From Helicobacteraceae bacterium (GTDB taxonomy: Bacteria; Campylobacterota; Campylobacteria; Campylobacterales; Sulfurimonadaceae), in assembly GCA_947498025.1 (NCBI GenBank), contig CANMJR010000002.1, positions 1 through 64,000 on the forward strand: 64,000 nt of DNA, written 5' to 3'. This document shows positions 1 through 64,000 of the stretch, piece after piece. Within the stretch, counting starts at the first letter, position 1. Each line of letters starts with the position of its first letter. The notes below the pieces were generated by a model. The model was not told the DNA's origin. It did not search any database and saw nothing but the letters and a program-made list of their open reading frames with translations. The translations under genes and the position numbers were made by a program.

Positions 1-1
1 C

Positions 2-136
2 AATGCCCCGACTAATTTTTCGATTGTTAGAAATATTGCAATGAATGTGCTTAGAAGAGAAAACTTTATTAATTTTCCTCAAGCTATTCGTATGATTGGC
101 GGAAATATTCAGAAGTTATGTAATATTTTAGTATGA
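2..136 (+). pseudogene. Transposase-like C-terminal fragment, cut by window edge
   Basis: A frame open from the left edge ends at a TGA at 134-136. Its residues include NFSIVRNIAMNVLRREN, which resembles the C-terminal part of ISAs1/H-repeat type DDE transposases (pattern N-F-x-x-x-R-x-I-A-x-N-x-L). The upstream part lies outside the window, so it may be an intact C-terminus or a remnant. The family call rests on this one short motif. No inverted repeats of an insertion sequence are visible on the right side. Confidence 0.4.
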
Positions 137-265
137 AACAGCCGTGATATTAGAGTTTCAACTGCTGTACATAGTGAAGTTAGTGCAGAAGAAGCAAAAT
201 CATTATTTTTAAATACATATTTAATATTAGGTGAAATATTACACATTGAACAAACAAAAAAATAG
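137..265 (+). pseudogene. In-frame remnant after the stop, DUF4145/HEPN-like tail
   Basis: Directly after the TGA at 134-136 the same frame stays open for 42 codons to a TAG at 263-265. It encodes TAVHSEVSAEEAKSLFLN followed by a hydrophobic helix, which looks like the end of DUF4145-type (HEPN-like) domains (A-V-H-S then E-E-A-K). It has no start codon or ribosome site. Either it is the tail of a second decayed gene, or the TGA is a nonsense mutation in one longer gene. From here to 387 I see only the palindrome listed separately. Confidence 0.35.
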
Positions 266-346
266 CCAAGTACCTAACAAAACACAGGAAGAGAAATAGG
301 TGTCATACACACTTTAATTCATTTTCTTTTTTTTTAAAGCCAAATT

Positions 347-377
347 AGTTGGCATGTGGAAGTTCCACATGCCAACT
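347..377. repeat. Perfect palindrome downstream of the FKBP gene
   Basis: Two 15-base arms (AGTTGGCATGTGGAA and its reverse complement) flank a single base. It lies 10 bases past the stop of the minus-strand isomerase gene, so it probably acts as an RNA hairpin terminator or 3'-end stabiliser. No U-run follows on the minus strand. The core GGCATGTGGAA recurs at 40205-40215 in another hairpin. Confidence 0.6.
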
Positions 378-387
378 ATAGAAGAAG

Positions 388-1077
388 TTATTTTATCTCT
401 AAAAGTTCTACATCAAAAATAAGTGTAGCATTCGGAGTGATTGTTGGAGGCGCACCTCTCTCCCCGTAGGCTAAATGGGATGGAATAGCGAGTTGCCATT
501 TATCTCCCACTTTCATTTTTTGCAGAGCTTCCGTCCACCCTTTTATAACACCGCTTACCGGGAATGTAACAGGCTCATTTCTTTCATAAGAGCTGTCAAA
601 AACAGTTCCATTGATTAATGTTCCGTGGTAATGTGTCACAACCGTATCTGTAGCTTTTGGCGACACTTTTCCTGTTCCGGATTTCAATACTTTGTACTGA
701 AGACCGCTATCGAGTGTTACAACACCTTCTTTCTTTTTGTTTGCGGCCAAGTAAGCATCACCCATCTTTTTATTCTCCACCATAAATTTGTCTAACATTG
801 CCTTTTCTTTCGTCTTTCTGCTCTCTTCATAGCTCATCATAACCTTACTCATCTCTTCATTTGTAAGTTTAGGTTTCGCACCGGAAAAGACATCTTTAAG
901 ACCAAGATTCATAGCTTCCAGGTCGAGGTCATCTTTTGAGATGACAAGCTGTTTGCCTATTTCTAGCCCGAGAATATAACCGGCTTTTTGTTGTTGACTT
1001 TTGAGTGCACCCTCAGCCATAGCTGAAGTTGCAAGAAGCCCTAAGCAGCCGATAACAGTTGGTAGAAGTTTTGACAT
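388..1077 (-). CDS. FKBP-type peptidyl-prolyl isomerase, Mip/FkpA-like
   Basis: Predicted periplasmic or outer-membrane-associated prolyl isomerase of 229 residues. Residues 1-21 form a typical signal peptide ending in AMA. Residues about 25-110 match the helical dimerisation segment of Mip/FkpA proteins (GYILGLEIGKQL). Residues about 121-228 form the FKBP fold with the usual pocket residues: HYHGTL, VFDSS, VIKGW, AYGERG and a final FDVELLEI. The ATG at 1077 is preceded by AAAGGAT. It is followed by a strong palindrome and stands as a single gene. The family assists folding of exported proteins; the substrate here is unknown. Confidence 0.93.
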   Translation of the reverse strand: MSKLLPTVIGCLGLLATSAMAEGALKSQQQKAGYILGLEIGKQLVISKDDLDLEAMNLGLKDVFSGAKPKLTNEEMSKVMMSYEESRKTKEKAMLDKFMVENKKMGDAYLAANKKKEGVVTLDSGLQYKVLKSGTGKVSPKATDTVVTHYHGTLINGTVFDSSYERNEPVTFPVSGVIKGWTEALQKMKVGDKWQLAIPSHLAYGERGAPPTITPNATLIFDVELLEIK

Positions 1078-1161
1078 GTGTATCCTTTTTGATTGGTTTA
1101 AATTTAGTTTTGAAAATTATAGCCGTAGTTATTTAATATCGGCTGTCAGTAAACTATTTTT

Positions 1162-3232
<2,071 letters not shown>

Positions 3233-3257
3233 TAAAATAATCCCAAGGAAACAAAAA

Positions 3258-3479
3258 ATGAGAGTAGAAGAATTAACGGCTAAAGTTTTAAAAAATAATC
3301 CAAAAATGGATCGTTACCAGTTGGCACTCGCTGTATCAAAAAGATCAGATGAGCTTTTAAACGGTGCAAAAAGTAAGTTAAATATTGATCCAAAAAAGGT
3401 TAAAGCTGCAGATTTGGCTTTGATGGAATTAGCTGAGGGCCTTATTGTTGTTAAAGGCTTTGTAGATATAGAAAAGTAA
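3258..3479 (+). CDS. rpoZ: RNA polymerase omega subunit
   Basis: Small subunit (73 residues) that helps assemble RNA polymerase. It has the omega-like segment DRYQLALAVSKRSDELLNG and a helical C-terminus. The ATG at 3258 is chosen because AAGGAA (3245-3250) sits eight bases upstream. A longer reading from 3198 would overlap pyrH and has no ribosome site. It stands between pyrH and the spoT-type gene. Omega also contributes a ppGpp site on RNA polymerase in proteobacteria, so the linkage is functionally sensible. Confidence 0.92.
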   Translation: MRVEELTAKVLKNNPKMDRYQLALAVSKRSDELLNGAKSKLNIDPKKVKAADLALMELAEGLIVVKGFVDIEK

Positions 3480-3483
3480 TATC

Positions 3484-5637
3484 TTGAGTCTGGGTCAAGT
3501 TGATATTGAGAAAGTTAAACATCTTGTAGATGTTGACTCGGCAGCTGCATATCTTTTTTCACAAATAACTCCAAGTGATTCTCTTCGGAGTGCACTTGAT
3601 TACTCTATAAAAGCACATGAAAATCAGTACAGAAAAAGTGGTTTGCCCTATGTCCTTCACCCTATTTTAGTTGCAGCTATTGTTAGTTCTTTAACCGGCG
3701 ATGAATCTATGGCTATTGCGGCACTTTTGCATGACATAGTCGAAGATACACATGTAAACATAGAAGAGATTAGAGAACTTTTTGGACTCGATGTTGCCCA
3801 TTTGGTTGAGGGTCTTACAAAAATTGATTCCATTAGAGATTCTGAGTTAATACCCTCAAACTCAAATGAAAGATTGGTTGTATCAGCACTCTCTTTTAGA
3901 AAAATGCTTTTGGCTAGCATCAAAGATGTGAGAGTTTTAGTTGTAAAGCTTTGTGACAGACTCCACAACATGCTTACTCTTGATGCTCTCTCAGAACAAA
4001 AACAGCAGCGAATAGCTGAAGAGACACTTGTTGTTTATTCTCCGATTGCACATCGTTTGGGTATCTCTTTTTTGAAAAATTTATTAGAAGATTTAAGCTT
4101 CTCATACCTTTTTAAAGAAGAGAAACATCATATAGATAACTATCTTGATACAAATTATCATGCAATTGAGATGAAGCTCGATGAATTCAAAGAGTCAATA
4201 ACTAAAATCCTAGTCCAAAACGGTTTTTGCGATGATGATTTTGAAGTACTCTCTCGTGTAAAACACCGCTATTCAATCTACCTGAAGATGCAGAGAAAAG
4301 GTGTCGGTATAGAAGAGGTTCTTGACCTTTTAGCGGTTAGAATTCTTACAGCAGACCCTGTGAAGTGTTACAATATTTTAGGTCTTATTCATCTTCATTT
4401 TCAGCCGCTCTCTTCGAGATTTAAAGATTATATAGCGGTTCCAAAAGACAATGGATATAGAACTATTCATACAACTGTTTTTTATAATACTGCTATTTTT
4501 GAAGTTCAAATCAGAACCTATGACATGCACAAAACGGCAGAACTCGGAGTTGCGGCACATTGGAAATATAAGAGCGGCGGAAATAACAGCATTAAGTTGG
4601 ATTGGTTACATAACTTAGGGTATCAAAATGAGTCTATAGAAGATTTTTATGATTTAATTAAAAATGACCTCTACAGCGAGGATATATCTGTTTTTTCACC
4701 TACCGGAGAGGTATTTACTCTTCCTCAAGGTGCGGTTGTTCTTGACTTTGCTTATGCGGTGCATACGCATGTCGGTAACAATGCAAAATCTGCTCTCATC
4801 AATAAAACAAAGGCATCGCTCTTGAACGAACTTCACAATGGCGATATAGTCAAAATTGAAGTGAGTGAAAATAAGATTACAAGATGTAGCTGGATTGATG
4901 CCGTAAAGACATCTAAAGCAAAAACAAACATGAGATATAACTGTAATGCCAGGGTAAGAGACATAGATTTAAAGTCCAGTGTAAACATTGTTGCAACTGC
5001 CATGAATTTAAACAGTTCAAGAGTAGAAGAGTGGTTTGATAGACATAACTGTGATAAAAGAGCATCCATTCCTACAGATATAGAACAGTTACGCGAAGTA
5101 ATCTATAAATATACTCAAGAGATAAGTCAAAATAACAGGTTTAAAAGCTTTTTGTCAAGACATAGGTTTAAATTAAAGCAATACACAATTCGAGGTTTAG
5201 AGATATACAGTACTCTGCATGTAAGCGATGTTGTTTTTGACTACTGTTGTCATCCCAAAACAGGTGATGAAATAATGGCTTTTTTGGAGAAGGGCAAAGT
5301 GCATGTACACCACAAAATGTGTAAAAGTGCTGCCAAATATCTTAAAGAAAAAAGAGCTATGGTTTTTGTTAAGTGGGAGAAACAAAATATATATAACTAT
5401 AATATGATTGTCTCACTTCATAGCGGCATGGGTACTTTAGCAGAATTTTTAAACTTTTTGGTAAAGCTAAATATCGATATAAATCAAATAGAGTTAGGAA
5501 AAAACAAGAGTGAAAGTACGCGCTATTGTGAGATAGAATTTGAGTCAAAAGAAGCGGATATTAACTCACTGCGTGTTAAAATTGAACAAAAAATTAAAGT
5601 AATCCATCTTATTAGAACAGATGATGCGTATAAATAA
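3484..5637 (+). CDS. spoT: Bifunctional (p)ppGpp synthetase/hydrolase (RelA/SpoT homolog)
   Basis: Long-type stringent-response enzyme of 717 residues. The HD hydrolase domain carries LLHDIVEDT (H83, D84). The synthetase domain carries RFKD near residue 312, VPKDNGYRTIHT and FEVQIRT. RFKD is the R-x-K-D form found in bifunctional enzymes, not the E-x-D-D form of synthetase-only RelA. A TGS domain follows near residues 400-460 (SVFSPTGEVFTLPQG) and an ACT-like domain lies near the C-terminus. The start is TTG at 3484, four bases after rpoZ. No other RelA-type gene is visible in the window. Gene symbol by function; it could equally be called rsh. Confidence 0.95.
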   Translation: MSLGQVDIEKVKHLVDVDSAAAYLFSQITPSDSLRSALDYSIKAHENQYRKSGLPYVLHPILVAAIVSSLTGDESMAIAALLHDIVEDTHVNIEEIRELFGLDVAHLVEGLTKIDSIRDSELIPSNSNERLVVSALSFRKMLLASIKDVRVLVVKLCDRLHNMLTLDALSEQKQQRIAEETLVVYSPIAHRLGISFLKNLLEDLSFSYLFKEEKHHIDNYLDTNYHAIEMKLDEFKESITKILVQNGFCDDDFEVLSRVKHRYSIYLKMQRKGVGIEEVLDLLAVRILTADPVKCYNILGLIHLHFQPLSSRFKDYIAVPKDNGYRTIHTTVFYNTAIFEVQIRTYDMHKTAELGVAAHWKYKSGGNNSIKLDWLHNLGYQNESIEDFYDLIKNDLYSEDISVFSPTGEVFTLPQGAVVLDFAYAVHTHVGNNAKSALINKTKASLLNELHNGDIVKIEVSENKITRCSWIDAVKTSKAKTNMRYNCNARVRDIDLKSSVNIVATAMNLNSSRVEEWFDRHNCDKRASIPTDIEQLREVIYKYTQEISQNNRFKSFLSRHRFKLKQYTIRGLEIYSTLHVSDVVFDYCCHPKTGDEIMAFLEKGKVHVHHKMCKSAAKYLKEKRAMVFVKWEKQNIYNYNMIVSLHSGMGTLAEFLNFLVKLNIDINQIELGKNKSESTRYCEIEFESKEADINSLRVKIEQKIKVIHLIRTDDAYK

Positions 5638-5658
5638 TAAAAAATTAAATTTGGGAAT

Positions 5659-6864
5659 ATGAAGATGTTGCAAGAAGCGTTAAGAGAGATACAAAGAGGC
5701 AGTGCCGAAATTATTGATATTCAAAGAGTTGAAAAGCTGTTAAAAGCATATTTTGAGGAGGGGAAAACTTATACGGTAAAGGCCGGATTTGACCCGACAG
5801 CACCTGATTTGCACCTCGGACACACAGTTCTTTTACAAAAGCTTGCAACCTTCCAAAAATATGGTGCAACAATCCAATTTTTAATAGGTGATTTTACGGC
5901 TCAAATCGGCGACCCTACAGGAAAAAGTGTTACAAGAAAAACACTGAGTGCCTTGCAGATTCAAGAGAATGCAAAAAGCTATAAAGAGCAGGTATTTAAA
6001 ATTTTAGACCCGCAAATGACAGAGGTCGTATTTAACTCTGAGTGGATAAATGCTCTTGGAGCTTCGGGCATGCTCTCTCTTACTACAACTTATAATGTTG
6101 CAAGAATGCTTGAAAGAGATGATTTTGACAAGAGATACAAAAGCGGGACATCCATCTCAATCAGTGAATTTATCTATCCGCTGCTTCAAGGGTATGACAG
6201 TGTTCATCTCAAAAGTGATATTGAGATAGGCGGAACTGACCAGAAGTTTAATCTTTTAATGGGCAGACATCTTCAACGCGCCTACGAAATAGGAAAAGAG
6301 CAGTCGGTTTTAATGATGCCTATTTTAGAAGGGCTTGACGGCGTGCAAAAGATGAGCAAATCTTTAAATAATTATATCGGTGTTGCAGACACGCCAAATG
6401 ATATGTTTGGAAAAGTTTTAAGTATTTCGGATGAACTCATGTGGAGATATTATGAACTTTTAAGTGCAAAAAGTTTGAATGAAATAGAAGTTTTAAAAAG
6501 CGGTGTTGCAAATGGTTCTCTTCATCCAAAAACTATAAAAGAAGAGCTTTCAATGGAAATAGTTGAGAGATTTCACTCTAAAGAGGCAGCACAAAATGCA
6601 AAAGATGAGTTTGAACGCGTACACTCAAATAGCCAAATTCCAACAGATATTGATGAATTTAGTTGCGATGAAGAGATTTGGATTGCTAAAGCCTTGGTAG
6701 ATTGTAACATGGCACCCTCAACTTCTCAGGCTAGAAGAGATATTAAGCAAGGTGCTGTTAAAATAAATCAGGAAAAGATATCTGATGAGCAGTTGCAACT
6801 TTCAAGTGGTGAGTATATACTGCAAGTCGGAAAAAGAAAATTTGCAAAATTAAAGGTAAACTAA
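5659..6864 (+). CDS. tyrS: Tyrosyl-tRNA synthetase
   Basis: Charges tRNA-Tyr. This 401-residue class I synthetase has the HIGH-type motif as HLGH (residues 52-55), KMSKS near residue 231 and a C-terminal S4 RNA-binding domain (about 340-400, [18 protein letters not shown]). The substrate-binding region [13 protein letters not shown] is intact. The stop TAA shares one base with the ATG of the next gene, suggesting translational coupling. Confidence 0.97.
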
Positions 6865-7955
6865 TGAGTTTTAAGTCTTTAAAAATCGGTAAATATATAA
6901 TAAAAAAGCCTATAGTTCAAGGTGGCATGGGGGTTGGTGTCAGCTGGGACAAATTGGCCGGTACCGTTTCGCATGAGGGCGGTCTTGGTGTAATTAGTGC
7001 GGTTGGAACGGGTTACTATGAAAACAAGGTGCATTCTAAAAAATTGGTTGCAGATAGACCTCTTGATGCCCTGAACTTCTACTCAGCCGAAGGTTTCGGC
7101 GCAATTATAAAAAATGCAAGAAAAATTTGTGGCGATAAGCCTCTCGCTGCGAATATTCTCTACGCGATAAACGATTACGGTAGAGTTGTAAAAGATGCAT
7201 GTGAAGCCGGAATAGACATAATTATAACCGGAGCAGGGCTTCCTACAAACATGCCGGAGTTTACCGAAGGGTATCCTGATGTGGCACTTGTTCCAATCGT
7301 CTCTTCTGCAAAGGCTCTCAAAATTATCTGCAAAAGATGGAAACAAAGATATAACAGAGTTCCAGATGCAGTGGTGTTGGAGGGTCCAAAAAGTGGAGGA
7401 CATCAAGGTTTTACTTATGAGCAGTGTGCCATGGAAGAAAATCAGCTTGAAAACCTTGTAAGACCTGTTGTTGAAGAGGCTGCTTTGTGGGGAAATATTC
7501 CTGTTATTGCCGCAGGCGGTGTTTGGGACAAAAGTGATATTGAACAGATGCTCTCTTTGGGTGCTTCGGGTGTTCAAATGGGCACACGATTTATAGGAAC
7601 ACATGAGTGTGACGCACATATAAATTTTAAAAATGTACTTATTAATGCTAAAAAAGAGGATATACAACTTATGGCTTCTCCTGTTGGGTATCCGGCTCAG
7701 GGTGTGCGAACGCATCTGAGTGAGTTGGTTGAAAAGCGAGAAGGGCCGGCTATTAAATGTATCTCTAACTGTGTCTCTCCATGTAATCGCGGAGAAGAGG
7801 CAAAAGCTGTCGGTTTTTGTATTGCAGACAGGCTGAGTGACGCTTATGAGGGCAATTTAGAAACCGGACTCTTTTTTTCAGGTACCAATGGGTATAAACT
7901 CAAAGAGATTATCTCTGTAAAAGAGTTGCTTCATAAATTAATGCAAGGTGAATAG
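6864..7955 (+). CDS. Nitronate monooxygenase-family flavoprotein (NPD/FabK-like)
   Basis: FMN-dependent TIM-barrel enzyme of 363 residues. Seen motifs are VQGGMGVGVSWDKLAG at the N-terminus, ITGAGLPTNMPE, the family signature GGHQGF with the catalytic-type His, VIAAGGVWD, and GASGVQMGTRFIGTHECDAH for phosphate binding. Family members oxidise nitronates; related FabK proteins reduce enoyl-ACP, and the sequence alone does not decide between them. The ATG overlaps the tyrS stop (TAATG), and the next gene starts inside its last codons, so these are co-translated. The C-terminal cysteines (CISNCVSPCNRGEE) are common in this subgroup. Confidence 0.9.
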   Translation: MSFKSLKIGKYIIKKPIVQGGMGVGVSWDKLAGTVSHEGGLGVISAVGTGYYENKVHSKKLVADRPLDALNFYSAEGFGAIIKNARKICGDKPLAANILYAINDYGRVVKDACEAGIDIIITGAGLPTNMPEFTEGYPDVALVPIVSSAKALKIICKRWKQRYNRVPDAVVLEGPKSGGHQGFTYEQCAMEENQLENLVRPVVEEAALWGNIPVIAAGGVWDKSDIEQMLSLGASGVQMGTRFIGTHECDAHINFKNVLINAKKEDIQLMASPVGYPAQGVRTHLSELVEKREGPAIKCISNCVSPCNRGEEAKAVGFCIADRLSDAYEGNLETGLFFSGTNGYKLKEIISVKELLHKLMQGE

Positions 7956-9366
7956 TTCGCTGATGATTCGCCTTCTTCTTTTAGCTCTACTTTTTACCCT
8001 CTCTCTCCATGCTCTGAGTGATAATGAAACGATAAACCGTGCCGACTCTCTGATGAAAACAGGCACTAAAACTAATATTTTCAGTGCTTATAACGATTAT
8101 AAAAGTATCTATCTTCGTTCGGTTATGAGTGGCGATAATAAATTAAAAGCTACTTCGCTAGAAGGAATAATTAAGAGTGGCTCCGCTCTTAAGATAGATG
8201 TCTCGGGATATATACAAGATTTAGAGATGTTAAATCCACAGGGGCAAACTAAAAAATCTTACAATAGTCCTATGGCAGAGATAAAGCCCGCTGCAAAGTA
8301 TAAAGAAAATAAAAATATAGAAATTAAATCAATCAATAAATTACAAAATGCAAAATTTGAAGAGGGGGCGTTAGTTTTAGAGTTTGATCAGGAGTTGGAT
8401 TCTTCACTGATTCACAATGCCACCTCCTATGACGCTAAAACCAAGCAACACATATACACCTTTGATATTTACAGCGCAACGCTTATTAAATCTAAAGAGC
8501 TAAGAAAAGCCGGCATCAATAAAATCAAGCTTACGCAAAACAGAGGCGATGTACTACAGCTTGTAGTAGAAAATAGTAAAAAACTAGCAGTGACTTCTAC
8601 AGTAGAATCCAATAAAGTTATTATTAATATCGGATCAGAAACTTCGAATTTAACAGTTAAAAATACGGTAAAACCTAGTCATTTGAATAAAAACAAAGTG
8701 ATAGTACTTGATTCAGGACATGGCGGGCATGACCCAGGGGCAACGGGATACAAAGGGTATAAAGAAAAAGTGGTTGTTTTTCAAATTGCAAAAGAGTTAA
8801 GAAATATTTTAAAATCCCGTGGCTACAAAGTTCATATGACAAGAGACAGCGATGACTTTGTAAAATTAAGTGATAGAACCAAATTTGCCAATAAAAAAAA
8901 TGCAGATATATTTGTCTCTATTCATGCAAATGCCGTAGAAAAAAGCAGTGCTGAAAGAGTAAATGGAATCGAGTGCTATTTCTTGTCTAAATCTCGCTCA
9001 GAGAGGGCAAAAAGAGTCGCATCCAGCGAGAACTCTGCCGACATAAGTGATATGAATTTTTATGGTAAAGAGAGTTTCTTAAATACTATAAACAGCCATA
9101 ATATAGTCGCATCCAATAAGTTGGCTATAGATTTGCAGGGCGGCATGTTGGGTTCTCTGAAAAAAAGTTATGATGATGTGACAGATGCAGGAGTTCGTGA
9201 AGGTCCGTTCTGGGTTTTAGTAGGTGCGCAGATGCCATCCGTTTTAGTAGAAGTAGGTTTTATCTCTCACCCGAAAGAGGGTGCTAGATTGGCCAGTTTG
9301 GCGTATCAAAAATCTTTGGCTCTAGGAATGGCGGACGGGATTGAGAGATATTTTATAAATAATTAG
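7948..9366 (+). CDS. N-acetylmuramoyl-L-alanine amidase (AmiA/C family)
   Basis: Exported zinc amidase that cleaves the amide between MurNAc and L-Ala in peptidoglycan, normally for daughter-cell separation. A signal peptide (LLLLALLFTLSLHA) lies near the start. An AMIN-like region fills about residues 110-230. The Amidase_3 domain from about residue 250 has zinc/catalytic elements DSGHGGHDPGA, SIHANA and VEVGF. GTG at 7948 overlaps the previous gene by 8 bases; ATG at 7963 is an alternative and would still give a good signal peptide. The family is usually activated by LytM proteins, none of which is encoded nearby. Confidence 0.93.
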   Translation: MNSSLMIRLLLLALLFTLSLHALSDNETINRADSLMKTGTKTNIFSAYNDYKSIYLRSVMSGDNKLKATSLEGIIKSGSALKIDVSGYIQDLEMLNPQGQTKKSYNSPMAEIKPAAKYKENKNIEIKSINKLQNAKFEEGALVLEFDQELDSSLIHNATSYDAKTKQHIYTFDIYSATLIKSKELRKAGINKIKLTQNRGDVLQLVVENSKKLAVTSTVESNKVIINIGSETSNLTVKNTVKPSHLNKNKVIVLDSGHGGHDPGATGYKGYKEKVVVFQIAKELRNILKSRGYKVHMTRDSDDFVKLSDRTKFANKKNADIFVSIHANAVEKSSAERVNGIECYFLSKSRSERAKRVASSENSADISDMNFYGKESFLNTINSHNIVASNKLAIDLQGGMLGSLKKSYDDVTDAGVREGPFWVLVGAQMPSVLVEVGFISHPKEGARLASLAYQKSLALGMADGIERYFINN

Positions 9367-9384
9367 ATTGCATAACTTTTCCAA

Positions 9385-10260
9385 ATGCAAAAATCACATG
9401 ACACAATAGCCCGACGATTAGCTCTTATTTTGACAAAGTTCAATGGAGCTGAAAGCTTTACAGCTAATGAACTCGCCCAAGAGTTTGGCGTATCTCTTAG
9501 AACTATTCAAAGAGATTTAAATTCAAGGCTGTCGTATTTGCCAATCAAAAAAGAGAGTGATTATTACTCTTTAGAAACTTATGCTTTAGGAAAACTGGGT
9601 CTTGAAGATATAAAAAGCTTTGCAGCCATAAGTGGCATAAAAGAGCTTTATCCAGCGCTCACGGATAGTTTTATCATCGATATTTTAAACAGCAAAATCA
9701 ATGCTACTTATCTTGTGAAAAATCATGGGTTTGAGCTTTTGGAATATAAAACAAAAGAGTTTGAACTCCTAATCGTAGCCATACTGCATCATCAACATGT
9801 GGAATTTAGCTACAACGAAAAAAAGAGAGACACGAAGCCCTACAAGCTTGTCAATAACCAAGGGATTTGGTATCTTGTAGCGGATGAAAAACAAGAACTC
9901 AAAACATACAGTTTTAGCAAAATATCTCATCTCAAAATCATAGATAAAAACTTCAAACCAAACGAAGAGTTTGCAAACACTATCAAAAAAAATGAGGCAA
10001 ACTGGTTTTCTCAAACCGTCTTAGAAATCACACTCGAAATAGACAAAAGCGTAGCTGAGTATTTTTTGCGAAGAAAAATACTTCCAAATCAAACCATCTT
10101 AGAACACAATGAAAAAAAACTCGTATTGTCCACAAAAGTATCTTATGAAAATGAGATACTCAGTATTGTACAGTATTGGTTACCTCATATCAAAATCATC
10201 TCACCGACGCATTTGCAAGAAAAACTGCATGATGTATTGCAAAAATATCTCAAAAACTAA
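9385..10260 (+). CDS. WYL-domain transcriptional regulator
   Basis: A 291-residue protein. An N-terminal HTH_11-type helix-turn-helix (about 9-60; NELAQEFGVSLRTIQRDLN) is followed by a WYL domain whose core reads GIWYLVADE near residue 160. WYL proteins bind nucleotides or nucleic acids through this domain and often regulate phage-defence and DNA-damage genes. It is the first gene of the accessory island, 18 bases after the amidase stop and 77 bases before an unknown gene on the same strand. Regulation of the downstream module is inferred from position only. Confidence 0.88.
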   Translation: MQKSHDTIARRLALILTKFNGAESFTANELAQEFGVSLRTIQRDLNSRLSYLPIKKESDYYSLETYALGKLGLEDIKSFAAISGIKELYPALTDSFIIDILNSKINATYLVKNHGFELLEYKTKEFELLIVAILHHQHVEFSYNEKKRDTKPYKLVNNQGIWYLVADEKQELKTYSFSKISHLKIIDKNFKPNEEFANTIKKNEANWFSQTVLEITLEIDKSVAEYFLRRKILPNQTILEHNEKKLVLSTKVSYENEILSIVQYWLPHIKIISPTHLQEKLHDVLQKYLKN

Positions 10261-10337
10261 AACTCTCTTCTAAAACGACACATCCTGTCCAAAGCTCTTG
10301 ATAAACTTCTTCTATATTAAAACAAAAAGGAGTCAAG

Positions 10338-10925
10338 ATGTTACCAGCAGTATTGGGTGGAGTTGCTTTGGCGGCGGTTGGGTATGGTATCAAAAAGTAT
10401 TGCGAAGAAGAGGGATGTTTTTTGGATGAAGATGAAAAAAATAGGTTTTCAAACTCATTAAACAGTGATGATGCTGAGCTTGAAGCAGATATATTGAGAG
10501 AATTTAAAAATGTAAAACTTTCCTTGTATAAAACAACCATTAGAGAAACAGAGTACGCACTTGCGGAAATTCACAATCTTCCTAGAGAAGTCAGACCTCC
10601 AATGCAAGAGCTAAACAGTGATGGAGAACTGACGCACATAGAGCCAACAGAGGAAAATCAAAAAACAATACAAGGGTTTTGTAACATACTCCAAAAAGCC
10701 AAAGATGTACAAGACATGTTTTTACAAAGGCTAGATGCGGTACTTTTAAAATCAAGCGATTACGGCAAGTTTGCAGCAGATGAAAAAGAGAAAGTACAAG
10801 ATGTGTTAATTCTCAACCAAGCCATCTATGAGGCAACACAATTACCTATGACATTTGACGATGCAACCATCAACCGAACTGTAAAAAGAGCGTTTGAAAG
10901 GCTAAACATTCTTGTGAACAACTAG
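10338..10925 (+). CDS. Uncharacterised protein, N-terminal hydrophobic segment
   Basis: I do not recognise this 195-residue protein. The first 20 residues are small and hydrophobic (LPAVLGGVALAAVGYGIKKY), like one membrane-inserted or amphipathic helix. An acidic stretch EEEGCFLDEDEKNRF comes next. The rest is predicted helical and charged. A strong ribosome site (AAGGAG, five bases before the ATG) supports translation. It follows the WYL gene and precedes a small membrane protein, the TerB-like protein and the HNH-like protein. The N-terminal Gly/Ala-rich style resembles that of the TerB-like protein encoded at 11303. Confidence 0.75.
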   Translation: MLPAVLGGVALAAVGYGIKKYCEEEGCFLDEDEKNRFSNSLNSDDAELEADILREFKNVKLSLYKTTIRETEYALAEIHNLPREVRPPMQELNSDGELTHIEPTEENQKTIQGFCNILQKAKDVQDMFLQRLDAVLLKSSDYGKFAADEKEKVQDVLILNQAIYEATQLPMTFDDATINRTVKRAFERLNILVNN

Positions 10926-10930
10926 CTAGC

Positions 10931-11164
10931 ATGATACTTTTCATAGAATTATTTATGGTCGTCGTCATGATTTACTTTATCTACTTCGCAGGTTTCAAAT
11001 TAGAGATAATGAACAAAGCGATTGCAGTTACGGCACTAGTCATGATTTTTTTAGTGATGCCCATTACCATGAAAGCTTTAAGCATTATTTTACTGATGAT
11101 GTACTTTTTTATTAATATGGTTTTGGTGGGAGAGGTGGAGAGTGAGGAGCTAGAAAATATTTAA
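10931..11164 (+). CDS. Small membrane protein of unknown function
   Basis: A 77-residue, almost entirely hydrophobic protein with three likely membrane helices (about residues 2-20, 28-47 and 48-66) and an acidic C-terminus EVESEELENI. It starts five bases after the preceding stop, with no clear ribosome site, so translation may depend on coupling. No family is recognised. The composition and the tight gap argue for a real gene; the weak start signal argues for caution. Confidence 0.6.
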   Translation: MILFIELFMVVVMIYFIYFAGFKLEIMNKAIAVTALVMIFLVMPITMKALSIILLMMYFFINMVLVGEVESEELENI

Positions 11165-11166
11165 AG

Positions 11167-11200
11167 TTGTGATTTTGAGTATAAAAAGTATAAATCACAA
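11167..11200. repeat. Inverted repeat with 9-base arms
   Basis: TTGTGATTT (11167-11175) and AAATCACAA (11192-11200) form perfect arms around a 16-base AT-rich spacer. It sits directly after the stop of the small membrane protein gene and before the G8 tract. It could be a terminator for the first three island genes or a regulator-binding site for the next promoter. No U-run follows, so the operator reading is at least as likely. Confidence 0.5.
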
Positions 11201-11226
11201 AATACTGTTAAATTTAATAAAAATAT

Positions 11227-11245
11227 GGGGGGGGAAATATATAAT
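11227..11245 (+). promoter_or_regulatory. G8 homopolymer and -10 box ahead of the TerB-like gene
   Basis: Eight consecutive G residues (11227-11234) are followed five bases later by a consensus -10 box TATAAT (11240-11245). I saw no other run this long of G or C in the window. The tract would fall in the spacer between -35 and -10 elements. The same G-run is also the start of an in-frame upstream extension (ATG at 11225) of the TerB-like reading frame. Either layout would let slipped-strand changes in tract length alter expression. Confidence 0.55.
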
Positions 11246-11302
11246 CGTGTAGTAACTTTTTTATTAAAAGGTTTGTCAAAAAAATTAATAGTGGAGAACA
11301 AG

Positions 11303-11998
11303 ATGGGTATAGGTAAAATATTAACTTTCGCAGGATTAGGCATTGGAGCAATTGCATTAGCACCTTTTACGGGAGGTGGCTCGATTTTAGGTGCAGCAAC
11401 ATTAGCAGGTTCTTTAGCAGGTGCTGGTGCATTGGCTGTTGGTGCGGGTGTAGTTGGTGCGGGAGTAGGTAAGGTTCTTTCTGACATGGACGATGAAGAA
11501 CGAGCAAAAGAAGAAGCAAAAAATGCGGAGCTAAAATTAAAGGCTGACAAATTAGCACAAGAACTTGCAAAAGCAGTAGAGCAATTTGGAGGAGACAAAG
11601 AGTATTTTAATTTCATCATTGGACTATCAGCTATGGGAATAGCTATGGCAAATGCTGATGGTGAAATAGCTCCAGAAGAAAGAGAAGAACTTGAAGAGTT
11701 TATAGGTGGAATAGCAAGTTCAAACTATCCTGCACATGTAAAAGAATCTATTAAAAATCTTTATGAAAATAAACCAAATTTCAATACTGCTATGACTTAT
11801 TTGGAAAAAATAAATCCTTCGAATTATCAAGGAATTAGAGATGTATTGGAACTTGTTATGTTGGCTGATGGCATTGAACATCCGCAAGAGATTGCTTTTT
11901 TGAAGGCGTTTGATAGTTCTATATCGATGATAGAATATAAGCCTGAAATTGTCGATAATGATAAAATTTTTTTACTTGAAATACAAAGAAAATTGTAA
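11303..11998 (+). CDS. TerB-like protein with Gly/Ala-rich N-terminus
   Basis: A 231-residue protein. Residues about 5-60 are a Gly/Ala-rich hydrophobic stretch (APFTGGGSILGAATLAGSLA), followed by a charged helix and then a TerB-like helical domain (about 105-170; SAMGIAMANADGEIAPEERE) with the acidic D-G-E-I motif typical of the fold. TerB-like domains occur in tellurite resistance, stress and phage-defence systems. The start at 11303 is chosen for its ribosome site GTGGAG at 11291-11296. An in-frame ATG at 11225 would add 26 residues starting within the G8 tract. A perfect hairpin follows the stop. Confidence 0.8.
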   Translation: MGIGKILTFAGLGIGAIALAPFTGGGSILGAATLAGSLAGAGALAVGAGVVGAGVGKVLSDMDDEERAKEEAKNAELKLKADKLAQELAKAVEQFGGDKEYFNFIIGLSAMGIAMANADGEIAPEEREELEEFIGGIASSNYPAHVKESIKNLYENKPNFNTAMTYLEKINPSNYQGIRDVLELVMLADGIEHPQEIAFLKAFDSSISMIEYKPEIVDNDKIFLLEIQRKL

Positions 11999-12026
11999 AT
12001 GAAGATGGCATTTTTGCCATCTTCAT
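11999..12026 (+). terminator. Hairpin after the TerB-like gene
   Basis: Perfect 12-base arms (ATGAAGATGGCA and its complement) around a TTTT loop start at the last base of the stop codon. It is most likely an intrinsic or partial terminator separating the TerB-like gene from the HNH-like gene, though no long U-run follows. Confidence 0.6.
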
Positions 12027-12043
12027 TCATTAAAAACTAAGAT

Positions 12044-12092
12044 GAGTTTCTAAAAATTAATTTTTATTTATGATAGTAATTTTTAGAGACTC
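12044..12092. repeat. Large inverted repeat in the leader of the HNH-like gene
   Basis: Arms of 16 bases at 12044-12059 and 12077-12092 match with one mismatch (GAGTTTCTAAAAATTA against GAGTCTCTAAAAATTA read on the other strand). The spacer is 17 bases. The element ends 27 bases before the ATG of the HNH-like gene. It could be an operator or a leader RNA stem controlling translation. Confidence 0.6.
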
Positions 12093-12119
12093 AAAAATAT
12101 TAAAAAGGAAAACAGAAAT

Positions 12120-13754
12120 ATGAGTAGCGTAGCAAAATTTAAACAAAGAAAACAGGTGTTAAATAAGATGAAAAATACTATTACTGTTGAAAGTGATGTA
12201 AATCAAGATATGGTTAATCAGTTTTTATCTTCAAAGGTAGATACAGGTTTAATAACTCAAACAAATCAAATAATGGAAGCTCATTATGAATTTGAATACG
12301 ATTTGCATGTTTCACCAGAAGAGGCAAAAGAATTTTTAAATAAGTTCAAAAATGATTTTAATCAAGCAAGATTTGACAAACTCATCAATGATTGTAAAAA
12401 AGATGTTATCAACTCCATTGTTACACCTTTTGGACTTGGTAAAGTTTTTGCCGCTTATGATAAGGTTGGTGGGAATGTTGACACGATTCACAATGCAAGA
12501 AATGGAATTTATGCAACTGATGGTGAGCAAAATGCCTACAAAAACAGAGGTGAATATGATAGTGATAAATATCACAAAGACCAAAATTATATAGATACGA
12601 ATAGACAATATTCTAAAGATAGGAAAGATGGAACTGCTGTTGATTACATGAGTGGTCAAAAACTAAATCCAAATGAAAGTCATGATTTAGATCATGTTGT
12701 TTCGGCGAAAGAAATACACGATGATGCAGGAAGAGTTCTTGCTGGAATAGATGGAAGCAAATTAGCTAATACTGATGCAAACCTTAAGCCAACAGATAAG
12801 ACTGCTAATAGATCTAAAAAAGCCGATTCTATGGAAACTTTTTTAAATAAAAAGAATGAAAAAATTCAAAAAATAGAAGTATTAAAACTTAAAGATAGTT
12901 TGTCTGATAAAGAACAAAATGAACTACAAAAATTAGAAAAATTAAAATTAATCGACGATGAAAAGGTGATGAAAATAGATAAAGAAGCTAGAAAAGCTCA
13001 AACTAGTACAATTAATAAAGAGTATTATATTAGTGAGAAATTTGCTAAAAATGCAGCTGTCACAGGGGTAAATGAAGGTACAAAAATGGGTGCTCAACAA
13101 GCTATCGGGCTTGTGATGAGTGAGTTTTTCACTGCTGTATTTGATGAAATTTTAGATATTTATAAAAATGGTTTTTCGTCAGGATTTGATGATGAAAGAT
13201 TTTTTAGTGTTTTGAAAGAAAGATTACATAATATAGCAGAAAAACTAATGGTAAAATGGAAAGAAGTGGCTATAGCTTTTAAAGATGGGTTTATATCAGG
13301 ATTTATCTCAAATTTGGTAACAACAGTTATTAATGCCTTTGTAACTACTGGAAAAAGGGGTGTTAGGATTATTAGAGAAGGTATGTTCTCACTATTTAGA
13401 GCTATAAAATTATTGTTATTTCCGCCGGAAAATATGACTGCTGAAGAGGCTATGCATGAAGCTAAGAAACTTATTGCTACTGGTTTAATAGTTAGTTTAG
13501 GTGTATTTATAGAGCAATCCGTAGAAACAGTTATAAAATCAACAGGCATATTAGCTCCTTTTTCAGTTGAGTTAACGGCTGTATTTGTTGGTGCGATTAC
13601 AGGTTTGGCTATAACAATGACTGTATATCATATAGATAAAAATAAAAATGATAAAGATGCTATTAAATTGCTAAGCACTCAAACCGAAGCAACATTAGAA
13701 AATTGTGAAGCATTGTTAGAAAGATTACAACCTATAAAAATTTTGGTAAATTAA
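12120..13754 (+). CDS. HNH nuclease-like protein with C-terminal membrane segments
   Basis: A 544-residue protein I cannot assign to a named family. Residues about 189-233 look like an HNH nuclease core: HDLDHVVS (D191, H192), then LANTDANL (N217/N221) and NRSKK (N230-K234), in the usual HNH spacing with N-x-x-K in the last position. A charged helical linker (240-300) follows. Residues about 390-435 are amphipathic, and two probable membrane helices occupy about 451-468 and 482-504. Nuclease activity is inferred. A ribosome site AAAAAGG precedes the ATG. By eye it is richer in A/T than the housekeeping genes. The architecture fits a membrane-anchored effector. Confidence 0.7.
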   Translation: MSSVAKFKQRKQVLNKMKNTITVESDVNQDMVNQFLSSKVDTGLITQTNQIMEAHYEFEYDLHVSPEEAKEFLNKFKNDFNQARFDKLINDCKKDVINSIVTPFGLGKVFAAYDKVGGNVDTIHNARNGIYATDGEQNAYKNRGEYDSDKYHKDQNYIDTNRQYSKDRKDGTAVDYMSGQKLNPNESHDLDHVVSAKEIHDDAGRVLAGIDGSKLANTDANLKPTDKTANRSKKADSMETFLNKKNEKIQKIEVLKLKDSLSDKEQNELQKLEKLKLIDDEKVMKIDKEARKAQTSTINKEYYISEKFAKNAAVTGVNEGTKMGAQQAIGLVMSEFFTAVFDEILDIYKNGFSSGFDDERFFSVLKERLHNIAEKLMVKWKEVAIAFKDGFISGFISNLVTTVINAFVTTGKRGVRIIREGMFSLFRAIKLLLFPPENMTAEEAMHEAKKLIATGLIVSLGVFIEQSVETVIKSTGILAPFSVELTAVFVGAITGLAITMTVYHIDKNKNDKDAIKLLSTQTEATLENCEALLERLQPIKILVN

Positions 13755-13761
13755 AGTTCAG

Positions 13762-13837
13762 TATTTCAATTGTTGCTCTGTATTAAAAAATTAAGCCCCT
13801 AAAACAGAGCTTGCAAAAATGCTTATATTTTGAAATA
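13762..13837. terminator. Nested dyad between convergent genes
   Basis: An outer pair of 8-base arms (TATTTCAA 13762-13769 with TTGAAATA 13830-13837) encloses an inner pair of 7-base arms (GCTCTGT 13775-13781 with ACAGAGC 13804-13810). It lies between the stop of the HNH-like gene and the convergent toxin stop, so a two-way terminator is the simplest reading. Confidence 0.4.
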
Positions 13838-13848
13838 TTTCTTAAAAT

Positions 13849-14127
13849 TTATTTATCAATCCATTTAAAAATATCAAGAATTGAAATTCGATTGTTTTCT
13901 ATTTCTACGAGATAAATTATTGTGTAACCTTTAAAAATCATATCTCGAACATTTTCATTTTCAGTATGAACAGATGGTCGAAATTTATAGGGAAAGTTTG
14001 CTAAATTGTTGATTTTATTGTCTATTTGGCTTCTAAAGTCTAAAGCTCTGTTTTTACTATCTTTTGAGATGTAAGAGAGTATGTTTTTAAGTGAATCTAA
14101 ATATTCCTTTTTGCGTACAATTATCAT
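13849..14127 (-). CDS. ParE/RelE-type toxin
   Basis: A 92-residue protein with the ParE/RelE layout: two N-terminal helices (YLDSLKNILSYISKDSKN), a segment ending NFPYKFRPS, and C-terminal strands with VRDMIFKGYTIIYLVE and a final ISILDIFKW. ParE relatives inhibit gyrase and RelE relatives cleave mRNA on the ribosome; the sequence does not settle which. The ATG directly abuts the stop of the upstream gene (TAAATG), the usual antitoxin-toxin order. Cytosolic. Confidence 0.82.
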   Translation of the reverse strand: MIIVRKKEYLDSLKNILSYISKDSKNRALDFRSQIDNKINNLANFPYKFRPSVHTENENVRDMIFKGYTIIYLVEIENNRISILDIFKWIDK

Positions 14128-14385
14128 TTACAAGGTCTTCATAAATTCATCTATCTCTTTATCATATTCTTTTTGATTTAATAGTATCACATCACCTGTT
14201 TTTATATCTTGGAGTGATTTTGCAACTCTTTTTTTTGCTTCTTCTTTTGAAATAGCAGGATAACCGTCATCTAAAGAAAGTTTCACAAAGTTTATAAAAT
14301 CATTGACTAAACTTTGCGTGTCGCTACCATACTTTGAAGCTATAAAATTTTCTATTTCCGGATTATTAATTTGGATGGTTTGCAT
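14128..14385 (-). CDS. Antitoxin of the ParE/RelE-type pair
   Basis: An 85-residue, acidic, helical protein encoded directly upstream of the toxin. The N-terminal QTIQINNPEIENFIASKYG resembles short plasmid-type antitoxins, and the C-terminal half has the extended helix that usually wraps the toxin. No clear ribbon-helix-helix could be confirmed by eye. A palindrome overlapping the -10 box lies 23 bases upstream and fits autoregulation by the toxin-antitoxin complex. Confidence 0.78.
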   Translation of the reverse strand: MQTIQINNPEIENFIASKYGSDTQSLVNDFINFVKLSLDDGYPAISKEEAKKRVAKSLQDIKTGDVILLNQKEYDKEIDEFMKTL

Positions 14386-14407
14386 AACGAATCCTCTTTT
14401 TTAGTCT

Positions 14408-14422
14408 GTGCTATTATAGCAC
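14408..14422 (-). promoter_or_regulatory. Palindromic operator overlapping the toxin-antitoxin -10 box
   Basis: GTGCTAT and ATAGCAC arms surround one base. On the minus strand the palindrome contains TATAAT, placed about 30 bases before the antitoxin ATG. A repressor bound here would block RNA polymerase, which matches the known autoregulation of type II toxin-antitoxin operons. Confidence 0.6.
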
Positions 14423-14519
14423 TTTCAGAGTAGAAAATATATTTTCACATGCCAGCAAATGCTCTCAGGATTGAATTTTAATACAAAAAATCAAACAGCA
14501 AAAGCAGGATTGTTGCAAA

Positions 14520-15599
14520 TTAAAAATTCTCTCTCTTATACTCCAAATCTCCCGCAACTGATTCTTTGTCATTAATAATTGCTTCGATTTGCTGTTTTAC
14601 TTTATCGTAACGAAACTGCTCTTTAAAACCCATGATTCGCCCGCCTGCAGCATTGGGATGTCCGCCGCCGTTTGCCCACTCTTTTGATATTTGAGAGACG
14701 CTTACTTGATTATTTGCTCTAAGGCTCATAGTTCCTCTGTAGCTTACATCAACTATAAAATCATACTCTGGGAAGGCGAGCAAGAAGCCATTGCCGATGA
14801 TGGATGTATTGCCGACTCCATAGCTTAAAAATCCACGATAGCCTTTATAGTAGATGGTGTTTTCATCTCTTTTTTTGCCGAGCAAATCGACTATATATTT
14901 GGTTGAGAGATTGTCCAGTGTGTCATTCTTGTCAACTTTGAAAAACTCTTTCTTAATCAGGTGTATTTTATCATCAAGCAATATATTGGCACTCTCTTCA
15001 TCTAAGAATTTTGCAGCTTCAAGGAGGAGAGCCAGTTTGTAGTTTTCGTCCTCTTTTGCAAACATGACACGATTGAGCTCTTTAGTCTCAGAGATAAGCC
15101 GCATACAAACTTTGCCAAACTCGAAATTGTCATGCTCCTCTTGCAGCCACATGTCAACTGCATTCACAACATCTACATATTTTTTCATCCAAGAGGGTTC
15201 ATTAAACTCAAAGTTTTCTTTAGCATACTCATAGATTATTTTTGTAGCACATCTGGATGTATCAAGATAGTACCACTCATATTTTTTAGCACTCTCTTCG
15301 CCGCTTCCATGGTGGTCGAGAAGGGTTATTTTTATCTCTTTTTGGTTGTCACTTAGTCTCATAACCTCGCTGTTGAGCCATCTTGATTCATCGGCCGTCA
15401 GGTTTAAGTCCGTAATCAAAATGAGCGCACTTTCTTTAGAACTGTTAATGTTCTCCAAAATCATCTCGAGTTTTTGTTTCACTTCTGCCCCATAATTTGC
15501 ATTATAGTTTGTTATTTTATACGGGGTGTATCGCATGATGAGTTGGCAGCTGTACCCATCGAGGTCTATGTGTGATAGGTGGTGAATTGTCTCTTGCAT
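14520..15599 (-). CDS. DHH-family phosphoesterase
   Basis: A 359-residue predicted metal-dependent phosphoesterase. DHH motifs are HIDLDGYS near residue 10, ITDLN, LLDHHG (the DHH signature) and DTSRCATKII. The C-terminal DHHA1-type domain carries GGGHPNAAGG. Relatives degrade nanoRNA or cyclic dinucleotide products, or act as RecJ-like nucleases. The length suits the NrnA/oligoribonuclease branch rather than RecJ, but the substrate is inferred. It follows flhA by 13 bases on the same strand. AAGGT precedes the ATG. Confidence 0.88.
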   Translation of the reverse strand: MQETIHHLSHIDLDGYSCQLIMRYTPYKITNYNANYGAEVKQKLEMILENINSSKESALILITDLNLTADESRWLNSEVMRLSDNQKEIKITLLDHHGSGEESAKKYEWYYLDTSRCATKIIYEYAKENFEFNEPSWMKKYVDVVNAVDMWLQEEHDNFEFGKVCMRLISETKELNRVMFAKEDENYKLALLLEAAKFLDEESANILLDDKIHLIKKEFFKVDKNDTLDNLSTKYIVDLLGKKRDENTIYYKGYRGFLSYGVGNTSIIGNGFLLAFPEYDFIVDVSYRGTMSLRANNQVSVSQISKEWANGGGHPNAAGGRIMGFKEQFRYDKVKQQIEAIINDKESVAGDLEYKRENF

Positions 15600-15612
15600 T
15601 TTATACCTTAAT

Positions 15613-17793
15613 TTAATTTAATTTATTTTCTATTGAGATTGAACCCATTACTTCAAAAGTGGCGCTTGAATCAATCTCGGCATGTGAGAGTGTTACTACA
15701 TCTAAAGAGAAGCGCTCGAATATCTCCGCAATTCCACGGCGAATTTGGGGGTCAACAATGATTACAACAGGTGAAACACCTTTTTGCAGCAGCTCAGCCG
15801 CTTTAGCACTAGTGGCTTGAATAAGAGCATTTATCTCACCTACATTCAAAAGCAGGTTTCTTCTTCCGTCTTGCTCTTTTGATTTCTCAAGCATCATCTG
15901 CTCACTTTTTGTATCGAATGTTAGAAGTCGTATAACTCCATCATCGCTCGAGTACATTTGAGTGATGATGCGTGAGAGTTTTGCTCTTACCTGTTCTGTT
16001 ATTACATCAACATTTTTTGTATATTCGGCAATATCGGCAATGGTTTCTAAAATAGTCAGCATATCTTTGAGAGGAATTTTCTCATGTAAAAGTGCTTTTA
16101 GAATTCTTTGGATGAGACCTATGCTTGCAACTTTCAGTACATCATCCACAATAACAGGGAAGTCGTTTTTGATTTTAGTGACAAGTGTCTGAACTTCTTG
16201 ACGCGTGAGCAGATCTTCAGCGTTTCGTTTTATGAGTTCACTCATATGTGTAGATATTACTGTGGCTGGGTCAACAACTGTGTAGCCGTTGATAATTGCA
16301 TCCTCTTTTTGCTCGGGGAATATCCACATGGCATCCAGTCCAAATGCAGGTTCTTTTGTTTTTTCGCCGGTTATTTCACCCGTTGCCATCCCGCTATCCA
16401 TGGCTAAAAATTTATCCGGCTGTATCTGACCTTCTCCGATAGAGATTCCTTTTAAAAGAATCTGATACTGCTGTGGTTGAAGATGCAGATTATCCCGTAT
16501 TCTCACTTGCGGCATCAAAAAGCCAAAATCACTTGCTATCTTTCTTCTCATTGATCGGATTCTCTCTAGCAAATCACCGCCCTGTGCGCCGTCTGCTAGC
16601 TTTATTAACTGGTACCCAAGTGTGAGTTCCAACATTTCAACTTTTAAAATATCTTCTAAGGCTTTATCCTCTTCTTTGGCTATTTCTTCGTTTGTCTTTT
16701 TAGGTTTTATTGCTGCCTGCTCTTTTTCTATCTGCTCTTTTGATTTTTTACCCAAAATAGTATCTACATCAAGGATGCTAAGCTCTCCTCTCTCATACTT
16801 GTAGGTTGCCCAGCCAAGTCCTGCAAAGATAAGCCCTACAAACCCCATTGAGAATGTTGGAAGTCCAGGAACAAGAGCAAACAAAAACATGACAAAGCCA
16901 ACCATCATCATAATTTTTGCATTTCCCATCATCTGGTTGATGGTTCCCTCGGCAAAATTATCGCCATCGCCGGACGAGCGGGTAATCATAATACCCGTTG
17001 CAGTAGAGATGATAAGTGCCGGAACTTGAGCAACCAATCCGTCACCGATTGTAAGCAGGGTGAAAGTAGAGGCGCTATGTGCTATATCCATGTCATGTTG
17101 AAAGACACCTATAAGAAATCCGCCGATAATATTTATAAGAGTTATGATGATTCCGGCAACGGCATCCCCTTTTATAAATTTGCTAGACCCGTCCATCGCT
17201 CCGTAAAAGTTTGCATCTTGAAGAATGTCTGCTCTTCTTTTTTTAGCCTGTGCATCATCGATAAGTCCTGCATTCAAATCCGCATCCACCGCCATCTGTT
17301 TACCCGGCATTGAATCGAGCACGAAACGAGCTGCAACCTCTGCAACCCTTGTTGAACCCTTTGTGATAACCATAAAGTTGATAAGAACAAGAATGGAAAA
17401 GATGATAATACCGATAACAAAATTTCCGCCGACAACGAAGTTCCCAAAACTAGTGACAATGTCGCTCACAGCCTCTGGACCTTCATGCCCCTTACTTAAA
17501 ATCATCCTTGTTGTTGCTACATTCAGGGACAACCTAAAAAGAGTGATGATTAATATAAGGGTCGGAAAAGTTGTTAAATCGGTCGGTTTAGGAACATAGA
17601 GGGATATAAGCAGAACTAAAACAGCTATAGCCATTGAAATGGTCAGAAAAAAGTCAAGGAGTGCCGATGGAAGAGGGACTATAATAATCGCTAAAATAGC
17701 CATTACAAAGGCTACAACGCTTAAATCTTTTTGTCCTAGTAAGAAATTTAGAGTTGTTCCGACTTGCTGTTTTAGTGTAGATTTTTGTGCCAA
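15613..17793 (-). CDS. flhA: Flagellar export protein FlhA
   Basis: Core inner-membrane subunit of the flagellar type III export gate, 726 residues. The first half holds multiple membrane helices and the FHIPEP-family signature RFVLDSMPGKQMAVDADLNA with LIDDAQAKKRR. The second half is the cytosolic domain that docks chaperone-substrate complexes. The start is TTG at 17793 (TTG GCA CAA). It lies between an Rrf2 regulator and the DHH gene on the same strand. No other export-gate gene is present in the window. Confidence 0.97.
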   Translation of the reverse strand: MAQKSTLKQQVGTTLNFLLGQKDLSVVAFVMAILAIIIVPLPSALLDFFLTISMAIAVLVLLISLYVPKPTDLTTFPTLILIITLFRLSLNVATTRMILSKGHEGPEAVSDIVTSFGNFVVGGNFVIGIIIFSILVLINFMVITKGSTRVAEVAARFVLDSMPGKQMAVDADLNAGLIDDAQAKKRRADILQDANFYGAMDGSSKFIKGDAVAGIIITLINIIGGFLIGVFQHDMDIAHSASTFTLLTIGDGLVAQVPALIISTATGIMITRSSGDGDNFAEGTINQMMGNAKIMMMVGFVMFLFALVPGLPTFSMGFVGLIFAGLGWATYKYERGELSILDVDTILGKKSKEQIEKEQAAIKPKKTNEEIAKEEDKALEDILKVEMLELTLGYQLIKLADGAQGGDLLERIRSMRRKIASDFGFLMPQVRIRDNLHLQPQQYQILLKGISIGEGQIQPDKFLAMDSGMATGEITGEKTKEPAFGLDAMWIFPEQKEDAIINGYTVVDPATVISTHMSELIKRNAEDLLTRQEVQTLVTKIKNDFPVIVDDVLKVASIGLIQRILKALLHEKIPLKDMLTILETIADIAEYTKNVDVITEQVRAKLSRIITQMYSSDDGVIRLLTFDTKSEQMMLEKSKEQDGRRNLLLNVGEINALIQATSAKAAELLQKGVSPVVIIVDPQIRRGIAEIFERFSLDVVTLSHAEIDSSATFEVMGSISIENKLN

Positions 17794-17835
17794 TTTACTG
17801 CTTCTCTTTATAGTGTATTGATGAAAACATAAAAA

Positions 17836-18240
17836 TTAATCTTCTAATATATCAGCTAATGTTAAATCAGATAAAAAAGAGTCTATTTTGCCCTGAAGTC
17901 TATTTAAAAAAGGCCAGATAGAACACATTTGTGCTTTGTTTGACGGGCAATCATTCACCGACGGAGCACACTCAAATACGGCTGGAGCTTTACCCTCCAC
18001 GGATAACATGACTTCTAGCATGTTTATCTCTTTGGGAGTTCTTGCAAGAGAAAAACCGCCATTAACACCTTTGTAAGATTTTAAAATCCCATCTTTTGCA
18101 AGTGCTTGTAGTATTTTTGCTAAAAAACTTTTGGATATTGACAGCTCATGGGAGAGTGTCTCACTGCCCATAGGTGCATTTGTCTTAGATAAAACTATGA
18201 GTGATAAAATTGCATATTCGCTGGCTTTGGTTATTAACAT
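17836..18240 (-). CDS. Rrf2-family transcriptional regulator with three cysteines
   Basis: A 134-residue regulator. An N-terminal winged helix (KASEYAILSLIVL, LSISKSFLAKILQALAKDG) precedes a cysteine loop with C91, C98 and C106 in FECAPSVNDCP...QMCSIW. Rrf2 proteins such as IscR and NsrR bind an Fe-S cluster through three such cysteines and sense iron-sulfur status, oxygen or NO. The cluster is inferred. It lies just upstream of flhA, in the same direction, 42 bases apart. Confidence 0.88.
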   Translation of the reverse strand: MLITKASEYAILSLIVLSKTNAPMGSETLSHELSISKSFLAKILQALAKDGILKSYKGVNGGFSLARTPKEINMLEVMLSVEGKAPAVFECAPSVNDCPSNKAQMCSIWPFLNRLQGKIDSFLSDLTLADILED

Positions 18241-18384
18241 AATTTTTTACTTTTCATATTTATTTAGTTTAGTCTTTTTAAAAGCTAGATTATAACCAAA
18301 GAAGCTAAAAGCAGTGTTATGATTTCATTGTTACTCTATTTTTGCTATTTTTTTAGAATCAAAAGTAAATAAAAAGAAAAGTTT

Positions 18385-18393
18385 TGCTAAAAT
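18385..18393 (+). promoter_or_regulatory. Candidate extended -10 promoter for rpsO
   Basis: TGCTAAAAT matches an extended -10 element (TGnTAnAAT), 64 bases before the rpsO ATG, with A/T-rich DNA upstream. The leader that follows would be about 55 bases. Confidence 0.4.
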
Positions 18394-18457
18394 TCCGATT
18401 CAGCTTTTATGCATTTGTGTGTAATCGTTAGATTAATATACCCATCAGGAGGCTATT

Positions 18458-18733
18458 ATGGCTTTAGATACGGCTAAAAAACAAGAGATTATTGCAAAAT
18501 ATGGTCGCAAAGAGAATGATACAGGTTCGAGTGAAGTTCAGATTGCACTTTTAACAGGCAGAATCAGTGATTTAACTGAACACCTTAAAGTATTCAAAAA
18601 AGATCACGCTTCAAGACTTGGTCTATTAAAATTGGTTGGTCAGCGTCGTCGTCTTATGAGATACTTCAAAAGAACAAACAAAGATGCTTACCTCAAATTA
18701 GTACAAGATTTAGGTATTCGTGACAATATCTAA
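18458..18733 (+). CDS. rpsO: Ribosomal protein S15
   Basis: Primary 16S rRNA-binding protein of the small subunit, 91 residues. Family signatures are [35 protein letters not shown] and [13 protein letters not shown] near-perfect ribosome site AGGAGG stands at 18447-18452. It is followed by a clear intrinsic terminator and forms a single-gene unit. Confidence 0.98.
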
Positions 18734-18755
18734 TTTTAAATCTCTACCTTCTTTC

Positions 18756-18779
18756 AACCCTATCTTTTGATAGGGTTTT
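18756..18779 (+). terminator. Intrinsic terminator of rpsO
   Basis: Perfect 9-base arms AACCCTATC and GATAGGGTT around a TTTT loop, followed by TT, 22 bases past the rpsO stop. Confidence 0.8.
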
Positions 18780-18891
18780 CTGCCTACAACACAATTATAA
18801 ATACCTAAACATCATTTTCATTACAAAATAACAGACCTTTTTCTTACCTAATAAAATATTGTATATTTTTAATCTAAATTTAGTTTTTAAA

Positions 18892-18906
18892 TTGTATTCT
18901 ATACAA
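18892..18906 (+). promoter_or_regulatory. Dyad at the probable promoter of the first chemosensory operon
   Basis: TTGTAT and ATACAA surround TCT, 24 bases before the PAS gene start. The right half overlaps a TATACA sequence that could be a -10 box. No sigma-28 or sigma-54 consensus is seen here. Confidence 0.3.
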
Positions 18907-18929
18907 AAGATTAAATATGGAGGGTTGCG

Positions 18930-19358
18930 TTGTCAAAAAATTATAATGATTTAAGTACTGAAGGCTTAACCTTTTTGGAAGATGGTGAAGTTTTATACAG
19001 TGACTTGTATCTTTTATCAGAAACGGATGAAAAAGGAATCGTCGAGTATGCAAACGACTCCTTTTTGAAGATTGCGAACATGAGAGCTGAAGAGATAATA
19101 GGTCATCCCCACAGTGTAGTCCGCCATCCCGAGATGCCTCGTGCTGCTTTTAGATCTTTGTGGAAAGATGTTCAAAATAAAGGTTTTTGGACAGGTTATG
19201 TAAAAAATGCTCGTAAAGGAGGGGGTTTTTACTGGGTCTATGCCACTGTACTTCGTTCAGTCGATAAAAATGGAAAGACTAAATATGTTTCTATAAGAGT
19301 GAAACCCTCAAGAGAAGATGTTAAAAAAGCTCAAGAGCTTTACGCAACTTTAGATTAA
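18930..19358 (+). CDS. Stand-alone Aer-type PAS protein
   Basis: A 142-residue soluble protein that is nearly all one PAS domain of the Aer kind: LLSETDEKGIVEYANDSF, then IGHPHSVVRHPEMP, then FWTGYVKNARKGGGFYWV. Aer PAS domains hold FAD or haem and sense redox state or oxygen; the cofactor here is inferred. It has no signalling domain of its own, and the adjacent gene encodes a soluble receptor, so the pair may work as sensor plus signaller. The start is TTG with GGAGGG five bases upstream. Confidence 0.88.
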   Translation: MSKNYNDLSTEGLTFLEDGEVLYSDLYLLSETDEKGIVEYANDSFLKIANMRAEEIIGHPHSVVRHPEMPRAAFRSLWKDVQNKGFWTGYVKNARKGGGFYWVYATVLRSVDKNGKTKYVSIRVKPSREDVKKAQELYATLD

Positions 19359-19377
19359 GCATAAAAAGGATTTTGTA

Positions 19378-21267
19378 ATGGCATTAATGAGAAAAACAAC
19401 TGTAGCTCCGACACATGAATTAGCAGCAGCAGGCGGAGACAAAAGACGACAAAGAACGCTAGCTAAGCAGCAGCAGATTAGTGAAAGCATAGCGGGTGTT
19501 GCGATGACAATACTCGAAAATGCACAAGAGAGTGTGAGTGCAATCGAGGAGCTAAAATCATCGATGGAGCAGATTGCAACCGCTGCTGAAGAGAATAGCG
19601 GTGCAAGTGAACAGGCCTTAAACAATGTAAAAAGTATTAAATCAAATATTACCAGAATGAATTCAACCATCGACACCGTTATCGCATCAACCATCGCAAC
19701 GGGCGAAAACATTATGAACTCTGTTCAAAAAACTACAGAATCAGTTGCTAGAATGGATTCAGCAGTTTCAGTTGCACAAGAGTCCTCCAAAAAGAGTGAA
19801 GAGCTCAAAGAGTCATCACAAAACATCGGAAATGCTGTTGGTTTTATTGCAAAAATTGCAGATCAGACAAATCTATTGGCTTTAAATGCTGCAATCGAAG
19901 CAAGCCGTGCAAAAGAGCATGGCAAAGGTTTTGCAGTTGTAGCGGATGAGACGCGCGCATTAGCCGGAGAGAGTGAAAAGAATGCGGAGTTTATCTCTGA
20001 ACTTGTAAATAAAATACAGGGAAGCATAGATAATATCATTAAAAGCATTGGCTCAACAACCAGAATTATCTCAAGTAACGGCAAAAAAGGGAACACTCTC
20101 AGTCTCAAAATGGAAGAGCTTACAAAAATAGCTGTTTACTCTGTTGAGGCTGCTAGAAGTGTGAGTATTTACACCCAAAGACTTGGTGATTTTGTAACTA
20201 AAATCAGCGATGGTTCACAAGAAATTGCAAACGCATCGCAAGCAATAGCGCAATCAGTTGAAAAAACATTGCATGGCATTGATATTCAATCGGACGCTCT
20301 AAGCCAAACAGAAGATGATATAAAAGAGCTCTCAAACTTGGCAGAAGAGTTGAAATACTCAACAGATACCGTAAAATCAGCTGAAGATATAGCACTCTCA
20401 GCAGATACAATCGGCGGTTCAATGGAAGATATTCAAAATGCATTAGAGGATGTGACTGCTGCACTAAATCAGATAGAGTCTTCTTCTCACTCAACAAATC
20501 AAAATGCACTGAACAACAAAGAACTTATTCAAGCCGGCATGGAAGCTGCAAAAGATATAGACAAACTTATAGAGATAGCACGCCGTAATTTTGATTTATT
20601 AAAAGTTTCATTCAATGTAGTAAAAAATAGCATTAGCGAAATTCGTGAAGCATTTAATGAAGTAATTTTAGAGGGAAATAGTGCTGCATCCGAGTTAAGC
20701 GTAATAGTAAAAGAGACAAAAAGTGTTGATAAAACAGTTGGAAATATCTCAAACTCTATTGTGCAGTTAAACATGTTAGCAATCAGCGGTTCGATAGAGG
20801 CTGCTCGCGCAGGCGATTTTGGAAAAGGTTTTGCAGTCGTAAGTTCCGACATAAGAAATTTAGCAAAAGACTCAGAGTCGAATACAGAAAAAATTAACGA
20901 CATTGTGGAATCCATGAACTCTGAGATTGATACGGTTAGAAGTGACTGGAATAACCTTTTGGGGTCACAATCAAATGAACAAGCTTTAATAGATTCTCTG
21001 ATTAATGATATTGGCAGAATAACAAACATGTTGGTTGATTTACTTGATAGATATACAGGATTGAAAACTGTAAATGATCAAAATATTGAGGGCATGAATC
21101 AGGTTACTATAGGTATTAATGAGATTCAAAAAGCGGTTGAACTGAGTGCTAGAAATGCCATGGAGTCTCGTAAAGCAAGTGAGCTGATTATAGAAACTGT
21201 TACTCACATCAGTGAGGGCGTGGAAGAGTTGGCTGTGATGGCGGATGAACTTCAACAGGGTAATTAA
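19378..21267 (+). CDS. Soluble chemoreceptor with two signalling tips
   Basis: A 629-residue, coiled-coil protein without a membrane segment or signal peptide. Two chemoreceptor hairpin tips are visible: about residues 160-200 ([20 protein letters not shown] then FAVVADETRALA) and about 460-500 (LNMLAISGSIEAARAGDFG then FAVVSSDIRNLA). The second tip is less canonical but keeps E-A-A-R-A-G. Normal receptors have one tip. It lies 19 bases after the PAS gene and ahead of the triple CheW gene, so it probably nucleates a cytoplasmic array with input from the PAS protein. Confidence 0.85.
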   Translation: MALMRKTTVAPTHELAAAGGDKRRQRTLAKQQQISESIAGVAMTILENAQESVSAIEELKSSMEQIATAAEENSGASEQALNNVKSIKSNITRMNSTIDTVIASTIATGENIMNSVQKTTESVARMDSAVSVAQESSKKSEELKESSQNIGNAVGFIAKIADQTNLLALNAAIEASRAKEHGKGFAVVADETRALAGESEKNAEFISELVNKIQGSIDNIIKSIGSTTRIISSNGKKGNTLSLKMEELTKIAVYSVEAARSVSIYTQRLGDFVTKISDGSQEIANASQAIAQSVEKTLHGIDIQSDALSQTEDDIKELSNLAEELKYSTDTVKSAEDIALSADTIGGSMEDIQNALEDVTAALNQIESSSHSTNQNALNNKELIQAGMEAAKDIDKLIEIARRNFDLLKVSFNVVKNSISEIREAFNEVILEGNSAASELSVIVKETKSVDKTVGNISNSIVQLNMLAISGSIEAARAGDFGKGFAVVSSDIRNLAKDSESNTEKINDIVESMNSEIDTVRSDWNNLLGSQSNEQALIDSLINDIGRITNMLVDLLDRYTGLKTVNDQNIEGMNQVTIGINEIQKAVELSARNAMESRKASELIIETVTHISEGVEELAVMADELQQGN

Positions 21268-21286
21268 TTGTTAGGAGCCATGTGAG

Positions 21287-22642
21287 ATGAAAATAGAAGA
21301 GATTTTAATCATCAAAAACGGTAATGAGAATTATGGCATATCCACACGGGATATTAACCAAATTTCTAGAGTGCCTATGCTGATGCCTCTTCCTTTAAGC
21401 CCTGCCGGTGTTCGAGGTTTGTGCGCTGTGAGTGGAAATATTGTATGTATGATTGATATGAATCTTTTATTGGGCATGAGTGAAGTTGATTATGAGGCTG
21501 ATAAAAGCAGACTTTTAAGTTTAAACGGTGTTTACTCATCCAATGCAATGCTTGTAAGCGAAGTTTATAATACGGTAGAGATTGAGCAAAATAATATTGA
21601 GTATATAAACAAAGAAAATGACCCGATTGTAGCTATTTACAAGTATAAAGAATCGTTAGTTCAAATTATCTCTTTGGATATTCTGATTTCTAGAATAATA
21701 AGAGTCGCGATAGAGTCTAAAGATATAAAAAATGGAAAAGTTAAAGTGAAGCAGGCAAAAGAAGAGGATTCAAATAAGTTTTTAATCTTCTCGTTAGAAA
21801 ACGAAAAGTTTGCATTAAATATAGAGTATCTGAGAGAAATTGTTTTATCAGATATTAAATTAACCGAGATTGCAGGAAGCGCCACGGATGTACTTGGTCT
21901 TATAACTTTAAGAGAAGAGCTTCTCCTTGTTATTGATTTAAGAACTTATTATGGTTTTAAAACAAAAAATAGTTATAAAAATCGTATATTGGTAGCATCA
22001 TGTGATGGCAAGAAGATAGGTCTTCTTGTAGATGAAATCATTGATATAAAAAGTTATTTATCAAAAGATATAGAGTACATGAGCGAAAATTTTCAAAGCG
22101 ATAAAATTGCCGGCGTAATCCATGATACAGACTCTTTAATATCATTTTTTGACAGGGATGTTTTAGACAAACTTTTTTTTGAAAATGAAGCATATATAGA
22201 TTCAAATAGTTCAAATTTTGCTATTTCTAAAAGTCAAGAAGATGTTAAAGAGGTAATAGTTTTTAAATTAGCCGGTAGAGAGTATGCTTTTGATGTTGAG
22301 AGTGTTGCAGAGATTATAGATAGAGTTGAATCCACAAAAGTGGCTTTTACAAACGACCTTATAGACGGGATTATAAATATCAGAGGGCAGGTTATTACGA
22401 TTGTATCACTCTTTAAGAAATTAAATATTGATACAAAAATAAATCAAGATTCTAAAATAATAATCTGTAATATAAAGAACACAAGAATCGGTTTTATAGT
22501 AGAGAGTGTAAGTGATATTTTAAATATCAAAGCGGATGAAATAAGAGAGCAGGATGATAAACTTTTTCCGAATATATTTCATCTCAATAGCGGCAAAAGA
22601 TTAGTTTTATCTATTGACATAGATGAAATTCTTTCAAAATAA
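21287..22642 (+). CDS. Triple-CheW scaffold protein
   Basis: A 451-residue protein made of three CheW-like domains: about residues 3-150 (with SPAGVRGLCAVSGNIVCMID), 163-300 (SATDVLGLITLREELLLVID) and 318-450 (LIDGIINIRGQVITIVSL). CheW couples receptors to CheA. A tandem triple form could bridge several receptor or CheA partners at once, which suits a receptor with two tips; this is inference. Domain 3 is the most canonical. Soluble. Confidence 0.87.
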   Translation: MKIEEILIIKNGNENYGISTRDINQISRVPMLMPLPLSPAGVRGLCAVSGNIVCMIDMNLLLGMSEVDYEADKSRLLSLNGVYSSNAMLVSEVYNTVEIEQNNIEYINKENDPIVAIYKYKESLVQIISLDILISRIIRVAIESKDIKNGKVKVKQAKEEDSNKFLIFSLENEKFALNIEYLREIVLSDIKLTEIAGSATDVLGLITLREELLLVIDLRTYYGFKTKNSYKNRILVASCDGKKIGLLVDEIIDIKSYLSKDIEYMSENFQSDKIAGVIHDTDSLISFFDRDVLDKLFFENEAYIDSNSSNFAISKSQEDVKEVIVFKLAGREYAFDVESVAEIIDRVESTKVAFTNDLIDGIINIRGQVITIVSLFKKLNIDTKINQDSKIIICNIKNTRIGFIVESVSDILNIKADEIREQDDKLFPNIFHLNSGKRLVLSIDIDEILSK

Positions 22643-22651
22643 GGATACTTC

Positions 22652-23716
22652 TTGGCTAAAAAAGTACTGATAGTGGATGATTCTGCCCTAGTGCGAAAGC
22701 AGCTGAGTGAGGTTATCGGAACATTGGGTTTTGATATTGAGACGGCTAGAAACGGGCAAGAAGGGGTGGATAAAGCTACTTCGACTCAATATGATGTGAT
22801 AACCATGGATATTAACATGCCTATCTTGAACGGCATAGAAGCTGTAAAACAGATAATGAGTAAGCAGCCGACTCCTATTTTAATGATTAGTTCCCTGACA
22901 ACCGAAGATGCAGCCATTACCATGGATGCTCTTGATGCAGGGGCGATAGATTATATAGCAAAGCCGGGAACTATGAATATCGGTAAAGAGCAAAATACGG
23001 AGGAAATTTTGGAAAAAGTGCAATCTCTTAGCCGTATTTCACCTAGAAGATTAAGAAACAGAACTTCAAGAGCACCGCTAGGAAGGGCAAGAGTATCAGA
23101 GAATAAAGAGAAACCGAAGCAGCCTTCGAGTGAAATTACAGAAATAACAAAGATAGTTTTAATTGGCTCTTCAACCGGTGGACCGGGGCTTATTGAACAG
23201 ATATGTGCATCTCTGCCGGCTAACTATAAATATCCTGTTTGTATAGTTCAGCACATGCCTGAGCAGTTTACAAAAGCCTTTGCAGAGAGATTAAACCGTT
23301 CAAGTGTTTTAAATGTCTTTGAAAGCGCCCAAAATATGGAAATTCTGCCGGGAAACATATATATTGCCCGTGGTGGGGTTCATATGAATTTTACTAAAAA
23401 AGTTTCAGGTAAAATTGTTATTAGAGAAGATAAAAACAAGGGGAATAATTTTTTTCAGCCTAGCGTGAATGATATGATGTTTGGAGCTTTAGAAGTGTTT
23501 GACGCGTCAAATATAATAGGTGTTATCTTGACAGGGATTGGCGATGACGGTGCAGATGCTATGGTTAAATTAAAAAAATCCGGAGCTTACACTTTGGGTG
23601 AGAGCGAAGAGAGTGCCACTGTTTACGGTATGCCGCGAGAGGCGTATGAGAGAGGCGGTGTGTCTGAGCAGTTAGACTTTAAACAAATTTTAAAAACAAT
23701 TGCAACATTAAAGTAG
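22652..23716 (+). CDS. cheB: Protein-glutamate methylesterase CheB
   Basis: A 354-residue response regulator and methylesterase/deamidase that resets receptor adaptation. The receiver domain (about 1-120) has D9-D10, phospho-Asp D53 in TMDINMP, and AKP. The C-terminal esterase domain has the catalytic Ser in GSSTGGPG, His in VQHMPEQF and Asp in GIGDDGADA. The start is TTG, ten bases after the triple CheW stop. It pairs with cheR two genes later. Confidence 0.95.
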   Translation: MAKKVLIVDDSALVRKQLSEVIGTLGFDIETARNGQEGVDKATSTQYDVITMDINMPILNGIEAVKQIMSKQPTPILMISSLTTEDAAITMDALDAGAIDYIAKPGTMNIGKEQNTEEILEKVQSLSRISPRRLRNRTSRAPLGRARVSENKEKPKQPSSEITEITKIVLIGSSTGGPGLIEQICASLPANYKYPVCIVQHMPEQFTKAFAERLNRSSVLNVFESAQNMEILPGNIYIARGGVHMNFTKKVSGKIVIREDKNKGNNFFQPSVNDMMFGALEVFDASNIIGVILTGIGDDGADAMVKLKKSGAYTLGESEESATVYGMPREAYERGGVSEQLDFKQILKTIATLK

Positions 23717-23727
23717 AGGAGAAGTAA

Positions 23728-24351
23728 ATGGCTTTAATCAAAAAACATGTTGCACAAGATGTTGAAGAGTTGCCAAAATTCTCAACACTTAAAGATGCCG
23801 TAAACTTTTTTGAATCTACTGATTCATTGAATGAAAAAGATTATGCCATAGAAGAAATTTCTAAATTTAACGATGGTGGAGAGTATTTGATTTCATATAT
23901 TAGCCATGATAAAGTCGATAAACATATTGCAACTAAAGTAGCCAGTGTTATCTCAAAAATAGAGCCGAGTAGTGCTCCCATAGCGGAGATTATGAATCTG
24001 CTTAAACTAGATAATGCGTATGTGAGAAATTTAGGTATATCCATTCTTCGAGATTTCGGCAATGCCATAAAATATTACATAGTAAAATTTTTAATAGGAG
24101 AGGATAGAGATTTAAGAATTTTTGCTATCAATGTTTTGGGTGATGTCAATTTTTCAGAATCAAGAGATATGTTGGTTGAACTTTTAGAGACAGAAAAAGA
24201 TATAAATGTAGCGATGACGGCAGTTGACTATTTGGCAGAGATAGGTGAAATGAGAGATATACCTCTTTTAGAAGCTGTAAAAAAAAGATTTGCCGGTGAA
24301 TTTTATGCAGAATTTGCAGTCGATAGTGCCATTAAGTCTATAAGAGGATAA
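23728..24351 (+). CDS. HEAT-repeat protein of the chemosensory operon
   Basis: A 207-residue, all-helical protein with HEAT/PBS-like repeats (for example YVRNLGISILRDFG, LRIFAINVLGDV, AMTAVDYLAEIGE). Such repeats form protein-binding solenoids; no catalytic motif is seen. It sits between cheB and cheR with 4-11 base gaps, so a role as partner or scaffold for the adaptation enzymes is plausible but unproven. Confidence 0.8.
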   Translation: MALIKKHVAQDVEELPKFSTLKDAVNFFESTDSLNEKDYAIEEISKFNDGGEYLISYISHDKVDKHIATKVASVISKIEPSSAPIAEIMNLLKLDNAYVRNLGISILRDFGNAIKYYIVKFLIGEDRDLRIFAINVLGDVNFSESRDMLVELLETEKDINVAMTAVDYLAEIGEMRDIPLLEAVKKRFAGEFYAEFAVDSAIKSIRG

Positions 24352-24355
24352 GCGG

Positions 24356-25186
24356 ATGGCATATCTTTTATCACGAGAAAACTTTGCAAAAATGAGTGAA
24401 TTCATTTATAGAAAAAGCGGAATTTTTTTAGAAGGAGATAAGCACTTTGAAAAGTTGGCAAAATACATAGATTTTCGTTGTGATTCACTCAGCTTTGACA
24501 GTTTTAGAAAATATTTTTTTAAACTTCGTTTTGAAGATAAAGACGGCAATGAATTTCAAGAGTTGATGAATGCTGTTACCGTAAATGAAACTTATTTTTT
24601 TAGAGAAAAAGATCAATTTGAAGTTTTGGTAAATACTCTATTGCCGGAACTTCATAGGGCAATGCCTGCTTCAAAACCTATCAGAATATTATCTTCTCCA
24701 TGTTCGACGGGCGAAGAGCCTTACTCTATTGTGCTTCACATAGTAGAAGAGGGTACGGTGGTTGAGCAAAGGGATATTGAGGTTATTGGAATTGATATAG
24801 ATTCAACTGTTATAAAAAAAGCACAAATTGCAAAATACAGCGATAGATCTGTCCATGCAATACCTAAAAATATTTTAGCCAAATGGTTTAAGAAAAATAG
24901 TTTGGGATATGAGCTTGGAGCAGATTTACATGGAAGTGTTGATTTTCAAGTTGCAAATGTATTTGATAAATCACAGATGAGAAAACTGGGAAAGTTTGAT
25001 GTGATTTTTTCGAGAAACATGTTGATTTATTTTGATGATGCATCTCGTAAAGAGGTTGCCATGACTTTTTATGACATGTTAAATCCAGGTGGGTTTGTTC
25101 TTTTGGGACATGCCGAATATATGAGCCGTATTGTCTCTGTCTTTAAGGCAAGAAAAATAGAGAATACGTTAATTTATCAAAAATAG
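24356..25186 (+). CDS. cheR: Chemotaxis protein methyltransferase CheR
   Basis: SAM-dependent methyltransferase (276 residues) that methylates receptor glutamates. An N-terminal helical domain holds VTVNETYFFREKDQFE. The SAM-binding core holds SSPCSTGEEPYSI, VIGIDID, and SRNMLIYFDD. Length is normal. No C-terminal tetratricopeptide extension is present. It starts four bases after the HEAT gene. Confidence 0.95.
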   Translation: MAYLLSRENFAKMSEFIYRKSGIFLEGDKHFEKLAKYIDFRCDSLSFDSFRKYFFKLRFEDKDGNEFQELMNAVTVNETYFFREKDQFEVLVNTLLPELHRAMPASKPIRILSSPCSTGEEPYSIVLHIVEEGTVVEQRDIEVIGIDIDSTVIKKAQIAKYSDRSVHAIPKNILAKWFKKNSLGYELGADLHGSVDFQVANVFDKSQMRKLGKFDVIFSRNMLIYFDDASRKEVAMTFYDMLNPGGFVLLGHAEYMSRIVSVFKARKIENTLIYQK

Positions 25187-25195
25187 GAGAAAAAA

Positions 25196-25570
25196 ATGCC
25201 GTTAGTAATATTTGTAGATGATAGTGAAACAGCCTTAGCCTCAACGAGAATGGTTACAAATTCGATGCCCATAGAAGTCAAACAATATACGGAAGCACAA
25301 AAGGCTTTAGCGGAAATCAAAGCAGGTATGACACCTGATTTGATTATTACGGATTTAAATATGCCGGTGATGAACGGGCTTGAATTTTTGCAAGCTCTAA
25401 GAGCACTTCCATCAACAAGTAGAACGCCGTGCTTGATGCTTACAACAGAGACAAAGACAGAGCTAAAAGAGCAGGGCAAGGCACTGGGTCTTACCGGATG
25501 GATTGTAAAACCATTTAATCCGGCTCAATTAAAGCAGGCTATAACAAGAGTTTTAAGATTACCTGCTTAA
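25196..25570 (+). CDS. Single-domain response regulator, CheY-like
   Basis: A 124-residue receiver with acidic pair D8-D9, phospho-Asp D53 in ITDLNMP and K in IVKPFN. It is probably a phosphoryl acceptor from the CheA encoded at 26364. A strong AGGAG site precedes the ATG. The protein is close in style to the one at 52824 (shared TTE and GLTGW/GVTGW-x-VKPF segment), so the two clusters each carry this type. Confidence 0.92.
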   Translation: MPLVIFVDDSETALASTRMVTNSMPIEVKQYTEAQKALAEIKAGMTPDLIITDLNMPVMNGLEFLQALRALPSTSRTPCLMLTTETKTELKEQGKALGLTGWIVKPFNPAQLKQAITRVLRLPA

Positions 25571-25571
25571 A

Positions 25572-25979
25572 ATGGATGATGAGATGGTTATTTTAAATTC
25601 AGTTGATGAGCTTTTATCACATATTAAAGAAGTTCAGCAAGATGCGATTAGTTTATCCCGTGAATCTTTATTAATGATAAGTAATTTTATAGAGAAAAAC
25701 AGTCTTGAAATTGACAATGATGTTGTAACAGCATTGCAATATCAAGATATTATATCTCAGCAGCTAACGGCTACAATAGAAGCAATAAACAGTGTGCAGA
25801 GCAGTCTTGATCGATTTTCACACTCCTATCAAACGGATGAAAATTTAGTACTTGAGAGCATGAAAAAGTTACAAGATAAGTTTGGCGTAGTGCTGAGTGA
25901 AGCTAAAGATAAAAAGAGCAGGTTTGCAGGTAAGTCTGTGAATAGCGATGTCCCGAGTGAAGAGATAGAATTTTTTTAG
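25572..25979 (+). CDS. CheZ-like phosphatase candidate
   Basis: A 135-residue helical protein. The segment ALQYQDIISQQL contains D59-I-I-S-Q63, the D-x-x-x-Q signature CheZ uses to dephosphorylate CheY, in a context (aromatic/Gln, Q-D, then Q) like that of E. coli CheZ. The C-terminus is acidic and aromatic (SEEIEFF), comparable to the CheY-binding tail of CheZ. It is shorter than enterobacterial CheZ. It lies between two CheY-type genes. Function is inferred from motif and context. Confidence 0.65.
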   Translation: MDDEMVILNSVDELLSHIKEVQQDAISLSRESLLMISNFIEKNSLEIDNDVVTALQYQDIISQQLTATIEAINSVQSSLDRFSHSYQTDENLVLESMKKLQDKFGVVLSEAKDKKSRFAGKSVNSDVPSEEIEFF

Positions 25980-25988
25980 GAGATTAAA

Positions 25989-26354
25989 ATGGCAACAGTA
26001 ATGGTTGTAGATGATTCAAAAACCGTAAGAAATTATCATGGTTCTATACTAAAATCTATGGGAATAGATGTGTTAGAGGCTGAAAATGGAATGGAAGCTC
26101 TTGAAAAAAGTTTATCTTCAAATATTAATCTCTATTTGGTTGATGTGAACATGCCTGTCATGGATGGATACTCGTTTATTGAAGATTTAAGAAAACAAGA
26201 AAAGTATAAAACCGTACCGATAATCATGATAACAACGCAGGCAAAAGAGGAAGATAAAATAAACGCTTATAATGTTGGTGCAAATCTGTTTGAAACAAAG
26301 CCAATAAAGCCGGACAGGCTTCAGGCATATATAGAAATATTAGTAAAAGGGTAG
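25989..26354 (+). CDS. Single-domain response regulator, CheY
   Basis: A 121-residue receiver with D8-D9, phospho-Asp D52 in LVDVNMPVMDG, T in ITTQAKEEDK and the conserved K in ETKPIKP. This is the more canonical CheY of the operon and directly precedes cheA. Whether it acts on flagella or on another output cannot be told from sequence. Confidence 0.92.
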   Translation: MATVMVVDDSKTVRNYHGSILKSMGIDVLEAENGMEALEKSLSSNINLYLVDVNMPVMDGYSFIEDLRKQEKYKTVPIIMITTQAKEEDKINAYNVGANLFETKPIKPDRLQAYIEILVKG

Positions 26355-26363
26355 GGAGATAGT

Positions 26364-29084
26364 ATGGATCCGCTATTAGAACAGTTTTTACAAGAAGCGA
26401 GGGAAAATCTTGCGTTTATTGATCAAAATATTGAAGAGATTGGAGGGGATGACCCGGAACTTTTAAACTCTGTATTTCGTGCTGCTCATACTCTCAAGGG
26501 TGGAAGCGGGATTGTCGGTTTTGACTCTATAAGAGATATAACCCATCATGCGGAAGATTTACTGGACATGTTAAGATCCAAAAAAATTGAGTTTAAAGAG
26601 AGCATGACTGAGGCTCTTTTTAATGCTTTTGATGAGGTTATGAATCTTGTTGAAGCGGCTGAAGAGAGCGGTGCAATTGTAGAAGCGGATTCAAGCGTAG
26701 TGAATGAGATTATCGAAGTGCTTAATGAACAGATGGATAAAACAGCAGCAGTATCGGCGGAGTGGAGTGTTCCATTCTTACTAGCTAATGATGCACAAAA
26801 AATTATAAATTTGCCCTTACCGACACTTACATGTGTAAATTCTCAAAAAGTCGCTTTTAATAATAGTGAAATTAACCAAGATTTCTGTTCCTCTGAAAAG
26901 TTGTATGCAATTGAGTTTGATGTAGATGAGTCATGCATGCTATACGGAAATGACCCTGTTTATGCACTCTCTCTTCTGGGAAATAAAGTTCTTGGTGTTT
27001 ACTCTTGCATGAGCGACGATAGCGCTAAATCAATCATAAGCGGCACAGAAGATGAATCCGGATTACTCTTGAAATCATATATTGTAGCGTACATCCATGC
27101 AAGCTATGAAGAGATAGAAAACGCTCTTTTTAATTTTATAGATGAACTTCAATTTTTACCGCTAGACATTGCAACACTTTTATCTTTAGATGTTAAAGAG
27201 AACGGGCATAAGTTAGACTCTTTAAAAGAGTTGTCTAAAATAACAACGGCAGAGAATTTAGATTCTATAACGCAAGAAGCTAAAAAATCCATGGAATTAA
27301 TCGGAACAAATACTCTTCAATATGCGCAACTTCAAAGATTTCTGGATATTGCTCCCCTCATCCATGAGAGCGACATTCATAAGCTAGACGGTTTTTTCAG
27401 TAATCTTTACAAGGGCGAAGTCTATAAGTTTGATACTTTGGAAACTATAGAAGAGACTCAAGAAGCAGAAGCTGAAACTTTGCAAGAAGAGATAGTTGAG
27501 GTGAGTGAAAATATAAAAGAGACGCTCACTTCAATGATGGAGCAGCAGTATAAAGCATTAGAGTGTGTGAAAAATGAGAGTGATTTACAAAGAGTTTTAT
27601 TTATCATGCAAAAAATGAAAAGATTTATGCCGCACATGCCGGAGAGTTTAACCACCAAAAATGAGATTGCAAGTTTTTTAGAGTCTAATCTTCCTATAAC
27701 TTCACATGAAAAAGTAGAGGTTCAATCATCAATATCGCAGGAGAGAGTGCCACAAAAAGAGAGTTCTCATGTTGCAAATATTTCTCCAAAACAAGAGACT
27801 GTTTTGGATGAAGTTGAAGAAGAGACTCAAGAAGAGAGAAGAGTTGTTAGAACAAAAACTCAGGATGAGAGTAAAAAATCTATAGTCGGCAAAACTGTTA
27901 AGATAGACCAAGAGTCAATCGATAGTTTGATGAATGTTGTCGGAGAACTTTTGGTTGCAAAAAATTCTTTGCCCTACTTAGCCGATAATGTTGTCGGGAT
28001 GACACATGATGTAATCAAACGAGAAATTATGGAGAAGTATATCTTTATAAATCGTTTGTCGGAGCAGCTGCAAGATTTGATTATGGGCATGCGAATGCTG
28101 CCGATATCCTATGTATTTGATAGATACCCTAAACTGGTTCGTGATATTGCTAAAAAACTTGGCAAAAAAGTGAACTTAGAGATGGAAGGCGGGGAGACGA
28201 AGCTCGATAAAAACATGATAGAGATGTTGGCGGATCCTATGATTCACATCATGAGAAATTCACTCGATCATGGACTTGAAATGCCGGAAATCAGAGAGCA
28301 AAAAGGCAAAGATTCTAACGGATTGGTTACACTCAAAGCGTATGCCGAATCGGACAGAATTATTATAGAGATTGTAGATGACGGTGCGGGAATAAATATA
28401 GATAAAGTCGCAAATAAAGTTTTGGAAAAGGGTTTAATGACCTATGAGCAGCTAGATGCACTTACACAAGAAGAAAAAGCAGAATTAGTTCTGCTTCCGG
28501 GTCTTTCAACCGCAGACATGATAACAGAGTTTAGCGGTCGCGGTGTTGGAATGGATGTTGTGAAAAAGTCAATTGAGGCCTTTGGCGGGACAATTAAAAT
28601 AAGAACCAAAGCAAATCATGGAACAACCATTACACTCGCAATCCCCGTCTCTTTAGCCGTCACCTCTCTTTTACATATTCAGATGAATGATATTCACTAT
28701 GGAATTCCTATGGATAGTGTCTCTGAAACTGTAAAACTTGAAAAAGAGGAGATAGAGTATCTGCATAATGAGCCGTTTGTTTATATACGAGGAGAGGTTA
28801 TCCCGCTGCTTTTTATAAAATCTATGCTCGATGAAAAAGCCATGGAAAAAGAACCGCTCTCTATAGTCGTATTAAATATAAAAGAGAATCTTTTAGCGGT
28901 TGTCGTTAATAAATTTTTAGGTCAGCTCGATGTTGTTCAGAAACCTCTTGTAGGCATTATGGAGTCGCATCCGCTCTTTAGCGGAACTGCACTGCTTGGA
29001 AATGGTCAGATAATCATGGCAATTGATCCTATCGGTCTTTTAGGTATTTCTCAAAAGTTAAAAACAGATATAAAAGCAGCGTAG
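26364..29084 (+). CDS. cheA: Chemotaxis histidine kinase CheA (long form)
   Basis: A 906-residue kinase. The Hpt domain carries the phospho-acceptor H42 in FRAAHTLKGGSG. A P2-like ferredoxin-fold region lies near 175-290 (FDVDESCMLYGNDPVYALSLLG). A long low-complexity acidic linker follows to about 510. Dimerisation (SLMNVVGELLVAKNSL), ATPase (HIMRNSLDHGLE, DDGAGI, FSGRGVGMDVV) and CheW-like C-terminal domains complete it. It is well above the usual 650-750 length because of the linker. No receiver domain is fused, unlike CheA-Y of many Campylobacter. Confidence 0.96.
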   Translation: MDPLLEQFLQEARENLAFIDQNIEEIGGDDPELLNSVFRAAHTLKGGSGIVGFDSIRDITHHAEDLLDMLRSKKIEFKESMTEALFNAFDEVMNLVEAAEESGAIVEADSSVVNEIIEVLNEQMDKTAAVSAEWSVPFLLANDAQKIINLPLPTLTCVNSQKVAFNNSEINQDFCSSEKLYAIEFDVDESCMLYGNDPVYALSLLGNKVLGVYSCMSDDSAKSIISGTEDESGLLLKSYIVAYIHASYEEIENALFNFIDELQFLPLDIATLLSLDVKENGHKLDSLKELSKITTAENLDSITQEAKKSMELIGTNTLQYAQLQRFLDIAPLIHESDIHKLDGFFSNLYKGEVYKFDTLETIEETQEAEAETLQEEIVEVSENIKETLTSMMEQQYKALECVKNESDLQRVLFIMQKMKRFMPHMPESLTTKNEIASFLESNLPITSHEKVEVQSSISQERVPQKESSHVANISPKQETVLDEVEEETQEERRVVRTKTQDESKKSIVGKTVKIDQESIDSLMNVVGELLVAKNSLPYLADNVVGMTHDVIKREIMEKYIFINRLSEQLQDLIMGMRMLPISYVFDRYPKLVRDIAKKLGKKVNLEMEGGETKLDKNMIEMLADPMIHIMRNSLDHGLEMPEIREQKGKDSNGLVTLKAYAESDRIIIEIVDDGAGINIDKVANKVLEKGLMTYEQLDALTQEEKAELVLLPGLSTADMITEFSGRGVGMDVVKKSIEAFGGTIKIRTKANHGTTITLAIPVSLAVTSLLHIQMNDIHYGIPMDSVSETVKLEKEEIEYLHNEPFVYIRGEVIPLLFIKSMLDEKAMEKEPLSIVVLNIKENLLAVVVNKFLGQLDVVQKPLVGIMESHPLFSGTALLGNGQIIMAIDPIGLLGISQKLKTDIKAA

Positions 29085-29096
29085 CAAGGAGATTAC

Positions 29097-29366
29097 ATGG
29101 CAATAACATATGAAGAGAACTGTGCAACATTTACATCGATTATTTATGAGGATGAGGTGGTTTCTTTTAGAGATTTTTTACAAAGTATAGCTCCGAACGA
29201 ACTTATTTGTGACTTTGCTCAGTGTGATGATTTACACTTTGCAGTTTTACAACTTATGATGGCGTATCAGAAGAGTTATGGCTGCAGATATGAATTTTCA
29301 AATGAGACAAAACTTTTTGAGAAGGTATTAAAAGGGTTTGATGCAAAAGAAGAGAATTGTGGCTAA
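29097..29366 (+). CDS. Small STAS-like protein next to cheA
   Basis: An 89-residue protein with a probable STAS fold (SFRDFLQSIAPNELICDFAQ then DLHFAVLQLMMAYQKSYG). STAS proteins act as phosphorylation-controlled binding partners. No conserved Ser/Thr acceptor in the usual D-x-S site is evident; the site reads FAQCDDLH. A similar small gene directly precedes the second cheA at 55357, so the pairing is repeated. AAGGAG precedes the ATG. Confidence 0.65.
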   Translation: MAITYEENCATFTSIIYEDEVVSFRDFLQSIAPNELICDFAQCDDLHFAVLQLMMAYQKSYGCRYEFSNETKLFEKVLKGFDAKEENCG

Positions 29367-29387
29367 TAGAATTGCAAAGGGTTTTTT

Positions 29388-30146
29388 ATGATGGACTTAA
29401 TAGTATTTAGTGTTGGAAATAATCATTATGCCTTGAATATTGAAAATATTCAAAGAATCATTCAAGCCAAAGAGTTAACAACGATTCCTAACTCCAGTGA
29501 GCTGATTGACGGGATGATGAGCTATGAAGAAAAAGTTATAAAAGTTCTTAATTTTCGCAAACTGATAGGGTTAGTTCCTTATGAGAAAGAGTTGCAAAAG
29601 TCCTTTGCTGTTTTTAAGCTCTCCTATCAAGAGTGGCTGAATGAACTGAAAGATTCACTAGAAAATGGCTCAGTTTTTACAAAAACTACAAATCCGCATA
29701 AGAGCGAGCTTGGCGTGTGGTTGGATGGCTTTAACTCCTATGATGATAAAGTTACCGCTGTTTTAAAAGAGTTGATGCTCGGTCATAAACATATTTACTC
29801 ACTGGGCAGTGATGCTTTGGAATTGTGTAAAACAGATAAAGACAAAAGCATGCTGAACGAAGAGATAGATGAAGCATTTAAAAAAGTAACTCACTTTTTA
29901 GATATTTTTATATCCGAGCTGGAGGGTGTTTCTAACTCCCTGCAAAAACTTATTATTTATGAAAAAAGCAGTCAAACTTTTGCTATTAAAGTAGATGCTA
30001 TTGAAAATATAGTGCATATTGAAGAGTCAAAAATTATGAGTAGCCATGAAGAGCATATAACAGGTGAATATTTAGAACTCTCCGGAATACTCGACATAGA
30101 CGGTGTCTTGATTAATCTTATTAAAAATATTGACATTCCAAAATAA
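29388..30146 (+). CDS. CheW interrupted by a CZB-like helical insertion
   Basis: A 252-residue protein. Residues 1-72 form the first half of a CheW fold (DLIVFSVGNNHYALNIENI ... ELIDGMMSYEEKVIKVLNF) and about 186-252 the second half. Between them, residues about 75-148 resemble the chemoreceptor zinc-binding (CZB) helical bundle: YQEW, SELGVW and GHKHIYSLG. CZB normally uses His, Cys, His, His; here the first His is Y80, the Cys is S106 and the last His is Y137, so the metal site looks lost. Likely an array coupling protein. Confidence 0.75.
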   Translation: MMDLIVFSVGNNHYALNIENIQRIIQAKELTTIPNSSELIDGMMSYEEKVIKVLNFRKLIGLVPYEKELQKSFAVFKLSYQEWLNELKDSLENGSVFTKTTNPHKSELGVWLDGFNSYDDKVTAVLKELMLGHKHIYSLGSDALELCKTDKDKSMLNEEIDEAFKKVTHFLDIFISELEGVSNSLQKLIIYEKSSQTFAIKVDAIENIVHIEESKIMSSHEEHITGEYLELSGILDIDGVLINLIKNIDIPK

Positions 30147-30161
30147 AAGGCTTTAAAAAAA

Positions 30162-30902
30162 GTGAAAACTATTGTAATCAGTAACCGCAAAGGCGGTTCT
30201 GCCAAAACTACTACGGCAGTCAATATTGCCAGCGGTTTAGCTGAAATAGGTTCGGTTTTATTGTTAGACTTTGATACGCAGGGACACGCTTCCATGGGTG
30301 TCGGCTGCGAGCCGAATGAAGAGCTGGGAGTTCATTCTATCTTTAGCGGAAAAACACTGAGTGAAACTTTTATTCCGACTATACACAAAAATCTCACTCT
30401 TTCACCTGCTCTTGCTTTTTTTGATGTTTATGAGTACTCAGATTTACAAGGTGTGCTAAAAAGCCGTTTTAAAAGAGAAAATATTGCAGATTTTTTTGAT
30501 TACTGCATCATAGATACTCCACCAACATTTGATGCTATATTAAAAAACTCTTTAGAAGTGGCGGATAGCGTAGTGATTCCATTTGTTCCGCATCACCTCG
30601 GGGTTGTGGCAGTCGGGCAGATGCTGAGAGCGCTCTATCAGAGTGCATCGCAATTTAACCGAGATATAGCAGATGTGTCGATATTACCTGTCATGTATAA
30701 TCCGCACATCGCTGAGCATAACGAGTGCCTGCAGAAGGTTAAAACCTCTTTCGGTGAAGATAAACTCCTCTCTCCGATAGGCATTGATATTAAATTAGCA
30801 AAACAGTTTGAATCGGGTTTGCCTATAATTTTAGATACAAAACGCTCCAAAGGTTTAAAAGATTATAAACGATGCGTATCCGAACTGATAAACAGACTGT
30901 AA
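30162..30902 (+). CDS. ParA/MinD-type ATPase of the chemosensory operon
   Basis: A 246-residue deviant Walker ATPase: RKGGSAKTTTAVNIA (signature K10 and K15), LLDFDTQGHAS and IIDTPP. Such proteins position cargo; chemosensory-operon members (ParC, PpfA) segregate arrays in Vibrio and Rhodobacter. The location inside an operon with a membrane-free receptor supports a positioning role. No ParB-like partner is seen. GTG start at 30162. Confidence 0.88.
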   Translation: MKTIVISNRKGGSAKTTTAVNIASGLAEIGSVLLLDFDTQGHASMGVGCEPNEELGVHSIFSGKTLSETFIPTIHKNLTLSPALAFFDVYEYSDLQGVLKSRFKRENIADFFDYCIIDTPPTFDAILKNSLEVADSVVIPFVPHHLGVVAVGQMLRALYQSASQFNRDIADVSILPVMYNPHIAEHNECLQKVKTSFGEDKLLSPIGIDIKLAKQFESGLPIILDTKRSKGLKDYKRCVSELINRL

Positions 30903-30918
30903 AAAAAAGGAATAGAAG

Positions 30919-32253
30919 ATGAATATACTCATAGTAGATGATAATAACAGCAATAGAATGATAATGAAATATCTGTTGGAAGATTATGCAGAAAACAACT
31001 CCGGCATAATCTTTGATATGCAGGAGGCGTGTGACGGGTTGGAAGCTCTGCAGATGTGCAAAGAAAACTTTTATGATATAGTTTTTATGGATATTATGAT
31101 GCCGAATATGGATGGTGTCGAAGCTACAAAACGTATAAGAGATATAGATACAAAAACTATGATTATTGCTGTATCGGCTATGGATGATACGGAGAGCAAA
31201 AAGCTAATCTTAAATAACGGAGCAGAGGATTACATCTCTAAACCTATTAACGCCGATGTATTTGTCAGTAGAATGGATAACTATATAACCCTTGTCGAGA
31301 GTAGAAAAAGTAAAAAAAGTAATGTTGAAAAAGTCAATCTTTTTTCTGACAAAATTTACAAAAGACATACAAAATTTATTATAAACTGTGAAGATTCTCT
31401 CTCTGAATTTTGGGAGTTCTTTCTTCTGAATGTTCGAGACAAATGTGAGAATCTAAGTGATATAGTCAGAGCAATTGTCTCAATAGCAGATGTTCAACTC
31501 AGACTCTCTACACATAGCGGGATATATATTGAAGAGTCGGATGAAGCACAATATTTTACATTAACAGATATTGATGCAATACCTTTAACACAGATAAAAC
31601 TCATTATAAAGAAAAATAATCTTACAAGTCGATATCTCATAGAAGATGGAAAAATTTCATTTGAGTTGAAGAAAAATGTTGTTGCAAATGACGCTGATTT
31701 GCCTTCTGCCGAAATTCAAAATACGCATGTAGCTATTGAAGAAAAAACAGTACCGATAGAGGAAATAGCCTCGCCTCTTGTTCTGAAAACATCTGAAAAT
31801 TTACAAATATTTGACTATATGGACGAAGAGGATTTATACGATTTGGAGGAGTATGCCGGCAAGCTAAACTCCTTGTTGTTGGTTGTAGGCAATGGAGATG
31901 TAAGTGAAGAGGAGATAGCAGATATATACACATACCTAGATAAAATCGCCGGAATATTGGCGGTTTATAGTGAAGTTTATGTTATCTCTAAGGCTCTTAC
32001 GGAGCTTTCTCATGATATGTCAACGCATATAACGGAATTTATGAAAAATTCAGAAGCTCTAGGTCCCATGTGTAAAGCATTCAGTAAAGATATATTTAAT
32101 TGGATAGAGATGTCATTCCACACGGGTGCGCCGAGTGTGCAGTTTATGAACGATTCAATCGTTGTTAATTGTCAAACTATTAGTGGCATGTTAAAGATGG
32201 ATGATGCACCGGCTGAGGGCGGCGAAGACTTTGATGATATATTTGATTTCTAG
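30919..32253 (+). CDS. Receiver protein with unrecognised C-terminal helical domain
   Basis: A 444-residue protein. The receiver (1-125) is complete: D7-D8, phospho-Asp D58 in FMDIMMP, ISKPI. The middle part (about 140-250) is of unknown fold. From about residue 300 a helical domain resembles the C-termini of the proteins at 45745-46788 and 51386-52807, ending in the acidic/aromatic tail EDFDDIFDF. No DNA-binding, GGDEF or other known output domain is seen. Being in the operon it likely receives phosphoryl groups from CheA. Confidence 0.8.
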   Translation: MNILIVDDNNSNRMIMKYLLEDYAENNSGIIFDMQEACDGLEALQMCKENFYDIVFMDIMMPNMDGVEATKRIRDIDTKTMIIAVSAMDDTESKKLILNNGAEDYISKPINADVFVSRMDNYITLVESRKSKKSNVEKVNLFSDKIYKRHTKFIINCEDSLSEFWEFFLLNVRDKCENLSDIVRAIVSIADVQLRLSTHSGIYIEESDEAQYFTLTDIDAIPLTQIKLIIKKNNLTSRYLIEDGKISFELKKNVVANDADLPSAEIQNTHVAIEEKTVPIEEIASPLVLKTSENLQIFDYMDEEDLYDLEEYAGKLNSLLLVVGNGDVSEEEIADIYTYLDKIAGILAVYSEVYVISKALTELSHDMSTHITEFMKNSEALGPMCKAFSKDIFNWIEMSFHTGAPSVQFMNDSIVVNCQTISGMLKMDDAPAEGGEDFDDIFDF

Positions 32254-32262
32254 GAGATAGAA

Positions 32263-32469
32263 GTGTATAAGGTAAGAGTGCAAAATCCATGCAGCTGTTT
32301 TTTAAAAAGTGGATTTTCTGAAGTGTCAGAGTTTGAAAATAAAGACGAAGCAAAAAAAGAGGCGGAGTCCATGATAAAAATAATGAAATCAAATTTTTGT
32401 CAAAAACACGAGTTTGCCTTAAATGAGCAGTTCGGTGATTTTACGATTTTTATAAAACCCAGAGGGTAG
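32263..32469 (+). CDS. Small cysteine-containing protein, last gene of the operon
   Basis: A 68-residue soluble protein with cysteines at positions 10, 12 and 46 (NPCSCFLKSG, NFCQKHEF). I do not recognise a family. GTG start at 32263 with AGGAG ten bases upstream and only nine bases after the previous stop, so it is translated with the operon. Its stop lies five bases from the convergent kdsB stop. Confidence 0.65.
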   Translation: MYKVRVQNPCSCFLKSGFSEVSEFENKDEAKKEAESMIKIMKSNFCQKHEFALNEQFGDFTIFIKPRG

Positions 32470-32489
32470 AGATATTACAAAAATATCTC
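32469..32489. terminator. Short hairpin shared by convergent gene ends
   Basis: GAGATATT and AATATCTC arms around five bases overlap the final base of the operon and the kdsB stop codon. It is the only structure available to end either transcript. It is weak (A/T-rich), so termination may be leaky. Confidence 0.4.
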
Positions 32490-33191
32490 AACCGCTCTTT
32501 TTAAATCCTCAGGCGTATCTATCCCAAAACCCGTACTTGCGACTTTCACCATGGTTATCTTTTTTTGGTGGTAAATTGCACGGAGTTGTTCTAACCCTTC
32601 TATATCTTCCATTGGTGCATCTTCGAGGTTGCAAAACTCTTTTAAACTTTTTTTGCTAAATCCATAAATGCCGATGTGTCCAAAATAGTTTGCTCTTCCG
32701 CTTCTGTTGTAGGGAATAGGCGAGCGAGAGAAGTAGATTGCATTGTTTTCATCATCAAGCACTACTTTAACAAGGTTTGGGTCTTTTGCCGACTCTGCAT
32801 TGATGGCATTAAAACAGCTTCCCATGATGAAAGGGGTATTTTGTTCTTTTAGAGATTTGAGCTTTGCAATTAAAGACTCAACAACTTCAGGCTCAATAAA
32901 CGGCTCATCCGCCTGAACATTGACTATAATCTCATCATCGCCTATGCCCAGCAAATTTGCACACTCGTTAATTCTATCCGTTCCGCTTTTGTGTGTCGTA
33001 GAGGTTAGCATGGCTTCTATTCCATGGTCTTTACATATAGAAATTATCAGTTCATCATCAGCCGCTACTACAACTCTGTCTAAGTGAGCTATTCTTTTTG
33101 CAGTTCTCACCACCATAGGCAGACCGCCAATATCCGCTAAAACTTTTTGTGGAAATCTCGTCGATGCTAATCTTGCGGGAATAATAATCAT
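32475..33191 (-). CDS. kdsB: 3-deoxy-manno-octulosonate cytidylyltransferase
   Basis: Activates KDO as CMP-KDO for the inner core of lipopolysaccharide. This 238-residue nucleotidyltransferase begins IIIPARLASTRFPQKVL (the nucleotide-binding signature) and has VVVAADDELI, VNVQADEPFIEP and YFSRSPIPYNR. Normal length. Divergent from the methyltransferase gene. Confidence 0.96.
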   Translation of the reverse strand: MIIIPARLASTRFPQKVLADIGGLPMVVRTAKRIAHLDRVVVAADDELIISICKDHGIEAMLTSTTHKSGTDRINECANLLGIGDDEIIVNVQADEPFIEPEVVESLIAKLKSLKEQNTPFIMGSCFNAINAESAKDPNLVKVVLDDENNAIYFSRSPIPYNRSGRANYFGHIGIYGFSKKSLKEFCNLEDAPMEDIEGLEQLRAIYHQKKITMVKVASTGFGIDTPEDLKRAVEIFL

Positions 33192-33219
33192 TTCATGCCT
33201 CTTTTTTTAATTGCTTGGA

Positions 33220-33225
33220 TATAAT
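33220..33225 (+). promoter_or_regulatory. -10 box of the methyltransferase-trpC run
   Basis: A consensus TATAAT within TTGGATATAATTCCG, 29 bases before the probable ATG at 33254. The following five genes are tightly packed on the same strand and could be one transcript. Confidence 0.5.
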
Positions 33226-33253
33226 TCCGCCATTATACTAAAAAAGGTTTTTG

Positions 33254-33949
33254 ATGCTTCTTTATCAGCCTCATGTCGGCTACTGTTACAATAGTGATTC
33301 AATTTTTTTATATGATTTTATAAGTTCGTTTAATCCTAAAGGCAGAGTGCTAGATGTTGGAGCAGGGTGCGGTGTTGTAGGTCTTTTGGTTGCAAGAGAT
33401 AATCCAAAAGTAGAACTCGAAGCAGTTGAAAAGCAGGAGAGTTTTATACACTATGCAATTACAAATGCAAGAGTAAATAAGATTGCCTACAAAATGCACG
33501 AAAATGATTTTTTGCATCAGGAAGAGAGTCTAAAGTATGATTATATTATCTCAAATCCGCCTTTTTATCATGACGGTGCTACAAGAAGTGAGAATGAGAT
33601 GCTGTTTCATGCGAGATATAATATTAATTTACCCATGGGAGCATTTTTCAAGAAGGTTTCAAAACTCCTAAAACCGAAAGCGCATTTTATATTTTGCTAT
33701 GACGCTTCACAGTTTGGACTGATTTGTGCTGAGTTAGAAAAGGTAAAACTGAGAGTGGTAGATGTGCAGTTTGTACATCCAAAAATAGATAAAAAGGCCT
33801 CTTTAGTTATGTTACATGTAAGAAATAATTCCCAGTCGCTTATGAATGTGTGGCCGCCCTTTGTAAGTTTTAATGGCAGTGATTTTTCACAAAAAGCCCA
33901 AGATATTTATAAAAAAGCCTCCACTCAGAGTATAAAATGCGAAATTTAA
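33254..33949 (+). CDS. SAM-dependent methyltransferase, TrmN6/YfiC-like
   Basis: A 231-residue Rossmann methyltransferase with VLDVGAGCGVVGLLVA (SAM site) and the N-x-P-P-[FY] motif as SNPPFYHDG, typical of enzymes that methylate an exocyclic amine of adenine. The YfiC/TrmN6 family modifies tRNA A37. ATG at 33254 is chosen over the adjoining TTG because AAGG lies six bases upstream. The end overlaps the next gene by 13 bases. Confidence 0.85.
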   Translation: MLLYQPHVGYCYNSDSIFLYDFISSFNPKGRVLDVGAGCGVVGLLVARDNPKVELEAVEKQESFIHYAITNARVNKIAYKMHENDFLHQEESLKYDYIISNPPFYHDGATRSENEMLFHARYNINLPMGAFFKKVSKLLKPKAHFIFCYDASQFGLICAELEKVKLRVVDVQFVHPKIDKKASLVMLHVRNNSQSLMNVWPPFVSFNGSDFSQKAQDIYKKASTQSIKCEI

Positions 33950-34317
33950 TGCTCCAAGACGGTTACCCATATGCTTTTGATTCATCGGCATGTTCGGCAT
34001 GTCAAGGAAGATGCTGCACGGGAGAGAGCGGATATATTTATGTAAATAACCATGAAATAGAAAATATAGCTAATTTTTTGAAGTTAGAAATTAATGATTT
34101 TGGAGTTAAATATCTTTTTAAGAACGGATATAAATATTCTATAAGAGAAGTTGAGCATAAAGGCTCTTATGAGTGTGTTTTTTATAATAGAGCGACAAAT
34201 GGTTGTCAGATATATGAGGCTCGTCCAACCCAGTGCAAAACATTCCCTTTTTGGGACTATTTTAAAACTAGAGTGGATGAGTTAAAATTGGAGTGTCCAG
34301 GAATTGTTGATGTTTAG
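33937..34317 (+). CDS. YkgJ-family CxxCxxxCC protein
   Basis: A 126-residue protein with the family cluster CSACQGRCC near residue 19 and further cysteines in YECVFYNR, GCQIYEARPTQCKTFPFW. The family is annotated as a putative zinc- or iron-chelating domain; its role is not established. It overlaps the genes on both sides, suggesting coupled translation. Confidence 0.88.
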   Translation: MRNLMLQDGYPYAFDSSACSACQGRCCTGESGYIYVNNHEIENIANFLKLEINDFGVKYLFKNGYKYSIREVEHKGSYECVFYNRATNGCQIYEARPTQCKTFPFWDYFKTRVDELKLECPGIVDV

Positions 34318-35605
34318 AGTATCTATTTTTTTAATTTCAGTGTTTATATTGAGTGGGTGTGTGAGTCAAATTCCTGTAGAACCAGAACAAAAGTCAGATG
34401 CAAATCAGAAAAGTTTTGAGCAGGAGGATACCATGATTCTTTTTGCACTCAGAGCCGAGCAACTCAAAGATTATGAGAGCGCTTCGGAGCTTTTTTATAA
34501 TTTATATGAAAAATCTGATAAAAAAGAGTATCTCTACCGCTCCCTGCAGAGTGACTTGGTATTATCAAATAATGAGAGAGTAATTAAAAGAGTCGATGAT
34601 GTTTTAAAAGGTTCACAAGATGATTATATTTTGGTAAGAATGAAAGCAGTAGCTCTTATCCAAATGCAAAAATACGAAGAGACAAAAAATATTTTAAGCA
34701 AATTGGTTGAAAAATCAAATCTTGTGGATGACTATATCATGTTGAGCGATGTTTATGTTAAGTTAGATAAGTTTGACATGGCTATAAAATATTTAGAGAG
34801 TGCCTATGCTCAGGATTATAGTGAGAAAGTGCTTGATAAAATGTCGATAGTTTTATATGTGAACCTTCAGAGAAAAAAAGATGCTATTGCATATTTGGAA
34901 ACACATGCCAGAGTACACGGATGTTCAGAGTTGATATGTACAAGACTATTAGCTTTTTATAGTAATGACAACAATATTGATGGAATACTCTCAGCCTATT
35001 TAAGACTCTATAAAATTAATTCAAGTGAAGATGTGGCTAAGAAAATAGTACAGATATACTCCTATAAAAGGGAGTATCTGCAGATGATGAACTTTTTGGA
35101 AGAGAGCGGAAGTGATGATGCTACACTTTTGCAGCTCTATTCAAATACGAAAAATTACAAAAAAGCTTTTTCTTTGTCGGATAAACTCTATGCAACAACA
35201 GGTGAAACAGAGTATTTGGGGCAGAGTGCAATTTTTGAGTATGAGAGTGCCAAAAACAAGAGCGATAAAGAGCTTTTAAAAAGAGTTACGAAGAAATTTG
35301 AGAATGTTGTAAAAGATGCCAAAAATCCGCTCTATCTAAACTATTTCGGTTTTATTTTGATTGATCACGACATAGATGTAAACAAAGGCGTTATCTATGT
35401 ACAAGAGGCTCTAAAAATTGAGCCGGATTCTATTTACTATCAAGATTCATTGGCTTGGGGATATTATAAACTCGGCAGATGCGAAGAGGCAAGCAGTATC
35501 ATGAGTAAAGTAATAAAGAAAGATGGAGAAAATGATCCAGAAGTCCTTCTCCATGGGCAAGAGATAGAAAAATGTCTAAATATAAACACAGAGGCAAAGA
35601 AATAA
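34310..35605 (+). CDS. TPR-repeat lipoprotein
   Basis: A 431-residue protein with an N-terminal lipoprotein signal ending in the lipobox LSGC. The remainder is helical with tetratricopeptide-like repeats (for example [41 protein letters not shown] and [19 protein letters not shown]). It is probably anchored in a membrane facing the periplasm as a protein-binding scaffold. ATG at 34310 is preferred over TTGs at 34304 and 34307 because AGGA lies seven bases upstream. It overlaps the YkgJ gene by 8 bases. Confidence 0.82.
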
Positions 35606-35606
35606 G

Positions 35607-36392
35607 ATGATTTTAGATGAGATTATAAAAAAAACAAAAGAAGATTTGGTAAAGAGAGAGAAGGAATTTTCACTTGACTGGCTTGGTCGCTCACTCGCTT
35701 TTAATGCGAGAGCTCCACGGGATGTTATTCCCTATTTAAAAGCGACAGAGGAAGACCCGTATAGAATTATCGCAGAGGTGAAGAAAGCCTCTCCCTCCAA
35801 GGGAGTGATTCGAGAGAACTTTGACCCGCTCTCCATTGCTCAGAGCTACGAGCGAGGCGGTGCGAGTGCCATTTCTGTTTTGACAGAACCTCACTTTTTT
35901 CAAGGCTCTTTAGACTATTTAGGTGGAATTCGAAGATATGTCGGAATTCCACTCCTTAGAAAAGATTTTATAGTCTCGAAATACCAGATTCTTGAAGCTA
36001 TGGTGCATGGAGCCGACTTTATTCTTTTGATAGCTGCAGCCCTCAGCAAAGGTGAGCTAAAAGATTTGTTAAATTACACGAGACACTTAGGAATGGAAGC
36101 TTTAGTGGAGGTGCATGACAAACCGGATTTGGTAAAAGCCATCTATGCAGGAAGCGACATAATAGGCATAAATCACAGAAATCTTCAAACTTTTGAGATG
36201 AATATGAACCTCTCTTACGAGCTCATTCCACTCATTCCAAACGGCAAAATTATAGTAGCCGAGAGCGGAATCTATGAACATGGACAGCTTGAAGATTTAA
36301 GTAAAGCGGGAGTGGATGCCTTTTTGGTAGGTGAATCGCTGATGCGTCAGGATAATGAGGAAGAAGCACTCAGAAAGCTCAAATTCGGTTAA
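35607..36392 (+). CDS. trpC: Indole-3-glycerol phosphate synthase
   Basis: Closes the indole ring in tryptophan synthesis. A 261-residue TIM barrel with catalytic-site elements [32 protein letters not shown] and VAESGI. Length is normal and no other trp gene lies in the window. The last 24 coding bases before the stop are duplicated at 36435-36458. Confidence 0.96.
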
Positions 36393-36458
36393 AAAATTGC
36401 TAAAGTAGAAAGTGAGGCAACCGCCTCATGGAATAGCACTCAGAAAGCTCAAATTCGG
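36365..36458 (+). repeat. 24-base direct repeat derived from the trpC 3' end
   Basis: Bases 36365-36388 (end of trpC) recur exactly at 36435-36458 in the intergenic region, 70 bases apart. A small hairpin (TGAGGC AACC GCCTCA, 36413-36428) lies between the copies. Partial tandem duplication is the simple explanation. Confidence 0.8.
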
Positions 36459-36496
36459 ATGATTTCACTTTTATAAAATAGAAAAAGTAGGCTATT

Positions 36497-38806
36497 ATGA
36501 AAAATAAAGATTTAGAGTATGAAGAGTTAACTTCGATAGCATATGAGCGGTTAAAACTAGCATCCTTCGCTGTTATAATAAATGCAACTATCCTTGGTTT
36601 TTTCATCTATGGATATGTAAATAGTCAACTTTTACTCATTTGGTATTTTTCAATTATGAGTATTTCACTCCTTCGTTTTGCATCTTCAATTTATTATAAA
36701 AACAAAAAAGAGATATTTACTCACAAAAAATGGAAACAAATTTTTTATGTCCTTTTAGTGATTTCCTCCTTACTTATCGGTGTCACGCCGTTTTTCTTTT
36801 TTGTACAAGAGAGTTATCTACATCAATCTATGCTGATGATAATCATAGCAGGTTTGACCGCGGGGGCTATTAGTAGTCTCTCGTCGCTTCTGAGAGCAGT
36901 GCAGTTTTTTTTAGTTGTGACACTCGTTCCTCTTATCATACAACTCTCTATTCAAAATACAATGATGCATAATTCATTGGCATTTTTAGTTCTATTTTAT
37001 ATGCTGTTACTGCTCTCTATTGCAAAGCAATTTAATGAAAACTATGTTGCTCTATTAAAATCAAAACAGATGTATGAAGAAAAAAATGAGGAGCTGGCAA
37101 GGTCTCAAGAACGTTTCGAAACAGTTTTTAAACAAGCTCCTCTCGGTATTATGATTTATGACACTGATTTGATTGTTCGTGAAGTGAATCAAGAGTTTAT
37201 AAATTTTCTTGAAGCACCTAGAGAATTTTTAGTAGGATTAAATCTCAATACACTTCCTGATACAAGATTATTAGTATCACTTAAAGCTCCTTTAGATAAT
37301 GCAGAGGGGTTTTATGAAGGTGAGTACAAAACCAAACTAAAACGAAAAGATTTATGGATTAATATGAGTACCTCTCCGCTTCGAGATTCAGCCCATCAAG
37401 TAATCGGAGGCATAGGCATTGTTGCAGATATTACCCAAAGAATGTTAAATCAATTAAGGTTTGAATATCAAGCAAGCTACGATATGTTGACTGATATTCC
37501 TAATCGTACAACTTTGTTGGAGAAAATAAATCAGGAAATTATTCGCTATAAAAGACATGGAGTTATCTTTGGGATAATGTTTTTGGATTTAGATAATTTT
37601 AAAAATATCAACGATTCTCTGGGGCATGGCGTTGGAGACAAACTGCTTATTGAAGCAGCTTTGAGATTAAAAAAAGCAATAAGGGCTGAAGATACTGTTT
37701 CAAGAATCGGCGGTGATGAGTTTGTTGTTCTGCTTCCGGATTTGGGGGATAATGAAAAATTATCCGCAACGGATGCAGAACATGTAGCAGAAAAAATACA
37801 TGCAATACTCGCAGAACCGTTTGAGATAGATGGACATAAATTAAATATTACATCCAGCATAGGAATATCATTTATAACGAATCCGGATGAGAGTGCGGAT
37901 GATGTTTTAAAATATGCAGATATTGCTATGTATCAGGCTAAAAAAGCGGGAAGAGATACTACAAGATTCTACAAGCAAAAAATGGATGAGTGGATTAAGA
38001 GACGATTAGGTCTTGAAAATGAGTTACGAAATGCCATAGAAAATGGTGAACTGGAGATACACTATCAGCCAATAATTGAATTTTCTACGAGCAAGCTCAT
38101 AGGTGCTGAAGCACTGCTCAGATGGAACTCTGAAACTTTCGGAAATGTTTATCCTGATGAATTTATACCGATTGCCGAAGAGAGCGGGCTTATAATCACT
38201 ATCGGTGAATGGGTGCTTCAAAATGCGATAAATCAGTTTGTCTTATGGCAAGATGCATTCAAGGATGTGGAGCTAAAAAAAATCGCAGTAAATATTAGTG
38301 TTCATCAGTTTGATAATCCTGAATTTTTAAACCAAGTGGATAGCATTTTGAAGAGCAGCGGTATTAAACCACAAAATCTTGAGTTGGAATTAGTAGAGTC
38401 AATAATAGTTAAAGATGTAAAAATAGTACGGGAGAAAATGCAAAAATTAAGAGATTTAGGAGTCGGGCTCTCAATAGATGATTTTGGAACAGGATACTCA
38501 TCGCTCTCTTATCTCAAAAAATTGCCATTCACAACGCTCAAAATTGATAAATCTTTTGTGCAGGATATTCAATTTGATGCAGACGATAAAGAGCTCATCA
38601 GTACTATTTTGACAATAGCCAAAAACTTTAATCTTGATGTGGTCGCAGAGGGCGTTGAAACCGCGGAGCAGTACCAATTTTTAAGCGAAAAAATGTGCGG
38701 CTACATGCAAGGGTACTACTGCTCAAAACCTATGAGCGTTTTATCTTTTGAAAAATTGCTTATATCTTCTGAGGGTGTATGTGAAATGGTTTCAAATCAA
38801 TCCTGA
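36497..38806 (+). CDS. Membrane PAS-GGDEF-EAL protein
   Basis: A 769-residue cyclic di-GMP enzyme. The first 200 residues hold several membrane helices (MASE-like). A PAS domain lies at about 205-320 (FKQAPLGIMIYDTDLIVREV). A GGDEF domain at about 330-490 has an intact GGDEF near residue 405. An EAL domain at about 505-755 has GAEALLRW near 536, ELELVES, DDFGTGYSSL and KIDKSFV, all consistent with phosphodiesterase activity. Both domains keep their catalytic motifs, so the net activity cannot be predicted. Confidence 0.93.
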   Translation: MKNKDLEYEELTSIAYERLKLASFAVIINATILGFFIYGYVNSQLLLIWYFSIMSISLLRFASSIYYKNKKEIFTHKKWKQIFYVLLVISSLLIGVTPFFFFVQESYLHQSMLMIIIAGLTAGAISSLSSLLRAVQFFLVVTLVPLIIQLSIQNTMMHNSLAFLVLFYMLLLLSIAKQFNENYVALLKSKQMYEEKNEELARSQERFETVFKQAPLGIMIYDTDLIVREVNQEFINFLEAPREFLVGLNLNTLPDTRLLVSLKAPLDNAEGFYEGEYKTKLKRKDLWINMSTSPLRDSAHQVIGGIGIVADITQRMLNQLRFEYQASYDMLTDIPNRTTLLEKINQEIIRYKRHGVIFGIMFLDLDNFKNINDSLGHGVGDKLLIEAALRLKKAIRAEDTVSRIGGDEFVVLLPDLGDNEKLSATDAEHVAEKIHAILAEPFEIDGHKLNITSSIGISFITNPDESADDVLKYADIAMYQAKKAGRDTTRFYKQKMDEWIKRRLGLENELRNAIENGELEIHYQPIIEFSTSKLIGAEALLRWNSETFGNVYPDEFIPIAEESGLIITIGEWVLQNAINQFVLWQDAFKDVELKKIAVNISVHQFDNPEFLNQVDSILKSSGIKPQNLELELVESIIVKDVKIVREKMQKLRDLGVGLSIDDFGTGYSSLSYLKKLPFTTLKIDKSFVQDIQFDADDKELISTILTIAKNFNLDVVAEGVETAEQYQFLSEKMCGYMQGYYCSKPMSVLSFEKLLISSEGVCEMVSNQS

Positions 38807-38899
38807 CATGCTCTCGGCAATTTATATTTTTTAATAGCTCTATTTTTGAAAGAGAAGTGCATATTAGTGATTCACTTAATGCTTATATTTAATTTGAGA

Positions 38900-38925
38900 G
38901 AATTTATAAAATTCTATAGTATAAT
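38900..38925 (+). promoter_or_regulatory. Promoter region of the DUF4143-type gene
   Basis: A consensus TATAAT at 38920-38925 lies 31 bases before the ATG at 38956. A palindrome GAATTT ATA AAATTC (38900-38914) sits just upstream and could be an operator. Confidence 0.4.
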
Positions 38926-38955
38926 GGCACAATATATATCATTATAGAGACAAAT

Positions 38956-40158
38956 ATGAAAGAAAGAACTTTAGAGACCATTTTAAAAGTAGCACTCAAG
39001 ACTTTTCCTGTTGTTCTTTTAAATGGAGCAAGACAGGTCGGTAAATCTACACTTGCGTTAGAAAATTTTAAAAACTACCTTACCTTTGATGATGGAGAGT
39101 TAAGGCTTTACGCAAAAAAGAATCCAAAAGCGTTTCTCAAAAACCTTGAACTCCCCGTCTGCCTCGATGAGATACAAAAAGTGCCAACACTTCTTGAATA
39201 TATGAAGATGCAAATAGACAAAGAGCGAGTCAATGGAAGTTTTTTACTTACAGGCAGTTCCAATGTACTTGACCACAAAGATGCAAAAGATACCCTTGCA
39301 GGCAGACTCTGTGAACTAAGACTTCATCCGCTCAGCTCAAAAGAAAAAAACGATAAACCGCATGAGAATGTGATAGAAAAGCTTCTCAAAAGAGAGTTCA
39401 AACTTGCTAAAAAAGAGTACAGTGATGAGACCATTAAACACATTATTGACGGTGGGTATCCTGAAATATTAACGCTTGAGGGACTGCAAAGAGATTTGTG
39501 GTTTAAGTCTTACACCGCAACTTACATAGAACGAGATGCAAGAAATTTGGCGGATATTCGTGACATAGACAGCTTTATAAAGTTTGTTAATGTTCTTGCT
39601 TCAAGAAGCGGCACGCTCCTAAACAAATCAAGTCTAAGTAATGACATAGGGATAAAAGATGTCACAACCGACAACTATCTCTCTATTATAAACCGCATCT
39701 ATCAAGCCTCGCTGCTCAAGCCCTATTTTGCAAATATCGGCAAACAGTTTTCTAAGTCACCTAAAGTGTTTTTTAATGACACGGGAGTACTTTGTTCTTT
39801 GCTTAGAATCGACTCCAAAGAGAAACTCCTTAGCTCACCCTATAGCGGACAAGTTTTTGAGACCTACATTTTTTGTGAACTCCAAAAACACCTCTCCTAC
39901 ATGCAAAAAAGCGGCACACTCTACCACTACAGAACAAATGACAAAAAAGAGATAGATTTTATAGTCGAAGTTGACAATGAGATACTCGCCATTGAGGTAA
40001 AACAAAGTAGCAGTGTCAAAAAAGATGATTTCAAACATATCATCGATTTTCAAAGCAGATGTGAGCAAAAGTGCTTGGGTGTGGTGTTTTACAATGGCGA
40101 GATGGTTATGGAGTTTGGCGATGATTTGGTGGCTATTCCGTTTGGGATGTTTTTGTGA
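38956..40158 (+). CDS. AAA-type ATPase with DUF4143
   Basis: A 400-residue protein with Walker A GARQVGKST (24-32), Walker B-like CLDEIQK, sensor LTGSSN and a C-terminal DUF4143 domain with a nuclease-like E-x-D-F-I-V-E-V ... I-E-V-K segment (KEIDFIVEV, AIEVKQ). This family is widespread and uncharacterised, often present in accessory DNA. It is flanked by unrelated genes and has its own promoter. Confidence 0.9.
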   Translation: MKERTLETILKVALKTFPVVLLNGARQVGKSTLALENFKNYLTFDDGELRLYAKKNPKAFLKNLELPVCLDEIQKVPTLLEYMKMQIDKERVNGSFLLTGSSNVLDHKDAKDTLAGRLCELRLHPLSSKEKNDKPHENVIEKLLKREFKLAKKEYSDETIKHIIDGGYPEILTLEGLQRDLWFKSYTATYIERDARNLADIRDIDSFIKFVNVLASRSGTLLNKSSLSNDIGIKDVTTDNYLSIINRIYQASLLKPYFANIGKQFSKSPKVFFNDTGVLCSLLRIDSKEKLLSSPYSGQVFETYIFCELQKHLSYMQKSGTLYHYRTNDKKEIDFIVEVDNEILAIEVKQSSSVKKDDFKHIIDFQSRCEQKCLGVVFYNGEMVMEFGDDLVAIPFGMFL

Positions 40159-40204
40159 TGATAAATATAATTTGCTTAAAATAATAATTTGAGGAATCTA
40201 AACC

Positions 40205-40231
40205 GGCATGTGGAACTTATTTCAACATGCC
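40205..40231 (-). terminator. Hairpin downstream of the YqeY gene
   Basis: GGCATGT and ACATGCC arms enclose 13 bases. It sits nine bases past the minus-strand stop and shares the core GGCATGTGGAA with the palindrome at 347-377. Confidence 0.5.
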
Positions 40232-40239
40232 AAAAACTT

Positions 40240-40680
40240 TTACGCCAACAAACTCTTCACGCACTCATTTATTCTCTTGCCATCGGCTTTGCCTGCCAAC
40301 TCTTTTGCCGCTCCCATCACTTTTCCCATGTCTTTTGCAGTTGTTGCACCGACATTTTTGATAATCTCTTTGAGGGCGTTACTTAGTTCTTCGTCACTCA
40401 GCTGTGCAGGAAGATAGGGAGTGTAAATTTCTATTTCATCAAGCTCAATACGCAATAAATCATCACGACCTGCATCTCTGTACTGTGTTGCAGCGTCATT
40501 TCTTCTTTTGATTTGCGTTTGAATTATTTTGATAACATCCTCATCACTGAGTTCTTTTCGCTCATCCACTTCTATCTGCTTAAAAGCACTTGTCAAAAGG
40601 CGCAGCGCGTCTCTTTTTTTTGCATCTTTTGCTTTCATAGCCTCTTTTACATCGTTGTTAATTGTCTCTCTTAAGCTCAT
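40240..40680 (-). CDS. GatB/YqeY-domain protein
   Basis: A 146-residue helical protein of the YqeY family: KEAMKAKDAKKRDALRLL at the start, IELDEIEIYTPYLPAQLSD in the middle and VMGAAKELAGKADGKRINE at the end. The domain resembles the tRNA-binding tail of GatB; a role in tRNA-dependent amidation is assumed for the family but not shown. Divergent from flgH. Confidence 0.92.
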   Translation of the reverse strand: MSLRETINNDVKEAMKAKDAKKRDALRLLTSAFKQIEVDERKELSDEDVIKIIQTQIKRRNDAATQYRDAGRDDLLRIELDEIEIYTPYLPAQLSDEELSNALKEIIKNVGATTAKDMGKVMGAAKELAGKADGKRINECVKSLLA

Positions 40681-40689
40681 AAATCATCC

Positions 40690-40707
40690 TTGGAACTATT
40701 TTTGCTA
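40690..40707 (+). promoter_or_regulatory. Sigma-54 (RpoN) promoter of flgH
   Basis: TTGGAAC, then five bases, then TTGCTA gives GG (40692-40693) and GC (40704-40705) separated by exactly ten bases, as required for -24/-12 promoters. It lies 40 bases before the flgH ATG. RpoN control of rod, ring and hook genes is established in Campylobacter and Helicobacter. Confidence 0.75.
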
Positions 40708-40746
40708 GCATTATAACTTAAACATACCGCTATCAAAGAGATTACA

Positions 40747-41466
40747 ATGAAAAAAACAGTTTTAGCTATTTTCGTACCATTTTCTGCTGTACTGTTTTTG
40801 AGTGGATGTACCGCCGGTTTATCAGATCCTGAAATTAATTTTGAGCCTCCGACTTATGTTGAACAGATGCCTGCCCATGAGGATTCTCAAGATTTTGTAT
40901 CCACAGGAAGCATTTTTGGTCAAGGGGATAACCCTCTTTTTTCAGACCATAAAGCTATGCATACAAATGATATTGTAAAGGTTGTAATTTCTGAGACTTC
41001 GGCTAGTTCAAGCTCTGCTGATAAACAGCTAAGTACCGATGACAGTACAAATATGGGCGGAGGTGTTGTTTCTCCGACGGGCGGCGGAAGCGTTAGTGCA
41101 ATCGCAAACGAAATAAACAGAGCTTCAAATGTGGGATTTACGGCAGGAAAAACAAATGCGTTTAAAGGCAAAGGGAGTGCTACAAAAGGTGCCTCATTTA
41201 CTACAACGGTAACAGCCAGAATTGTAAAAGTTCTTCAAAATGGAAACTATTTTATCGCAGGAAAGAGAGAGATACTAATAGATGAACAGAAGCAGATTAT
41301 TCAAATTAGCGGTGTAATCAGACCGTATGATATTGACCAATATAACTCAATAAATTCGAATCAGATGAGTGAAGCTAAAATATTATATAAGACAGAGGGA
41401 GACGTTGACCGTGCTACAAAACAAGGTTGGGGAACGAAAATATTGCAATCTATTTGGCCGCTCTAG
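40747..41466 (+). CDS. flgH: Flagellar L-ring protein
   Basis: Outer-membrane lipoprotein forming the L ring around the flagellar rod, 239 residues. The lipobox is LSGC (C21). Family segments GSIFGQGDNPLFSDHKAM, VKVVISETSASSSSA and GNYFIAGKREI are present, and the protein ends in a short hydrophobic tail. It stands apart from other flagellar genes and is followed by an overlapping gene. Confidence 0.95.
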   Translation: MKKTVLAIFVPFSAVLFLSGCTAGLSDPEINFEPPTYVEQMPAHEDSQDFVSTGSIFGQGDNPLFSDHKAMHTNDIVKVVISETSASSSSADKQLSTDDSTNMGGGVVSPTGGGSVSAIANEINRASNVGFTAGKTNAFKGKGSATKGASFTTTVTARIVKVLQNGNYFIAGKREILIDEQKQIIQISGVIRPYDIDQYNSINSNQMSEAKILYKTEGDVDRATKQGWGTKILQSIWPL

Positions 41467-42859
41467 TTTAGTATTATTACTAGGCTTGGCATGTACGCCA
41501 CTTATCGCGCAATCATTTTCAGATTATAAACTTTCTCAATCGGAATCTTTTAAAAAGTATAAAGATGAAAAAGATGAAGCGTTTAATAGATATTTAAAAA
41601 CAGAGTGGGAAGCTTATAATGCGCAAATTCCAGACTCTCTTTATGAAAAACCAAAGCCTAAGGTGCTGCCTTTTGCTGAAGAAAAAAAGGTTCTGCTCGA
41701 AGGTCCCAAGGTAAAAATAGAGCTGTTGCCTCAGAAAACCCCTATCGCAATTAAAGAGATTCATAAAGATGCCAAGGGTACATCTTTTGATTTTTTCGGA
41801 ACAACAATCGGTTTTGATATTCCACATGGCATGAGTAAAGCAAATTTTTCTCCACAAAGCAAAGAGGGAATAAGCAATTTCTTTGATGAAGTTGTAGCAA
41901 CCGATTATTCAACTCTTCTGAATGATATAAACAGTGTTTCGAAGAGAATGAACCTTAATGATTGGGGAGTCTATCAACTTGTTATAAAACTGGGGGACAG
42001 TATATATTCAAACGAGAACGAGGCTCGTCTTTTGAGCTGGTTTCTTTTTAACAAGCTGGGTTATGTAGTAAAAGTCGGACTCTCCTATGAAAATGTAGTT
42101 TTAATGCACTACTCTCAAAAATCGATTTATTCTACTCCAAGTTATACGATTGACGGTAAAAGATATTATGTCATCTCAAACTATTCCAAAAATCAAGTCG
42201 GGAGTATCTATACATACAAACAGAACTATCCTGAGGCGGAGAAGCCACTGAATTTGACTCTTGAATCTCTTCCAAATCTAAGTGAGAAAATGAAGAGCAA
42301 AACGCTCTCTTTTAAACGGTATGGAGATGAATATGCCATACCTTATGAATATAATCAAAATATTATAGATTTTATGGCATCTTATCCGCAGGCGGATTAT
42401 GAAACTTTTTTTAATGCTCCGGTAGAGAGAAAAAGTTATGAAACAATTGCAATTGCTTTAAAAAAATATATAGATAACAAGCAGTCAAGTGAGGCCATAA
42501 ATTTTGTGCTTCATTTTGTGCAAAATGCCTTTATCTACAAGAGTGACTCTGAACAATTTGGACGAGAGAAGGTTATGTTTGCAGAGGAGACACTTTATTA
42601 TGACCAGTCTGACTGTGAGGATAGGGCAATTCTCTTCTCATACCTTGTTAAAGAGCTGTTTAATGTCGGTGTTATCGGGGTAAAATACAAAGACCACATG
42701 GCAACGGCTCTCTATCTCCCAATAAGAGGAGAGAGTATAAATGCAGGTCTAAAAAAATATGTAATAGCCGACCCGACCTATGTAAATGCCTCTATAGGTG
42801 AGAGCATGCCCAAATATAAATCCATAAAACCAGAGCGATTTATCGTAGTGAAAGGTTAG
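41411..42859 (+). CDS. Exported transglutaminase-like cysteine protein
   Basis: A protein of about 482 residues. A signal peptide (SLVLLLGLACTPLIAQS) precedes an unrecognised region. The C-terminal transglutaminase-like core has a Cys-His-Asp set: C402 in QSDCEDRA, H429 in YKDHMAT and D454 in VIADPTY. Transglutaminase-like proteins include peptidases and deamidases; the activity is inferred. GTG at 41411 is chosen because GAGGGA lies about nine bases upstream; a longer GTG start at 41369 has none. The reading frame overlaps flgH by 56 bases. Confidence 0.8.
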   Translation: MLQNKVGERKYCNLFGRSSLVLLLGLACTPLIAQSFSDYKLSQSESFKKYKDEKDEAFNRYLKTEWEAYNAQIPDSLYEKPKPKVLPFAEEKKVLLEGPKVKIELLPQKTPIAIKEIHKDAKGTSFDFFGTTIGFDIPHGMSKANFSPQSKEGISNFFDEVVATDYSTLLNDINSVSKRMNLNDWGVYQLVIKLGDSIYSNENEARLLSWFLFNKLGYVVKVGLSYENVVLMHYSQKSIYSTPSYTIDGKRYYVISNYSKNQVGSIYTYKQNYPEAEKPLNLTLESLPNLSEKMKSKTLSFKRYGDEYAIPYEYNQNIIDFMASYPQADYETFFNAPVERKSYETIAIALKKYIDNKQSSEAINFVLHFVQNAFIYKSDSEQFGREKVMFAEETLYYDQSDCEDRAILFSYLVKELFNVGVIGVKYKDHMATALYLPIRGESINAGLKKYVIADPTYVNASIGESMPKYKSIKPERFIVVKG

Positions 42860-42885
42860 ACTAATAGCTTATAATTATTTTTTAG

Positions 42886-42912
42886 TACTTCTTGCAACTT
42901 TTGCAAGAAGTA
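42886..42912. terminator. Strong hairpin between convergent genes
   Basis: Perfect 12-base arms TACTTCTTGCAA and TTGCAAGAAGTA around CTT. It lies between the stop of the transglutaminase-like gene and the convergent valS stop, so it likely terminates both. Confidence 0.75.
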
Positions 42913-42924
42913 TAATGTTCGGAG

Positions 42925-45552
42925 TTATTTTTTAAGCGAATTTAACTGTTCTAAAACTTTTTCTTTTTTAGACTCTGCATCTGCCAAAGCTTCACGATTT
43001 TTTGCCAAAACATCTTCTGGTGCGTTTGCTACGAATCGTTCATTGTTGAGCATTCCTGCCAATTTATCTATCTCTTTTTGCAGCTTTTCATCCTGTTTTT
43101 CAAGTTTTGAGATGATTGAACTCAAATCAATACTCTCTGTCGGGATAAAGGTCTCACATGTATCGGCTATGTCGCTTACAGCATTTTCTATTTTTGTGTC
43201 TGTAAATTCTACGAGTTCGACTTTTGCAAGTCTAGCGATAAATGGAAGCATCATCGTTTTGTCCTCTTCGCTTATGCCGTCGATTTTTACGAATGCTTTT
43301 TCTATCTTCTGGTTTGCTAAATCAACGAGGACTTTTGCTCTTCTTATTGAGACGATTGCGTCCATAATAATTTCAAATTTTTCCTCCTCTTTTCGCTGTT
43401 TGATTTTGCTAGGGTATCTCATAACCATGATAGATTCGCCACTATCAAGCGTTGTGCCTGAAAGCTCATGGTAGAGGTACTCTGTAATGAAAGGCATAAA
43501 AGGGTGAAGAAGTTTCATTGCCTCTTTAAAAATTGCTCCAAGTTCTACAATCGAGCCTTTGTCGGCCTTGGAGAGTTCGATTCCCCAGTCACAAAATTCA
43601 TTCCATAAAAAGCGGTACATAACCAGAGCTGCATCATTAAATTTGTACTCATCGAGATTTGCACGAACCTCTTTTGTAGCAAGATTTAATCTTGACATCA
43701 TGTAGCGACCAAGGTCAGTTTTAACACAAAAGCCGCACATATCAGGAAAGGTTTCTACATTCATCTGCAGGTATTTACTAGCGTTGTAAAGCTTGTTTGT
43801 AAAGTTGCGGTTGAGTTCGAGTTTTTCGTTGCTCATTCGAATATCACGCCCTTGAGCGGCACTTATTGCAAGTGTGAATCGTAATACATCGGCACTATAT
43901 TTCTCTATCATGTCGAGCGGGTCGATTACATTGCCTTTTGATTTACTCATTTTGTCCCCGTTTTCATCGCGGACTAGGGCATGAAGGTAGATGTGGTTAA
44001 ACGGAAGCTCACCCACAAAACTCTCTCCCATCATCATCATTCTAGCGACCCAGAAGAAGAGGATGTCAAAACCTGTGATGAGAAGCGAATTTGGATAAAA
44101 ATCTTTCATGTCCTCTGAAGAGAAAAGTTTGTCCATCTCAGCGTCGCCATTTCCCCAGCCTAAAGTAGAAAAAGGCCAGAGTGCAGAGCTAAACCAAGTG
44201 TCTAAAACATCAGGGTCTTGAGCGATTTTTTTTGAAGCACATTTTGGACATTCATGTTCCGCGTCTTTGAGTGAAGCCCACTCATGGTCACATGCATCGC
44301 AGTAAAATACAGGAATCTGATGTCCCCACCAGAGCTGTCTTGAGATACACCAGTCGCGTAAATCTCCCATCCAAGAGTTGTAGGAATTTATCCAATGCGG
44401 CGGAAAGAACTTCGCTTCGCCGTTGTTTGTCTTCTCGATAGATTTTTTTGCAACTTCGCTTCGTACAAACCACTGTTTTGATATGTACGGTTCAACGATA
44501 TTTTTACATCTGTAACAGTGCCCGACTTGATGCTTATGCTCTTCGATTTTGACCATAAAACCCTCTTCTTCGAGGCGTTTTACGATGATTGCACGGGCTT
44601 CAAGTCTCTCAAGCCCTTTAAATTCTCCTGCGTAGTCGTTTAAAATACCCTTTTCATCAAAGATAGTAATAAACTCTAAATCATGTCTTTTTCCGACTTC
44701 GTAGTCGTTTTGGTCGTGTGCAGGAGTAACTTTAACAACGCCCGTTCCAAAATCCATAGCGACATGCGTATCGGCGATGATTGCAACTTCTCTCTCAAGC
44801 AGAGGAAGGCGAATTTTTTTACCGATTAAATGTTTATATCGCTCATCCTCAGGGTGTACCATAACAGCGGTATCTCCAAAGTAGGTTTCGGGTCGTGTTG
44901 TTGCAACCTCTACATGTCCGCTGCCGTCCGCAAAAGGGTATTTGATGTGGTAAAACTTGCCGTCATGGTCTTCATGTTCGACTTCAATATCGCTGAGTGC
45001 GCCGTCATGCGTACACCAGTTAACCATGTAGTTTCCGCGAACGATTAAGCCTTGGTTGTAGAGATGAACAAACGCCTCTTTTACGGATTTTTGAAGTCCG
45101 GTGTCCATGGTAAAACGCTCTCTCTCCCATGCAGGAGAAACGCCCATTTTACGAAGCTGCTCTGTCATGATTGAGGCAGATTCTGCTTTCCAAGCCCAGA
45201 CTCTCTCCAAAAATTTCTCTCTTCCGAGTTCCTCTTTAGTGATTCCCTCTGCAAGGAGCTGTTTTTCTACAACATTTTGAGTTGCAATTCCCGCATGGTC
45301 GGTGCCCGGTTGCCAAAGAGTTTTGTAACCGTCCATTCGTTTGTACCGCGTGATAATATCTTGAAGTGTAAATGTGAGTGCATGCCCGATATGAAGACGC
45401 CCTGTAACATTCGGCGGAGGCATCATGATAGAGAAATTTTTTCCCTCTTCTTGGATACCTTTGTTGCCGTCTATCTCAAAGTATCTTCTACTTTCCCAAA
45501 TTTTATAAAATTCTTCTTCTACTTTTTGTGGTTCGTAACCGTTTGATGACAT
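42925..45552 (-). CDS. valS: Valyl-tRNA synthetase
   Basis: Class I synthetase of 875 residues. HIGH motif as HIGH at residues 54-57, KMSKS near residue 530, an editing domain between (TTRPETYFGDTAVMVHPED), and a C-terminal coiled-coil arm (SKKEKVLEQLNSLKK). Length is normal. A minus-strand TATAAT (45596 to 45591) lies 39 bases upstream. Confidence 0.97.
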   Translation of the reverse strand: MSSNGYEPQKVEEEFYKIWESRRYFEIDGNKGIQEEGKNFSIMMPPPNVTGRLHIGHALTFTLQDIITRYKRMDGYKTLWQPGTDHAGIATQNVVEKQLLAEGITKEELGREKFLERVWAWKAESASIMTEQLRKMGVSPAWERERFTMDTGLQKSVKEAFVHLYNQGLIVRGNYMVNWCTHDGALSDIEVEHEDHDGKFYHIKYPFADGSGHVEVATTRPETYFGDTAVMVHPEDERYKHLIGKKIRLPLLEREVAIIADTHVAMDFGTGVVKVTPAHDQNDYEVGKRHDLEFITIFDEKGILNDYAGEFKGLERLEARAIIVKRLEEEGFMVKIEEHKHQVGHCYRCKNIVEPYISKQWFVRSEVAKKSIEKTNNGEAKFFPPHWINSYNSWMGDLRDWCISRQLWWGHQIPVFYCDACDHEWASLKDAEHECPKCASKKIAQDPDVLDTWFSSALWPFSTLGWGNGDAEMDKLFSSEDMKDFYPNSLLITGFDILFFWVARMMMMGESFVGELPFNHIYLHALVRDENGDKMSKSKGNVIDPLDMIEKYSADVLRFTLAISAAQGRDIRMSNEKLELNRNFTNKLYNASKYLQMNVETFPDMCGFCVKTDLGRYMMSRLNLATKEVRANLDEYKFNDAALVMYRFLWNEFCDWGIELSKADKGSIVELGAIFKEAMKLLHPFMPFITEYLYHELSGTTLDSGESIMVMRYPSKIKQRKEEEKFEIIMDAIVSIRRAKVLVDLANQKIEKAFVKIDGISEEDKTMMLPFIARLAKVELVEFTDTKIENAVSDIADTCETFIPTESIDLSSIISKLEKQDEKLQKEIDKLAGMLNNERFVANAPEDVLAKNREALADAESKKEKVLEQLNSLKK

Positions 45553-45590
45553 CGTTTTAGCCTTGTAAATATGGTATTGAAAATTTCGCG

Positions 45591-45596
45591 ATTATA
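45591..45596 (-). promoter_or_regulatory. -10 box of valS
   Basis: TATAAT on the minus strand in the context TTTAGATATAATCGCG, 39 bases before the valS ATG. It means valS need not depend on read-through from the upstream gene. Confidence 0.5.
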
Positions 45597-45647
45597 TCTA
45601 AAGTGACGTGATGGTTTGCTTAGAAGAACATAGAGCTTTAAAAATCT

Positions 45648-45729
45648 CGAAAAACAAGTTTTTCGTAGCTTTAGGGGGTTGTAGGGACAATTTGTCCCTG
45701 CCACCAAAACGGACTTGTTCGTTTTGGTG
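45648..45729. repeat. Three tandem hairpins between a signalling gene and valS
   Basis: Three perfect inverted repeats follow each other: CGAAAAAC/GTTTTTCG (45648-45665), GGGACAA/TTGTCCC (45684-45698) and CACCAAAACG/CGTTTTGGTG (45702-45729). They lie downstream of the pseudo-receiver gene. The last may be its terminator; the series looks like a palindromic intergenic element of the REP type. Confidence 0.6.
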
Positions 45730-45744
45730 CGTAACATTTAGTAT

Positions 45745-46788
45745 TTAAAAAAATTCTACTTTACTATACTTTATTTTTGCATCCCTTCTAAATAGACTCT
45801 CAAGCATTAAGGCATCTGCTAAAAAAGATTTATCCGAGTAGTGAATATCGGTGGCTGTTTGGTTTATAAAAATATTGTTGCACCAGCTCATCAGCTCATC
45901 AGAAAGTGCCAAAATAATTTCGTAATACACTTTATAATCTTTTGCATAATCAAGTGTTTCAAATATCATTGAGAGTTTTTTTATAGAAAAAGCAACATTA
46001 GAGAGTTCTATTATTTCATCCAAAACAGTTGAAAACCTTTTAAATTCGTTTGCAACTGCCTGTGCATTTTTTTGTGTAGGATTATGAACAAATTTATTGA
46101 TGTACATGTCAATATCTTCACAGATAGAGATTAATACTTCTGCCGTCGAAGTTAGCTCAGTAGGGTAATTTTCAACAAATTGTTTAGCGGATATGCTCTC
46201 ATACTGCGTGAGAAGTAAGCCAATATTGTTTTCATCTAAAAGGTTATTTTCATTAAAATCTATTTCTTTATCATTTGTTGGTTCATTAAGAGGCATTTGT
46301 AAACCATATTCGCTTGCAAGTTCCTGTTCAATGGTGTCTTGAAAGTTGTATATCATCTCTAAATCATTGATTTCAAGCGCCACTCTTGATAAAACAGGTA
46401 TGATTTTTTTCTCATCTAAGGGAGTTGTGATAAAGCCGGAAATTCCGATATTTACCAACTCTATAATCTCGTTGGCATTTTTGTTTTTTGATACTATGAT
46501 GATTGGTTTTTTTGGAGCAATATTTTTGATTTTTTTGCATAATTGCGCTGTTTTCATATCGGGAAGTGTCGCACTCGCTATTATCAAATCAAAATGACCG
46601 TTTTCAAACATTTTAATAGCATTGTCTGCATAAGTTGTAACAAAAACAACTTCAAAATATTCTCTTAAAAGTCTAGCTAGTTTGAGTCTCGTGCCGGCAT
46701 GATTTTCAACACACAATACTTTTAATCTTTTTGCATTTTCTTTTAATGCTTCTCTCTCAAATCTTTCTTTGTTCACCGGAGACTCCAA
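45745..46788 (-). CDS. Pseudo-receiver protein with shared C-terminal domain
   Basis: A 347-residue protein. Residues 20-140 have the receiver fold pattern, but the acidic pair reads E28-N29, the phospho-Asp position is S72 (LIIASATLP) and the conserved Lys is T122 (ITTPLD). It therefore cannot be phosphorylated in the normal way. Residues about 193-347 resemble the C-terminal domain of the protein at 51386-52807, including W-x-x-x-I-F-I-x-Q-x-x-x-D-I-H-Y-x-D-x-S-F and the VEFF tail. It could compete with active receivers. Confidence 0.75.
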   Translation of the reverse strand: MESPVNKERFEREALKENAKRLKVLCVENHAGTRLKLARLLREYFEVVFVTTYADNAIKMFENGHFDLIIASATLPDMKTAQLCKKIKNIAPKKPIIIVSKNKNANEIIELVNIGISGFITTPLDEKKIIPVLSRVALEINDLEMIYNFQDTIEQELASEYGLQMPLNEPTNDKEIDFNENNLLDENNIGLLLTQYESISAKQFVENYPTELTSTAEVLISICEDIDMYINKFVHNPTQKNAQAVANEFKRFSTVLDEIIELSNVAFSIKKLSMIFETLDYAKDYKVYYEIILALSDELMSWCNNIFINQTATDIHYSDKSFLADALMLESLFRRDAKIKYSKVEFF

Positions 46789-47025
46789 AGGTGGGAATAA
46801 ATATATAAAATTGTTATCATTCTACTATATTAATCTTGAAGCCAAATAAACCTGTAGAAAAAGAGCCTGTGCGTTTATTCAAATCCATTAAAAACAGCTT
46901 CTTAAGTAGAGAGCAATAATTGTTGCAGTTAAAAAAACTAGGTGAGTACTCTTTAAAATTTCTTCCCAAAATACCACACTTTCTAATTTCAATTTATTTT
47001 TTCTTTGATGGTGTGCAAGGTGTTG

Positions 47026-47937
47026 TTAGGAGCTTTTAGGTAGTTCATATCCGGTTCGCTCAATTAGTGATAGATTTATAGCCGTCAGTAGCTGATCAAG
47101 AAAGCATTCTACACTCTGCAGATGCTTCAATTCTATATTGAGTGGCTTACCTTCTTCAAAATCAAATAACATAGAATGAGGCTTGGATGAAAAATCAGCC
47201 AATTCTTTGGTCACAGTCTCAACTCCATGTGTAAAACAATTTCTAAGCTCGCTAATACCTTTGATAGTTTCTGCCCAAGTTTCTATTGTGCTCAAAGTGT
47301 AAATACTCGGTGTTTTTAGTCCCGCAACATTCGTATAGGCTAAAAAGACTTTATTTAACCCATCATAAAGTCTCTTTCTTTGCCATGATTCTAGCCTCTC
47401 CTCCCATGCTGCTTTCCACATTTCTTTGCTTTCAATATTATTGACCGCCTCATTTCTTAAATGTCTAAGGTTGGAAAATTCTGTGCCCTTGATTATTGAA
47501 TCAGGATTATGATTAAGAAATATTTTGTAGAACTCGAATATAAACTCTTCTATGCAACTATATAAATCAATTAGCCCCCATGCAGCTATCATTGGAATAG
47601 TTTCTTCATGATTCTTTGCTGCAGTTTTCATATCCCAAAGTGCAATATTCTTTAGACCATCTTGTCTAAGGGAATCTATTGTAAAGCCGACTGAATCAAG
47701 CTTTTTGGAATCATACCTCTCTTTAGCAACATGTAAACCGTTTAGTGTAAGTGCCCATCTCATATAGGAGCTCCTAAAATAAGATCTCCATTCTCCAATT
47801 TTTTCGGTTGATTCTTTAATCCAAGCATCTTCAACATTTTTAGGTTCAATGATAAAATTATCAATTGGAGGAACATCTCCAATACTACTATCAATAGTGA
47901 ATTTCTGATGTCCTATAAAATCTGGTTTATTTTTCAT
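47026..47937 (-). CDS. HEPN-type protein
   Basis: A 303-residue, helical protein. LRNCFTHG carries R232-N233 and H237, the R-x4-H (RN-x-x-x-H) motif typical of HEPN ribonucleases. The rest gives no recognised domain. The gene lies 58 bases downstream of a dGTPase-type gene on the same strand. HEPN proteins act as toxins or defence effectors; RNase activity is inferred from this one motif. The 237-base stretch before 47026 shows no further gene. Confidence 0.65.
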   Translation of the reverse strand: MKNKPDFIGHQKFTIDSSIGDVPPIDNFIIEPKNVEDAWIKESTEKIGEWRSYFRSSYMRWALTLNGLHVAKERYDSKKLDSVGFTIDSLRQDGLKNIALWDMKTAAKNHEETIPMIAAWGLIDLYSCIEEFIFEFYKIFLNHNPDSIIKGTEFSNLRHLRNEAVNNIESKEMWKAAWEERLESWQRKRLYDGLNKVFLAYTNVAGLKTPSIYTLSTIETWAETIKGISELRNCFTHGVETVTKELADFSSKPHSMLFDFEEGKPLNIELKHLQSVECFLDQLLTAINLSLIERTGYELPKSS

Positions 47938-47995
47938 ATGATCTCCAACTATTTATTAGAGGACATTCTATATAAAAGAATCTAAATAACTAGAA

Positions 47996-49318
47996 TCAGT
48001 AACTCATACCATTGAGTTGATGGGCGACATGTTTTGCGTGATTGTCCGTCATGCCGATAATATAATCAACAACACTTTGATATTTATTATACAAACTGTC
48101 ACTCTCTTTTGGTTTGTTTTCGCCCATAAGCTCTAACGCTCTTTTATTTCTGAAGGAGAGAGGCTCTTTCATGTAGGATTGATAAGTAGCAGGGATTAAA
48201 GTGTTCAATAGTGTTTCTATAATGGTGTAGGAACCTAGTTCGAGTTCAATTTTTCTTTTTTCATTAAAAATTTTATTTACTGCCAATTCTTTTGCTTTAT
48301 CCATGCCGGACTTTAGATTTTCATCCGAGAATAAATCTATTAAATCTTTTGGCTGATTACCCTCAGTGATTGCAACAAAATGAGTTTCAAAAACTTTCAT
48401 GACATGCAGTGCTAAATTATTTATTGAAATTGCAACAAGTTTTGAAACTTTATTAATTTTAGACATATCTGCATCTTGATAAGTTTTATCTGTTTCTTCT
48501 GCCCCGCAAAGCAAAGTGAAAATCTCTTTAGTATCATCCAAGTTAACAATATTAAGTTCGAAAGCATCCTGTAAATCTAAAAGACCGTAACAAATATCAT
48601 CTGAAGCTTCCATCAAAAAGGACAAAGGATGTCTTCTGTAGGTTCCGTCTTCTCGTTTTAACCCAAGTTCAGTAAAAAGTAAATCAAAAATATTTTTTTC
48701 ACTCTGGAAAAAATTAAATTTTGATTTTTGATTCATTTCACAATTTTGCGAAGAGTAAGGATATTTAATTAATGTTCCTAGCGTAGCAAATGTTAATCGC
48801 ATTCCTCCCTTTAGATAACTGTTTTCGAGCTGACTTACAATTCTTAAACTTTGAGCATTTCCATCTAAATGGTGAAAATCATCTTGCTCTTCTTTTTTTA
48901 AACTCTTTAAAAACTCTTTGTCTCTATTTTTCTTAAACCACTCTTTTATAACTTCTTCTCCGGCATGTCCAAAAGGCGGGTTCCCGATATCATGCGCCAG
49001 ACAAGCTGTTTGGATAATGTACGCAACATCATAAGGATTAATATTGCTCTCTTTTGTTTTTAGAAATTCACCGGCTTTTAGCCCTAAACTTCTTCCAACA
49101 CTTGCTACTTCCAAACTGTGCGTGAGTCTATTGTGAACATGGTCATTTTTTGACAAAGGATGCACTTGAGTTTTATTTGATAATCGTCTAAAAGAATTTG
49201 AAAATATTAATCTGTCATAATCTCTGTGAAAACTATTTCTAAAATACTCTTCCGTATCATCTACTTCATATTTATCCGGCGTACGATATCTTTTTTTTGA
49301 CAAAAGTTTTGTCCACAT
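47996..49318 (-). CDS. dGTPase-family HD hydrolase
   Basis: A 440-residue HD-domain protein matching deoxyguanosinetriphosphate triphosphohydrolases: [38 protein letters not shown] (the H-D pair) and [11 protein letters not shown]. These enzymes cleave dNTPs to nucleosides and triphosphate; some protect against phages by draining dNTPs. ATG at 49318 places the start eight bases after the regulator stop. A longer frame from 49369 would overlap the regulator by 44 bases. It is followed by the HEPN gene. Confidence 0.88.
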
Positions 49319-49325
49319 CTGTTTT

Positions 49326-49976
49326 TCAGGCTTCAAAAATATAACCTTCCCCTTTAATATTTTTAACAAAAGAATGGGGTAAAACTTTTTTTAAGTCCCT
49401 TATTGTGGATAAAATTGTGCCATGTGAGATTTCTTTTTCATCCCAAACATAGTCTATGAGCATAGAAAATGTAACTAATTTATTTCGATTTTTTATAAGA
49501 AGATAGAGGAATTTTTTTTGTGTAGAACTTAGCTTGCATGGTGTATTCTCTTTTAATAATGTGCGGTTTTGCAGGTCATAGGTGAAAAATTCATTTATCT
49601 GTATAAAATTTTTGATTGCATTTTGTGAACTGATGCGGAGCATTCTTACTTCTAATTCGGCTAAATCAAAAGGTTTTTTTAGGTAGTCTCCGGCTCCAAG
49701 CTCAAAAGCTTTAAGAATTTTTTGCACATCTGTTAAGGCGCTAATAAAAAGTGCCGGGGTTGCAATGCTGTTATTTCGGATATATTCAAGCACTTCAAAA
49801 CCGTCAATTTCCGGTGTATTTACATCAAGTATCATACAATCATAGTTACTTGGATTTGCATTCAAAAGCAGTTGTTCGCCATTTTCAAAATCATCTACCT
49901 CATGCCCCTTAATATTTAAAAATTTTTTAATATTTTGTCTTAAATGTAACTCATCTTCCATTAATAGTATTTTCAC
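49326..49976 (-). CDS. OmpR-family response regulator
   Basis: A 216-residue DNA-binding regulator. The receiver has E7-D8, phospho-Asp D51 in MILDVNTP and K in LKKPFD. The C-terminal winged helix (Trans_reg_C) includes [34 protein letters not shown] and NIKGEGYIF. It overlaps the kinase gene by 4 bases and is presumably its partner. Direct repeats at 51323-51342 upstream of the kinase are candidate binding sites. Confidence 0.92.
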
Positions 49977-51271
49977 TTTATTTCCAATAATTCCATAGTG
50001 ATAGAAAATAGTCCATCATGTACACCGGCTTTAATCTGTATATTGTTTTCTCTACAAATCGATTGTACAAGTTCAAGCCCAAGCCCAAGACCAAATACTT
50101 CCTCTTCATGACGGTAATATTTATGAAATATTTTTTCAACATCTATCGCCTTTGCAACCGGATTACAGATTGAGAACATCCATGTGCCATCTTTTTGCAG
50201 TAATGAAATAGCTATCTCACCACTCTCTTTTGTATATTTCAGTGCATTTGAAATGAGATTATCAACAACTCTTTCCATATCTTCTTGATTGAGTTGAAGC
50301 AGCATTTGAGTTGGAAAATCTGTTTTAAGTTTTAAGGAACGGCTCTCTGCCACTAGGCTGAAATAATGAATTCTTTGGAATAAAAGCGTTGTAAAATCAA
50401 ATAGAGTTTTAGGTCTCGTTTTATTTGTGTATTTAATGGAATAATAGAGGTCGTCATAAATATTTTGTAATGTTCTGCATGCGGCTAATGTCATCTGCGT
50501 ATAATTTGTTTTTTCATATTCTAACTCTTGAATCTGCATAGCCGAACTCACGACGCTCAAAGGTGTGTAAAGTTCATGAAATGAGTGTTCCATTAATCTC
50601 TTTAGATTCGCAAATACTCTGGCTTTCTCCAAATGCGTAGTTACTCTGGCAATTAACTCTTTTGGATGAAACGGCTTTGCAATATAATCAACTGCACCCT
50701 CTTCAAATCCTTTTACAATATCATCGGTTGTATCTTTGGCTGTTAAAAAAATAACAGGAATATCACATGTCGTTTTATCTTTTTTTATCTCTTTAATCAC
50801 TTCATAACCGTTCATCTCAGGCATGACAACATCAAGTAAAATTAAATCCGGATGAATATTTTTGAGTGACTCTAGCGCCATGGCACCACTTGTTGCAACA
50901 CTTAACTCATAATTAAACGGACGAAGAATATCAATAAATAGAGATAGATTTTCAGGCTTATCATCTACGATAAGTACTTTTTGACTCATAAATTGTTTTT
51001 TAACAGCCGGACGTTTTTCATGCGTTATTTGATCTTTTTTATGGATATTTGCACTATTTTTTAGGGGTTCTTTTTTAGCGGATAGAAGAGATTTAATATC
51101 CAAAGCTGCACTTTCAATTGATATTTGCATTCTTCTTTGTTCATCAAAGTCGGAGTCACCGTCTTGAAGTATCTGTGAATAACCTAAAATAGCATTTAAG
51201 CTATTGCGAATATCGTGTAACATCTTAGATGTCAGCACAATCGAATCGGCTTCTTTGATAGTATCATCCAT
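49973..51271 (-). CDS. Soluble hybrid histidine kinase with two H-boxes
   Basis: A 432-residue protein with no membrane segment. It has an N-terminal H-box-like helix (MLHDIRNSLNAILGYS, H19), a receiver (about 97-212; D147 in LILLDVVMP), a second H-box (FHELYTPLSVV, H232) and an ATPase domain (VDNLISNALKYT, GLGLGLELVQ). The usual glycine-rich N and G2 boxes are present, although the G1 box D-x-G-x-G is replaced by ICNPVAKA. A kinase whose receiver lies between two H-boxes is unusual. It starts a minus-strand operon. Confidence 0.85.
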   Translation of the reverse strand: MDDTIKEADSIVLTSKMLHDIRNSLNAILGYSQILQDGDSDFDEQRRMQISIESAALDIKSLLSAKKEPLKNSANIHKKDQITHEKRPAVKKQFMSQKVLIVDDKPENLSLFIDILRPFNYELSVATSGAMALESLKNIHPDLILLDVVMPEMNGYEVIKEIKKDKTTCDIPVIFLTAKDTTDDIVKGFEEGAVDYIAKPFHPKELIARVTTHLEKARVFANLKRLMEHSFHELYTPLSVVSSAMQIQELEYEKTNYTQMTLAACRTLQNIYDDLYYSIKYTNKTRPKTLFDFTTLLFQRIHYFSLVAESRSLKLKTDFPTQMLLQLNQEDMERVVDNLISNALKYTKESGEIAISLLQKDGTWMFSICNPVAKAIDVEKIFHKYYRHEEEVFGLGLGLELVQSICRENNIQIKAGVHDGLFSITMELLEIK

Positions 51272-51322
51272 AAATACCCTCTTTTAAAACTTTACAGCCA
51301 TTTTACCAAAATTCATAAAATC

Positions 51323-51342
51323 TGCATTCTTTTTGCATTCTT
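51323..51342. promoter_or_regulatory. Two direct repeats with 11-base period
   Basis: TGCATTCTT occurs at 51323-51331 and again at 51334-51342, one helical turn apart, in the 114-base gap between the divergent kinase and receiver genes. Direct repeats with this period are typical OmpR-family binding sites, and an OmpR-type regulator is encoded in the adjacent operon. Confidence 0.5.
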
Positions 51343-51385
51343 GTTTGATTAAATGCCACAAATCAATTTTATAAAAGAGTAAAAG

Positions 51386-52807
51386 ATGAATAAATTAAGA
51401 CTTCTAATCGTTGATGATTCGGACGACAATCGTTTAGTTTTGAGAGCTATATGCAGAAAATTAGAAGGTTTCGAGATAAGAGATGCAGTGGATGGAGTTG
51501 AGGCAGTTGAAGTTACTCAAACTTGGCAACCGCATATTATTTTGATGGATATTATGATGCCAAAAATGGATGGTTTTGAAGCATCAAAAATTATAAAAGA
51601 GCAATATCCGGACATTGTTATTATAGCAGTGACAGCCGTAATCGATTCTCGTGTAGAAGACAATATGAGTTTAATCGGAGTGGATATTTATATCCATAAA
51701 CCGATAGACAGGGAGTTGATTCGTTATAAACTGCAAAGCATCGGTGCATCACTTCGTTCAACATTCGGTGGGTTAAAAATTCTTACGAAAAAAATTGCAC
51801 TCAACCCTTTTAATTCTGATATTCGTTCTTTCAAAACTATTTTTGATATTGTTGACGCAGAATCTATGATGGATTTTGGGATGTGGTTATTTGACCAATA
51901 TAACGGCAAACAGATGGCAGCATCTAATAAATTTGATAAGGCTATTGAAGTTTTTTACATGCTTATGAGCCAAGGAGAAAAAAATGGTGAAACAATGAGC
52001 ATTATTGTTGAGGAGAGTCATGAAGAATTTTATATAACGATGACGTTTGACAAAAAAATTCTATTAGAGCAGAAGCTATCGGATATGCTTAAAGAGTTTG
52101 GAACAGAGTTTATCATTCAAGAAAATATAGTTTGTGTAAGGTTAAGTAAACCGCAACATGTAAAAGTTATTGAAAAAGAAATCCAAAAATTTGGAGAAAA
52201 AATTTCTGAGACAAATACGGAGGTAAAAGCGACAAATCAAAATATTCAAGAAGAAAAACAAGAGGGTGCCAAAGAGATAAGGGTAATTGATTCAAAAGAG
52301 AGAGAACTTTTACATCAAAGTTTTATTCATAAAACAACTGCAGTGGAGTATATCAGTGAATTGGGTGGAGATGTAATTGAAGAAATCCTTGATTTAGCGA
52401 GCATAGATGAAGAGTGGGTGGGAATACTCAGCATCATTGAAAATAATCCGACGGAAGAGAATTTTATCTATTTTTCAAATGCGGTACTGAATGTTTATGT
52501 TCGAGCGATTAACAATCTTTTTGAATTTACGGCTCTTGCGTATGCACTCTCTTCTTTAAGTGTTTTTATGAAAAAAAGTGCAAAAGTTGTAAGCGAGGAT
52601 AGTGAAAAAATAAAAATGCTCATCATTCTGCTCGAACATTTGGGTAAAGACCTCACATGTTGGAGAAAGCATATATTTATTTTACAAGATACGGCAGATA
52701 TTCATTACATAGACAGTTCTTTCTTTAGTTCATGTATGCAGATAGAAGCAATTATTGATGATAAGCATGTAGATGCAGATGATGAAAACGATATGGAATT
52801 TTTTTAA
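51386..52807 (+). CDS. Receiver protein with shared C-terminal helical domain
   Basis: A 473-residue protein. The receiver (1-125) is intact with D10-D11, D55 in LMDIMMPKMDG and HKPID. A central unknown region follows. The C-terminal domain (about 309-473) resembles those of the proteins at 45745-46788 and 30919-32253 and ends in DDENDMEFF. It begins the plus-strand part of the second cluster, divergent from the kinase operon. Confidence 0.8.
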   Translation: MNKLRLLIVDDSDDNRLVLRAICRKLEGFEIRDAVDGVEAVEVTQTWQPHIILMDIMMPKMDGFEASKIIKEQYPDIVIIAVTAVIDSRVEDNMSLIGVDIYIHKPIDRELIRYKLQSIGASLRSTFGGLKILTKKIALNPFNSDIRSFKTIFDIVDAESMMDFGMWLFDQYNGKQMAASNKFDKAIEVFYMLMSQGEKNGETMSIIVEESHEEFYITMTFDKKILLEQKLSDMLKEFGTEFIIQENIVCVRLSKPQHVKVIEKEIQKFGEKISETNTEVKATNQNIQEEKQEGAKEIRVIDSKERELLHQSFIHKTTAVEYISELGGDVIEEILDLASIDEEWVGILSIIENNPTEENFIYFSNAVLNVYVRAINNLFEFTALAYALSSLSVFMKKSAKVVSEDSEKIKMLIILLEHLGKDLTCWRKHIFILQDTADIHYIDSSFFSSCMQIEAIIDDKHVDADDENDMEFF

Positions 52808-52823
52808 AATAAGGAAAAACAAA

Positions 52824-53210
52824 ATGGCAAAAAAAGTAATTATAGTGGATGATTCAAGAGCGGTAATCGCAACAGCAGAGTTGGCTTTAGGGGAGATGAT
52901 TCACTCAGGTATTATCGAGTTAAAATCTTATCTCAACCCAATGGATTTATTAGGTGCATTGCAAAGTGGAAGTGAAAATTATGATTTGCTCATTAGCGAT
53001 GTAAATATGCCGCAGTTAAACGGTTTGGATTTGGCTCGTGCAATTAAATCGGATGAGAGATACAAAAATAAACCGCTCATTATTTTAACAACGGAGAGTT
53101 CTGATAATTTAAAAATGGTTGGTAAGGAGATAGGAGTGACAGGGTGGATGGTGAAACCTTTTAGTGATGAGAAGCTTGTTAAATCACTTAAAATAATATT
53201 GGGAGTATAG
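52824..53210 (+). CDS. Single-domain response regulator, CheY-like
   Basis: A 128-residue receiver with D9-D10, D59 in LISDVNMPQLNG, TTES and VKPFSD. The ATG at 52824 follows AAGGA by eight bases; an upstream in-frame ATG would overlap the previous gene. It closely resembles the protein at 25196 in the first cluster (GVTGWMVKPF against GLTGWIVKPF). Confidence 0.92.
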   Translation: MAKKVIIVDDSRAVIATAELALGEMIHSGIIELKSYLNPMDLLGALQSGSENYDLLISDVNMPQLNGLDLARAIKSDERYKNKPLIILTTESSDNLKMVGKEIGVTGWMVKPFSDEKLVKSLKIILGV

Positions 53211-53212
53211 GA

Positions 53213-53710
53213 ATGAGTGAAAAAACAGTCAAGGCAGGAAGAGAGAGGTTTCTTACCTTTTATCTAGGTGATGAACAATATGGAATTGCAATCAATAGGA
53301 TTAAAGAGATTATTGCCATGATGAAAGTCACAAGTGTTCCAAAAACTCCTCTATTTATGAGAGGAGTAATAAATTTACGCGGTTCAATTATACCGATAGT
53401 TGATACAAGGTTACGCTTTAATATGGAATATAGAGAACCGGACATGTACACTGCAATTATTATTATGGAAGTAGATAAAGTAAATATTGGATTTATTGTA
53501 GATAGAGTAGAAGAAGTTTTATCGATTGATGCATCTCATATGAGTGCACCGCCGAAGTTTGGAAATCAAATTGATACGGATTTTATATGTTCCGTTGCGC
53601 AAATAGAAAATAGTGTGGTAATGATTTTGGATATTCTGAAGCTTTTTGAAGATGATGAACTTGTAAATTTCGAACAAATACAACAAAAACAAATAACAGA
53701 AGGATTATAA
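53213..53710 (+). CDS. cheW: CheW coupling protein
   Basis: A 165-residue canonical Che[41 protein letters not shown] and [12 protein letters not shown]. It bridges the chemoreceptor encoded next and the CheA two genes later. It starts three bases after the CheY stop. Confidence 0.95.
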
Positions 53711-53712
53711 AT

Positions 53713-55356
53713 ATGAATTGGTTAGAAAATATGGTTTTACAAACAAAGTTGATTCTATTAACCGGAATTATGTTGCTTTCACTGGCTATTTTAGGATTCA
53801 TGGGGTATAACACAACACAAAAGTGGGATAGTAGTATTACGGAAGTCGGTGCAGTTAAGCTTCCCTCCATGGTAGGTATTATGCAGATGCGTGTTGCAAT
53901 TAATCAGATAGTTATTCAGCAAAATCGTGTTCGCGGTCTCAGAGGCGATGAGGGAATCAATGCTAAACTGCAAGATGCTATTGATAGATCAAATAAAGCA
54001 TTTGAGCGATATGAAAAAGGATTTAAAATTTATGAACCACTTCCACAAACTTCGGAAGAAGAAGCAGAGTGGAAAAGTTATGAAGATGCTTATAATAAAT
54101 GGAAAGATTTGAGTCTAAAGTTACAAGCAAATACACTTGAACCACTTTTGCGCAACGGTGACCCGGCTATGGTAGATACTTATTTCGCACAAATATCATC
54201 TTTTATTGATGCGAGTCGTGCCTCTCGCACTGCTGCTCTTGAGAGTATGGATAAAATCGCTCGAATCAATATTGCAAGTTCAGATGCAACGGTAAAAGCA
54301 GCACAAGAAGATTCAAAAAGCACGGTGCAGATGACTATTTTAGTTGTGTCGGTTGCATTTGCACTCTCTGTTTTGTTGTCTGTATTGATAATACGTTCAA
54401 TCACGCGTTCAATCACACAAAGTGTAACAATTATTCGTGACGGTGCTTTTCAAATTTCATCTGCAAGTGATCAAGTAGCTGCATCTGCATCCTCTTTAGC
54501 GGATGGAGCAAGTCAGCAAGCTGCAAGTGTTGAAGAGGTGAGTGCAACATTAGAAGAGAATACAGCAATAAATGCTCAAAATAGTGATAATGCAAGACAG
54601 GCGGATATTTTAGCAAAAGATGCAAATAATTCTGCAAGAGCAGGGTATCAAAAGGGTGAACAACTCTCTAAATCTATGCACTCTATTACTGCATCAGCTG
54701 CAAAAATTTCCGGAATCATCAAAGCGATAGATCAAATTGCGTTCCAAACAAATTTACTTGCATTAAATGCGGCAGTTGAAGCAGCGCGTGCCGGTGAACA
54801 TGGTTTAGGCTTCGCGGTAGTTGCCGATGAGGTTCGTAACCTTGCTAGGCGTGCAGCTTCGGCGGCAAAAGAGACATCCGAAATTATTGACGAGGTTGTA
54901 GAGCAGATTAACGAGGGAAATGAGATTGCACTTGCAACGCATACATCTTTTCAAGAGATTGTTGACCAATCTAAAAAAGTATCTGATTTAATCGGTGAAA
55001 TATCTGTATCAGGGAAAGAACAAAGCGAAGGAATGGCTCAAATCAATCAAGCTATGGGAGAAGTTGATCAAGTAACGCAACAAGTCGCTGCCAATTCGGA
55101 AGAGGCTGCAGCCGCTGCAGAAGAGTTAAATGCACAGGCAGTCTCTATGATGGAAACTGTACAAATGCTTGCAAAAATGGTTGGTATGGACACAGAAGCT
55201 CCTAAAAGTGTACAAAAAAAGAAAAATCTGCATCCTCTTGAGAAGAGAATATCGCATATGCCGCAGAAAAAAAATAAAATCTTTAAAAGTAGTTCTTCAA
55301 CCAACAAAGCAGAAGAGATTTTCCCTTTGCATGAAGACGATTTAAAAGAGTTTTAG
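53713..55356 (+). CDS. Membrane chemoreceptor with four-helix-bundle sensor
   Basis: A 547-residue receptor. Membrane helices lie at about 10-32 and 206-228, and the periplasmic part is helical (4HB type). The signalling tip is canonical: [20 protein letters not shown] then [13 protein letters not shown] clear HAMP domain is not evident. The C-terminus DDLKEF is acidic and aromatic, unlike the NWETF pentapeptide of enterobacteria. It overlaps nothing and is followed at once by a STAS-like gene. Confidence 0.93.
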
Positions 55357-55620
55357 ATGGAATTTAACGGCGATGCGCTCATGATAGACACGGATATGTC
55401 TATGGAAGAGATTATAAAATTTGAAGAGTTTATTCGTCCTAGAATTGATTTTATTGAAACAATTGAAGTGGAGGAGGGGTGTGCACTCAAAAGTAGTGCG
55501 CTTCTTTCTATTTTAGTAAGTCTGAAAAAAACTAGACCAAAATTGCAAATTCCTTTTTTAGAAAAAGGGTTAAGTATTGCACCGGCATACGGAACTATTC
55601 ATTGGATATATCATGACTAA
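55357..55620 (+). CDS. Small STAS-like protein ahead of the second cheA
   Basis: An 87-residue protein starting on the base after the receptor stop (TAGATG). Its pattern (FIETIEVEEGCALKSSALLS, then a helix and a final strand) fits a STAS fold. It matches the location and size of the STAS-like gene next to the first cheA. S46-S47 lie where STAS acceptors usually are. Its end overlaps cheA by 8 bases. Confidence 0.62.
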   Translation: MEFNGDALMIDTDMSMEEIIKFEEFIRPRIDFIETIEVEEGCALKSSALLSILVSLKKTRPKLQIPFLEKGLSIAPAYGTIHWIYHD

Positions 55621-57679
55621 ACAAGAACAAGTAAAAGCTATTTTTATAGAAGAAGCCGGAGAAATAATTGAAAAATTAGATATAGATATTATTCGCTTTG
55701 AAGAAAACAGTAGTGATTTTAATCTATTGAATGAAATTTTTCGTGGAGTTCATACTTTGAAGGGAAATGCCAATGCATTTGGATTTACTCGCTTAGGCGA
55801 GTTTGTTCACTATTTTGAAGATGTACTGGATTACTATAGAAGTACAAAAGAAGATATAGAAGAGCATAATTTAGAACTTTTTGTTGAAAGTGTGGATGTA
55901 ATTAAAGAGGTTATGACATGCGAATTAGATGCTATAGATACATTGCCGAAAAGTTATAGCGAATGTTTGGAAAAAATTAAAACTTTAGTTTCAATTAAAA
56001 AAAGTAAAGATATTTCTTTAGATAAACAGAATGATGTTTCTGAGTTAATTGATTTGGCATCTGAATTTGGTTTTAGTGAAGAACCTGAGAATATTCTATT
56101 AAAAAGTATAAAAGCGCATCAAGCTATTCAAGATGATGGATTAAATTTATACAAAATAGATTTGACATTAGATGTTGATTGTTACAAAAGAGGGTTTGAT
56201 CATCTTCTATTTATCAAAAATTTAGCGGAAGAAGCAAAATCAATAGAGAGCTTTTTTAATATGCAAAATGTCGAAACTCTTGATACATTTAAAAGTGACA
56301 CTAATTATATTAAAAATGTAGAGATTGTAGTTTTAACACCATTATCGTATGAAAATATAGAAGAGTTTTTTGAATTTTTATCAGAGGATGAATATAGTAT
56401 TGAGAGTATAAAGCCTGTTGTAGTAAAAGAAGATGAACCTTTAGTTGTAAATAATAAATCAATAGGTGCATCAGATGATACTCTATCAACAAGTACGATA
56501 ACTCAAAAATCAACTATTCGTATTGATACATTGAAGCTTGATGAGCTATTTGACTCAGTCGGAGAATTGGTTATTGCGCAAAATTTTATAGCACAAAATG
56601 AAAAAATCCGTTCCGTAGAAGATGAGTCTATAGGTCGTACCATAGATACACTCTCAAAAATCACAAAAATAATTCAAGACCGTGTCATGAGTCTTAGAAT
56701 GGTTGCTATTAAAGATACATTTGAAAAGATGAAAAGAGTAGTGAGAGATACTTCCAAAAAAACAGGCAAAGAGGTTCATCTGGTTGTTCAAGGTGAAGAG
56801 ACAGAGATAGATAAAACTATGATTGACAGTTTGTCTGATCCACTCATACATATAATCCGGAATGCAATAGACCATGGATTAGAAGCAAATGCAGATGAGA
56901 GAATAAAAGCCGGTAAATCTCGTGAAGGAAAAATTACTTTGAAAGCTTTTCATAAAAGTGGCAGTATCGTAATAAGTGTGAGTGATGACGGAAGAGGAAT
57001 AAATAAAGAGAGGGTTTTAAGCAAGGCTATAGAGAGAGGTATTGTGAGTGGTGATGAAAATTTTACAGACTCTCAAATTTTTGCTCTTATCATGCAACCT
57101 GGGTTTTCAACTGCAGAAACAATCAGCGACCTTTCAGGGCGCGGTGTCGGGCTTGATGTGGTTAAAACATCCATTGAAAAGCTTCGCGGAAAAATAGAGA
57201 TAGATTCTAAAGAGGGGGAGGGAACTACCTTTTCTATGGTACTCCCTCTTACTTTGGCTATTATAGACGGGATGTTAGTTCATGCCGCCGGTGAGATTTA
57301 TATTATTCCTACTCTGAGTGTTGTTGAATCATTCCGTCCGGAAAAAGAGATTGTGCATATGGCAAAAGGCAAAAGTGAATTTGTTAGTTTGCGTGGGCAA
57401 AATATTCCTATAATCAGATTGAGTGATGTGTTTACATTAGAAACTCAAAGAATTGAGCCATGGGAAGGAATTTTGGTTTGTGTAGAGACAGAAATAGGGC
57501 GCATAGCCATAATGGTTGATAGCCTTATCGGTCGTCAGCAAGTTGTTATCAAAACATTAGGAAAATCGCTGACTAAATTAAAAGAAGTTTCCGGTGGAGC
57601 AATACTTGGTAACGGAGAGATAGCCCTTATTCTTAATGTAGATGAGTTACGACCTTTAATTGAAGTTCCGCATGGTTGA
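55613..57679 (+). CDS. cheA: Chemotaxis histidine kinase CheA, second copy
   Basis: A 688-residue kinase: Hpt with H47 in FRGVHTLKGNAN, a P2-like part near 180-270, dimerisation helices (LFDSVGELVIAQNF), ATPase (HIIRNAIDHGLE, DDGRGINKE, LSGRGVGLDVV) and CheW-like C-terminus. Start ATG at 55613 overlaps the STAS-like gene; a longer reading from 55577 is less likely. It is more compact than the first CheA and lacks a fused receiver. Confidence 0.95.
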   Translation: MTKQEQVKAIFIEEAGEIIEKLDIDIIRFEENSSDFNLLNEIFRGVHTLKGNANAFGFTRLGEFVHYFEDVLDYYRSTKEDIEEHNLELFVESVDVIKEVMTCELDAIDTLPKSYSECLEKIKTLVSIKKSKDISLDKQNDVSELIDLASEFGFSEEPENILLKSIKAHQAIQDDGLNLYKIDLTLDVDCYKRGFDHLLFIKNLAEEAKSIESFFNMQNVETLDTFKSDTNYIKNVEIVVLTPLSYENIEEFFEFLSEDEYSIESIKPVVVKEDEPLVVNNKSIGASDDTLSTSTITQKSTIRIDTLKLDELFDSVGELVIAQNFIAQNEKIRSVEDESIGRTIDTLSKITKIIQDRVMSLRMVAIKDTFEKMKRVVRDTSKKTGKEVHLVVQGEETEIDKTMIDSLSDPLIHIIRNAIDHGLEANADERIKAGKSREGKITLKAFHKSGSIVISVSDDGRGINKERVLSKAIERGIVSGDENFTDSQIFALIMQPGFSTAETISDLSGRGVGLDVVKTSIEKLRGKIEIDSKEGEGTTFSMVLPLTLAIIDGMLVHAAGEIYIIPTLSVVESFRPEKEIVHMAKGKSEFVSLRGQNIPIIRLSDVFTLETQRIEPWEGILVCVETEIGRIAIMVDSLIGRQQVVIKTLGKSLTKLKEVSGGAILGNGEIALILNVDELRPLIEVPHG

Positions 57680-59063
57680 TGTTAAAACAAATATTGAGGA
57701 TGCATCAAGTTTAATGAAAGAAGCAAAATTTGATTTGCATGAGCTGTTTTTTTCAATTACACAACACGATAGCACTATAATTTTTGGCAATGAAACTTTT
57801 TTTCGTATCAGTGGATATGAAGAAGATGAGATAATAGGAAAATTTCACAATATTATTCGTCATGAAGATATGCCTCGCATTGTATTTAAAAAATTATGGG
57901 AATATATAGAATCAAACAAGCCTGTTGTGGCATACGTAAAAAACAAAACAAAAAAGGGGAGATATTACTGGGTTTTAGCTATTGTATTTCCACTTGATGG
58001 TCAATTTATATCCATTCGTATAAAACCTAATACACAATTTTTTTCTATAATAAAAGAAGTTTATTTAGAACTGCTTGCTGCTGAAAAAGAGTTAGATATG
58101 GATGAGAGTGAAAATTTACTTTTACAACTTTTAAAAAATTTAGGATTCAGTGATTATGATCATTTTATGAATGAAGTTTTACTGGCTGAGTTGTTGGAGA
58201 GAAAAAAGTTACTCTTCTCTAGTGAAGTTAAAGAAGATACTTATAACAATTTAGAGACAACTTTTAAATTAGATATTAAATCATTATATGAAAACAGTAA
58301 AACATTATTACAAGAGTATGAAAAGTGGTTTGCAAGGATTGAATCTTTTAAAGAAATTAAATCTATTTTTGAAGAAAAAGGTGTTACTCTTCGTAAACAG
58401 GCTAGGGATGTTGTACTATTGTCCCTTAATGCTTCTATTGCATCTTATAAACTTGATAAAGGTGGAGAGACTTTTGGCGTCCTTTCTAGTGATATTAGAA
58501 AAAATGCAAAAGAGAATGAAGTGCTTATTGAAAAAGTACATCTAATCACCCAAAATTTATCGGAATCATTAAGTGAAATAATATTTTTAGTTTCATATAT
58601 AAGTTTGCAGATGGAGATGGCTACTCATTTTATTAAAGAGTTACTAGAAGGTACAGATGAAGAGATAAACAGCCATGTAGAGACTCTCTATAAATTAGTA
58701 TCTCAGTACCATGAAAAAGTGATGAAATTACCGTCAGTTATAGATAAAAAAATAAAAAATACTATTTCATATCTGGAAGAACTTGAACTGCAATTTATGT
58801 ATTTTGGGTATATCCAAATTTATGGAGTTATTGAATCTGCTAGATTAGATGATGATAGATTTGGCTTTGTCGGAATATTCTCACAGTTGAAATCTATGAT
58901 TACGAAAACTTCAGATGAAATTTTTATAATGAAAAATGTGGCGGAAAATTTTTATGTAGAAAATAAAAATTTAATAAATGAATCGAAAAAAGATAATCTG
59001 TCTTTGGATAAATTTGGAAATAATATTGATAAGATAACAAGAAGCGATAAACAAAGTGACTAA
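57672..59063 (+). CDS. PAS domain fused to a degenerate receptor module
   Basis: A 463-residue soluble protein. Residues about 15-125 are an Aer-type PAS domain similar to the stand-alone PAS at 18930 (NIIRHEDMP, YYWV, SIRIKP). A tip-like hairpin (LLSLNASIASYKLDKGGE then FGVLSSDIRKNA) resembles receptor tips but the conserved E of E-A-A-R is an Ala. It may modulate rather than activate CheA. ATG at 57672 overlaps cheA by 8 bases; TTG at 57660 is an alternative. Confidence 0.8.
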   Translation: MVDVKTNIEDASSLMKEAKFDLHELFFSITQHDSTIIFGNETFFRISGYEEDEIIGKFHNIIRHEDMPRIVFKKLWEYIESNKPVVAYVKNKTKKGRYYWVLAIVFPLDGQFISIRIKPNTQFFSIIKEVYLELLAAEKELDMDESENLLLQLLKNLGFSDYDHFMNEVLLAELLERKKLLFSSEVKEDTYNNLETTFKLDIKSLYENSKTLLQEYEKWFARIESFKEIKSIFEEKGVTLRKQARDVVLLSLNASIASYKLDKGGETFGVLSSDIRKNAKENEVLIEKVHLITQNLSESLSEIIFLVSYISLQMEMATHFIKELLEGTDEEINSHVETLYKLVSQYHEKVMKLPSVIDKKIKNTISYLEELELQFMYFGYIQIYGVIESARLDDDRFGFVGIFSQLKSMITKTSDEIFIMKNVAENFYVENKNLINESKKDNLSLDKFGNNIDKITRSDKQSD

Positions 59064-59097
59064 CTGCGTACTTGTAATCAAAATATAAGGAAATTAA

Positions 59098-59472
59098 ATG
59101 AGAATATTTTTAGCAGAAGATAATGAAGACAACTATTTGGTTGTGAAGTCTAATATAAAAAAATTAGAAATGCCATGTGAATTGTTATGGGCGAAAGATG
59201 GTCGTATTGCTATCGAAATGTTGGGTCATGAAGATAAAATTGATATTTTTTTGGTGGATATTGAGATGCCGAATGTAGGCGGTGTTGAACTCACGGGGTG
59301 GATTCGTTCACAAGAGCGATTTAAGTATGTGCCTATTGTCGCTATTACGGCTTCAGTTTTTGCGGATATGAAAAAAATGTACTTAGATAAAGGGTTTGAT
59401 TTTATCTTAGAAAAACCATTTTCAAGAAAAGAGTTATTGAACATGTTGCAAAGAAGTGTTGGTGTATTTTGA
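59098..59472 (+). CDS. Single-domain response regulator
   Basis: A 124-residue receiver with E7-D8, D54 in LVDIEMPNVGG, T in ITASVF and EKPFS. It is preceded by AAGGAA. Its last codons overlap the TTG start of the next gene. Confidence 0.92.
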   Translation: MRIFLAEDNEDNYLVVKSNIKKLEMPCELLWAKDGRIAIEMLGHEDKIDIFLVDIEMPNVGGVELTGWIRSQERFKYVPIVAITASVFADMKKMYLDKGFDFILEKPFSRKELLNMLQRSVGVF

Positions 59473-61139
59473 AACAGCCGATTATTTTAATTGTTGATGA
59501 CAATGATGATAGCCGTTTGGCAATACGGGCTGCACTAAGAAAAAAGAATTACAAACTATTAGAAGCCATAAATGGTGAAGATTGTGTACGTATTGCAAAC
59601 GAACAAAACCCGGATTTAATTATTATGGATGTCATGATGCCTGGAATAAGCGGTTATGAAGCTTTGCGACAAATTAAAATAGGAGATACTACAAAACATA
59701 TTCCCGTCTTAATTGTGACGGCATTAGGTTCTATGGAGGAAAAGATTATTGCTTTAGAAGCCGGTGCAGAAGGTTTATGGTCAAAACCTTTTGATAGAGT
59801 TCATTTAGTAGAACAAATAGAAACATTAATCGGGTTCAATAACAATCAATCAAAAACACAAATTACTGCACAAAAAGAGAGAATAGATAAAGTTTTACAT
59901 AGACAAAGTGAAGAGTTAATACATTACTATTATACTGATTCCTTAACAGGACTCTCAAATAGAAGTCAACTTATAAAAGATATTAATAATATCCAAAACG
60001 CATCTCTGATATTAATAGACATTGATAGATTTAAAGATATAGTCTATTTTTACGGTCATGAAATTGGAGACATGTGTCTCAAGTATTTTACATTAAAAAT
60101 GAAGCAAATGCTGAGTCCTGAAAATTATAACCATTATAGAATTTCAGGTGATATTTTTGCTGTTTTAATTAAAAAGTGCAGTGGTGTTATAGCACTTAAT
60201 GCTTTAATAAAAAGATTAAGCAGTGATATGGATTCATTCTATTTTAATTGTAACGAGCATGGGATACATTTTAAAGCCACTATGGGTGCATCCATGTTTG
60301 TGCAAGAACTTTTAATGAGTGCAGAAAAAGCTCTAAAAACTGCAAAAGCAACCAATAAAGATATGCTTCTTTATGATGAAAAGAGTGAAGAGTTTCGCTC
60401 GTATGAGCAAAATATATTTTGGATTAATAAGATAACGGAGGCTATCTCCGGTAATCAAATAGTTCCATTCTATCAGCCAATTGTCAACAATAAAACAAAC
60501 AAAATCGAAAAATATGAGTGTTTAGTCCGTATAGTAGATAAAGATACAACTATACATAGTCCAATAAAATTTTTAGAAATTTCTAAAAAATCCAGAAATT
60601 ATGCAGCCATTACAAAGAATGTGGTAGAAAAATCATTTAAAGAATTTGAAAATACGAATTATGAATTTTCAATTAATCTCTCTGCTAAAGATATGATAGA
60701 TAGTGAAATATCAGACTATATTTATAAGCAACTTGAAAATTTCAAGGGATGCAATAGGATTATTTTTGAACTTTTAGAATCAGAAGGAATAGAAAACTAT
60801 GATGATGTTTATTCTTTTATCGAAAAAGTAAAAAAGTATGGATGTAAAATAGCAATTGATGACTTTGGTTCGGGATATTCTAATTTCATACATTTATTAA
60901 AACTAAAAGTTGATATCATAAAGATAGATGGAACGCTTATTCGTGATTTAGATAGTGATGAAAATGCTCAAATAATCGTCAAAACAATTGTTGACTTTGC
61001 AAATAAACTCAACATATTAACCGTTGCAGAATTTGTACATTCAGATTCTATTCATCACATGGTTAAAGAGCTTGGCGTTGACTATTCGCAGGGATATTAT
61101 TTTGGACAACCAAAAAGTGAGATATTAAATAATGACTAA
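59469..61139 (+). CDS. Receiver-GGDEF-EAL protein with degenerate GGDEF
   Basis: A 556-residue protein. The receiver has D54 in IMDVMMPG. The GGDEF site near residue 225 reads RISGDIFAV, so diguanylate cyclase activity is unlikely. The EAL site reads ECL near residue 349, but the metal and catalytic residues are kept: SINLS, FELLES, DDFGSGYS, KIDG, VAEFV and SQGYYFGQP. A phosphodiesterase controlled by phosphorylation is the likely role. TTG start overlaps the previous stop. Confidence 0.9.
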   Translation: MKQPIILIVDDNDDSRLAIRAALRKKNYKLLEAINGEDCVRIANEQNPDLIIMDVMMPGISGYEALRQIKIGDTTKHIPVLIVTALGSMEEKIIALEAGAEGLWSKPFDRVHLVEQIETLIGFNNNQSKTQITAQKERIDKVLHRQSEELIHYYYTDSLTGLSNRSQLIKDINNIQNASLILIDIDRFKDIVYFYGHEIGDMCLKYFTLKMKQMLSPENYNHYRISGDIFAVLIKKCSGVIALNALIKRLSSDMDSFYFNCNEHGIHFKATMGASMFVQELLMSAEKALKTAKATNKDMLLYDEKSEEFRSYEQNIFWINKITEAISGNQIVPFYQPIVNNKTNKIEKYECLVRIVDKDTTIHSPIKFLEISKKSRNYAAITKNVVEKSFKEFENTNYEFSINLSAKDMIDSEISDYIYKQLENFKGCNRIIFELLESEGIENYDDVYSFIEKVKKYGCKIAIDDFGSGYSNFIHLLKLKVDIIKIDGTLIRDLDSDENAQIIVKTIVDFANKLNILTVAEFVHSDSIHHMVKELGVDYSQGYYFGQPKSEILNND

Positions 61140-63039
61140 TCTTATAAAAAGAAAAAGAAAATTATTTAAGGTAATGCCTTTTATTTTAATGATTGTATTG
61201 TTTACTATAACTTATCAACTGTTTGCAACTATGAAAAAAACGGCACATTTAGAACTTCAAACAAATTTTTCATTACATTCACAAAAATTTAAATCACTCG
61301 TAGAGCAGAGAATGTTGGCTTATAAACATGTTTTGTATGGTACAAAGGGACTCTTTATAGCTTCAGATTTTATTGATAGAACAGAATTCAAATCGTATGT
61401 TAAGAGTTTAATGCTTGATAAAATGTTTTCAGGTATTCAAGGTGTCGGTTATTCTATGATTGTACCTGCCGATAAAAAAGATGAATTCATAAAAAAAGTT
61501 CGCTTAGAAGGCTTTGATTCTTATACTATTACTCCAACAACTCCTCGTGATTTTTATACCACAATTCTATATCTCGAACCATTTGATTTGAGAAACCAAA
61601 AAGCCTTCGGTTATGACATGTTTTCAAATCCTGAGAGACGGGCTGCTATGGAAAAGTCACGAGATAATGATACAGCTATTATTTCTGCAAAAGTAACCCT
61701 TCTACAAGAATTTGAGCCGAGCATGCAGGCCGGGTTTTTAATGTATTTACCGATATATGAAAAAAATACAAAGAATGAAACAGTAGGTGAGAGAAGAGAG
61801 CATATATTGGGATGGATTTATGCCCCTTTCAGAGTCAATGATCTTATGCGAGGATTGCAAGGCTACGAAGATGACAACTTTGATGTTGAGATTTATGACG
61901 GTGGTAGCATAAGTCAAGAATCACTCATGTATGATAGTTATGAAAGTAGTAAAATCTCTCTTTTTACTAATAAACTTGAGATGACTATTGCCGGACGGAA
62001 TTGGACTATTTTAATTAAATCAATGCCAAATTTTGAAAAAAAACTAGATGTAAGTAAAGCAGAATTAGTGCTTGTGTTTGGACTTATATTTACTGTTTTT
62101 TTGGTCTATATTATTTTTCAACTTATAATCACTAAAGAATATGCCCAAAATAAAGCTAAAGAGATGAATAAAGAGTTGGTCATAAAAAGAAATGAACTTA
62201 CAAATTTAAATACAACTCTCGAAAGCCGAGTAGAAGAAAAAACAGAAGAGTTGCAAAAATCGAATGAATTACTAGAAGCACATATAGCTGATTTAGAGCT
62301 TTTGAATTCTAAACTCACAAAAGCAAAAAAAGAGGCTCTTCAAGCGGCGCAGGCAAGGTCAAACTTTATAAGCGGTATTTCGCATGAACTCAGAACACCC
62401 CTCAATGCAATCATAAATTTTACAGATCAGATAATAGAAGATTTTGATGAAATTTTGTTAGATAAAGAGATGCAAACAGACACAAAATGTTTTTTAACAA
62501 GGGTATTGCTAAACTCAAGACACCTTCTGCAACTCATTAATGATTTACTTGAATTTACAAAAGCTGAAGCCGGCAAGATGGATTATAAAATTGAGGAGAA
62601 GGATATAAATGTTGCACTAAGAACAGCATATAACAATACATATTCACTTCTCAACGCAACTGAAGTAAAGTTCAATTTAACGCTCCATCCAACACCGCTT
62701 ATAGGATTGGTAGATCCAAGAAGATTTTTGCAAGTACTTTTGAATTTACTTTCAAATGCAATTAAATTTACAAACAAAGGTTCGGTAGAACTAAAAAGTT
62801 TTGTAGAAGAAAATTTTATAGTCGTAGAGATAAAAGATACAGGAAAAGGAATTCCATTGGATAAACATATCATTATCTTTGAACCGTTTATGCAAGTGAA
62901 TAATATAGATAATGGTACAGGACTCGGACTCGGACTGGCAAAAAGAATGTGTGATGATATGGGTATAGGAATTTCATTTACCTCTATTGAAGGGAGCGGT
63001 ACTACTTTTCGTTTAATTATAAAAAAGTCTGAGGGATAA
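61132..63039 (+). CDS. CHASE-domain sensor histidine kinase
   Basis: A 635-residue membrane kinase. TM1 is at about 13-31, a periplasmic CHASE domain spans about 75-250 (FGYDMFSNPERRAAMEKSRD, QAGFLMYLPIYE), and TM2 is at about 309-331. A coiled coil precedes HisKA (SGISHELRTPLNAI, near residue 417) and an ATPase domain (LSNAIKFT, KDTGKGIP, GTGLGLGLAKRM). CHASE domains bind small extracellular ligands. It overlaps the preceding gene by 8 bases. Confidence 0.93.
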   Translation: MTNLIKRKRKLFKVMPFILMIVLFTITYQLFATMKKTAHLELQTNFSLHSQKFKSLVEQRMLAYKHVLYGTKGLFIASDFIDRTEFKSYVKSLMLDKMFSGIQGVGYSMIVPADKKDEFIKKVRLEGFDSYTITPTTPRDFYTTILYLEPFDLRNQKAFGYDMFSNPERRAAMEKSRDNDTAIISAKVTLLQEFEPSMQAGFLMYLPIYEKNTKNETVGERREHILGWIYAPFRVNDLMRGLQGYEDDNFDVEIYDGGSISQESLMYDSYESSKISLFTNKLEMTIAGRNWTILIKSMPNFEKKLDVSKAELVLVFGLIFTVFLVYIIFQLIITKEYAQNKAKEMNKELVIKRNELTNLNTTLESRVEEKTEELQKSNELLEAHIADLELLNSKLTKAKKEALQAAQARSNFISGISHELRTPLNAIINFTDQIIEDFDEILLDKEMQTDTKCFLTRVLLNSRHLLQLINDLLEFTKAEAGKMDYKIEEKDINVALRTAYNNTYSLLNATEVKFNLTLHPTPLIGLVDPRRFLQVLLNLLSNAIKFTNKGSVELKSFVEENFIVVEIKDTGKGIPLDKHIIIFEPFMQVNNIDNGTGLGLGLAKRMCDDMGIGISFTSIEGSGTTFRLIIKKSEG

Positions 63040-63041
63040 AG

Positions 63042-64000
63042 ATGAAAATGAACTCTATCGTATTTAAAATGATGTTACCGTTGATTGCTATTACAATTTT
63101 AGTGGTTGGCATCACTCTAGTTGTAACACAAACTTACCTAAAGAAGGTTGTTGAAGATACTTTCATTGAGCTAAAAGTGCATCATCTTGAAGCAATATAT
63201 AATTTGAAGATGGAAAATATTCTTTCTAATATCAAAAACAATGGACTTGCAGTTGCTGATTCGAACGATATAAAACAGTTTCTTTCAAGTAGTGATGCAA
63301 CAAACGGCAAAATGCCAAATGAGATGAAGCAAAAGCTTTTGAGTTTAAAACAACTTTACAACTTAGAACATATATATATTACTCACATGAATAGCAGAAA
63401 CTATTTTAATGAAAATGGTTTTGTCAAAGTTGTTGACATCGCAGATAAGGAGAGTGCGTGGTTTTTAAATACATTAAACAGCAAAAAGAAATTTATTCTT
63501 AATACTAACAGTGATACAACAAGAAGTCTGCATTTATGGGTTGATGCAGTTGTTGGAGATATAAGCAGCCCGATTGGTCTTGCCGGTTGTGGAATGAATA
63601 TTAGCAGTCTTTATCAATTAGCATTAGAAGATTTTAAAAAAGAGAGTACAAATGTAATTGTTTTAGATAGTTCAAATGTTATTCAGGGTTCATCAATCGA
63701 TAAATTATTGATGAATCAATCTTTGCAAACATCAACATTATCCCAAGAAAAAATAGTAGCAATAAAAAAAGCACAAAAGAGCGGTGCAGATTTGGTTCGA
63801 TACAATGTGAATGATGATAACAGGTATTTGTTACTTATCTCAGAAAGCGAATTAGGCTTAACCTTTGTTATCGATTTTTCAAAAGAGAAGTTTTTATACT
63901 CACTCAATGGTATTTACGACAGAATAATAGGGGGAGGGATTGCTTTACTGTTTTTATTACTGCTTGTAGGCGGGTGGGTATTTACATATTTAATTTCAAG
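63042..64000 (+). CDS. Membrane sensor, receptor-like; runs off the right edge
   Basis: The first 319 residues of a protein that continues past the window. TM1 is at about 11-28 (MLPLIAITILVVGITLVV), the periplasmic region looks like a double-Cache sensor (WFLNTLNSKKKFILNTNSD, GLAGCGMNISSLYQLA), and TM2 begins near residue 293 (IIGGGIALLFLLLLVGGW). A chemoreceptor or histidine kinase output is expected given the neighbours, but is not visible. ATG at 63042 lies two bases after the previous stop. Confidence 0.8.
   Translation, partial: MKMNSIVFKMMLPLIAITILVVGITLVVTQTYLKKVVEDTFIELKVHHLEAIYNLKMENILSNIKNNGLAVADSNDIKQFLSSSDATNGKMPNEMKQKLLSLKQLYNLEHIYITHMNSRNYFNENGFVKVVDIADKESAWFLNTLNSKKKFILNTNSDTTRSLHLWVDAVVGDISSPIGLAGCGMNISSLYQLALEDFKKESTNVIVLDSSNVIQGSSIDKLLMNQSLQTSTLSQEKIVAIKKAQKSGADLVRYNVNDDNRYLLLISESELGLTFVIDFSKEKFLYSLNGIYDRIIGGGIALLFLLLLVGGWVFTYLIS

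Follow-up and report, generated by a model that had tools for sequence, protein, structure and literature searches.

A run of eight G residues occupies the spacer of a predicted promoter ahead of a TerB-like gene and a gene matching the candidate defence protein PDC-M40B, within the 64,000-nucleotide stretch of DNA analysed here (the window; Table 1). Judging from the sequence, we consider it about evenly balanced whether this G8 is a slippage-prone homopolymer whose length tunes transcription of the two genes, and tuning of promoter strength through spacing is the best reading of the locus. More tentative is a joint proposal, possible but rather unlikely to hold in full, that the WYL regulator, 195-aa, TerB-like and M40B genes form an anti-phage cassette tuned stochastically by the spacer poly-G tract and that the site exemplifies a broader class in Campylobacterales (TTTAAG, 11 to 13 nt, G8-10 and TATAAT, before chemoreceptor, sensor and surface-protein genes).

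Table 1. Features of the poly-G promoter and its neighbouring genes, in window coordinates (G021, nearest relative carrying the gene)
Feature	Position	Strand	Basis or remark
WYL-domain transcriptional regulator (HTH_11 + WYL + WCX)	9385..10260	+	Pfam and PADLOC matches
195-aa cassette gene, conserved N-terminus MLPxxLGGVALAAVGYGIKKYC	10338..10925	+	Homologues in other cassettes
77-aa small membrane-type ORF	10931..11164	+	Among the genomes compared, only in G021 and the source genome (G000)
9-bp perfect inverted repeat, TTGTGATTT / AAATCACAA, upstream of the promoter	11167..11200	+	One mismatch in G021
TTTAAT, −35-like, 5/6 of Campylobacter TTTAAG	11213..11218	+	Element and spacing the same in G021
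Upstream ATG overlapping the G8 tract	11225..11227	+	Judged not a used start; without ribosome-binding site
G8 tract in promoter spacer	11227..11234	+	Run counts; G9 at the orthologous G021 site
TATAAT, −10 element	11240..11245	+	Conserved in G021
TerB-like protein, 231 aa, glycine-rich N-terminal segment	11303..11998	+	Pfam TerB 1e-5
PDC-M40B candidate defence protein (PADLOC), 544 aa	12120..13754	+	PADLOC E 9.6e-74

Checked against the sequence, the positions that the earlier note had given for the tract, the TATAAT box, the upstream ATG and the gene start at 11303 were all correct; G8 and TATAAT are 5 nt apart, and the tract is indeed the longest G or C run of the window, the next longest being 5. 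TATAAT occurs 41 times on the + strand of the window and is therefore weak evidence by itself; by chance, one would start no more than 13 nt from a given point in ~0.8% of cases. The −35 matches the Campylobacter consensus TTTAAG at 5/6 positions and is not of the TTGACA type, and the TTTAAT-21-TATAAT arrangement surrounds the G8, so that by sequence the tract has both promoter elements at its sides, as in porA-type promoters. Promoters of Campylobacter jejuni have a −35 of TTTAAGTnTT and a −10 of TATAAT with 15-19 bp between them (PMC3824568); in that way of counting, the spacer here is 17. A 5/6 match 20-22 nt away also accompanies about 3.5% of TATAAT sites taken at random from the source genome, so the −35 is suggestive rather than proven. 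Distances from TTTAA[GT] to the −10 had no clear peak at 21 nt in G000 when exact hexamers were required. An E. coli-type −35 was also considered and rejected, the best TTGACA match upstream of TATAAT being 4/6, at a spacer of 20. Among 14 long G000 tracts examined, the one before the TerB-like gene is alone in having the −35/tract/−10 arrangement.

Among relatives carrying the gene, the nearest is Sulfurimonas sp. RIFCSPLOWO2_12_36_12 (G021; MIBZ01000018.1), whose TerB-like protein is 91% identical. It shares its genus with the window, which therefore derives from a Sulfurimonas (Campylobacterota). At the orthologous site it carries G9, one of two tracts of at least 8 in that genome; the other, a G10 (L059:1501-1510; G021:C41:30870-30879), precedes a gene for a porin-like outer-membrane protein. 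The two spacers align without gaps (ATGGGGGGGG in G000 and GGGGGGGGGT in G021), so the total spacing is unchanged at 21 nt and the difference between 8 and 9, taken from one assembly per species, is explicable by substitutions at the tract edges. Identical spacing in both species argues for selection on that distance, as would be expected of a promoter. The more distant cassettes (G055, L035-L039 and G101) had no G/C run of at least 6 in the stretches examined, and no relatives were found on plasmids or in viral contigs.

Long G-runs are in clear excess in this genome. Across 863 kb of G000, G/C runs number 1158, 171, 14 and 1 at lengths 4, 5, 6 and 7, then rise again to 3, 1, 1 and 1 at lengths 8, 9, 11 and 14, giving 6 runs of at least 8 against 0.25 expected by extrapolation from the ratio at length 5. 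The homopolymer is thus commoner and longer than chance in its genome, as in contingency loci, and the whole G000 genome has 17 tracts of at least 8. In a LamG-type secreted-protein gene (L005:1444-3007; G000:C2:74607), a G8 lies within the signal-peptide region; the reading frame is broken at 33 aa with G8, extends to 521 aa with G7, and also exceeds 520 aa with G10. Similarly, a G11 splits the frame of a 7TMR-type sensor kinase (L013; G000:C6:69540-69550) to 126 aa, and G9 or G12 would give a single frame of about 618-619 aa. By their sequences, both tracts have the form expected of frameshift phase variation. The excess of runs of at least 8, together with at least two tracts that split genes, indicates that the genome carries contingency-type tracts. 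The earlier note's assignment of the G8 to this type accordingly gains indirect support, from the G-run excess, the split genes elsewhere and the G9 kept in the closest relative. Some other G000 tracts are intergenic, for example a G14 before a lipoprotein-like gene. Tracts of 9 and 10 at L018 and L027 (G000:C9:16315 and G000:C34:5680) adjoin similar sequence, the pieces CTCGAAAAA and CGTAGCTT, as if one intergenic element were repeated.

G-tracts in a comparable position recur in the genus and the order. In 135 Sulfurimonas genomes, the pattern TTTAAGN{6,20}GGGGGGG was found at 32 distinct sites spread over 26 genomes; the reversed control gave 10 match rows in 9 genomes, an upper bound on its hits. 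The gap from TTTAAG to the G-run is 11-13 nt at 21 of 26 sites examined, the runs are mostly 8-9 long, and a start codon often follows ~35 nt beyond. Across Campylobacterales, TTTAAGN{9,15}G8 matched in 66 of 399 genomes. At 57 genus and order sites examined, TTTAAG most often lies 21 nt from a 5/6 −10, and the genes behind such sites include those for chemoreceptors, sensors and outer-membrane-like proteins. We had considered a sigma-28 reading of the TTTAAG sites and dropped it, since the −35 published for C. jejuni is TTTAAGTnTT. On this sequence evidence, Campylobacterales seem likely to have a class of promoter-level poly-G tracts, and the TerB-like promoter fits its geometry with TTTAAT replacing TTTAAG; G000 itself has no TTTAAG-G7 site. 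When the −10 was used as the anchor, G7 near TATAAT was not enriched in 100 Sulfurimonas genomes (10 distinct forward sites against ~9 control hits), and for G8 followed by 1-12 nt and TATAAT, 135 genomes held 18 distinct forward sites, the control giving 10 match rows. Individual sites from Sulfurimonas and Campylobacterales (L125-L150 and L155-L184) have G8-10 runs 11-13 nt past TTTAAG, a short way ahead of a TATAAT-like box. Orthologous chemoreceptor promoters of three Sulfurimonas species (L064, L045 and L046) carry G8, G8 and G10 before TATAAT.

The earlier note had offered, as a second mode of switching, the movement of the ATG at 11225 in and out of frame with the gene; this is not supported. 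Translation from 11225 would give the TerB-like protein a 26-residue extension at G8 (or G5 or G11), and in G000 these are indeed the only lengths that leave the frame into the gene open. In G021, however, TAA TAG stands four codons before the gene, in the gene's own frame, whatever the tract length, and the leader between 11235 and 11302 differs between the two species by frame-breaking one-base indels, not divisible by three. Where the alignment covers the N-termini of homologues, these start with MGxGK and coincide with 11303, which is preceded by GGAG at ~8 nt, whereas 11225 has no ribosome-binding site. The tract thus lies outside any conserved reading frame, and a translational switch is very improbable.

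Three other accounts compete with spacing-dependent tuning. The tract could be a static part of the promoter spacer, its position and the 21-nt spacing selected and its length changing at no biologically useful rate. This would accord with a net spacing that is the same in G000 and G021 although the tract edges differ, and with G8 being rather short for a tract that slips, which counts against slippage. On the other hand, runs of at least 8 are clearly in excess in G000 and others of them split genes; moreover, a spacer needs no G-run, and the distant cassettes do without one. We regard a static element as doubtful, though by no means negligible. A G-run due to chance or to assembly error, with no function, is improbable: the locus comes from a single assembly and homopolymer lengths are error-prone, but only 0.25 such runs are expected in 863 kb, and the independent G021 assembly, with its G9 at the orthologous site, largely refutes this account. 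Quite improbable, too, is action in RNA, in which transcripts reading through from the upstream genes would carry the tract and be bound there by a C-rich small RNA, on the model of RepG and the tlpB leader of Helicobacter pylori. Such regulation is established in the same phylum (PMC8295292), and terminator prediction gave nothing in the interval from the 77-aa ORF to the TerB-like gene. Against it, a transcript driven from TATAAT would start downstream of the tract and so lack it, and the inverted-repeat hairpin of G000 is not kept in G021. That inverted repeat, which folds in G000 and loses the fold in G021, was itself rejected as a terminator, the fold being weak and absent in the relative; it is a possible operator.

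Under promoter-strength tuning, RNA polymerase would use TTTAAT-21-TATAAT, and replication slippage would add or remove one G. A gained or lost G would move the spacing off its conserved value and so raise or lower transcription of the TerB-like gene and the PDC-M40B gene, together probably an anti-phage module; the WYL regulator would probably act on top of the spacing effect. The expected effect is graded and not all-or-none. Of the promoter-spacing mode proposed in the earlier note, the form stands, with TTTAAT-21-TATAAT in both species and spacer G-tracts recurring in genus and order. The on/off switching that it attached to this mode is less favoured: by the C. jejuni figures, a one-base change would more likely tune strength than silence the promoter and, as C. 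jejuni spacers range from 15 to 19 bp, may matter little.

The genes behind the promoter belong to a recurrent cassette. TerB-like homologues are present in Campylobacterota, and in each of the eight homologous cassettes in which M40B was found, it follows the TerB-like gene. The WYL regulator and the 195-aa gene are usually near this pair; in several Campylobacterota the regulator is close to both genes of the pair, and homologues of the 195-aa gene are next to the TerB-like gene in G021, G055, L035, L036 and L038. A search of Pfam and PADLOC with the 195-aa protein returned no family above cut-off. The PDC-M40A partner had no match in G000, G021 or G055 at E values up to 1, so the cassette is not the two-part system defined by PADLOC. 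Because of the PDC-M40B match and the conserved cassette with its WYL regulator, the promoter may serve a defence system. Regulators of the WYL type from the BrxR family are frequent neighbours of phage-defence systems, and inverted repeats are bound by BrxR (PMC9122601). Two further features were observed nearby. A 15-pair stem-loop (11996-12029), directly past the TerB-like stop and before M40B, could weaken read-through into M40B. Beside the cassette, on the − strand, is a ParE-type toxin gene (13849-14385; Pfam 1.4e-11), and the small gene upstream of it is probably its antitoxin.

Control by poly-G tracts in promoter spacers is established for porA and tp0126 (PMC7864442). In Neisseria meningitidis porA, the tract likewise lies between the −35 and the −10, and its length sets the spacing and hence transcription (PMC7864442); here, in contrast, the −35 is of Campylobacter type, the gene is part of a candidate defence cassette rather than coding for a porin, and both length variation and its effect are predictions from sequence. 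Treponema pallidum tp0126 and tprE/G/J have promoter poly-G tracts of about 8, and that of tp0126, between the −35 and the −10, works best at 17-nt spacing (PMC7864442). Those promoters are from another phylum, serve outer-membrane proteins and were tested with reporters, and the related tprL tract overlaps the −10. Phage defence under a G-tract is known from Streptomyces coelicolor Pgl, which is switched by a tract of 8/7 in pglX (PMC4365076); there the tract is inside pglX rather than in a promoter spacer, and defence is proven for Pgl whereas it is predicted here. In Helicobacter pylori, of the same phylum, tlpB has a variable G-repeat upstream of the gene and is under graded control (PMC8295292), but that repeat is in the mRNA leader and is read by a small RNA. 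As for PADLOC PDC-M40, the 544-aa gene strongly matches PDC-M40B, whereas G000 has no PDC-M40A and the partners are instead the TerB-like gene, the 195-aa gene and the WYL regulator. The site would join the promoter-spacer poly-G tracts, and what it controls would be a candidate defence cassette. The literature on Sulfurimonas, in the part available to us, held no paper evidently about phase variation.

If tuning through the spacer is correct, a candidate phage-defence cassette would be expressed heterogeneously across a population of Sulfurimonas, an environmental genus, as a form of bet-hedging. Such bet-hedging is best known from the surface antigens of pathogens. The finding would also point to a class of promoter-level poly-G tracts in the order, whose members could be catalogued from genomes and examined in reporter assays.
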